This document shows positions 1 to 35,340 of a DNA stretch of 35,340 bases, in pieces. The notes under the pieces were generated by a model. That model was not told the DNA's origin, made no database searches, and worked only from the letters and a program-made list of their open reading frames with translations. The translations under genes were made by a program, and so were the position numbers. Positions within the stretch are counted from its first letter, which is position 1, and every line of letters starts with the position of its first letter. The stretch comes from Ignavibacteria bacterium. GTDB lineage: Bacteria; Bacteroidota; Ignavibacteria; UBA10030. The stretch is taken from the NCBI GenBank assembly GCA_016873755.1, contig VGWB01000012.1, positions 1 through 35,340 on the forward strand, given 5' to 3'.

Positions 1-1076
1 TATTTCTGAGCCTTCTTTGTGCTCACAGCCGGCTGCTCCGGCTTGGAGGGTGGGGCAGGTGCTCCTACCTCAGGCATCAATTCGAGCTTGGCTCGCACCG
101 CGGTGTCGATCTCCTTTGCTATCGGAGCGTTGGCCTGCAGAAATGTCTTCACCGCATCTCGACCCTGACCGATGCGATCGTCCTTGTACGAGAACCACGA
201 TCCGCTTTTCACAATGATGTTGTGCTCCACAGCGGTATCGATCAGATCGCCCAGCTTCGAAATCCCTTCGTTGTAGAGGATATCGAAGATCGCTTCTTTG
301 AAGGGAGGAGCCACCTTGTTCTTGACAACTTTCACTCTGGTGCGATTGCCGATAATGTTCTGTCCATCCTTCAGGGCTTCAATGCGCCGGATGTCGAGAC
401 GAACGGAAGCGTAGAACTTCAGTGCGTTTCCGCCCGTCGTTGTCTCCGGATTGCCAAACATGACACCGATCTTCTGGCGTAACTGATTGGTGAACATCAC
501 GCTCGTTTTCGATTTGCTGATTGCTGCCGTAAGCTTGCGGAGCGCTTGGGACATAAGGCGGGCCTGAACGCCCATCGACGGATCGCCCATTTCTCCCTCG
601 ATCTCAGCACGAGGCGTAAGCGCGGCGACTGAGTCAATGGCGATCACATCAAGTGCACTGCTGCGCACAAGTGTCTCCACAATCTCGAGTGCCTGCTCGC
701 CGAACTCCGGCTGTGAGAGAAGGAGGTTGTTGACGTCAACGCCCAGTTTTTTTGCATACCCGATATCAAGAGCGTGCTCGGTATCGATGAATGCTGCAAC
801 ACCACCTTGCCTTTGCGCCTCGGCTATGACGTGAAGACAAATCGTCGTTTTTCCTGAAGACTCGGGTCCGAAGACCTCCGTGACTCTCCCGCGCGGAACG
901 CCGCCGATGCCAAGTGCTGCGTCGAGGGAAATGGAACCTGTTGAGATCGAATCGACCTTGGCAATCGGGCCTTCCGTGAGCTTCATGATCGCCCCCTTGC
1001 CGTGCTGCTTCTCGATCTGGTCGATGGCGATCTTCAGGGCTTGATAGCGGGCTTCTTTGCTCGTGGTGTCGGACAT
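1..1076 (-). CDS. recA: RecA recombinase (3' end cut by window edge)
   Basis: RecA is the ATP-dependent strand-exchange protein that polymerises on single-stranded DNA for homologous recombination and triggers LexA cleavage in the SOS response. The reading frame starts at the ATG at 1076 with a GGAG seven bases upstream. It shows the Walker A motif GPESSGKTT at about residues 68-76, followed by the family signature [13 protein letters not shown] and FIDTEHALD. 358 codons are visible and the last two window bases read TA, so the stop is probably the next base away; typical RecA is about 350 residues. The tail is rich in Pro, Ala and Lys rather than strongly acidic. thpR ends only 13 bases upstream, so the two are probably cotranscribed. 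I found no convincing LexA-type operator in front of this pair. Confidence 0.97.
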
Positions 1077-1089
1077 GAATAACTCCAGC

Positions 1090-1650
1090 TTATAATAGAG
1101 GAATTGAATGAATGAGAGTGTACACCGAACCGGTTGGTAGCAACTCGCTGCGCATGATGTGGACTTCCCCGCAGCGGGCCTGTATCGAATCAAAAGTAAT
1201 GGTTTTTACTCTGTCAGTCAAGCGATCGAGGTTGCGGGTTCCCTTCACGCGGCCAAGCGTGATGTGTGGATGAAACGCGCGATCCTCTTTCGGAAATCCA
1301 AAATTCCCACACGTCTCCTCAACACGTTGCTGCAACTCTGCAAGCTCAACGTTTTCTGCTGCTCCAATCCACACAACCCTTGGACGACTGATAGTCGGGA
1401 AGCAACCAACGTTCCTGTACACAACATCAAATGAACGAACGTCTCGAAGGACGGACTGTAGTTCGGTCGTGAGCGAGCCAAGAAGCTCGAGTTCGCAGTT
1501 CCCGAGAAATTTTAGAGTGATGTGAAACTTCTCGGCAGGCTCCCATGTTACGTTCACGTGCGACTGGATGAGCTGATCCTGAATACCAAGGATCTTCTGC
1601 TTGATATCGCTTGAGGTAGGGATGGCGACGAATGTGCGGTAGGCTGGCAT
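1090..1650 (-). CDS. thpR: RNA 2',3'-cyclic phosphodiesterase (2H family)
   Basis: The 186-residue protein has the two tetrapeptides that define the 2H phosphoesterase superfamily, HITL at residues 43-46 and HITL at 129-132, in the contexts FHITLKFLG and FHPHITLGR. These match the LigT/ThpR branch. The family opens 2',3'-cyclic phosphates at RNA ends, and some members can ligate tRNA halves in vitro; the physiological role is poorly known. The length is normal for the family. The gene ends 13 bases before recA on the same strand and is probably in the same transcript. The ATG at 1650 overlaps the stop of a dubious 80-codon frame upstream, which I do not accept as a gene. Confidence 0.93.
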
Positions 1651-1858
1651 CAGATCACATCATCGCTCTGGACATCTCTAGAGAAGTTCGAAAACACGAT
1701 CGTATTGCTGCTCCGTCCCGGACAATGGAGGCGGTGAACGAATTGTTGAACACCCTTCAGCAATGAGCAAACCAAGTCCTTTTGCCTCAATATTCTCCTG
1801 ATCATTCTCGTCTGCAAATCACTCGATGTAGCCAAGGTTTCGCTCATTCTGATCCAAC

Positions 1859-2695
1859 CTACATTTTCTTCCCGACCATGGTGGCACTCCATTGGAGAGT
1901 ACTCCCGCCGGATTCGTACGTCCCTTTCATAGTATTTCCGCTGACGCGGCCAGTGTATTTGACATTTCCGATAGTGAAGGTAGCCAGATCACCGTTCAGC
2001 TTCCCATCTGTCACAGAGACTGATTTGGAGCCGGATTTGAGCGCTCCCGAAAAAGTCTGGAAGTGCTGTTCGAGCGTGAGTTCGCCTTGTGGAAATTTCC
2101 AGGTGCCTTCCACTTTTGCCGGTGCAATCCACAAATAAGCCTTGGAATAGGAGCTACAGTCGCTGTCTTCGACAGTGGCGACTTGATCGGCTGTCCATTC
2201 TCCCATTGTAAATGTATTCGAGACGACACGAGTACCGGGTTTCAAGTTGAGAATCTGCGGGCGAAGCTGGAGATTAAGGCTCTCCAACAGAAACATGGTA
2301 ATGACGGTAGCCTGCGAGAAATCGGTCTCAAATATGTCTCCTTGAATGAACTGGGCCTTACCGGCAACACCTTCTCTAGCCGCATTGCGCATCGATAAGG
2401 CAACCATGTCAGGATTGTATTCGATGCCCATGGACCGGGCGCCGCGCTTTGCTGCCGTGATGACAAGACAGCCGTCCCCAGAACCCAGGTCTACCACGAA
2501 GTCTTGTGGCGTAACCTTCGCCACATGGAGCATTTTGTCCACTAATTCCTGGCAAGTAGGCACCCATGCCACGTCCTTGCCGTCCTGCCCGACTTCAGGT
2601 GTGTACTCGCTCGAAACCGATATCCTCGCGCAGGCGACGATGAGGGACAGACAGAGCATCAACAATGACTGACGTACAAAACGAGATGTGATCAT
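1859..2695 (-). CDS. Predicted lipoprotein with class I SAM-methyltransferase fold and C-terminal beta-rich domain
   Basis: I chose the ATG at 2695 (278 residues) because it puts a hydrophobic signal peptide at the extreme N-terminus, ending in IVAC, which fits a lipobox. The open frame continues upstream to an ATG at 2803, which would add 36 polar residues. The next segment carries the class I methyltransferase motif I, VVDLGSGDG, then an acidic residue in GIEYNPDM as expected for the ribose-binding motif II. The last 80 or so residues are rich in Gly, Ser and Thr and look like a small beta domain. The substrate is unknown. A methyltransferase fold behind a secretion signal is odd because S-adenosylmethionine is not expected outside the cytoplasm. 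The fold call is firm; export and activity are inference. Confidence 0.8.
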   Translation of the reverse strand: MITSRFVRQSLLMLCLSLIVACARISVSSEYTPEVGQDGKDVAWVPTCQELVDKMLHVAKVTPQDFVVDLGSGDGCLVITAAKRGARSMGIEYNPDMVALSMRNAAREGVAGKAQFIQGDIFETDFSQATVITMFLLESLNLQLRPQILNLKPGTRVVSNTFTMGEWTADQVATVEDSDCSSYSKAYLWIAPAKVEGTWKFPQGELTLEQHFQTFSGALKSGSKSVSVTDGKLNGDLATFTIGNVKYTGRVSGNTMKGTYESGGSTLQWSATMVGKKM

Positions 2696-2864
2696 CCTTC
2701 TGCTCGAATCACAATTCCATACTAAGGACCGCCTGACTCTCTGTGTCTTGTGTAGTTGAGATTCAAAAATCTCTTTGATGATGTTAGTGTCTCTCGTAGT
2801 CATTCAGTCAGAAATGGTGTGCTTTCGCAGGTATGCCAAAAAGTAGAGACTTGAGGAGCAAGAA

Positions 2865-4121
2865 TCAAGGAACACCGATTCTGAGCAATTTCCTTCGTAC
2901 GAGCTCCAGGGCGGCCTGCGCTGCACGCTCCTTCACCCTCCGGCGATCATCGCCGAAATTGAACTTCAACGCAAGGGTCTCCGAACGGTCGGAGTAGCCG
3001 ATCCAAACCAGCCCCACAGGCTTCTCCGCTGTGGCTCCTGTCGGTCCGGCGATGCCTGTCGTCGATATTCCGATATCCGTGTTCGCCTTCACTCTGATTC
3101 CGAAAGCCATCGCCTCGGCTACCTCGCGGCTCACCGCGCCATGCTGCCGAATCAGTACTTCTGGTACACCCAGCTCGGCCATCTTCGAAGCATTGCTGTA
3201 GGTAATAGCGCCTCGCTCGAAGTAGTTTGAGCTCCCCGAGACGTTCGTGAGCCTATCCGTGATGAGACCGCCAGTGCAGGATTCGGCAACAGCGAGGGCC
3301 AGTCTGCGCTCGGTCAGCAACCTGCCAACGATGTGCTCAAGCTCATCCTCGTTCGTTCCGTAGATGTACTTGCCGGCCTTTGCACGGATTTTTTCTTCGA
3401 CGATACGGATCGTTTCATTCACCTCGGCAATGCTTTTCCCCCTGGCTGTGATTCGAAGTCGCGTCCCAATTGGGCTTGGGAGGAAGGCCAGGCTCACTCC
3501 GGAATTCGGAGCGAAGAGACCGTTCACATTTCCAATCTGTTCTGCAAGAAACGATTCTCCAATACCGGTGGTCTTCAGCATGTGATGCCGAATAACCAGC
3601 CCTGAGGCTCTTTCGGCAAAGAAAGGAACGACAAAGTCCTGAATCATGGCCTTCATCTCAAACGGTACGCCGGGCATGACGATGAAGTACTTCCCCCCTC
3701 GTTCGAACAGATAGCCTGGTGCCGTACCGTTGAGATTCTGAATGACCTTACAGCCCCGCGGCACCAGTGCTTGGTCCTCGTTGATCTTCCGGGGGGCTAC
3801 CCCGCGCTTCCGAAAGATCTCACGCACTCGCTGCAGCGCCTCCTCATTCACGACCAGATCTGTCTGAAAGAACTCACAAACGACGTTCCTGGTGATGTCG
3901 TCATGCGTTGGGCCCAGGCCTCCGGTCACGACCACAACATCGTTACTGCCCAAAGCACTCTCAAAGGATCTCAGGATATCCGACCTGTCGTCCCCGACCG
4001 TTGTCATTCTTGCGACTGTGACGCCAACGGAGCTCAGTCGCTCGCCGATGTATGCCTGGTTGGAGTTGATGACCTGGCCGATCAGCAGTTCATCACCAAC
4101 TGAAATGACTTCCGCTCTCAT
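2865..4121 (-). CDS. cinA: CinA family protein: N-terminal molybdopterin-binding-like domain plus nicotinamide-nucleotide amidase
   Basis: This is a full-length two-domain CinA of 418 residues. The N-terminal domain begins with VISVGDELLIGQ and contains GGLGPTHDD near residues 67-75, as in the MoaB/MogA-like COG1058 domain associated with ADP-ribose pyrophosphatase activity. The C-terminal domain has ESCTGG at about 280-285 and TTGIAGPTG further on, the signature of the PncC amidase that deamidates NMN to nicotinic acid mononucleotide. The protein therefore belongs to pyridine nucleotide recycling. Older competence-related names come from its co-occurrence with recA, which is also seen here. 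It lies 27 bases after pgpA on the same strand. Confidence 0.95.
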   Translation of the reverse strand: MRAEVISVGDELLIGQVINSNQAYIGERLSSVGVTVARMTTVGDDRSDILRSFESALGSNDVVVVTGGLGPTHDDITRNVVCEFFQTDLVVNEEALQRVREIFRKRGVAPRKINEDQALVPRGCKVIQNLNGTAPGYLFERGGKYFIVMPGVPFEMKAMIQDFVVPFFAERASGLVIRHHMLKTTGIGESFLAEQIGNVNGLFAPNSGVSLAFLPSPIGTRLRITARGKSIAEVNETIRIVEEKIRAKAGKYIYGTNEDELEHIVGRLLTERRLALAVAESCTGGLITDRLTNVSGSSNYFERGAITYSNASKMAELGVPEVLIRQHGAVSREVAEAMAFGIRVKANTDIGISTTGIAGPTGATAEKPVGLVWIGYSDRSETLALKFNFGDDRRRVKERAAQAALELVRRKLLRIGVP

Positions 4122-4148
4122 AAGAGAAGAAACGAAAATGGGTAACAG

Positions 4149-4670
4149 TTACCGAAGGATGTTCAAAACAACGAGGATTTGCAGAATGATGTTGGTGTAG
4201 ATACCACAAATGACGTCGTCCGCCATAATCCCAAGGCCTCCTTTCTTGTCATCGAACCGTCTCGCGGGAAAAGGCTTGACAATGTCAAGGATTCGAAAGA
4301 GAAAGAAAGCGACGAATGCAATGAGAAGGCTTTTCGGAAGGAAGAGAAGAGAGATCCACATTCCGAGAACTTCATCGATGGTCACTTCACCCGGGTCGTG
4401 ACCGTACGCCCTCTCCATACTTCCGGCGGCCCGTATTCCCAGCAGAAAGACAATGAGACAAGCGGGGAGAATGATAAAGACCTGCTCGAATCCCGGGATA
4501 AAGTATATCGCGAGCCCTACCGCGGTACCGACGGTTCCGGAAGCGGCCGGCGAGTAGCCGGAGAAGAATGCTGAGCCAAACGCTTTCGTCAGGAAAGGGA
4601 CCCCGGCAACCTGTTCGCTCGGTGTCGATGCTGCGTCACTGGGATTCTGTGATCCGACCTGAGAGTCCAT
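4149..4670 (-). CDS. pgpA: Phosphatidylglycerophosphatase A
   Basis: PgpA removes the phosphate from phosphatidylglycerophosphate in the inner membrane, giving phosphatidylglycerol. The 173-residue product has the family landmarks: GYSPAASGTVGT near the N-terminus, HDPGEVTIDE at residues 91-100, KPFPARRFDDKKGG from about 132 and a metal-binding acidic pair, ADD, at about 150-152. Several hydrophobic helices separate them. The first 35 bases overlap the end of pgsA, the gene for the preceding reaction, which suggests translational coupling. The only ATG in the N-terminal part is the one chosen; a later GTG start is possible because the first 20 residues are polar and not family-like. Confidence 0.94.
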   Translation of the reverse strand: MDSQVGSQNPSDAASTPSEQVAGVPFLTKAFGSAFFSGYSPAASGTVGTAVGLAIYFIPGFEQVFIILPACLIVFLLGIRAAGSMERAYGHDPGEVTIDEVLGMWISLLFLPKSLLIAFVAFFLFRILDIVKPFPARRFDDKKGGLGIMADDVICGIYTNIILQILVVLNILR

Positions 4671-5262
4671 ACAGCTCGCGAACGGTTTTCCAGTTATCGA
4701 TGATATACAGCACGCCGGTGAGCAAGGTGATCGCTGCGATCACGACCATACCTGAATACAGAAGTGACTCGTCAAGCAGCTTGGCGATGAGGTCACCATA
4801 GTTTGAGCGGAAGTACTCTATGTCTTTTCCGACGTAGAGAAGGAGGACGTAATAGATCAAGACAAATTGCAGGAAGGTCTTGGTCTTTGCCAGCCGTGTG
4901 GTATCGAAAGGTTTTCCTTTATACTCCGAGTACGAGCGAAGGAGAGTTATCGCGATATCGCGAACCACGATGATCCACACCGGCCACGGGGGCACCAGAT
5001 CAAGATAGATGAACGCTATCAACGCGGCCGATGTGACAACCTTGTCCGCAAGGGGATCGAGGAATGTGCCCCACCGCGTTACATATCCCCATCGCCGCGC
5101 AACCCAACCGTCGTACCAATCTGTCAGCAGAGCGAGGATAAACACCACGAGCGACAACTGTCGGAGGGCAGGATCAGCTGAGAAAAGTAATGCGAGGAAC
5201 ACCGGCGTCAGCAGGATTCGAAGGAATGTAAGCTGGTTGGGGGGTGAAAAGGTGAACTTCAT
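4636..5262 (-). CDS. pgsA: CDP-diacylglycerol--glycerol-3-phosphate 3-phosphatidyltransferase
   Basis: PgsA makes phosphatidylglycerophosphate from CDP-diacylglycerol and glycerol-3-phosphate in the cytoplasmic membrane. The complete CDP-alcohol phosphotransferase signature, D-x2-DG-x2-AR-x8-G-x3-D-x3-D, is present with D48, D51, G52, A55, R56, G65, D69 and D73. The rest of the 208-residue protein is a set of hydrophobic helices, and the length is normal. It precedes pgpA with a 35-base overlap, so two consecutive steps of phosphatidylglycerol synthesis are coupled. A terminator for rpmB lies directly upstream, and I could not identify a separate promoter in the short space left. Confidence 0.95.
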   Translation of the reverse strand: MKFTFSPPNQLTFLRILLTPVFLALLFSADPALRQLSLVVFILALLTDWYDGWVARRWGYVTRWGTFLDPLADKVVTSAALIAFIYLDLVPPWPVWIIVVRDIAITLLRSYSEYKGKPFDTTRLAKTKTFLQFVLIYYVLLLYVGKDIEYFRSNYGDLIAKLLDESLLYSGMVVIAAITLLTGVLYIIDNWKTVRELYGLSGRITESQ

Positions 5263-5295
5263 GGCCTGGATGCACCGGTTTCGAAAGTCGAGTAA

Positions 5296-5320
5296 TAAAA
5301 AACCCCGCCTCGATTGCGGG
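5296..5320 (-). terminator. Rho-independent terminator after rpmB
   Basis: Read on the minus strand, CCCGC and GCGGG form a 5-bp GC stem around a 7-base loop, followed by a run of T (GTTTTTTATT). It sits between the rpmB stop (5361) and the pgsA start (5262), so it should end the rpmB transcript. Readthrough into pgsA is possible because no pgsA promoter is obvious. Confidence 0.8.
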
Positions 5321-5360
5321 ATTTCACAAAAGCCACGGACTATGGACCGCGATGCCCGCC

Positions 5361-5552
5361 CTAGGCAGCCTTCTGAACTCTACCAGATTTGATGCAATTC
5401 GTGCACACAGTGATGCGGCGGACAGATCCGTCGACAAAGGCACGCACCTTTTGCAGGTTCGGTAGGAACCGCCTGGGAACGCGGTTGTGTGCATGACTCA
5501 CATTGTTTCCCGCCATCGCCTTCTTACCACAGACTTCACAAACTCTCGCCAT
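5361..5552 (-). CDS. rpmB: 50S ribosomal protein L28, zinc-binding (C+) form
   Basis: The 63-residue product starts [20 protein letters not shown], characteristic of L28. It has two CxxC pairs, C5/C8 and C50/C53, so this is the zinc-ribbon form rather than the cysteine-free paralogue. It is a late-assembling protein of the large ribosomal subunit. A GGAG lies about ten bases before the ATG. It has its own promoter (5593-5621) and terminator and so forms a single-gene unit, divergent from the HicBA-tsaD unit. Confidence 0.95.
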
Positions 5553-5592
5553 CTTGGAACTCCAAGGGATAATCTGAACGATTCACCGGAAT

Positions 5593-5621
5593 AATATAGG
5601 AACAAATGACGAGAGAGGCAA
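5593..5621 (-). promoter_or_regulatory. Promoter of rpmB, sigma70-like
   Basis: On the minus strand TTGCCT (5621-5616) and TATATT (5598-5593) are separated by exactly 17 bases. Transcription would start near 5586, about 34 bases before the rpmB ATG. The same two hexamers with the same spacing occur in front of lpd. Confidence 0.7.
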
Positions 5622-5664
5622 GACGAAATTCCGGGCGCTCGCTCAGTCGCGGTGAAACGCAAAG

Positions 5665-5693
5665 TTGCGCAAGCCTGTTTTTTTGGCTATCAT
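5665..5693 (+). promoter_or_regulatory. Promoter of hicB-hicA-tsaD, with a small inverted repeat in the spacer
   Basis: TTGCGC (5665-5670) and TATCAT (5688-5693) are 17 bases apart and lie about 30 bases before the hicB ATG. The spacer contains AGCC and GGCT flanking a T-rich loop. That could serve as an operator for HicB autoregulation, which is known for the family, but this is inference. It is divergent from the rpmB promoter, 40-odd bases away. Confidence 0.55.
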
Positions 5694-5722
5694 AAATCAC
5701 AGATACCAGAAGGGCGACACGA

Positions 5723-5928
5723 ATGCTGCGACAATACACGTTGGAATATTGGATTGATGAGGGGCGGTTTGTTGGAAGGATCAGGGAGGTACCGGGTGTC
5801 TTCGGCCAGGGCGAGTCGCTTGAGGAGCTGGAGGACAATTTCGCGATGCCTACAAAATGATGATGGAAGATCAATCCGTAGCCCCGGCCACGGGGATTCG
5901 GACGAAAGAGATAGGAGTTGACGTTTGA
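5723..5928 (+). pseudogene. hicB: HicB-family antitoxin gene with a one-base frameshift
   Basis: From the ATG at 5723 the frame gives MLRQYTLEYWIDEG, then VPGVFGQGESLEELEDNF, the N-terminal half of a short HicB antitoxin. It then shifts and stops at 5858-5860 after 45 residues. From about 5843, the frame one base over continues with DAYKMMMEDQ and ends GIRTKEIGVDV at a TGA (5926-5928), exactly the usual end of this family. Restoring one base, for example a C in the run around 5842, gives a normal antitoxin of about 68 residues. The stop of the restored frame overlaps the TTG start of hicA. It could be a real inactivating mutation, a sequencing or assembly error, or programmed shifting. AGAAGG upstream of the ATG is a plausible ribosome site. 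Confidence 0.85.
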
Positions 5929-6107
5929 AGCGGAAGGAGTTCGTCAGGGAACTGGTTCGTCTTGGTTGCTCTCTTCACAGGCGTGGCTCCGAGCACGATA
6001 TCTACTTGAATCCCAAAAACGGCAAGAAGGCGCCGCTCCCTCGACACGCGGAAATCAAAAAGTCCCTCTGTGAGTTCATCAGCACACAGTTTGGGCTAGC
6101 CCGGTGA
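5925..6107 (+). CDS. hicA: HicA-family mRNA interferase toxin
   Basis: The 60-residue product, started at TTG 5925, reads MKRKEFVREL with LGCSLHRRGSEHDIY and PRHAEIKK. This is the double-stranded-RNA-binding-like fold of HicA/YcfA toxins. The conserved catalytic histidine is H24 in GSEHDIY. The family cleaves mRNA and is neutralised by HicB. Upstream it overlaps the end of the frameshifted hicB. Downstream its TGA overlaps the GTG start of tsaD, so it is translationally tied to an essential tRNA-modification gene. If hicB is truly broken, this toxin would have no cognate full-length antitoxin from this locus. Confidence 0.88.
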   Translation: MKRKEFVRELVRLGCSLHRRGSEHDIYLNPKNGKKAPLPRHAEIKKSLCEFISTQFGLAR

Positions 6108-7135
6108 TTATCCTCGGCATCGAAACATCTTGCGATGAAACGTCTGCGGCCGTCGTGAAGGATGGCAAGTTGGTTTCGAACGTAACGACCGCCCAACTTT
6201 TTCATTCGAAATACGGGGGCGTCGTCCCGGAGCTTGCCTCCCGAGCACACCAGCGCAGGATAGTGCCCGCCGTCGAGGAGGCGCTACGGGTCGCAGGAGT
6301 CACGAACCGGCAGCTCGACGCCGTTTCGGCCGTCTACGGGCCGGGATTAGTCGGCGCCATTCTCGTCGGACTGAGCTTTGGCAAAGCGATGGCGCTCGGG
6401 CTGGGAATCCCCTTTGTGGGCGTGAACCATATGGAAGCCCACATCTTTTCGAACCTCATTGAGGATCCTAAGCCCGGATTTCCCTTTCTCAACCTCACCG
6501 TTTCCGGAGGACATACCCAGCTTGTCCTGGTGAACGACGCTTTCGACTATCGCATTCTGGGGGAGACGAAGGACGATGCCGCCGGCGAGGCCTTCGATAA
6601 GGTTGCCAAGATGCTGGGAATTGGCTACCCCGGGGGACCCTTGATTGACAAGTATGCAGAACGTGGTGACCCGCGGTGGGTGAATTTCCCTCGTCCCTAT
6701 CTTGAGGAGGGTTCGCTCGAGTTCAGCTTCAGTGGGTTGAAAACCTCGGTCTTGTACTATTTGCGAAGAATTGGATATCAGTCCTCTGCCTCGAGGGTGA
6801 AATCGATCAATCCCACCGGATACGATGAGTTCCTCTGTAACATGTGTGCGAGCTTTCAGGCTGCCGTTGTGGACGTTCTTGTGCACAAAACGCTTCTGGC
6901 CGCGAAGAGATTCTCGGTTAAAGATATTACCCTCGCCGGTGGCGTCGCCGCAAACTCTGAGTTGAGGAGGCGGCTCATGGAATCTGCCACGAACGTTGGG
7001 TACAGGGTATTTGTTCCGAAACTCGAGTTCTGCACCGACAACGGGGCCATGGTGGCTATGGTCGGTTACATGAAGACGAAGGAAGGAAGGACCTCGTCTC
7101 TGGAGCTGACCGCTGAGCCGAGCCTTGAATTGTGA
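6104..7135 (+). CDS. tsaD: tRNA N6-adenosine threonylcarbamoyltransferase
   Basis: TsaD, with TsaB and TsaE, transfers the threonylcarbamoyl group from threonylcarbamoyl-AMP to A37 of tRNAs that read ANN codons, giving t6A. The 343-residue protein opens with ILGIETSCDETSAAVV, an ASKHA-fold phosphate loop. It has the metal-binding motif HMEAH at residues 109-113, a GGPxID segment near 180 and TDNGAMVA near the end, all hallmarks of the family. The start is GTG at 6104, overlapping the hicA stop by three bases (GTGA). tsaB and tsaE are not in the window. Expression probably depends on the hicBA promoter. Confidence 0.96.
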   Translation: MIILGIETSCDETSAAVVKDGKLVSNVTTAQLFHSKYGGVVPELASRAHQRRIVPAVEEALRVAGVTNRQLDAVSAVYGPGLVGAILVGLSFGKAMALGLGIPFVGVNHMEAHIFSNLIEDPKPGFPFLNLTVSGGHTQLVLVNDAFDYRILGETKDDAAGEAFDKVAKMLGIGYPGGPLIDKYAERGDPRWVNFPRPYLEEGSLEFSFSGLKTSVLYYLRRIGYQSSASRVKSINPTGYDEFLCNMCASFQAAVVDVLVHKTLLAAKRFSVKDITLAGGVAANSELRRRLMESATNVGYRVFVPKLEFCTDNGAMVAMVGYMKTKEGRTSSLELTAEPSLEL

Positions 7136-7240
7136 GACGGACGCACTTCCCAGGTCTCATATATCGCTGAGGCCTCAAGCCTATCGGCCACAACTACTGC
7201 AGACTGGAAGGAATGCGGGAATAGCCTGCCTTACCGAACA

Positions 7241-8332
7241 GTGAAACGAAAAACTGGCACAACCGAAAACGTTGATATGCAACGAGCAGCCCTCTACGAT
7301 TTTGTGAAGAAGCGTCCATGGGTTCTGGCAGTGGGAACTGTTCTCATTATTGTTCTTGGTTTCGTCTACCTTCTCTTCTGGGCTCCAAACACGACACCGC
7401 TTGCGTCCGAGCAGCCCGTCACCATACCCCGCGGTGCGTCGTTCAAAGCTGTACTCGACTCATTGGAGTCCTCCGGTGTGTTGCGGACCAGATGGACGCT
7501 TAAGCTTGCGGGAAGGATCCTGGGCAAAACGCGGACCATGAAAATTGGCAGGTATTTGTTCCCGAGCGGGCTTTCCAATGTGGAGCTCCTGGAGGATCTC
7601 GAAGGGGGAACATCGCGCATCTTGGTTCCTGTTCTTGTGCCGGAAGGGTGGAGGATGGAGCGCATTGCGATTCGATACGCACAAGTGCTTGGGCTGGACC
7701 TAGAGCGTTTCATCAGGCTCTGCGACAATCCGTCCTTTCTGGCCGAGCTGGGGGTCGACGGCTCGTCTCTCGAAGGCTATCTGATGCCGGACACCTACAG
7801 ATTTCTCTGGCAAACCGATGAACGAGAAGTCATCGAACGGATGGTTCGGGAGTTCAAGAGCTTCTACGCGGATAGTCTCAGCAGACGTCAGGCAGAACTC
7901 AAGATGAAGCTGAACGAGGTCCTCGCGCTGGCTTCGATTGTCGAAGCGGAGACACAGTTGGATCATGAACGACCAATCGTTGCCGGTGTCTATCTGAACA
8001 GGCTCAAGAAACGTATGCGACTGGAGGCGGATCCGACAATTCAGTATGCGCTCCCGGACGGACCGCGTCGATTGCTCTACTCGGACCTTCGTCTCGAGTC
8101 CCCGTACAACACCTATCGCATCTTCGGACTTCCTCCGGGGCCGATCAATAGTCCCGGAAGAAAATCAATTCTCGCAGTCCTGTACCCGGAGAAGCACTCC
8201 TACCTCTACTTCGTCGCGAACGGAGCGGGCGGTCACACCTTTTCGCGGACGTATGCGGAACACCGCAAAGCCGTTCAGACATTCCGCCGCTTGAGGAGGG
8301 AAGCGCAACGGAGTTCGGGTTCTTCGCGCTGA
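7241..8332 (+). CDS. mltG: Endolytic murein transglycosylase MltG (YceG-like)
   Basis: MltG is an inner-membrane lytic transglycosylase that cleaves nascent peptidoglycan strands and so influences glycan length. The 363-residue product has one membrane helix at about residues 28-46 and then the YceG domain. The catalytic glutamate sits in ASIVEAET (E235 by this numbering), with NRLKKRMRLEADPTIQYAL, PPGPINSPG and the C-terminal HTFSRTYAEH as further signatures. I report the GTG at 7241; an ATG at 7277 is an equally possible start and would still keep the membrane helix. It follows tsaD after 105 bases with no visible terminator. Confidence 0.93.
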   Translation: MKRKTGTTENVDMQRAALYDFVKKRPWVLAVGTVLIIVLGFVYLLFWAPNTTPLASEQPVTIPRGASFKAVLDSLESSGVLRTRWTLKLAGRILGKTRTMKIGRYLFPSGLSNVELLEDLEGGTSRILVPVLVPEGWRMERIAIRYAQVLGLDLERFIRLCDNPSFLAELGVDGSSLEGYLMPDTYRFLWQTDEREVIERMVREFKSFYADSLSRRQAELKMKLNEVLALASIVEAETQLDHERPIVAGVYLNRLKKRMRLEADPTIQYALPDGPRRLLYSDLRLESPYNTYRIFGLPPGPINSPGRKSILAVLYPEKHSYLYFVANGAGGHTFSRTYAEHRKAVQTFRRLRREAQRSSGSSR

Positions 8333-8343
8333 GAGAACGGCTT

Positions 8344-8371
8344 TTGTTCTTTCCGCACCTTTTTTTATATT
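8344..8371 (+). promoter_or_regulatory. Probable promoter of the Ig-domain lipoprotein gene
   Basis: TTGTTC (8344-8349) and TATATT (8366-8371) are 16 bases apart, 35 bases before the ATG at 8406. The -10 box matches the one found for rpmB, lpd, dut and rplM. A weak 7-bp AT-rich hairpin starting at the mltG stop precedes it and might act as a poor terminator. Confidence 0.5.
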
Positions 8372-8405
8372 TCTCTCACTGATTTTCTTTCACTCTCCTT
8401 CTGTC

Positions 8406-10124
8406 ATGAGTCTTTCCGGGGTGCCGAGATATTTTCTCGCAACGGTGTTTGCATCGCTGTTGGCACTTTCATGTGCTGGCCAGAGGGCGCCCGAGGGTGG
8501 TCCTGTCGACACTGACCCACCTGTCATCGTCTCTACCTACCCCCAGAACTACTCCACCCGCTACACAGGCCAGTCAATTGTGCTGGAATTCGATGAATAT
8601 GTTGATCATCGCAGCGTGGAGGGAGCAATCTTTATTTCGCCTTCCGTTGGCACGCTGGAATTTGATTGGAGCGGCAGGGAGGTCGAGATTCGGTTTTCGG
8701 AGTCACTCCGGCAGAACACAACCTATGTTGTCAACATCGGGACGGACGTCGCCGATCTTCGCAATCGGAACAAGATGGCCCAGTCGTTCGCACTGGCCTT
8801 TTCAACGGGGGACCAGATTGATCGCGGTGTCATCGAGGGGAAAATCTACACGATCAGGTCGTCCGATTCGCCTTCAGGTGTTATGATCTTCGCCTATGGT
8901 CTCACGGGTGTCAATCCCGACACGCTGAACCCCCAGCACGCCCGTCCGGACTACGCGACGCAGTCTGGCAAGGGAGGTGAGTTCTCGCTGCGTCATCTGG
9001 CGCTTGGAGATTATCGACTGATTGCGATTCGTGACGAGTACAAGAACCTCCTTTACGATCCGGAGACGGACGAGTTCGGTGTCCCGCCGTTCGGCATAAC
9101 TCTCACGGAGATGGACACGATCCAAACCGATGTGTTGATCCAGCTCGCCCGAGCGGATACGACGGCACCCCGGCTCCTGAAGGTGACGGCACCGGACCGC
9201 CGCCACGTGCTTGCAGAGTTTTCCGAGCCCCTCGATACGACCGCGGCCGCATGGCCAGTTGCCGAGATTGTCGATACCCTTGGTCAAGAGCAGCTGGTCA
9301 TTCGCTCGGTGTCAGTGCTCCTCCCCACACATACCACGATCTTGATTGTCACCGATGCGCAAAGACCTGGGGAACGATACCGTCTAACGGTCGACAGCGT
9401 ACGGGATCTTCACGGCCTCGCTGTCAGTCCGCTGGCGAACTCGCTGACGTTTTCCGGATCAGCAGCAGAGGATACGCTCGGGCCTTCGATAGCCTCGGCG
9501 TCGGTAGCCGACAGCGCCGTTGGAGTGGCTCTGCTGCCCGAGTTGGTCGTTCATTTCTCCGATGCGATCGAGACCACCAAAGCAAGCGGAGCGATTGTGC
9601 TGTTCGACAGCTCCGAAAAAGACGTCACTGCATTTCCACGATGGCTTTCGGATTGCTCCTTCTCACTGGAGCCAGCGACGAAGCTCCGGAGCAAGGAATG
9701 GTACAGGCTGGTGATCGATCTGGGGAAATTGCGGGACATCGTCGGAAACGAAGGGCGCGATACGACTGTTGTACTACGCTTTCAGACTGTCGACGCGGAG
9801 TTGTTCAGCAATATTGAAGGTGACGCTAAGGATCTGCGGGATACAGATCGGATTGGTCCTATCATCCTTCAGGCCGAAAACGTATCGCGAAAAGACTCCA
9901 AACCGTATCTCGTGGTGGTGCACGAAACTGGCAAATTCGCTTTGACCGAGATGCCTGAAGGGCTATATGTGCTCCGACTGTTTCGCGATCGTAATCAGAA
10001 TCTGAAATACGACGCGGGTGCGCCTTTTCCCTTTGAGCCTTCAGAGCGTTTCACATACTATCCGGACACACTCAAGGTCCGCGCGCGGTGGCCACTGGAG
10101 GGTGTACAGCTGATTCTTCGATGA
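8406..10124 (+). CDS. Lipoprotein with repeated SbsA-like (Big_5) Ig domains
   Basis: The 572-residue protein begins with a signal peptide ending LALSC, with Cys23 as the likely lipidated residue, followed by GQRAPEGGPVDTDPPV. This start is typical of a conserved Bacteroidota family annotated only as Ig-like domain-containing protein. The first Big_5-type domain spans about residues 37-138 and contains the expected FDEYVD and TTYVVNIG segments. Two weaker copies begin near DTTAPRLLKV (about 250) and DTLGPSIASA (about 355), each with a FSEPLD- or FSDAIE-like strand. The C-terminal part reads like a carboxypeptidase-regulatory-like beta domain with FRDRNQNLKYD. It is probably anchored to a membrane facing the periplasm or outside. 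Its function is unknown. It has its own promoter. Confidence 0.82.
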   Translation: MSLSGVPRYFLATVFASLLALSCAGQRAPEGGPVDTDPPVIVSTYPQNYSTRYTGQSIVLEFDEYVDHRSVEGAIFISPSVGTLEFDWSGREVEIRFSESLRQNTTYVVNIGTDVADLRNRNKMAQSFALAFSTGDQIDRGVIEGKIYTIRSSDSPSGVMIFAYGLTGVNPDTLNPQHARPDYATQSGKGGEFSLRHLALGDYRLIAIRDEYKNLLYDPETDEFGVPPFGITLTEMDTIQTDVLIQLARADTTAPRLLKVTAPDRRHVLAEFSEPLDTTAAAWPVAEIVDTLGQEQLVIRSVSVLLPTHTTILIVTDAQRPGERYRLTVDSVRDLHGLAVSPLANSLTFSGSAAEDTLGPSIASASVADSAVGVALLPELVVHFSDAIETTKASGAIVLFDSSEKDVTAFPRWLSDCSFSLEPATKLRSKEWYRLVIDLGKLRDIVGNEGRDTTVVLRFQTVDAELFSNIEGDAKDLRDTDRIGPIILQAENVSRKDSKPYLVVVHETGKFALTEMPEGLYVLRLFRDRNQNLKYDAGAPFPFEPSERFTYYPDTLKVRARWPLEGVQLILR

Positions 10125-10146
10125 AGAGAGTTGGGGTGAGAATTGA

Positions 10147-10175
10147 TTGACTTTGAATCGTTTTTTGACTAAAAT
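10147..10175 (+). promoter_or_regulatory. Strong sigma70-like promoter of the nuo operon
   Basis: TTGACT (10147-10152) and TAAAAT (10170-10175) are separated by 17 bases. Transcription would start near 10182, leaving an untranslated leader of about 65 bases before nuoA. The leader contains the hairpin CCGGG-GAGAA-CCCGG at 10195-10209. Its role, for example in mRNA stability, is unknown. Confidence 0.72.
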
Positions 10176-10247
10176 CGAAGGAATTTTGAGACTTCCGGGG
10201 AGAACCCGGCCGACTGATGCAACATTTTTCCGACTTCGGGTGTTTTC

Positions 10248-10594
10248 ATGCTTGAGACCTACATTCCGATTTTCGTGGTGATCGCCGGAGGAATCGTCTT
10301 CGGGATTGTCATGGTGAAGTTGAACGAGTGGCTCGGACCTCGGCGACCGACTGATGAGAAGCTTTCAACCTACGAAAGTGGGATGGAGCCGGTGAGGACG
10401 GCGCGGGAGCGGTTTTCGGTGAAGTTCTACATGGTAGCTGTCTTGTTCATCCTCTTCGACATCGAGGTGGTCTTTCTGTATCCCTGGGCTGTGGCGTTCA
10501 AGGAGCTGGGGGTGGCCGGTTACATTACGATGACGGTATTCATCGTGATTCTTCTGATTGGACTCTTCTATGTATGGAGGAAGGGAGCGCTTGA

Positions 10595-10604
<10 letters not shown>
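10248..10604 (+). CDS. nuoA: NADH-quinone oxidoreductase subunit A
   Basis: NuoA is a small membrane subunit of respiratory complex I at the junction with the peripheral arm. The 118-residue protein has three hydrophobic helices and the diagnostic motifs YESGMEPV and [27 protein letters not shown]. It starts at the ATG at 10248. I see no good Shine-Dalgarno site, and the leader carries a short GC hairpin. It is the first gene of the nuoABCDEF block and overlaps nuoB by ten bases. Confidence 0.96.
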
Positions 10605-11134
<530 letters not shown>

Positions 11135-11135
11135 T

Positions 11136-11621
11136 ATGAACAACGCTCTCGTCGTCGAAAAGCTGAAAGCCCGCTTCGGAGAGAAGACCGTTGAATTCCA
11201 TGAGTTCCGGGGCGAGCTGACCGTCGTCGTTCCCAAGGAGACGATCGTCGACGTCTGCCAGCTTCTGAAAGAAGACGCCGAGCTGCAGTTCGATCTCCTG
11301 GCAGATCTCTGCGGGATCGACATGTATACGCCGGCGAAGCGCTTTGGCGTCATCTACAACCTGTATTCATTGAAGAACAAGCACCGCATCCGCATCAAGA
11401 CGTTCGTCGAGGAGGAGGATACGCGGCTCGCCAGTGTCACGAAGGTGTGGGGAACGGCGGACTGGCACGAACGTGAGACCTACGACATGTTTGGAATTGT
11501 GTTCGAGGGGCATCCTGACCTTCGAAGAGTGTATATGCCCGAAGAATTTGAGTATCACCCTCTCCGGAAAGACTTCCCCCTGATGGGAATCCCCGGTTCT
11601 CTCCCTCTCCCGAAGAAATAG
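11136..11621 (+). CDS. nuoC: NADH-quinone oxidoreductase subunit C
   Basis: NuoC (30-kDa subunit) forms the quinone module with NuoB and NuoD. The 161-residue product contains the family signature region around WHERETYDMFGIVFEGHP followed by LRRVYMPEEF and HPLRKDFP. It is separate from NuoD, not fused as in Escherichia coli. It begins one base after nuoB and ends three bases before nuoD. Confidence 0.95.
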   Translation: MNNALVVEKLKARFGEKTVEFHEFRGELTVVVPKETIVDVCQLLKEDAELQFDLLADLCGIDMYTPAKRFGVIYNLYSLKNKHRIRIKTFVEEEDTRLASVTKVWGTADWHERETYDMFGIVFEGHPDLRRVYMPEEFEYHPLRKDFPLMGIPGSLPLPKK

Positions 11622-11624
11622 CCG

Positions 11625-12881
11625 ATGGAACCTCGCACGGACGAAGTCGCACGCAAATCGAAGATCCTTCAAGCTCTTGAAGACCAAAACACCAGCGTGA
11701 CGTTGGACGACCCGCTTGAGAATGACATGATTCTCAATATGGGTCCGCAGCATCCAGCGACACACGGCGTGTTGCGCTTGTTGATTCGGCTCGACGGTGA
11801 AACTGTCATTGGATGTGTCCCGGAAGTGGGCTATCTGCATCGGGGCTACGAAAAGCTGGCCGAGAGCTGCACTTACCACGAATTCATCCCTCACACCGAT
11901 CGGCTCGACTATCTCTCACCGATGAACAACAATACGGCGTATGCGATGGCAGTGGAGAAGCTCCTTGGCATCGAGGCGCCGCCACGGGCACAGCACATCC
12001 GCGTGATTATCTCCGAACTTGCCCGTATATCGTCGCACTTGATGTTCCTGGGATCGCTGGCCATGGATGTCGGTGCACTGACCGTATGGATGTGGGCATT
12101 CCGAGAACGTGAGAAAGAGTACGACATTTTCGAGAACATCGCGGGAGCCCGTTTCACCACGAGCTACACGCGCATCGGAGGACTGGCGCAGGATGTCACA
12201 CCTGAGACGCTGGCGATGGTGAAGAAGTTTGCCGGTGAGCTGCCCGGGTATCTCGAGGAATGCGAACGGCTGCTTAACAAAAACAGGATCTTTCTCGGGC
12301 GTACGGATGGAGTCGGAGTGATCAGCCCGGAGAAGGCGCTGGACCTCGGACTCACAGGTCCGGGCCTGCGGGCGTGCGGTATCGAGCACGATCTGCGCCG
12401 AGCAAGCCCATACCTCGTCTACAAGGATCTCGACTTCAACATACCGGTGTATGAGGGAGGGGACTCACTGGCTCGGTACTATGTGCGGATGGATGAGATG
12501 AGGGAGAGCGTCAAGATCCTGCAGCAGGTGTTGGAGAAGATGCCGGCGGGAGAGGTACACGCATTCAAGCCGAAGAAAGTGCTGCCGAAAAAGGATCGCG
12601 TGTACACAAAGATGGAGGAGCTTATCCACGACTTCATGATCGTGAACTTTGGCGTGGAGCCTCCGGTTGGAGAAATCTACAGCGCAGTCGAGGCTCCGAA
12701 AGGCGAGCTGGGATTCTATATCTACAGCCATGGCGAAGGATATCCGTGGAGGCTCAAGATACGGTCACCGTCATTTGTCAATCTTCAGTCCCTCCCAACG
12801 ATGATGATGGGAGGCCTGATATCGGACGTCGTCGCGATCATCGGCAGCCTCGACCCGGTTATGGGCGAAGCGGACAAATGA
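11625..12881 (+). CDS. nuoD: NADH-quinone oxidoreductase subunit D
   Basis: NuoD is the 49-kDa subunit that, with NuoB, builds the quinone-binding cavity. The 418-residue product has GPQHPATHGVLR near residue 40, GYLHRGYEKLAE, the DRLDYLSPMNNN stretch and the conserved C-terminal end with SLDPVMGEADK. About 35 extra residues precede the conserved start, a common variation. It continues the nuo operon with a three-base gap after nuoC. The spacer to nuoE (49 bases) holds an A-rich short repeat. Confidence 0.97.
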   Translation: MEPRTDEVARKSKILQALEDQNTSVTLDDPLENDMILNMGPQHPATHGVLRLLIRLDGETVIGCVPEVGYLHRGYEKLAESCTYHEFIPHTDRLDYLSPMNNNTAYAMAVEKLLGIEAPPRAQHIRVIISELARISSHLMFLGSLAMDVGALTVWMWAFREREKEYDIFENIAGARFTTSYTRIGGLAQDVTPETLAMVKKFAGELPGYLEECERLLNKNRIFLGRTDGVGVISPEKALDLGLTGPGLRACGIEHDLRRASPYLVYKDLDFNIPVYEGGDSLARYYVRMDEMRESVKILQQVLEKMPAGEVHAFKPKKVLPKKDRVYTKMEELIHDFMIVNFGVEPPVGEIYSAVEAPKGELGFYIYSHGEGYPWRLKIRSPSFVNLQSLPTMMMGGLISDVVAIIGSLDPVMGEADK

Positions 12882-12896
12882 ATTGAGAGATGGATT

Positions 12897-12924
12897 GGAA
12901 ATCGGAAATTGAAAATCGAAAATC
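12897..12924 (+). repeat. Short imperfect tandem repeat between nuoD and nuoE
   Basis: Four imperfect copies of a unit close to GGAAATC or GAAAATC follow each other in the 49-base nuoD-nuoE spacer. The stretch is poorer in GC than the coding sequence around it and contains no Shine-Dalgarno site for nuoE. It may be a slippage-prone spacer or a dispersed short repeat. Confidence 0.5.
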
Positions 12925-12930
12925 TCACTC

Positions 12931-13401
12931 ATGCTTTCTGAACGCAATCTGAAAAAGCTCGACGAGATGAAGAAGTACTACCAGACTTCTCAATCTCTGG
13001 TCCTGCCGGCGCTCTGGATGGTGCAGGAGGAGCATGGTCACATCTCTGAAGATGCGATGAAGTACGTTGCAAAGCTCCTCGGTGTTCCCTTCGGGCACAT
13101 ACTGGGAGTAGTGACGTTCTACACGATGCTGCACCGCAAGCCGATCGGCAGACACCACGTAGAGGTCTGCACGAATGTCTCCTGCATGCTTCGTGGGGCT
13201 GACAAGATTGTGGAACATCTCGAGAAGCGGCTCGGTATCAAGATGGGGGAGACGTCGAGGGATCGCAAATGGACGCTCTCCGAGGTCGAGTGCATGGGCT
13301 CCTGTGGTACGGCGCCGATGTTTGCCGTTGGCGAGGAGTACTACGAGAATCTGACACCCGAGAAGATTGACAAGCTCATAGCGGATCTGGAGCGGAAATA
13401 G
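12931..13401 (+). CDS. nuoE: NADH-quinone oxidoreductase subunit E
   Basis: NuoE (24-kDa subunit) carries the [2Fe-2S] cluster N1a next to the NADH-oxidising NuoF. The thioredoxin-like 156-residue protein has the four ligands as C80 and C85 in VCTNVSC and C121 and C125 in ECMGSCG. The N-terminal helical part contains ALWMVQEEHGHIS. It starts at the ATG at 12931, and its TAG shares one base with the GTG of nuoF. Confidence 0.96.
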   Translation: MLSERNLKKLDEMKKYYQTSQSLVLPALWMVQEEHGHISEDAMKYVAKLLGVPFGHILGVVTFYTMLHRKPIGRHHVEVCTNVSCMLRGADKIVEHLEKRLGIKMGETSRDRKWTLSEVECMGSCGTAPMFAVGEEYYENLTPEKIDKLIADLERK

Positions 13402-14678
13402 TGAATATGGAAAAGTACCTACTCCCTGATATACGAGACCTCCACAGAATCGATGTGTACGAAGCCCATGGAGGCTACAAGGCCTTCCGAAAGGCGCTCC
13501 AGATGAAGACGGAGGATGTGACGGAGGAGGTCAAGAAATCAGGGCTGAAGGGACGGGGCGGTGCATGTTTCCCGACCGGTCTCAAATGGACGTTTATGCC
13601 GAAGCAGTCGGACAAGCCGAAGTACCTCTGCGTCAACGGCGATGAATCTGAGCCCGGCACGTTCAAAGACCGTCAAATCTTTGAGTTCAACCCTCATCTC
13701 ATGATTGAGGGAACGCTTATCGCAGCATACGCAATGGGGGGGTCGATCTCGTACATCTATGTTCGGGGTGAGTACGGGAAATGGATCAAGATGATCGAGA
13801 AGGCGCTGCATGATGCGTACGCGAAGGGGTATATCGGACAGAATATCCTTGGTTCCGGATTCTCGACCGAGATCATTGTCCACAGAGGTGCAGGCGCTTA
13901 TATATGCGGCGAGGAGTCTGCGCTGATGAACTCGATCGAAGGCGATCGGGGGTACCCGCGCGTGAAGCCGCCATTCCCGGCGCAGAACGGCCTGTGGGGC
14001 CGCGCGACCACGATCAACAACGTTGAGACTATCAGCAATGTCCCTCTGATTATCGATCGCGGCTGGGAATGGTATTCCAAGATCGGTGCGCCGAAGTATC
14101 CGGGTCCGATTCTCGTGGGTGTGAGCGGACACGTCAACAAACCGGGAGTGTACGAGCTGCCGACAGGTGTACCCTTGCTCGAGATTATCCACAAATATGC
14201 CGGAGGTGTCCCGGGCAACAAGGCGATCAAGGCAGTCTTTCCTGGCGGGTCGTCGACCATGGTTCTGCGCGGTGACCAGCTGGAGGGCGTCTGCATGGAT
14301 GCTGAGTCACTCAAGGCAGCGGGATCGTCTGTTGGGACCGCCGGATTGATCGTGATGGATGAGGATACCGATCTCATCAAGGTTATTGCGCGGATTGCCA
14401 AATTCTATTACCACGAATCATGCGGCCAATGTACTCCATGCCGGGAGGGTACGGGCTGGCTCTGGAAGATACTTAACCGCTTCGAGAACGGTGAAGGGCG
14501 TTGGGAGGATATCGACCTACTGCTGGACGTTGCCAACAACGTTGAGGGGAACACGATTTGTGCCCTCGGCGACGCAGCGGCGTGGCCGGTCCAGTCGATG
14601 GTACGGCGATTCCGGGATGAGTTCGAGAGGCGTGCAAAAATACCACGGCCAAAGGTTCTTGAAGCTGTTGCTGTGTAG
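13401..14678 (+). CDS. nuoF: NADH-quinone oxidoreductase subunit F
   Basis: NuoF (51-kDa subunit) oxidises NADH with FMN and passes electrons to a [4Fe-4S] cluster. The 425-residue protein has the NADH/FMN glycine-rich segment GLKGRGGACFPTG, the GEESALMNSIEG segment and the cluster motif ESCGQCTPCREG with a fourth cysteine in NTICALGDA. I prefer the GTG at 13401, eight bases after a GGAG, over the ATG at 13407. The operon stops here: nuoG and the membrane subunits H to N do not follow, and I see no clear terminator after the stop. Confidence 0.96.
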   Translation: MNMEKYLLPDIRDLHRIDVYEAHGGYKAFRKALQMKTEDVTEEVKKSGLKGRGGACFPTGLKWTFMPKQSDKPKYLCVNGDESEPGTFKDRQIFEFNPHLMIEGTLIAAYAMGGSISYIYVRGEYGKWIKMIEKALHDAYAKGYIGQNILGSGFSTEIIVHRGAGAYICGEESALMNSIEGDRGYPRVKPPFPAQNGLWGRATTINNVETISNVPLIIDRGWEWYSKIGAPKYPGPILVGVSGHVNKPGVYELPTGVPLLEIIHKYAGGVPGNKAIKAVFPGGSSTMVLRGDQLEGVCMDAESLKAAGSSVGTAGLIVMDEDTDLIKVIARIAKFYYHESCGQCTPCREGTGWLWKILNRFENGEGRWEDIDLLLDVANNVEGNTICALGDAAAWPVQSMVRRFRDEFERRAKIPRPKVLEAVAV

Positions 14679-15088
14679 CATTGTGATGGCTCCTTCTTAG
14701 CGGCTCGCATCGGTGAAGATACCGCTTGGAGGGCGGTTACCCCCTTAGGAGACATTACCAGAGAAGTAAGCAAGTCGTCGTCCCGGTATTCTCATTGTCT
14801 TACGGCCAGCCAAAGAAATGCCCTGTCTCCGGTATTGCGCCTTCCCACGTAACCGCATGCATTCCATCCAGCGTCTGAGGCATCAATAAAGCGTACTTCT
14901 TGTTCTCGTGTTGGCGGAAATTCCCGATTTCCCGCGTCGACGAATCTGCGTGGAGAAGTAATCCATGTTAGAACGAATTTATATTCGCAACACGCAGGCA
15001 TAGATTTCCGCCGCAGAGAGTGAAAGCCGTCGACGTTTTGGCGCGACTAAGGATCAGACTAGGTTCGCACGCATAGAAAGGAGAGGCT
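14679..15088. other. Gene-poor stretch with a possible minus-strand gene remnant
   Basis: These 410 bases follow nuoF. The only notable content is a minus-strand frame from 15001 to 14792 (69 codons). It ends with a protein-like stretch reading EVRFIDASDAGWNACGYVG and then GDRAFLWLAVRQ. The GW...GY...RAFLW pattern recalls C-terminal beta repeats of extracellular proteins, so it may be the last piece of a decayed gene. I cannot assign it to a family and it may be chance. TATATT at 14980-14985 has no matching -35 box. No RNA gene or strong terminator is visible. Confidence 0.4.
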
Positions 15089-16006
15089 ATGGTCATTCCC
15101 TATCTTGCTCTGATTAGTTCGGGCTTGGGGATGGGGTTAGTTGCCCTGTCTTCGGTATTTCAAGACTCACTTAATCGACGTATCTCCGAAGGTAGCATAC
15201 GGGGAGGGTATTTCCTTCTCTTGGCGGGCGTGGTGCTTGGCGCACTGTCGATGGAGGATCCGTTGGGTGCGTGGGCACTGGGTTTATCCGCGGCTTCCGG
15301 AGGAATCTGTGGAACGGGTTACCTGTTTTACAGAAATCATAGACGGACCCATTACAAAGTGAGCGGCGGCGATTTTGAGATTCTGCCTCGTAGAGAAGGA
15401 GAAGAAGGCGAAGGAGCCCCGTCTGGATTAGAAAGTAAGAACCCCACACCTCCACCGGGTCCCACAAAGGTCCCTGAGCGCCCGAGTGCTTCTCGGCCCA
15501 AAGAAACTTACACCTGCAGCTTGACTCACTTATCGGGCTGGACCTTTCTACATATGTTGCTCAAAGGTGGAGACTGGCGCAAGGTCTTTAACACTGAGTT
15601 TATGCTATATGTGCGGGGTAGTCGTATGGATTTTTATCTGGACGGCAGAGGATCTGCCTTCTGGGGTCTTCTTTGGAGAGATTACCGAGTCAGAATTCGG
15701 CATGACGAATTGTACAAGAATATCAAATGCATTGACCAGTGCACCAAAATTCTGGTCGATTCTTGGGGCACCCCCCAGCGTCGTGACAGACTTTTGGTCG
15801 CCGGCTATTCATTTGAAATTAGCTACCTGGACAGCATGGATACGGTTTACGTGAGCGCCGAGATTGCGTCGGGCATGGATGGGATTCTATCACTGAGCTC
15901 AAATATATCAGGGGCGCCTTCGGTCAGCGCCACTGAAACGCCCACGGAGCTGAGATCAGGTACAGGCAGCAATGCCTTCAAATGCGTGAAGGTAAGAAGT
16001 AGTTGA
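15089..16006 (+). CDS. Unrecognised membrane-anchored protein with proline-rich linker
   Basis: I do not recognise this 305-residue protein. It starts at the ATG at 15089 behind a good ribosome site, AAAGGAGAGG. Three hydrophobic segments at about residues 3-23, 39-55 and 60-82 are followed by a basic stretch (RNHRRTHYK). A charged and proline-rich linker then runs from about 99 to 139, with PTPPPGP and an acidic EGEEGEGE-like run. The C-terminal region, about 140-275, mixes aromatic and basic residues (WTFLHMLLKGGDWRKVF, FWGLLWRDYRVRIRH) and looks like a folded cytosolic domain. The last 30 residues are Ser/Thr-rich. It sits alone between the truncated nuo block and a sigma factor, with possible gene fragments on both sides, so it is probably accessory. 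Confidence 0.75.
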   Translation: MVIPYLALISSGLGMGLVALSSVFQDSLNRRISEGSIRGGYFLLLAGVVLGALSMEDPLGAWALGLSAASGGICGTGYLFYRNHRRTHYKVSGGDFEILPRREGEEGEGAPSGLESKNPTPPPGPTKVPERPSASRPKETYTCSLTHLSGWTFLHMLLKGGDWRKVFNTEFMLYVRGSRMDFYLDGRGSAFWGLLWRDYRVRIRHDELYKNIKCIDQCTKILVDSWGTPQRRDRLLVAGYSFEISYLDSMDTVYVSAEIASGMDGILSLSSNISGAPSVSATETPTELRSGTGSNAFKCVKVRSS

Positions 16007-16070
16007 TCAATTCCGATGCGATATCCTTCGCCTCGATGCCGAGGCCTGCGTTCCGGACGTTAAGACTCTG

Positions 16071-16235
16071 ATGCCTGACAAGGCGCTCCACCTGACCGCT
16101 ATTCCGCTGGGTCTCGGAGCGCCAGACGAGCTTAGCCGTTCCCGACGCGAGTTTTTGCGTTTTTCGGAAGCCTTACTCAATCTTGCATATCTCCCCTGGG
16201 ATGAAACATCTACATCGATGCTCCTGTATATTTAG
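16071..16235 (+). other. Possible gene fragment upstream of the sigma factor
   Basis: The frame is open from 15996 to the TAG at 16233-16235, with its only early ATG at 16071 (54 codons). The translation, with LHLTAIPLGLGAPDELSRS and LLNLAYLPWDETSTS, looks protein-like but matches nothing I know and has no ribosome site. It lies in the 265-base space between the unknown membrane protein and the sigma factor. It may be a remnant of another gene or chance. Confidence 0.25.
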
Positions 16236-16271
16236 AAGCGATAATCTCGTGAGCCCACCAGGAGCAGGAAC

Positions 16272-16979
16272 ATGAAAGCCGCTTCAACCGTCTATAAGAA
16301 TGAATCGGGACAAACATCGAAGCTGATTGCCGGCTCGCCAGACTCAACCGCCCAAGTCGTTCGGGAAGGCCGCAGTCGGGCTGGCAAGTTGCTGACACAG
16401 GTTGTGGACGCCCCTCTGAACGAAAAGAGTGACGAGGTTCTCATAACGATGTTCCAGCAAGGGGAGCGCGGGGTGTTCCGTGTGCTGGTGGAGCGGTATC
16501 AGGCGCGCATCAAGAATCTCATCTACTCGATCTTCCATGAACCTGATGTCATCGACGATCTCGCCCAGGAAGTATTCATCAAGGCGTGCGAGGCGCTTCC
16601 ACAATTTCGATTTCAGTCGTCCTTCTACACCTGGCTGTACCGAATTGCTGTGAACAGGAGCCGGGATGAATTACGCAAACGAAAGCTCCGGAGATTGTTT
16701 TCGCTCCAGACATTGGTGGATTCAGCAGATCGCGAGGTTACGGCGAAGCTCACGGTTCAGCCAAAGGAGAGCGAGGTGCAGGAGATCGTCGCTTCGGCCC
16801 TGAAATCGTTGCCGGAGCGTTATCGTATGGTGATTATTCTGAAGGACATCGATGGGCTTTCGTACGAAGAGATCTCAGAGGTGTTGCAGTGCGAGCTCGG
16901 CACGGTGAAGTCGCGACTCTTTCGGGCGCGTGCCATGCTGAGGAGTGTGTTGAAGCCTTTGCTGGAGGAGCATTCGTAG
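16272..16979 (+). CDS. ECF-family RNA polymerase sigma factor (RpoE-like)
   Basis: The 235-residue protein has the two ECF domains. Region 2 spans about residues 68-137 with DVIDDLAQEVFIKACEALPQF and FYTWLYRIAVNRSRDELRKRK. Region 4 spans about 172-231 with LPERYRMVIILKDIDGLSYEEI and a helix-turn-helix ending GTVKSRLFRARAML. About 55 extra polar residues precede region 2. The start is supported by AGGAG upstream of the ATG. The gene is followed after one base by a membrane anti-sigma factor, the usual layout for an envelope-stress system. TGAAAC at 16202 and TATATT at 16227 might form an autoregulated ECF promoter, but this is weak. Confidence 0.93.
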   Translation: MKAASTVYKNESGQTSKLIAGSPDSTAQVVREGRSRAGKLLTQVVDAPLNEKSDEVLITMFQQGERGVFRVLVERYQARIKNLIYSIFHEPDVIDDLAQEVFIKACEALPQFRFQSSFYTWLYRIAVNRSRDELRKRKLRRLFSLQTLVDSADREVTAKLTVQPKESEVQEIVASALKSLPERYRMVIILKDIDGLSYEEISEVLQCELGTVKSRLFRARAMLRSVLKPLLEEHS

Positions 16980-16980
16980 C

Positions 16981-18504
16981 ATGAAACCACGATCAAAACG
17001 AGAGCTATCGGAGAAGCTCTCCCTCTATATCGATGGGGAGTTGCCGGAGTCGGAAGTGAGAGAGATCGAGGAGGTCATTGCAGGCAACCCGGAGGCAGCG
17101 AAGGAGCTTCGGGAACTGCGAGCGATGAAGAGCCTGCTCGAATCGAAGCAACGCGCTCCGGAAACGCTCGGTTTCTGGACACGTCTCTCTGCGCAGTTGC
17201 AGGTCAAGGAGAAAGAGGAAGAAAGCCTGCTGCCATTTCCGCGGAGGTATCTGCCGCTTGTGTACGTAACGGGTGCTGCGGCTGTCGTGTTGGTGGGTTT
17301 GCTGCTGTTCCAGCAGCGAACGGATATGATTGACTATGTCAGCCGCCAGTCGGAGATGGTTCAAAAGGCTGTGGAGGATAATGTTCTGAAGGGGACGCTC
17401 CTGCCTCTCTTCACCGATGTTGACAAGAACCAGGCGCTTCAATTTGCCCTGTTTGGGGCTCTTCCTCTCGATGCTAAGAGCGAAACGGCTTTGCGCGTTG
17501 ACGATAGTGCGGAGCGCGGATACCGTATCGACGTCGGGAAAAAGGCGATTGAGCAAATTCCGAGGATAACGGTCGGCGAATTTGTCAGTGAGGTCAAGCC
17601 GACACGCAGACAGCAAGAGGTCATCGATTCGGTTTTGGATATCGGTCGTCTGCGTCTTGAATCGTCTGTCTTGCTCGCCGAAGACCGCGCGCTTGCGATC
17701 GACGAGAACCTCCCGCGCCTCAATCGGGTGATGCTCTCAGGGATCGCCGCGGTCCTGGAACCGACTCAGCGCGTTCGCTTCGAGAGGTTCTTGAAGGCTA
17801 AAAAGGCCCCCTTCATGGTTGCAGCGACGGAAGCCCTTCCGGAGCCTCCCGAGAAGATTATCCACGAAATTCGAACCATACAGCGCCCAGAGCGCATGAT
17901 CGTGGTCACCCCGGATACGTTTGTCTATTCGAGACTGGAGCTCGACCTCGACAGCTTGCGGCGCCAGTTTCGCGCCGTCGTTGCGATGCGGCCTCAGGTC
18001 ACGATTCACTTTGGCGGGCTGGTCAAACGGTTTGCCGAGCGCGAAGCTACTGCACGTCGGCATATCAGCATCGAGACGCCTCCGCTCACGGTGATGAGCG
18101 ATTCGGATGCATTCACGATTCACATTCGCACCCAGGAGGGAGAAGTCGTGCAATTCGCTCGCAACGAGTGGATTCGACGGCGTGTTCCGATAACTGTTCC
18201 GGTAGCCCGACGCGGCCGTGATCAGATCGTCGATTTCAACTTCAACATCTTTGGAGATGATACCTCGTTTGAGTTCAACGTCAACCTCGATAGCCTGGTT
18301 CTACGCATGCGGAAGGATGGACCTGAGGCGGCATTTGAATTCTTCATGCGGGACATGGATCACGAGCAACGATACGCCGACTCGCAACGAGGTCGAGCTC
18401 GGGTCCCAACGGATAGCGTGATGAAAGCGAAGGAACGAGCGCGTGCGCGGCTCGATTCGTTGATCAGAGTCATGCAGGAAAGGGAACTGAGAGAACGCAG
18501 GTAG
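16981..18504 (+). CDS. Membrane anti-sigma factor with periplasmic Spy/CpxP-like segment
   Basis: The 507-residue product begins with a short anti-sigma domain (residues 1-60, LSLYIDGELPESEVREIEE) that lacks the zinc-binding HxxxCxxC. One membrane helix follows at about 90-110 (LPLVYVTGAAAVVLVGLLLF), leaving about 395 residues in the periplasm. Residues 201-275 contain two helices beginning VKPTRRQQEVIDSVL and VLEPTQRVRFERFL. They resemble the paired LTxxQ motifs of Spy, CpxP and heavy-metal-sensor proteins. The remainder is beta-rich with a charged C-terminal helix (MKAKERARARLDSLIRVMQ). It sits one base after the ECF sigma gene and ends before a strong terminator. It probably holds the sigma factor at the membrane until an envelope signal appears; the signal is unknown. 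Confidence 0.8.
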   Translation: MKPRSKRELSEKLSLYIDGELPESEVREIEEVIAGNPEAAKELRELRAMKSLLESKQRAPETLGFWTRLSAQLQVKEKEEESLLPFPRRYLPLVYVTGAAAVVLVGLLLFQQRTDMIDYVSRQSEMVQKAVEDNVLKGTLLPLFTDVDKNQALQFALFGALPLDAKSETALRVDDSAERGYRIDVGKKAIEQIPRITVGEFVSEVKPTRRQQEVIDSVLDIGRLRLESSVLLAEDRALAIDENLPRLNRVMLSGIAAVLEPTQRVRFERFLKAKKAPFMVAATEALPEPPEKIIHEIRTIQRPERMIVVTPDTFVYSRLELDLDSLRRQFRAVVAMRPQVTIHFGGLVKRFAEREATARRHISIETPPLTVMSDSDAFTIHIRTQEGEVVQFARNEWIRRRVPITVPVARRGRDQIVDFNFNIFGDDTSFEFNVNLDSLVLRMRKDGPEAAFEFFMRDMDHEQRYADSQRGRARVPTDSVMKAKERARARLDSLIRVMQERELRERR

Positions 18505-18550
18505 CTCATGGCAATGGTGCAACATCCTGCCTCAGGATGCAGGAACGAGG

Positions 18551-18584
18551 CCCCAACGTGTCGGACCGTTGGGGTTTCTCTTTT
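18551..18584 (+). terminator. Rho-independent terminator of the sigma/anti-sigma operon
   Basis: CCCCAACG (18551-18558) and CGTTGGGG (18567-18574) form a perfect 8-bp stem with an 8-base loop, followed by TTTCTCTTTT. It lies 47 bases after the anti-sigma stop. A second G/C hairpin at 18640-18660 has no T run. Confidence 0.88.
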
Positions 18585-18709
18585 GCAGGTAGTGACACAC
18601 GCTGCAAAGATCTGGATGGTCACTGCCGCGGCACCCTTGCCCCCCATCGTCTGGCGGGGGACCCCCTGACAGCAAGGTAGAATGAGCTAGTATCCTCTTC
18701 CGTCGTTGG

Positions 18710-18738
18710 TTGCATTTCCTACCTCTCTTTGCTATATT
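18710..18738 (+). promoter_or_regulatory. Promoter of dut, sigma70-like
   Basis: TTGCAT (18710-18715) and TATATT (18733-18738) are 17 bases apart. Transcription would start near 18745, about 32 bases before the preferred TTG start of dut. It lies downstream of the anti-sigma terminator, so dut begins a new transcript. Confidence 0.7.
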
Positions 18739-18776
18739 TTCAGCCGATTAGGCTTCCACGACAGCCCATTTCTCAC

Positions 18777-19256
18777 TTGTCCCAACAACTAAAGGTCAGG
18801 ATCACCCGCGTCAACTCGGCGGCCAGTGGTCTGCCGCTGCCAAGTTACGCTACTGTTGGCTCCGCGGGAATGGATCTCTTCGCTGCCGTTGATGCCGATG
18901 TTACCATCTCGCCGTTGGAGACCGTTCTTGTTCCGACAGGATATTGCATCGAATTGCCGGAGGGATTCGAGGCGCAAGTGAGGCCGAGGAGCGGACTGGC
19001 AGCCAAGAACCAGGTTGGGATTCTCAACTCACCAGGCACGATCGATTCGGACTACCGAGGAGAGATCAGAGTGATCTTGACGAATTTTGGGAAGGAGGCC
19101 TTTACCGTGCGGCGGGGGGATCGCATCGCCCAGCTCGTGGTTCAACGTTATGTGCGGGTGACCTGGGAGGAGGCTGATCGGCTTGCGGACACAGAACGAG
19201 GAGAAGGAGGGTTCGGGCACTCGGGGGTCTCATCCTTCAAAGGAAACAACCGATGA
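18777..19256 (+). CDS. dut: Deoxyuridine 5'-triphosphate nucleotidohydrolase (dUTPase)
   Basis: Dut hydrolyses dUTP to dUMP, keeping uracil out of DNA and supplying thymidylate synthesis. All five motifs of the trimeric dUTPase family are present in order: GSAGMDLFAA, RPRSGLAAKN, GTIDSDYRGEIRV, GDRIAQLVVQ and RGEGGFGHSG. I chose the TTG at 18777 (159 residues). The frame is open further up, to a TTG at 18729, but that start would lie inside the promoter. The TGA overlaps the ATG of the next gene (ATGA), suggesting coupling to the permease gene. Confidence 0.95.
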   Translation: MSQQLKVRITRVNSAASGLPLPSYATVGSAGMDLFAAVDADVTISPLETVLVPTGYCIELPEGFEAQVRPRSGLAAKNQVGILNSPGTIDSDYRGEIRVILTNFGKEAFTVRRGDRIAQLVVQRYVRVTWEEADRLADTERGEGGFGHSGVSSFKGNNR

Positions 19257-20566
19257 CAGCAAGACGAAGTTCGCAGAGGGGCAGGCGGCGTGGCAGTCGC
19301 CCAGGTCCGGATATCCGCGGTGCCAACTGGGATACGCTCTTTCAATCACTGGGAAGAATTGAAGTCGTCCTGCTTGTTGGCGCGATTTTGCTGTTGCTTG
19401 TCCTGATCTATTCGATTCAGTCGATCGTCTCCCCCTTCTTGGTCCTGGGAGCAATTCTGTTCTTGCTCTATCCCCTAAGAGGTTACTCGTTGGCCAAGAA
19501 GATCATGTGGCTCAGCGCGATCCTCTTCGGGATCTGGTTCGCGGTAAGCATATCGTCGATTCTGGCTCCGTTTGTGGTCTCAATGGTGATGGCCTACGTG
19601 ATGAACCCGATAGTAGAGAGCTTCGAGCGATGGAGCGTCCCTCGATGGGTTACCTCGCTTATTTTGATCCTTATTCTGATCGGTGTCATCACGCTTCTGT
19701 TCTTCTTTCTCCTTCCTGTCATCCTTACGCAGTTCGAAGGAATTCTGGACTCGCTTTCGAAGCTCATCGCGGATTTCAACTCATGGGTTTGGAATAGCAG
19801 TCTCGTGAAAGCTCTGGAGCGGTATGGCATATCGGCTGATGAGGTCAGGTCGACGTTCACGAGCCAAGTGATGCCGAAACTCGATGACATATTGAAAAAT
19901 CTGCTGCAGGGTCTCCTTGTGCTTGCCGGGAGCATCAGCAGTCTGGTAACACAGATTTTCTATGTCGTGCTGGTGCCGTTTCTCACGTTCTACATGCTGG
20001 CGGACTTGCCGAAGATTCACCGACGTTTCCTGCTCCTCTTCCCTCAACGATTACGGGACCGCGTTGAGCGGTACCTGGAATCGGCTGATGAAATCATCGG
20101 CCGGTATCTCCGGGGTGCAATTCTGGTCGCTTTCATGCAGGGGATTCTGGTCGCTGTTCTCTTTTCAGTTGTCGGCATCAAGTACGCTCTGATGCTGGGT
20201 GCCGTCGCAGCCGTGCTTGATCTTGTTCCATACTTCGGGCTGATTGTCACGATGGTCATTGCCGCCATTGTGGCGACGTTTAGCGACCCGCCGGTGCTGC
20301 CAAAGGTGCTCTTTGCTCTCGGCTCGATCGAAGCGCTCCGGATTTTCGAAACGATGTACCTTTCCCCCAAAATCGTCGGCGGCAGGGTTGGTCTCCATCC
20401 GTTGATCGTCATCTTTTCTATTCTTGTGTTCTTCTATTTCCTCGGTTTTGTCGGCTTGCTTGTGGCGGTTCCCGTCACCGCTCTGATCATTCTCCTCGTA
20501 CGCGAGTGGGAAGCGGACAAACGAGGCATTGCGCTTGAGGATTACCACTCTGCCAAACCTCAGTAG
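19253..20566 (+). CDS. AI-2E family (UPF0118) membrane transporter
   Basis: The 437-residue protein has about eight hydrophobic helices, starting with paired N-terminal helices and a conserved MAYVMNPIVESFERW segment. A long amphipathic region sits in the middle (about 165-225). The C-terminal core has YLRGAILVAFMQGILVAV, DLVPYFGLI and the SPKIVGGRVGLHPLIVIFSIL signature. This is the PerM/YdiK/TqsA family, whose members have been linked to autoinducer-2 export or cation/proton antiport. The substrate cannot be told from sequence. It overlaps dut by four bases and is followed six bases later by the RsmI-like gene. Confidence 0.9.
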   Translation: MTARRSSQRGRRRGSRPGPDIRGANWDTLFQSLGRIEVVLLVGAILLLLVLIYSIQSIVSPFLVLGAILFLLYPLRGYSLAKKIMWLSAILFGIWFAVSISSILAPFVVSMVMAYVMNPIVESFERWSVPRWVTSLILILILIGVITLLFFFLLPVILTQFEGILDSLSKLIADFNSWVWNSSLVKALERYGISADEVRSTFTSQVMPKLDDILKNLLQGLLVLAGSISSLVTQIFYVVLVPFLTFYMLADLPKIHRRFLLLFPQRLRDRVERYLESADEIIGRYLRGAILVAFMQGILVAVLFSVVGIKYALMLGAVAAVLDLVPYFGLIVTMVIAAIVATFSDPPVLPKVLFALGSIEALRIFETMYLSPKIVGGRVGLHPLIVIFSILVFFYFLGFVGLLVAVPVTALIILLVREWEADKRGIALEDYHSAKPQ

Positions 20567-20572
20567 CTCTCC

Positions 20573-21253
20573 ATGCCCGGCACTCTCTATCTAGTTGCCA
20601 CACCGATCGGCAACTGGGAAGATATCACCTTTCGCGCCATCCGTGTTCTGAAGGAAGTTGACCTCGTTGTTTACGAGGAGAGGAAGGAGGGCTCTCGGCT
20701 GCTCCGGCACTACGGCATCGAAAAGCCGGTTGACAGCCTTAACGAGCACAACGAGGCTGCAGCAACGCACGTCATCATCGAGAAGCTCACGCGCGGCAAG
20801 TCCGTTGCCGTTGTTTCGGATGCTGGCACACCTGCGTTTGCCGACCCGGGCCAGCTTCTTGTCCGGAAAGCGATCGCCGCTGGAATCCTCGTTGTCCCAA
20901 TCCCCGGAGCGTCATCGCTAATGCCCGCACTGATCGTCTCGGGTTTTCCGGTTGATGAGTTCGTCTTCCAAGGCTTTCTTTCACCGAAACGCAGTCGAAG
21001 GATCGCGGAATTGCAGCAGCTCAAGCGCGAGCCTCGGACCATCGTGCTGATGGATGCCCCGTATCGTCTCGTCCAGCTTCTCCGCGACATTGCCGATGTC
21101 CTTGGCTCCGCACGCCGCATTTGTATCGCGTTCGACCTTACTCTGCCAACAGAGCAGATCTTTTACGGGACTGCCCCGGAGCTCTATCAGCGGTTTTTCA
21201 AAGAAGAAAGAAAGGGAGAGTTCGTGTTGTTGTTGGAGGGGCTGTCGAAGTAG
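20573..21253 (+). CDS. RsmI-like SAM-dependent methyltransferase (tetrapyrrole methylase fold)
   Basis: The 226-residue protein belongs to the family of RsmI, which methylates the 2'-O of C1402 in 16S rRNA. It has VATPIGNWEDITFRA, LNEHNEA, VAVVSDAGTPAFADPG and VPIPGASS. It departs from canonical RsmI where EDTR is expected, reading YEERKEGSRLL (about residues 34-44), and where YESPHRL is expected, reading LMDAPYRL. Bacteroidota often carry such a second family member, annotated only as SAM-dependent methyltransferase. It may be a paralogue with a different target, so I give no gene symbol. It is the last gene of the dut transcript and converges on pdaD. Confidence 0.8.
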   Translation: MPGTLYLVATPIGNWEDITFRAIRVLKEVDLVVYEERKEGSRLLRHYGIEKPVDSLNEHNEAAATHVIIEKLTRGKSVAVVSDAGTPAFADPGQLLVRKAIAAGILVVPIPGASSLMPALIVSGFPVDEFVFQGFLSPKRSRRIAELQQLKREPRTIVLMDAPYRLVQLLRDIADVLGSARRICIAFDLTLPTEQIFYGTAPELYQRFFKEERKGEFVLLLEGLSK

Positions 21254-21272
21254 CTGCTTGGTGTCAAGATTC

Positions 21273-21309
21273 CCGAAATCTGCGTTTGATTTGCCCCATG
21301 AGATTTCGG
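21273..21309. repeat. Inverted repeat between convergent rsmI-like and pdaD genes
   Basis: CCGAAATC (21273-21280) and GATTTCGG (21302-21309) form a perfect 8-bp inverted repeat with a 21-base loop, between the two convergent stops at 21253 and 21322. There is no clear T run on either strand, so it is at most a weak bidirectional terminator. Confidence 0.35.
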
Positions 21310-21321
21310 AAACCTCATTCT

Positions 21322-21867
21322 CTATGGTAGGAGCACTGCCGTGGCGATCACCGTTGTCCACAGCCCGTGCTTGTCTCCTTCTGCGGACTGCGTCACGTTG
21401 AAGGTACGGATGATCTTGCCGGACATCTTGAATATTTTCTCTCGTTCGTCCCAGGCAGTGTTCGGATCGAATTCAACACCGAGTGTCGTCGCCAGCATCG
21501 TTGCAGCAAGGTCTTCGGCGTATTCGCCTGCACGCTCATCCGTTTCTCCGAATGGGTGGTGCTCGGAGAGATATCCGTAGGCGCTGGCGTCCGCGGGCTG
21601 TGCAACGCCGATCGACGAGGCGATGAGACGGTTCGGCTCGTTCGTCGCGTTGCGCGCCATGACGCAGAACGTGATAGCCCCTGGTTGAAGCAGCTTGAGG
21701 CCATCCTCCCGTGGTATCCGCCTGCAGCCCGGCGGATAGATGCTGGAAACGTTTACGATATTGCACTTCTCGATGCCGGCGTCCCTCAGAGCCAACTCGA
21801 ATGACTGCAGGTAGTCCCTGTGCCTGCCGACGCCCTTCGTGAAAAACATTTTGGTAGGTACGAACAC
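21322..21867 (-). CDS. pdaD: Pyruvoyl-dependent arginine decarboxylase
   Basis: This family converts arginine to agmatine for polyamine synthesis, using a pyruvoyl group instead of pyridoxal phosphate. The 181-residue proenzyme has the self-cleavage site as the pair S41-S42 in [13 protein letters not shown]; the second serine becomes the pyruvoyl group. Other family features are the N-terminal [39 protein letters not shown] and a C-terminal [15 protein letters not shown]. The form is known from archaea, Chlorobi and Bacteroidetes. The gene lies 42 bases after tyrS on the same strand and is probably cotranscribed. No agmatine-processing gene is in the window. Confidence 0.93.
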
Positions 21868-21909
21868 TTCCGTGTCTCCCTCGATAGTGCTAATGGTGGT
21901 GGAAAAAGG

Positions 21910-23127
21910 TCATGAGCGGACGACCTTTAGAAACCGGCGCTTTCCGACTTTGAGGACGAACTCCGACCTCGGCGGAATAGGTGCGTTCACGTCTTCGACG
22001 CGTTTGCCGTCGACCGAGACACCTCCCTGTTCAATAAGCCGACGTGCTTCTCCTTTCGAGGACGCGAGCCGGGCCCGTGCCAACAGGGCAACAAGAGTGG
22101 TGTCCCCGTTGGCAGGACTCAGGCGGTATGCCTCAATCTGATCGGGAATCTCTTTTTCGACGAAGATCCGGTCGAACTCCTCCTCCGCGCTCTTTGCGGC
22201 TTCCTCCGAATGGTACAATCTTACCAGTGTCCGAGCCAACCTTCTCTTCAGGTCACGCGGATTGACCTTTGGATCTCCAAGCTGGCGCTTGATACGGGTG
22301 AGCTCTTCATTTGAGACGTCGCTCGCCAGCTCGAAATATGAGCAGATCAATGTGTCGGGGATACTCAGCGTCTTGCCATAGATTTCTTGCGGCGGATCGC
22401 CGATCCCGATGCAATTCTCGAACGACTTGCTCATCTTCTCGACACCATCGATGCCGAGCAGAAGCGGGAGAGTGAGAATTACTTGCGGTTCCTGACCATA
22501 CTCCCGCTGGATATCTCGTCCGACCAGAAGGTTGAACTTCTGGTCTGTGCCACCGAGCTCGATGTCGGCCTCGATCGCAACAGAATCCATCGCCTGGGCC
22601 AGCGGATACAGAAATTCGTGTACGCTGATCGGCTCGCCTGCCTTGTGTCGCCCCGTGAAATCATCGCGTTCAAGCATCCTCGCTACGGTGTATTTGCTTG
22701 CCAAAAGAATTACGTCCGCAAAGCTCATTTTCCCGAGCCATTCCGAGTTGTACTCCATGCGCACATTCGTCGTAGAGAGAATCTTCGTCGCCTGTTCGAA
22801 ATAGGACTGTCCGTTGCGCCGGGTTTCTTCCAGTGTGAGGGAGGGGCGAGTCTTGCTCTTGCCTGAGGGATCGCCGATCATCCCGGTGAAATCGCCGATG
22901 ATCAGGATAGCCTGGTGGCCTAGGTCTTGGAACTGTCTGAGCTTACGTAGAACGACAGAGTGGCCGAGATGGAGATCGGGCCGGCTCGGATCGCAGCCGA
23001 GTTTCACGCGGAGCGGCTTCTTTGTCTTGATGGATCGCTCGATCTTCCTCACGAGGTTGTCTTCGGGGATAATCTCCGAGACACCGCGCTTGATGAGATC
23101 CATCTGTTCTTTGACGGGAGGGAACAA
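21910..23127 (-). CDS. tyrS: Tyrosyl-tRNA synthetase
   Basis: TyrRS charges tRNA-Tyr. The 405-residue class I synthetase has the HIGH-type motif as HLGHS at residues 53-57, within GCDPSRPDLHLGHS, and KMSKS at 231-235. An S4 RNA-binding domain occupies roughly the last 65 residues (LARARLASSKGEARRLIEQGGVSVDG). The HLGH form, together with the GTDQKFNLLVGR segment, fits the TyrZ-type branch. It lies 21 bases after smpB and 42 before pdaD, all on the minus strand. I see no T-box leader, and the short spacing to smpB leaves no room for one. Confidence 0.95.
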   Translation of the reverse strand: MFPPVKEQMDLIKRGVSEIIPEDNLVRKIERSIKTKKPLRVKLGCDPSRPDLHLGHSVVLRKLRQFQDLGHQAILIIGDFTGMIGDPSGKSKTRPSLTLEETRRNGQSYFEQATKILSTTNVRMEYNSEWLGKMSFADVILLASKYTVARMLERDDFTGRHKAGEPISVHEFLYPLAQAMDSVAIEADIELGGTDQKFNLLVGRDIQREYGQEPQVILTLPLLLGIDGVEKMSKSFENCIGIGDPPQEIYGKTLSIPDTLICSYFELASDVSNEELTRIKRQLGDPKVNPRDLKRRLARTLVRLYHSEEAAKSAEEEFDRIFVEKEIPDQIEAYRLSPANGDTTLVALLARARLASSKGEARRLIEQGGVSVDGKRVEDVNAPIPPRSEFVLKVGKRRFLKVVRS

Positions 23128-23148
23128 TTCTTAGGAGATTCTCCGGAT

Positions 23149-23613
23149 TCAGGTGGTTGATCGCTTCATGCGTACTGCTATCTCGCGTTTAGCCTCGCGC
23201 TGCTTGATCGCTTCACGCCTGTCATAACTTCGTTTTCCCCGGGCGATCGCAAGTTCGACCTTTGCATAGGGACCTTTGAAGTAGACCGAGAGCGGGATAA
23301 GCGCGAGCCCTTTTTCCTGCACTCTGCCGAAGAGCCTTCGAATCTCCCTCCTCTGCAGAAGGAGCTTACGCGTCCGCCGGGGATCATGATTGCTGACGCT
23401 GCCATGCTCATAGGGGCTGATATGCATTCCGAACAACCAGACTTCCCCCTGCCTGATCATCGCATAGCTGTCTTGCAGGTTTGCATTTCCCTGACGCAGC
23501 GATTTGACCTCGGTCCCGAGCAGTGCGATGCCCGCTTCCAGTGTGTCCAGGATGTGATAATTGTGTCGAGCCTTTCGATTCGACACAAGAACTCGCTGTT
23601 CCTTCTCAGCCAT
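23149..23613 (-). CDS. smpB: SsrA-binding protein SmpB
   Basis: SmpB binds tmRNA and brings it to stalled ribosomes for trans-translation. The 154-residue product from the ATG at 23613 begins MAEKEQRVLVSNRKARHNY and has LGTEVKSLRQGNANLQDSY and GMHISPYEHG, with a basic C-terminal tail (SYDRREAIKQREAKREIA). The reading frame is open for another 139 codons upstream, but that part has no family similarity, so the start at 23613 is correct by alignment. A promoter is visible directly upstream. The tmRNA gene (ssrA) is not in the neighbouring intergenic sequence as far as I can see. Confidence 0.95.
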   Translation of the reverse strand: MAEKEQRVLVSNRKARHNYHILDTLEAGIALLGTEVKSLRQGNANLQDSYAMIRQGEVWLFGMHISPYEHGSVSNHDPRRTRKLLLQRREIRRLFGRVQEKGLALIPLSVYFKGPYAKVELAIARGKRSYDRREAIKQREAKREIAVRMKRSTT

Positions 23614-23634
23614 CCCGCGCAAAATTTTGGCCTC

Positions 23635-23663
23635 ATGGTACGAGAAAACCCGAAAAGAATCAA
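23635..23663 (-). promoter_or_regulatory. Probable promoter of smpB-tyrS-pdaD
   Basis: On the minus strand TTGATT (23663-23658) and TACCAT (23640-23635) are 17 bases apart, with a predicted start near 23628, about 15 bases before the smpB ATG. The short leader and imperfect -10 box make this less certain than the other promoters. Confidence 0.45.
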
Positions 23664-23847
23664 ATGGATTCTGAGTGGTAGTGGCTCGTCCGCGCACTTG
23701 TGAGGAAAGCGTGGCGCGTTGAGCCAGAGCCATCTTCGTCTGCGGCATGGGCAAGCGGGTCTCCGTGGACCTTCGGCACCACCGAACACCAGCAACCAAA
23801 CAGTCCACGACGGAGCCTCCCACCCCGAATCGCTTCGGAGAGGTTGG
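23664..23847. other. Structured intergenic region between divergent smpB and lpd
   Basis: This part of the 339-base divergent spacer contains no convincing coding sequence but several nested inverted repeats. CTCCGTGGAC (23761-23770) pairs with GTCCACGACGGAG (23803-23815) except for a three-base bulge. Inside them TTCGG and CCGAA form a small hairpin. GCAACCAA (23792-23799) matches TTGGTTGC (23844-23851), which overlaps the lpd -35 box. CCGAA-TCGC-TTCGG stands at 23825-23838. It could be an operator region or a small RNA. It lacks the hallmark sequences of tmRNA and of SRP RNA. Confidence 0.4.
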
Positions 23848-23876
23848 TTGCCTTTCTTTGTAGTTATGGGTATATT
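23848..23876 (+). promoter_or_regulatory. Promoter of the lpd-lipB-E1-E2-lipA operon
   Basis: TTGCCT (23848-23853) and TATATT (23871-23876) are 17 bases apart, the same hexamers and spacing as the rpmB promoter. The start would be near 23883, leaving a leader of about 70 bases. TTGGTTGC, one arm of an inverted repeat, overlaps the -35 element and might be a repressor site. Confidence 0.72.
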
Positions 23877-23952
23877 TTGTCGTGAACTTTTCTCGCGCCT
23901 GCAGGCAAGAGGATCCTGCCTGACCGGATCCGCAGAAAACGAGGGACATTCC

Positions 23953-25347
23953 ATGGCTGAAAGACAATTCGACGTCACAGTGATCGGTGGGGGGCCCGGC
24001 GGGTATGTGGCCGCCATTCGTGCAGCTCAACTCGGAATGAAGGTTGGACTTGTGGAGCGGGACAAACTCGGCGGCATCTGCCTCAACTGGGGGTGCATCC
24101 CCTCAAAAGCCTTGCTGAAGAGCGCCGAGCTCTATCAGGTGTTCAAGAAAGCGGAGGAGTTCGGGTTCTCCTACAAAGACCTCACCTTCGACTTCCAGAA
24201 GATCATCAAGCGCAGCCGTGATGTCGCAGACCGGATCTCAAAAGGGGTCGAGTACCTGATGAAGAAGAACAAGATCGAGGTTCTTGCGGGGACAGGTCGG
24301 CTCACCGGAGGAAACTCGGTCGAGGTGAGCAACGGGGGAAAAACTACCGACACTGTCAAGACCAAGTTTACGATCCTCGCAACGGGCGGACGCCCACGAA
24401 CGATTCCCGGCATCTCCATCGATCACATGAAGGTCATAACGAGCACGGAAGCTATGACACTGCCCCAGCTTCCGAAGTCCCTACTCGTTATCGGAGGTGG
24501 ATCAATCGGTATCGAATTCGCTTATTTCTACAATGCCTTCGGCACCAAAGTGACCGTCATCGAAATGATGCCCTCCATCCTTCCGAAAGAGGACAAGGAG
24601 ATCACCCGGCTTCTCGAGTCGAGCCTGAGGAAGCAGGGGATCGAGATTCTCACAAATGCGAAAGTCGAGTCTGCCGCCGTCTCAAGCGATGTCACGCTCA
24701 AGATCGCGGCAAAAGACGGAATGAAAGAGCTCCAGGGCGAGCTTGCTCTGATGGCGGTGGGGGTTCAGGGAAACGTCGAGAACCTGGGACTCGAATCGGT
24801 GGGGGTAGAAGTCGATCGGGCCGCCATCGTCGTTGACAGATTCGGAAAGACTTCTGTCGATGGAATCTACGCCATCGGCGACGTTTCTGGCGAGCCGTGG
24901 CTCGCCCATGTTGCTTCCCACCAGGGCATCGTTGCAGCTGAACACCTGGCCGGCAAGGCCAGATACGGCTTCGATCGATCGAACATACCGAGTTGTACCT
25001 ACTGCCAGCCTCAGGTTGCCAGCATTGGCATGACGGAGGAGGCTGCGGTGGCCGCCGGACACAAAGTCAAAGTCGGACGTTTTCCATTCCGTCCGCTCGG
25101 CAAGGCGATGGCAACCGGTGCAACTGAAGGCACAGTCAAGCTTGTATTCGACGAGCGATATGGTGAGCTGCTCGGAGCGCAAATCATCGGCGCCGAAGCC
25201 ACAGAGCTGATCGCCGAGCTCGGGCTTGCTCGCGCACTGGAATCAACCAACGAAGAAATCCACCGGACCATGCATGCCCACCCGACCTTTTCGGAAGCCA
25301 TCATGGAGGCCGCCGGTGAGGCCTTTGGGCAAGCGATTCACATCTAG
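23953..25347 (+). CDS. lpdA: Dihydrolipoamide dehydrogenase (E3)
   Basis: E3 reoxidises dihydrolipoyl groups on E2 (or GcvH) with FAD and NAD+. I take the ATG at 23953, preceded by GAGGG, giving 464 residues; the frame is open upstream but crosses the promoter and is not family-like. Features in order are the FAD-binding VIGGGPGGYVAAIRAAQLG, the redox disulfide C43/C48 in GGICLNWGCIPSKALL, the NAD-binding LLVIGGGSIGIEFAYF, the FAD-contact segment GIYAIGDVSGEPWLAH and the C-terminal active-site base in HAHPTFSEAIMEA. It is the first gene of an operon that also encodes E1, E2 and both lipoylation enzymes. Confidence 0.96.
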   Translation: MAERQFDVTVIGGGPGGYVAAIRAAQLGMKVGLVERDKLGGICLNWGCIPSKALLKSAELYQVFKKAEEFGFSYKDLTFDFQKIIKRSRDVADRISKGVEYLMKKNKIEVLAGTGRLTGGNSVEVSNGGKTTDTVKTKFTILATGGRPRTIPGISIDHMKVITSTEAMTLPQLPKSLLVIGGGSIGIEFAYFYNAFGTKVTVIEMMPSILPKEDKEITRLLESSLRKQGIEILTNAKVESAAVSSDVTLKIAAKDGMKELQGELALMAVGVQGNVENLGLESVGVEVDRAAIVVDRFGKTSVDGIYAIGDVSGEPWLAHVASHQGIVAAEHLAGKARYGFDRSNIPSCTYCQPQVASIGMTEEAAVAAGHKVKVGRFPFRPLGKAMATGATEGTVKLVFDERYGELLGAQIIGAEATELIAELGLARALESTNEEIHRTMHAHPTFSEAIMEAAGEAFGQAIHI

Positions 25348-25358
25348 CGTTGTATTTC

Positions 25359-26063
25359 ATGCAGCTGTTCGTTTCGAAACTCGGCCGAACCCGCTTCGCT
25401 GAAGCCTGGGATCTGCAGCGGAAGCTCGTTGATCTTCGCCGCCATGGCCTGATCGATGACGTGTTGCTCCTCACAGAGCACGAGCACGTCTACACCATCG
25501 GGAAAGGAGGGGACGAGAATCACCTGCTAGCCACCGATCGCGAACTCCAGGCCGACGGGGTCGACGTGTTTCGGATCGATCGCGGCGGCGACATAACGTA
25601 CCATGGTCCGGGACAGGTTGTCGGTTATCCTATTCTCAACCTGGAGCATTACTTCACCGATATCCACCGCTACCTGCGTTGCCTCGAAGAAACGATTATT
25701 CTGACTCTTGATCGGTTCGGTATCGAGGGGGGACGGGAGGAGGGGATGACCGGGGTGTGGGTCAAAGGGGAAAAAGTTGCCGCGATCGGCGTCAGGGTGA
25801 GCCGGTGGATTACCATGCATGGCTTTGCCCTGAATGTCAACACCGATCTGACCGGATTCGACAGGATCATACCTTGTGGGATCTTTCACAAGGGGGTATC
25901 CTCGATGCGCAAAGTCCTCGGCAAGGAGGTACCGCTTGAGGAGGTCCAGGATTCCTTGACGGAATCATTCTGTTCAGTCTTTGGTTGTACTGTTTCGCCC
26001 GTTCAACCAGAGCAGCTGCACGAACGCGTGAGGGCGCTTCGAATGGAATCAGCAGAGCGATAG
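25359..26063 (+). CDS. lipB: Octanoyl-[acyl carrier protein]:protein N-octanoyltransferase
   Basis: LipB moves an octanoyl group from acyl carrier protein to the lipoyl-domain lysine of E2 and GcvH proteins. I use the ATG at 25359 (234 residues), 11 bases after lpd. The family motifs are RGGDITYHGPGQVVGYPILNL, the catalytic lysine in GEKVAAIGVRVSRW and the catalytic cysteine in RIIPCGI. The length is typical. Its place beside lpd, E1, E2 and lipA shows that cofactor attachment is encoded with its target complex. Confidence 0.95.
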   Translation: MQLFVSKLGRTRFAEAWDLQRKLVDLRRHGLIDDVLLLTEHEHVYTIGKGGDENHLLATDRELQADGVDVFRIDRGGDITYHGPGQVVGYPILNLEHYFTDIHRYLRCLEETIILTLDRFGIEGGREEGMTGVWVKGEKVAAIGVRVSRWITMHGFALNVNTDLTGFDRIIPCGIFHKGVSSMRKVLGKEVPLEEVQDSLTESFCSVFGCTVSPVQPEQLHERVRALRMESAER

Positions 26064-26106
26064 TTGTTGAGGAGAAGACCGGCACGAACGAAGAACTGAC
26101 GAATCA

Positions 26107-28155
26107 ATGACGACGATACACACCGGTGCGGCAGTGCAACGATCGAAGAAGATCTTGCTCACGCGTGAGGAGCTCTTGCACGCGTACCGGATGATGCTCA
26201 CCGCCAGGCGACTGGACGAGAAGATTCTCATCCTTCTCAAGCAAGGAAAGTGCTTCTTCCACATCGGGGGATCCGGTCACGAGGCGGCACAGGTGGCAGC
26301 CGCAGCAGCCCTTCGGCCAGGATACGACTGGAGTTTCCCGTACTACCGGGACATGGGATTCGCGCTTCAGATGGGGATGACTCCCGAAGAGATTCTGTTG
26401 ATATCACTTCATCGCGCAGAGGACCCTGCATCAGGCGGACGCCTGCCACAGGGCCATTACGGCCGGGTCGACCTCCGTATCCCAACCCAGTCGAGTCCTA
26501 CAGGTACCCAATATCTGCAGGCGGTAGGTGTAGCGATGGGGGCGAAGAAGGAAGCGACCGACGAGGTCGTCTACGTTTCTTCTGGCGAAGGTGCAACCAG
26601 TGAAGGTGAATTCTTCGAAGCCGTTAACTGGGCGGCACGCGACGGATATCCGGTCATTTTCTTTGTTCAGGACAACAGGCTTGCGATTTCCGTGCCCGTT
26701 GAGCACCAGACTGCCGGAGCATCGATTTTTGAGGCTGTCGGCGGCTTCAAAGGTCTGGATCGACACGATGTCGACGGATCGAACTTCGTCGAAGTGTTCA
26801 ACGTCATGCAGAAAGCCGTGGAACGGGCGCGCAAGGGGGGTGGACCAAGCCTGATTCGAGCGAACGTGGTTCGCCTTCTTCCTCATTCCTCCTCGGACGA
26901 CCAACTGAAATATCGCCCCAAAGAGGATATCGAGCGGGATAAGGCCCAAGATCCTCTTCCGAAGATGACCCGGTATCTTGTTGAAGAAGCTATCATCACG
27001 GACGCGGATGCCGCAGGCATTCAAGCCGAGGTCAAAGAAGCGGTGGATGCCGCCGCGGAGTGGGCGGAATCGCGGCCGCTTCCGGACCCAGCAACTGTGG
27101 GGCATCACGTCTACGGGACAGCGCATGCCAATCCTCCTAAAGATTTCGCGGAGCCCCACCATTCCGGCCCAAGAGTCGTGTTGGTCGACGCCATCAACCA
27201 TGCGTTGAGGGAGGAAATGGACCGCAACCCGAAAGTGATCATCTTCGGTGAGGATGTTGCGGACGGGAAAGGCGGGGTGTTCACCGCCACAAAAGGCATT
27301 ACGACGAGTTTCGGGAGGGAGAGAGCGTTCAATTCGCCGCTCGCAGAGGCAAGCATCGTCGGCGTCGCGATCGGCCTGGCTCTTAAGGGCTGGAGGCCCG
27401 TTCCGGAAATCCAATTCGGGGACTACATCTGGCCAGCGTTCATGCAGATCCGGGATGAGCTGGCAATGTTCCGTTACCGGTCAAACGGAACGTGGTCGTG
27501 TCCCGTGGTGATACGCGTACCGGTCGGTGGGTACATTCACGGTGGACACTACCACAGCCAGTGCATTGAGAGTATCATGGCTCATATTCCAGGCATTCGC
27601 CTCGCGTTTCCCTCCAATGCAGCAGACGCCAAGGGATTGCTCAAAGCAGCTATACGTGGTGACGATCCTGTCATTTTCATGGAACACAAGGGACTCTACC
27701 GGCAAGGCTTCGCCGCAACTCCCGAGCCGGATGCAGAATACGTTCTCCCCTTTGGTATCGCCGCCATCAGGAGGGAGGGGAGTGACATTACTGTTGTGAC
27801 GTATGGTGCGCTGGTGCAGCGGTCTCTCGAAGCTGCGAAGAAGATGGAAGATAAAGGAGTGAGTCTAGAAATCATCGATCTTCGTACGATCGACCCGCTT
27901 GATGAGGCGACCATTCTCCAATCAGTGAGGAAGACAGGGAAAGTTCTCGTCGCTCACGAGGACACGCTCACGGGCGGATTCGGGGGAGAGATTGTTGCGC
28001 GCATCGTGCAGAACACCTTCGAGTACCTGGACGCTCCGGTGAAGCGCGTCGCCGCGCTCGACGCGCCAGTGCCGTACAGCCCTCCGCTGGAGAATGCGAT
28101 GCTGCCGAACGAGGCAAAGATCCTAGCGGCTCTGCAAGAGCTTGCTTCTTACTAG
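26107..28155 (+). CDS. 2-oxoacid dehydrogenase E1, alpha and beta subunits in one chain
   Basis: This thiamine-diphosphate enzyme decarboxylates a 2-oxoacid and passes the acyl group to E2. The 682-residue chain joins an alpha-type domain (about 20-335) to a beta-type domain (about 352-682), a fusion common in Bacteroidota. The cofactor-binding segment reads SSGEGATSEGEF, so the usual GDG is GEG at residues 160-162, and the usual NN is DN at 189-190 in FVQDNRLAIS. The beta part shows FGEDVADGKGGVF, FNSPLAEASIVGVAIGLAL, GGYIHGGHYHSQ and EDTLTGGFGGEI. Similarity is to branched-chain E1 (2-oxoisovalerate) more than to pyruvate E1, but the substrate cannot be settled by eye. It lies between lipB and E2. 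Confidence 0.9.
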   Translation: MTTIHTGAAVQRSKKILLTREELLHAYRMMLTARRLDEKILILLKQGKCFFHIGGSGHEAAQVAAAAALRPGYDWSFPYYRDMGFALQMGMTPEEILLISLHRAEDPASGGRLPQGHYGRVDLRIPTQSSPTGTQYLQAVGVAMGAKKEATDEVVYVSSGEGATSEGEFFEAVNWAARDGYPVIFFVQDNRLAISVPVEHQTAGASIFEAVGGFKGLDRHDVDGSNFVEVFNVMQKAVERARKGGGPSLIRANVVRLLPHSSSDDQLKYRPKEDIERDKAQDPLPKMTRYLVEEAIITDADAAGIQAEVKEAVDAAAEWAESRPLPDPATVGHHVYGTAHANPPKDFAEPHHSGPRVVLVDAINHALREEMDRNPKVIIFGEDVADGKGGVFTATKGITTSFGRERAFNSPLAEASIVGVAIGLALKGWRPVPEIQFGDYIWPAFMQIRDELAMFRYRSNGTWSCPVVIRVPVGGYIHGGHYHSQCIESIMAHIPGIRLAFPSNAADAKGLLKAAIRGDDPVIFMEHKGLYRQGFAATPEPDAEYVLPFGIAAIRREGSDITVVTYGALVQRSLEAAKKMEDKGVSLEIIDLRTIDPLDEATILQSVRKTGKVLVAHEDTLTGGFGGEIVARIVQNTFEYLDAPVKRVAALDAPVPYSPPLENAMLPNEAKILAALQELASY

Positions 28156-28167
28156 AGGGATCCATCT

Positions 28168-29472
28168 ATGCACGTCGATGTGGTTATGCCGAAGATGGGT
28201 GAAAGCATCCAGGAAGGAAAGATCCTTCGATGGATGAAGAAGCCCGGTGAGAAGATCGAAAAGGAGGAGTCGATCCTTGAGATCAGCACGGACAAAGTGG
28301 ATTCCGAAATTCCGTCGCCCACAGCCGGGGTCTTGACCAAGATCGTGGTTCCTGAGGGAGAGACAGTCGAAGTCGGAACCGTCATCGCAGTTATTGAAAC
28401 GGACGCCTCGGCAGTAAAGATTGACACCGGGGTTTCCGCTGTTCCCGCTCCTGCTGCTGACCTGCAACCGCCGATAGTGCCATCCGGTCGGCCGCTCGAA
28501 CCGGCATTGCGCACCGGCTCCGTTCGTCAAAAAGGGGGCGACCGTTTCTACTCTCCTCTCGTGCGTGCGATTTCGAAAAAGGAGGGAGTCGAGCTCGAGG
28601 AGCTTGATCAGCTCGCGGGTACTGGACTTGGTGGAAGAGTAACGAAGAGAGATATACTCGGATATGTGGAGAGGCGGGCTGCAAGACCAGCCGCCGAGGT
28701 GCGGCATGAACCTACTGTACAGAAGCTGGCCCTCAAAGAGCTGCAGAGAAAATATCCTGCTCCGCTGTACGAGGTGGTCCAGATGAATAACGTGCAACTT
28801 CGCATGGCAGAGCATATGGTGCGAAGTGTGCAGACCTCTCCTCACGTTGAAGCAATCTCCGAGTGCGATGTCTCGAGGATTGTCGATTTCCGCGAGAAAC
28901 ATGCAGATCGGTTTGAGCATCAGGAAGGATTCAAGCTCACCTATACGCCGTTCTTCGTCGATGCTGCGGTTCGGGCACTCAAAGAGTTTCCCCTCGTCAA
29001 CAGTTCTATCGAAGGGGACAAGATTATCATGAAGAAGTTCGTGAATTTTGGCCTGGCCGTTGCGTCTCCAACCGGCCTCCTCGTACCGGTGATCAAGAAC
29101 GCCGATGAGATGAACTTCGTCGGTCTTGCCCGAGCGGCCAATGATCTGGCCGCAAGGACGAGAAACAAGAGACTTAGCCCCGAAGAGGTCCAGGGAGGGA
29201 CTTTCACAATCACGAACTATGGCATTTTCGGCAATATCATTGGGACGCCGATTGTCAATCAACCCCAGGTCGCCATTCTCGGCGTGGGGGCGATCCGGAA
29301 GAGGCCAGTTGTTCTGACGGACGCGGAGCGAAATGACTCCATCGCCATCAGGTCGATAGTCTATCTCACCCTGGCGTTCGACCACAGAATCATCGACGGC
29401 GCACTGGGCGGGCGGTTCCTGGAGCAGATTGTGTCAAGTCTCGAGCAGTACGATTTCAGCAGGACGTTCTAA
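28168..29472 (+). CDS. 2-oxoacid dehydrogenase E2, dihydrolipoamide acyltransferase
   Basis: E2 is the core of the complex and carries the swinging lipoyl arm. The 434-residue protein has one lipoyl domain (1-78) with the modified lysine K43 in ISTDKVDSEI. A proline/alanine-rich linker follows, then a peripheral-subunit-binding domain at about 127-165 (YSPLVRAISKKEGVELEELD, GTGLGGRVTKRDIL). The catalytic acyltransferase domain ends with H406 and D410 in FDHRIIDGALGGRF. The mix of features fits branched-chain or generic 2-oxoacid E2 proteins. It follows E1 after 12 bases and precedes lipA by one. Confidence 0.95.
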   Translation: MHVDVVMPKMGESIQEGKILRWMKKPGEKIEKEESILEISTDKVDSEIPSPTAGVLTKIVVPEGETVEVGTVIAVIETDASAVKIDTGVSAVPAPAADLQPPIVPSGRPLEPALRTGSVRQKGGDRFYSPLVRAISKKEGVELEELDQLAGTGLGGRVTKRDILGYVERRAARPAAEVRHEPTVQKLALKELQRKYPAPLYEVVQMNNVQLRMAEHMVRSVQTSPHVEAISECDVSRIVDFREKHADRFEHQEGFKLTYTPFFVDAAVRALKEFPLVNSSIEGDKIIMKKFVNFGLAVASPTGLLVPVIKNADEMNFVGLARAANDLAARTRNKRLSPEEVQGGTFTITNYGIFGNIIGTPIVNQPQVAILGVGAIRKRPVVLTDAERNDSIAIRSIVYLTLAFDHRIIDGALGGRFLEQIVSSLEQYDFSRTF

Positions 29473-29473
29473 C

Positions 29474-30361
29474 GTGTCAATCATCATACAGAAGATCCCG
29501 GCGGAATCTCTGGACCGTCAACAGCCGCGGCGGCCCGAGTGGCTGAAGGCGAAGATCCCGGGCGGGGAAACGTACGCACGTTTGAAGAATCTCATCGACG
29601 CTCACAAGCTTCATACCGTGTGCGAGGAGGCCCGATGTCCGAATATGGGTGAATGCTGGCACTCAGGAACCGCCACATTCATGATTCTCGGGGACATTTG
29701 CACGCGGTCGTGCGGTTTTTGCGCGGTCAAGACGGGAAGACCGGACTATGGACTCGACTGGGATGAGCCGCGAAGGGTGGTTGATGCGATCAAGCTCATG
29801 GGAGTTCGGCACGCAGTCATTACATCCGTAAATCGCGACGAGCGAGCAGATGGAGGCTCGCCGATCTTCGCCGAGACAATCCGGTTGATCAGGCAGGAGC
29901 TCCCAGGGGTCACCGTTGAGGTATTGATCCCTGACTTTAAAGGGAGCGAAGAGGCGCTGGCGATCGTTCTGAACGCGGGACCAGACATCCTGAATCATAA
30001 CCTTGAGACGGTACCGAGGCTCTATCGTACCGTCCGGCCACAGGCGAACTACGAGCAATCCCTCCAGGTGTTGGACCGCTCAAAACTCCGCGGCTTTGTC
30101 ACGAAGACCGGCCTCATGCTCGGCATCGGCGAGAGGACCGACGAAGTGCTTGACGTGATGAGGCATGTGCTGAGCGTCGGGTGCGATGTCCTCACGCTCG
30201 GCCAGTACTTGCAGCCGACGAAGGATCATCTCCCTGTGGATCGTTTCGTGCATCCGGATGAATTCATGCTCCTCAAGGAACAGGGATTGGCGATGGGTTT
30301 CAAGCATGTCGAGTCAGGTCCCCTTGTACGCAGTTCCTACCGCGCCGAACGGCACGTCTGA
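29474..30361 (+). CDS. lipA: Lipoyl synthase (radical SAM)
   Basis: LipA inserts two sulfur atoms into the octanoyl chain placed by LipB, completing lipoate on E2. I take the GTG at 29474, one base after the E2 stop, giving 295 residues; the frame is open further back inside E2. The auxiliary-cluster cysteines are C50, C55 and C61 in CEEARCPNMGEC. The radical-SAM cysteines are C76, C80 and C83 in CTRSCGFC. The C-terminal RSSYRAERH holds the serine that ligates the auxiliary cluster. It is the last gene before a strong terminator. Confidence 0.96.
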   Translation: MSIIIQKIPAESLDRQQPRRPEWLKAKIPGGETYARLKNLIDAHKLHTVCEEARCPNMGECWHSGTATFMILGDICTRSCGFCAVKTGRPDYGLDWDEPRRVVDAIKLMGVRHAVITSVNRDERADGGSPIFAETIRLIRQELPGVTVEVLIPDFKGSEEALAIVLNAGPDILNHNLETVPRLYRTVRPQANYEQSLQVLDRSKLRGFVTKTGLMLGIGERTDEVLDVMRHVLSVGCDVLTLGQYLQPTKDHLPVDRFVHPDEFMLLKEQGLAMGFKHVESGPLVRSSYRAERHV

Positions 30362-30369
30362 CAGTTATT

Positions 30370-30402
30370 CGATGCCGCGCCCGCGCGCGGCATCGTTGTA
30401 TT
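30370..30402 (+). terminator. Terminator of the lpd-lipB-E1-E2-lipA operon
   Basis: CGATGCCGCGC (30370-30380) and GCGCGGCATCG (30385-30395) form a perfect 11-bp stem with a four-base loop, followed by TTGTATT. It begins nine bases after the lipA stop. The T run is short but the stem is very stable. Confidence 0.85.
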
Positions 30403-30451
30403 CCGCAATGTCACCGCTGACTCCACCTCGATTTCATACATAGGAGGTTCT

Positions 30452-32353
30452 ATGAAACACTCATCGCTTCTTCTGGCCGCGTGCGTGCTTATCCTCCTCT
30501 TGCCAGGATGCAAGGGGACAGATGAGGCACGGGGAGTCAAACAATACACGATCGAGCAGTTTATGGACACCGAGGCGATCGGTGGCGCCTCGTTCTCGTA
30601 TGACGAAAAACTGATTCTCTACTCGAGCAAGAAGACCGGCATTTACAATGCCTTCACAATCCCGGTCGACGGTGGAGCGCCGATGCAACTGACAGATTCA
30701 AAGGACAATTCCATTTTCGTTATCTCGTTCCTGCCAAAGGACAATCGCATCTTGTACCGGAGCGACAAAGGCGGAAATGAAATCTACCACATCTATCTTC
30801 GCAACGAAGATGGAACAGTGAAGGATCTCACTCCCGATGAAAAGTCCCGTGCCCAGTTTTATCAATGGACATATGACAAGAAGGGATTCTTCTTCGGATG
30901 GAACAAACGCGATCCGAAGTTCATGGATGTTTACGAGATGGACCTGGTGACCTTGGTCCCTTGGATGGTGTATCGGAATGACAAAGGATACGACTACGCA
31001 GTTTCGTCGACGGAGAAGCGATACATTGCTTTCAGCAAGAGCAGCACGACCAGCAACTCCGACATGTACCTCTATGATCAAACAACACAATCGCTGAAGC
31101 ATCTCAGTCCGCACAGGGGAGATGTACAATATTCACCAGCTTTCTTCAGCCGCGACTCGAAAGCGCTGTATTTCCTGACGGATGACGGAAGCGAGTTTTC
31201 GTGTCTGAAGAAATACGACATCACTTCCGGGACGATAGAGAAGGTCGAGGAGGCGCCATGGGACATCATGTATGCCGATCTGTCGCGGAGCGGGCGATAC
31301 AGGATCATAGGCATCAACAACGATGCGAAGACAGAGATCAAGATCCACGACAACACGACGGGAGAGGTCGTAGCCCTGCCCAAGCTCCCGAACGCTGAGA
31401 TCACTGCTGTACGAATCTCCGACAGTGAAAAGCTCATGAGCTTTTACGTGAACGGCTCCAGATCTCCGAATAACCTCTGTGTCTATAATCTCGAGACGAA
31501 GCAGTACAAGCAGCTCACCAACACCATGAATCCTGAGATCAATGCCGACGATCTCATTGAGGCAGAAGTTGTTCGGTATAAGTCTTTTGACGGTGTTGAG
31601 ATCCCGTCTGTCTACTACAGACCGCATCAGGTGAAGGAAGGAGGGAAAACCCCGGCGCTGGTGTGGGTTCATGGCGGACCGGGCGGACAATCCCGCGTCG
31701 GGTACTCCCCGCTGATACAATATCTCGTCAATCACGGCTACGCCATTATCGCTGTCAATAACCGAGGGAGTTCGGGGTACGGAAAGAGTTTTTACAAAAT
31801 GGATGATTTGAAGCACGGCTCGGAGGACCTGGCGGATTGCGTAGAGGCCAAGAAATTCCTCGGCTCGACCGGCTATGTTGACACGAACAAGATCGGGATT
31901 ATCGGCGGTAGCTACGGGGGCTATATGGTTTGTGCGGCGCTCACGTTTCGCCCAACTGAGTTTGCGGTGGGGGTCAATCTTTTCGGTGTGACGAACTGGG
32001 TGAGGACGCTGAAAAGCATTCCGCCATGGTGGGAATCGATGCGCAACGCCTTATACCAAGAACTCGGTGATCCATTCAAGCAGGAAGAATTTCTGAAAGC
32101 GAAGTCGCCTCTCTTTCACGCGGAGAAAATTCAGCGGCCATTCATAGTTCTGCAGGGTGCCAACGATCCCCGGGTCTTGAAGGTAGAATCGGACGAGATC
32201 GTGGAGGCTGCAAAGAAGAATGGCGTGCCGGTGGAGTACCTGGTATTCCCGGACGAGGGGCACGGATTCGTGAAGAAGGAAAATGAGATCAGAGGGTACA
32301 AGGCGATCTTGGAGTTTTTGGAGAAGTCTCTGAAGGGCTCGACGGGGGCCTGA
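30452..32353 (+). CDS. S9 family (prolyl oligopeptidase type) serine peptidase, predicted lipoprotein
   Basis: The 633-residue protein starts at an ATG five bases after a full AGGAGG site. Its signal peptide ends in a lipobox, LLPGC, so it is probably a periplasmic lipoprotein. The N-terminal half (about 40-370) shows the repeated blades of a beta-propeller, with DGGAPMQLTD, DGTVKDLTPDEK and similar units. The C-terminal alpha/beta-hydrolase domain has the nucleophile S487 in GGSYGGYM, D572 in GANDPRV and H604 in DEGHGF. This is the dipeptidyl-aminopeptidase/acylaminoacyl-peptidase group, which trims peptides. It stands alone between the lipA terminator and the rplM promoter. Confidence 0.93.
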   Translation: MKHSSLLLAACVLILLLPGCKGTDEARGVKQYTIEQFMDTEAIGGASFSYDEKLILYSSKKTGIYNAFTIPVDGGAPMQLTDSKDNSIFVISFLPKDNRILYRSDKGGNEIYHIYLRNEDGTVKDLTPDEKSRAQFYQWTYDKKGFFFGWNKRDPKFMDVYEMDLVTLVPWMVYRNDKGYDYAVSSTEKRYIAFSKSSTTSNSDMYLYDQTTQSLKHLSPHRGDVQYSPAFFSRDSKALYFLTDDGSEFSCLKKYDITSGTIEKVEEAPWDIMYADLSRSGRYRIIGINNDAKTEIKIHDNTTGEVVALPKLPNAEITAVRISDSEKLMSFYVNGSRSPNNLCVYNLETKQYKQLTNTMNPEINADDLIEAEVVRYKSFDGVEIPSVYYRPHQVKEGGKTPALVWVHGGPGGQSRVGYSPLIQYLVNHGYAIIAVNNRGSSGYGKSFYKMDDLKHGSEDLADCVEAKKFLGSTGYVDTNKIGIIGGSYGGYMVCAALTFRPTEFAVGVNLFGVTNWVRTLKSIPPWWESMRNALYQELGDPFKQEEFLKAKSPLFHAEKIQRPFIVLQGANDPRVLKVESDEIVEAAKKNGVPVEYLVFPDEGHGFVKKENEIRGYKAILEFLEKSLKGSTGA

Positions 32354-32393
32354 GGGATTCTTCGGTGAGGTCGGGAGTCAAGCAAGAAAGCAA

Positions 32394-32422
32394 TTGACAA
32401 ACTGAGTAATAAGTCCTATATT
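32394..32422 (+). promoter_or_regulatory. Strong promoter of the rplM-rpsI cluster
   Basis: TTGACA (32394-32399), the exact -35 consensus, and TATATT (32417-32422) are 17 bases apart. Transcription would start near 32429, about 50 bases before the rplM start. It is the closest match to consensus in the window, as expected for ribosomal genes. Confidence 0.82.
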
Positions 32423-32478
32423 TTAAAACTTAAGTTGAACTGGCGCCCGTTTCACAAGAGCCGTTGGAGGTCAAGAGA

Positions 32479-32919
32479 GTGGATTCATCACCAAACACAC
32501 GATTCTACGGACAGGACCAGGTTCCTCAGAAATGGTTTCTGGTCGATGCGAACGGAAAGACCCTGGGACGCGTTGCGTCACAGATAGCCCGGATCATTCG
32601 TGGCAAGCACAAGCCCAAGTTCACACCAAACAACGATCTTGGCGATTATGTAGTGGTGATCAACGCAGACAAGGTTGTTGTCACGGGCAAGCGCCAGGAA
32701 TTGAAAGAATATTATCACAATACGCTGTATCCTGGCGGCGCCCGTTTCGAGTCGTTCACAGAGCTTCTCAAGCGGAGACCCGAGGCTGTCGTGGAACGCG
32801 CGGTCAAAGGAATGCTGCCGCACAATCGGCTCGGCCGGAAGATGCTGAAGAAACTGAAAGTGTATGCGGGTTCGGCTCATCCCCACGCTGCCCAGAATCC
32901 TGAGCCGATCGCTCTGTAA
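32479..32919 (+). CDS. rplM: 50S ribosomal protein L13
   Basis: L13 is an early-assembling protein of the large subunit. The product has [48 protein letters not shown] and [21 protein letters not shown], all typical. I choose the GTG at 32479 (146 residues), nine bases after GGAGG. A TTG at 32464 in the same frame would add five residues but would leave the GGAGG inside the coding sequence. It is followed by rpsI after 22 bases, the universal L13-S9 pair. Confidence 0.95.
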
Positions 32920-32941
32920 GGAACTAACTCAAAGGATCTCA

Positions 32942-33337
32942 ATGCCGCCAGTGACATCTGTGATATCTGTTGGTCGCCGGAAGACTTCAGTTGCCCGCGT
33001 CAAGCTCACGGAAGGATCCGGTAAGGTCACCGTCAACGACAGGGAGTTGGAACACTACTTTCCGCTGCCCGTGCTGCGGGAGGAGGTGCTCAAGCCATTC
33101 ACCGTTACCTCCACACAAGGTCGCTATGATGCCCACGTGCGTGTGAAGGGTGGGGGACCAACCGGACAAGCCGGGGCAATCAAGCTCGGCATCGCGCGTT
33201 CGCTGGTCGCCGCGGACGACGATACGCGCCAATCCCTGAGAAATGCCGGGATTTTGACCCGTGATCCAAGAATGGTGGAGCGGAAAAAGTACGGACAGAA
33301 GAAGGCGCGCAAGCGGTTCCAATTCTCGAAGCGCTAA
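32942..33337 (+). CDS. rpsI: 30S ribosomal protein S9
   Basis: S9 reaches into the ribosomal P site with its basic C-terminal tail, here [17 protein letters not shown]. The 131-residue product has [13 protein letters not shown] at the start, [20 protein letters not shown] and [14 protein letters not shown]. The ATG at 32942 is preceded by AAAGGA within the 12-base string TAACTCAAAGGA, which also precedes rpsB. The frame is open upstream into rplM but that part is not S9. Confidence 0.96.
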
Positions 33338-33472
33338 GCAGTTTGGCTGTAGGTCGTCAAGACAATCAATCATATTCTCTGATCTGAACGGGAGTGTCGT
33401 GCTGACCCTCCAGGTGAGCAGGATTCCGGGATGAGATGACGAGAATAGTCGACATAACTCAAAGGACCCTCT

Positions 33473-34243
33473 ATGCCTCGCGTTGAACTAGAAGCTCTTC
33501 TGCACGCCGGTGCCCACTTCGGGCATATCACCCGCCGATGGAATCCCAAAATGAAGCCCTACATTTTCATGGAGCGTAACGGGATTCACATCGTCGATCT
33601 GAAAAGGACGCAAGAACTTCTCGAATCTGCCTGCAACGCTATCTCCAACATCGTTGCGCAGGGGCGAAAGCCGCTCTTCGTGGCCACGAAGCCGCAGGTG
33701 TGCGATGTCGTGAAGGAAGAGGCAAAACGCTGTGGTGCCTTTCATGTCACGGAACGGTGGCTCGGCGGCATGCTGACCAACTTCACCACCATACGGAAGA
33801 GCGTGAAGCGTCTGACCAACATTGATAAAATGGAGACGGACGGCACGTTTGAGAAAATCACCAAGAAGGAGCGCCTCTTTCTGGATCGCGAGCGAGAGAA
33901 GCTCCAGGGCGTGCTCGCTGGAGTCGTTGAGATGTCGCGCTTGCCGGGTCTGATCTACGTCGTCGACATCAAGAAAGAGGCAATCGCTGTCAAGGAAGCT
34001 CGCCGGTTGGGCATTCCTGTGGTTGCAGTCGTCGACACGAACTGTGACCCGGAACCGATTGATTTCCCCATTCCTGCTAACGACGATGCACTTAAGGCCG
34101 TGCAGTTGATCACGAAAGCGATCGCTGATGCCGTTGTTGAAGGGGCTCAGCGTGCAGCGGCGCGACAAGCAGAGGAGGCGATGGCGCAGGGAGCGGAGCA
34201 GAAAGAAGAGCTCGTGAAGCAAGGGGTCGCAGCGAGAGCGTGA
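33473..34243 (+). CDS. rpsB: 30S ribosomal protein S2
   Basis: S2 is a late-binding small-subunit protein. The 256-residue product has the family landmarks [60 protein letters not shown] and [19 protein letters not shown], with a charged Ala/Gln/Glu-rich tail. It begins after a 135-base spacer that holds no promoter I trust. In other bacteria the rpsB leader can bind S2 for autoregulation, but I recognise no such structure here. tsf follows immediately. Confidence 0.96.
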
Positions 34244-34266
34244 ACAAAGGAGGCGGTTACGAAATT

Positions 34267-34872
34267 ATGGCAGAAGTCTCAACAGAACTTGTTAAACGTC
34301 TGAGAGAGAAAACGGGCGCCGGGATGATGGACTGCAAGCGCGCCCTCGATGAATCCAGCGGAGATATCGATCAAGCCGTAGAATACTTGCGGAAGAAAGG
34401 TGCAGCCGTTGCGGCAAAGCGTGCAGACCGAGTGGCCAACCAGGGAGTCGTGGAAGCTTACATCCACACCGGGGGGCGCATCGGGGCGATGGTCGAGTTG
34501 AATTGCGAAACTGATTTCGTTGCCAAGACCCCGGATTTCAAACAGCTCGCGCACGACATCGCGATGCAGATTGCGGCGATGAGCCCGATCTACGTCAGCA
34601 AAGAAGATGTTGAGCAGGCGGTCCTGGACAAAGAAATCGACATCTACAGAAGCCAGGCGCTCAACGAGGGAAAGCCTGAAGAGGTTGCAGACAAGATCGC
34701 TCAAGGCAGACTGGAGAAGTTCTATCAGGAAGTCTGTCTACTGGAGCAGAGTTTCATAAAAGACTCCGGGAAGACGATCAAAGACCTCCTAGCCGAGGCG
34801 ACCGGCAAAGTCGGTGAGAAGGTCGGGGTGCGACGATTCCAGCGGTTTCACCTCGGAGAAGCCTCAAGCTAG
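34267..34872 (+). CDS. tsf: Elongation factor Ts, short form
   Basis: EF-Ts exchanges GDP for GTP on EF-Tu. The product has [20 protein letters not shown] (UBA-like N-terminal domain), [33 protein letters not shown] with the key TDFV motif, and a C-terminal helical region ending [14 protein letters not shown]. At 201 residues it is the short version, like that of Thermus, with one core subdomain reduced compared with the 283 residues of Escherichia coli. I use the ATG at 34267; AAAGGAGG lies 13 bases upstream, a long spacing. It follows rpsB closely and is followed by a terminator. Confidence 0.95.

Positions 34873-35340
<468 letters not shown>

Follow-up and report, generated by a model that had tools for sequence, protein, structure and literature searches.

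A probable lone integron gene cassette in the nuoF terminator of an uncultured Ignavibacteria bacterium

Introduction

Orphan genes are found beside housekeeping operons, and it has to be asked where they come from and how they reached their present position. This question is raised by a locus of an uncultured Ignavibacteria bacterium (assembly GCA_016873755.1, 376 contigs, 97% complete), in which an orphan ORF is located between nuoF and an ECF sigma factor gene. The window, i.e., the whole stretch of DNA that was analyzed, comprises 35,340 nucleotides of contig VGWB01000012.1, and coordinates without a contig name refer to it. A sequence-only reading had described the ORF as a gene for a membrane protein that could not be placed in any family, preceded by a strong ribosome site. 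It had proposed that the region is an insertion, that the gene is accessory or newly acquired, and that older genes decayed around it. The locus contains the following features:

13401-14678, plus strand: nuoF, the last gene of nuoABCDEF and the left host flank (TIGR01959, 605 bits)
15089-16006, plus strand: orphan ORF, 305 amino acids, ATG start, three N-terminal membrane segments followed by a soluble C-terminal part
16202-16230, plus strand: promoter-like element TGAAAC-N17-TGTATA 5' of the sigma factor gene, intact despite the insertion
16272-16979, plus strand: ECF sigma factor gene, the right host flank (TIGR02937, PF04542, PF08281)
16981-18504, plus strand: anti-sigma factor-like gene (PF13490, E 6e-4; NF052375, E 6e-9; both below the cut-off)

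Results

The orphan ORF and its predicted product

The ORF was present as described, and the ribosome site AAAGGAGAGGCT, which was judged good, is located 5' of it. The three hydrophobic N-terminal segments and a proline/acidic linker were also recovered when the translation was inspected by eye. A single-sequence AlphaFold2 model placed helices at residues 2-33, 38-54, and 58-83 with a mean pLDDT of only 38.7, and modelling of the C-terminal part alone gave a pLDDT of 31.1, so that neither model yielded a usable fold. Judged from the translation, the product most likely resides in the inner membrane, and its C-terminal part is predicted to be cytoplasmic, because positive charges follow segments 1 and 3 (by eye). 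By inference, its role is most likely accessory and separate from complex I.

In Pfam, NCBIfam, PHROGs, and PADLOC the protein matched no family at E<=1. A match to a housekeeping family, which had been named beforehand as evidence against an acquired gene, was thus not found in the family libraries. The search of PDB sequences returned one non-significant match (E 0.73), no relative was found in plasmids and phages, and the same was true for collections of genome contigs and viral contigs, for which a type of search was used that finds close relatives only. Among 61 related genomes 14 had matches at E<=1; the 13 other than the own genome had E values of at least 0.008 over short stretches and were read as noise. 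Nor was a relative found in any of the 97 further genomes of the order. Among 395 genomes drawn from the phylum there was one match besides the own genome, in G395 (E 1e-4, 39% over 44 residues). It covered the proline/acidic linker and contained three internal stops, and was rejected as low complexity.

The composition of the ORF is unusual for the window. Its GC content is 51.5%, the three codon positions are nearly alike (0.52, 0.50, 0.53), and its codon score is the lowest among the 25 window ORFs that were taken as genes; the codon usage and GC comparison that had been proposed thus points to a foreign gene. The score of the orphan frame was not above those of two of its reverse frames. 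Its three-base periodicity was 11.0, compared to 9.7 in shuffles, and 170 of 500 shuffles were as high, whereas the 24 other ORFs had values of 28-125. When the ORF was divided into thirds, the observed periodicity was reached in 827, 873, and 53 of 1000 shuffles, respectively. The value of the last third was 44.9, which is a mere hint of coding because 53 shuffles reached it. The amino acid composition falls between random and the other window genes. A frame of 305 codons was reached in none of 2000 approximate dinucleotide shuffles of the 1425-bp insert described below, the longest frame being 241. The ORF is likely translated, and we think that it is a real, but foreign and weakly adapted gene.

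One other window ORF (1859-2803, minus strand) also had a negative codon score (-0.065), the sole one besides the orphan ORF, and it was possibly acquired as well.

The nuoF-sigma factor region in related genomes

Matches to the sigma factor were present in 56 of the 61 related genomes. Of its genus, the own genome is the sole member in the sets that were searched. The best 30 places, including the own one, were taken as loci, and the other 29 were examined (L017-L045 from 29 genomes, 26 of them of the same family; the family genomes G012, G014, G019, G022, and G026 are outside this set). In 23 of these 29 loci nuoF is located directly upstream of the sigma factor gene. The contigs of L017 and L025 stop before nuoF could be reached, and L038, L039, L044, and L045, the first three of which are from another family of the order, have no nuoF within about 1.5 kb upstream of the sigma factor gene. 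The anti-sigma factor-like gene comes after the sigma factor gene also in the loci of relatives.

The orphan was absent from all 23 readable gaps. In 22 of them, which span 66-541 nt up to the sigma factor match, there is no gene of such size. The remaining gap, L033 of genome G024, has a length of 1337 nt and contains an unrelated ORF of 280 residues, which resembles a metallo-beta-lactamase-fold protein or metallo-hydrolase (by eye) and precedes the terminator. An integron integrase is present in G024, and no attC match at E<=1 was found in the gap.

The closest named records for the sigma factor gene, among the 80 loci kept, were metagenome-assembled genomes of Bacteroidota and Ignavibacteria (L109, L110, L111), while the remaining 77 loci were proteobacterial by their titles, with identities of 36-44%. 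L109 and L111 have the order nuoF-sigma factor gene without the orphan, and their gaps look identical to those of L027 and L040, so that they were not counted as additional ones. In L110 the 4 kb upstream of the sigma factor gene contain no nuo match. An element NNNAAC-N13..20-TGTATA was present 5' of the sigma factor gene in seven of the 23 gaps of relatives (raw count), and the element TGAAAC-N17-TGTATA at 16202-16230 is possibly the sigma factor gene's own promoter.

The synteny of nuoF, which had been suggested as a check, is thus conserved without the orphan, and this is the conserved state of the neighbourhood in the family. The region of the orphan ORF is an insertion, as had been suspected. 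The orphan was not conserved alongside the nuo genes, as an accessory subunit of complex I would be, in the 23 gaps and the 97 other genomes of the order.

The edges of the insertion and the nuoF terminator

The insertion and its edges are described by the following features:

14704-14713, plus strand: 5' arm of the nuoF terminator hairpin, CTCGCATCGG, 25 nt past the nuoF stop, ending at the left junction
14714-16138, plus strand: inserted DNA of 1425 bp, absent from the gaps of relatives, with the attC crossover as its right end
14816-14909, no strand assigned: dispersed REP-like repeat in the 375-nt leader, with copies on the own contigs C57 and C184 and in G009
16073-16144, plus strand: degenerate attC site (match to model R1, 16074-16145)
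16142-16151, plus strand: 3' arm of the nuoF terminator, CCGACGCGAG; relatives show similar 3' arms and T-runs

The T-run TTTTTGCGTTTTT (16152-16164) follows directly after the 3' arm, and the two arms, which are now separated by the insert, pair at nine of ten positions. A hairpin with a T-run that starts 18 to 29 nt past the nuoF stop was found in 14 of the 23 gaps of relatives (raw count; at least eight pairs and at least seven T). When 14714-16138 is deleted and 14713 is joined to 16139, the sequence CTCGCATCGG-TTC-CCGACGCGAG results, i.e., a whole terminator with the loop TTC and with G|TT at its tip. The crossover G|TT (16138|16139) is located three bases 5' of the 3' arm. Removal of the DNA between the junctions thus restored the host sequence (9/10 pairs), as would be expected for an attG-type insertion. 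A 9/10 match to the arm was found in 18 of 10,084 control stretches of 50 nt from both strands of the window, and in 96 of 10,084 when six arm positions were allowed.

The fold of the join had an energy of -18.7 kcal/mol. Joins at 14714, 14715, and 14716 gave -19.5, -20.4 (with another shape), and -19.7 kcal/mol, respectively. Shifting the join rightward by one to three bases thus gives folds of equal or slightly greater stability, so that the position of the left edge is based on the match of the arms and not on the energy. The right edge can be assigned to a single base, and the left edge almost as precisely, to within a few bases. A cassette is expected to start with TT from its attC, but the insert starts with TG (14714-14715).

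As DNA, the insert had no match in plasmids, and its matches in 98 genomes of the order, itself excepted, were only about 24-90 bases long, with at most three candidates scored per genome. A scan for promoters revealed two sigma-70-like sites where 1.2 were expected, and both of them are on the minus strand. In the accompanying scan for terminators there were three terminator-like sites, compared to 1.4 expected, and the split nuoF terminator was not among them.

A degenerate attC-like site at the right end

A covariance model, R1, was built from seven attC-like sites of G463, G131, G197 (two sites), G412, G367, and G079, from which the window was excluded. The sites had been collected by patterns, which detected them in four of 98 genomes of the order (at most two mismatches) and in eight of 395 genomes of the phylum (at most one mismatch), the own genome being counted in both cases. 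ALHLTAIPLR is a peptide known from translated attC sites, and it guided the choice of search patterns only. The shorter sites of G110 and G418 and the longer-type sites of G007 and G008 were left out of R1, and the model later matched the G418 site with 55.4 bits and the G110 site with 32.5 bits.

In the window R1 matched with 46.1 bits (E 5.3e-12), 67 nt 3' of the orphan stop and in the same orientation, and the second-best match had 9.0 bits. When a string of the site family was composed by hand, with window-like letters at the variable places, the window site scored 35/37 against it and the next-best place in the window 22/37. The consensus fold of the site family has AAC/GTT ends, a long L''/L' stem, and two unpaired bases on the 5' side; four stem pairs vary on both sides, and the conservation ends immediately past GTT. 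This corresponds to the layout of attC sites as given in the available text of PMC12901181. The window site has the layout R''-L''...L'-R', with R'' GCCTGAC at 16073-16079, the crossover G|TT at 16138|16139, and unpaired bases at 16088 and 16095 on the 5' side of the stem when it is threaded on the model.

The site is degenerate in several respects. The consensus in the same text is RYYYAAC for R'' and GTTRRRY for R', and neither R'' GCCTGAC nor R' GTTCCCG of the window site fits; of R' only GTT is kept. The R' mismatch is explained, because the bases past G derive from the target, but this does not account for R'', which carries one change. The first 37 bases are identical to the seven model sites at 29-33 positions, and the 3' half is poor, with 16-19 matches in the next 29 bases. 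Seventeen of 22 stem pairs are kept and five are broken, compared to 18-22 kept in the seven model sites. The bottom strand of the window site folds no better than shuffles (z -1.0, 25/200 as good), while the sites of G367 and G463, the other two of the three that were folded, had z values of -3.8 and -2.5. In a free fold of the window site the L''/L' stem with its unpaired bases does not form. Because the bottom strand folds unstably, the site is read as that of a former rather than a working cassette.

The window site is closer to the sites of another family of the phylum and to that of G079, which is from its own order, than to the longer sites of its own family. This likeness hints at transfer, a suggestion to be read with care in view of R1 itself having been built from such sites. 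None of the seven model sites is visibly located in a terminator (by eye). The attC motif had two chance-level matches in plasmids (E 0.7) and none in viral contigs, and the search of Rfam gave only two matches (E 0.98 and 1.7).

The leader and the flanking ORF fragments

The sequence-only reading had taken two short flanking ORFs as remnants of decayed older genes. This was not borne out. The ORF at 16071-16235 (plus strand) is a translation of the attC-like site, the terminator arm, and the region upstream of the sigma factor gene, and the ORF at 14792-15001 (minus strand) overlaps the dispersed repeat 14816-14909. Neither had a Pfam match at E<=1, and for 14792-15001 there was a single weak match to a plasmid (E 0.03).

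The copy of the repeat on C57 is 72% identical and located 269 nt upstream of a Y1-transposase-like gene (Pfam 19.8 bits, cut-off 23); the copies on C184 and in G009 are shorter. The window repeat corresponds to positions 1501-1594 of L195, and it is missing from the nuoF-sigma factor gaps of relatives. A repeat with a Y1-transposase-like gene near one of its copies presumably resembles REP/RAYT elements, although no transposase was seen in the insert itself. A decayed Y1-transposase gene in the leader was considered as a candidate and rejected, as the best match covered seven residues and 12 of 500 shuffles were as good. The 5' leaders of cassettes are usually short according to the available text of PMC4670013. 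The insert may be composite, because its leader has 375 nt and contains a dispersed repeat; alternatively, the repeat may have entered the cassette later.

Integrases and further attC-like sites

In the own genome no IntI exceeded the TIGR02249 cut-off of 265. There were three weak matches, the best with 89 bits, and weak integrase matches of a similar kind were present in 13 of 14 control genomes. The test for a complete integron found no IntI beside the window site. The integrase cut-off was passed in 18 of the 61 genomes searched, in some cases with an internal stop or with the gene in two pieces. In a further search of nine genomes, three have an integrase above the cut-off. In G367 the site and a full IntI (474 bits) share a contig and a strand and are about 1.8 kb apart, and an FkbM-methyltransferase-like gene ends just 5' of the site; in G412 and G463 the integrase is on another contig than the site.

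Besides the window site, the only matches of R1 in the own genome up to E 10, for which 150 of 820 candidates were scored, were two sites on contig C130 (41.4 and 39.1 bits) and one site with 15.8 bits. The location of the two sites is:

C130 (L106), 2005-2074 and 3455-3519, minus strand: two attC-like sites

Each of them abuts the end of a zinc-dehydrogenase (quinone-reductase-like) gene, and no integrase was detected by Pfam among ten ORFs of this 10.7-kb contig. The two sites appear to form a small cassette array, and thus the own genome appears to carry further cassettes.

In G197, contig region L092 (8008-15462, minus strand) has four co-oriented attC-like sites among housekeeping-looking genes. 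The sites follow ordinary-looking genes, one of them dihydrolipoamide-dehydrogenase-like, and an enolase-like gene is located between two sites (by eye). No IntI at E<=1e-60 was found in this genome.

Discussion

The region of the orphan ORF is probably a lone integron gene cassette in the nuoF terminator. In such an event a circular cassette would have been recombined by IntI, through its attC, with a chromosomal target that is not of the classical kind, namely an attG-like G|TT at the looped tip of the nuoF terminator. The outcome would be the order nuoF, 5' arm, leader, orphan gene, attC, 3' arm, sigma factor gene, with the 1425 bp presumably introduced as one cassette in a single step. As the terminator is split, nuo transcripts may enter the cassette by read-through, and the gene would be expressed without an integron promoter. 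Later decay of the attC would make excision unlikely and would probably have fixed the gene in place. The cassette looks stranded, because its site is decayed and the own genome has no integrase above the cut-off.

The junction of attG sites is G|TT. Integron cassettes were described to enter chromosomes at such sites (Loot et al. 2024, as cited in the available text of PMC12444791 and PMC12901181). The present case is similar in that a single cassette is located outside of an integron, with its attC 3' of the gene and a G|TT junction in an ordinary chromosome. It differs in that the event is natural and looks old, in that it took place in an uncultured member of the Bacteroidota/Chlorobiota group, and in the terminator loop, the decayed attC, and the lack of a detected IntI. 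In the available text on IntegronFinder 2.0 (PMC9024848) single attC sites are stated to be potential true positives. CALIN and single-attC elements share with the window an attC without a neighbouring integrase, but the one site of the window is below the default threshold of two; this comparison is by their description in that text. Integrons in Chlorobi and Ignavibacteriae are reported there as well. These chromosomal integrons are from the same wider group, and the attC family of the window is common to the IntI-bearing G367, but the window copy is outside of any array. Taxon-specific attC models for 11 taxa have been described, with attC sites clustering by environment rather than phylogeny, and Chlorobi or Bacteroidetes are not mentioned in the available text (PMC8352920). 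A literature search in titles and abstract openings revealed nothing on cassettes in terminator loops.

Several other explanations have to be weighed against a lone cassette. That the insert is composite, i.e., that at least two events took place and that the junction separately received the repeat or some other DNA, from 14714 to about 14966, and a cassette of about 14967-16138 that starts with GTTAGAA, appears possible, but not probable. It would account for the copies of the repeat elsewhere in the own genome, the missing TT at the left junction, and a leader that is long for a cassette, and GTTAGAA at 14967 resembles the core GTTRRRY, though only poorly matching partners were found. However, exact removal of 14714-16138 restores the terminator, which fits one event, and a later entry of the repeat into the cassette would fit equally. 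The ORF might also be no protein gene, but non-coding or decayed cassette DNA with an accidental or newly arisen frame. This would not conflict with reading the insert as a cassette, and we regard it as unlikely, yet worth consideration: the periodicity is at the level of shuffles except for the hint in the last third, the amino acid composition is intermediate, two reverse frames score as well, and none of the searches found a homologue. The length of the frame, the ribosome site, the three membrane segments, and the correct position and orientation relative to the attC argue for a gene.

Arrival by illegitimate recombination or with a transposon, the attC-like sequence being pre-existing or having arrived alone, is improbable. 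Such a route is suggested by G197, in which attC-like sites follow ordinary-looking genes in a genome without a detected IntI, and by G024, which holds an unrelated ORF at the same junction without an attC match. Against it, the attC crossover falls on the very edge of the insert, and Pfam revealed no transposase in the orphan or in the two ORF fragments. Very improbable is an ancestral gene of the family that was lost from the relatives, for which the presence in one lineage is the only point. The orphan splits a terminator that is whole in 14 of the 23 readable gaps, its composition is foreign as judged from the lowest codon score of 25 ORFs, and no relative was found in the 97 other genomes of the order or, apart from the low-complexity match, in the 395 genomes drawn from the phylum.

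If the insertion is indeed a lone cassette, sequence alone reveals in this case that a cassette was captured outside of an integron in an uncultured lineage, and the claim that the gene is accessory and newly acquired agrees with its absence from relatives and with the attC-like site that ends the insert. It is a rather doubtful extension, based on the one case presented here, that IntI uses G|TT at the tips of terminator hairpins as a chromosomal target. If this were true, each insertion would split a terminator, transcripts of the upstream operon would read through into the cassette, and a preference for terminator loops would be a simple account of how stray cassettes become expressed. Cases of this kind would explain how housekeeping operons come to have unrelated orphan genes as neighbours, and many genes that now appear to be isolated could be sorted by searching for attC-like ends beside orphan ORFs.
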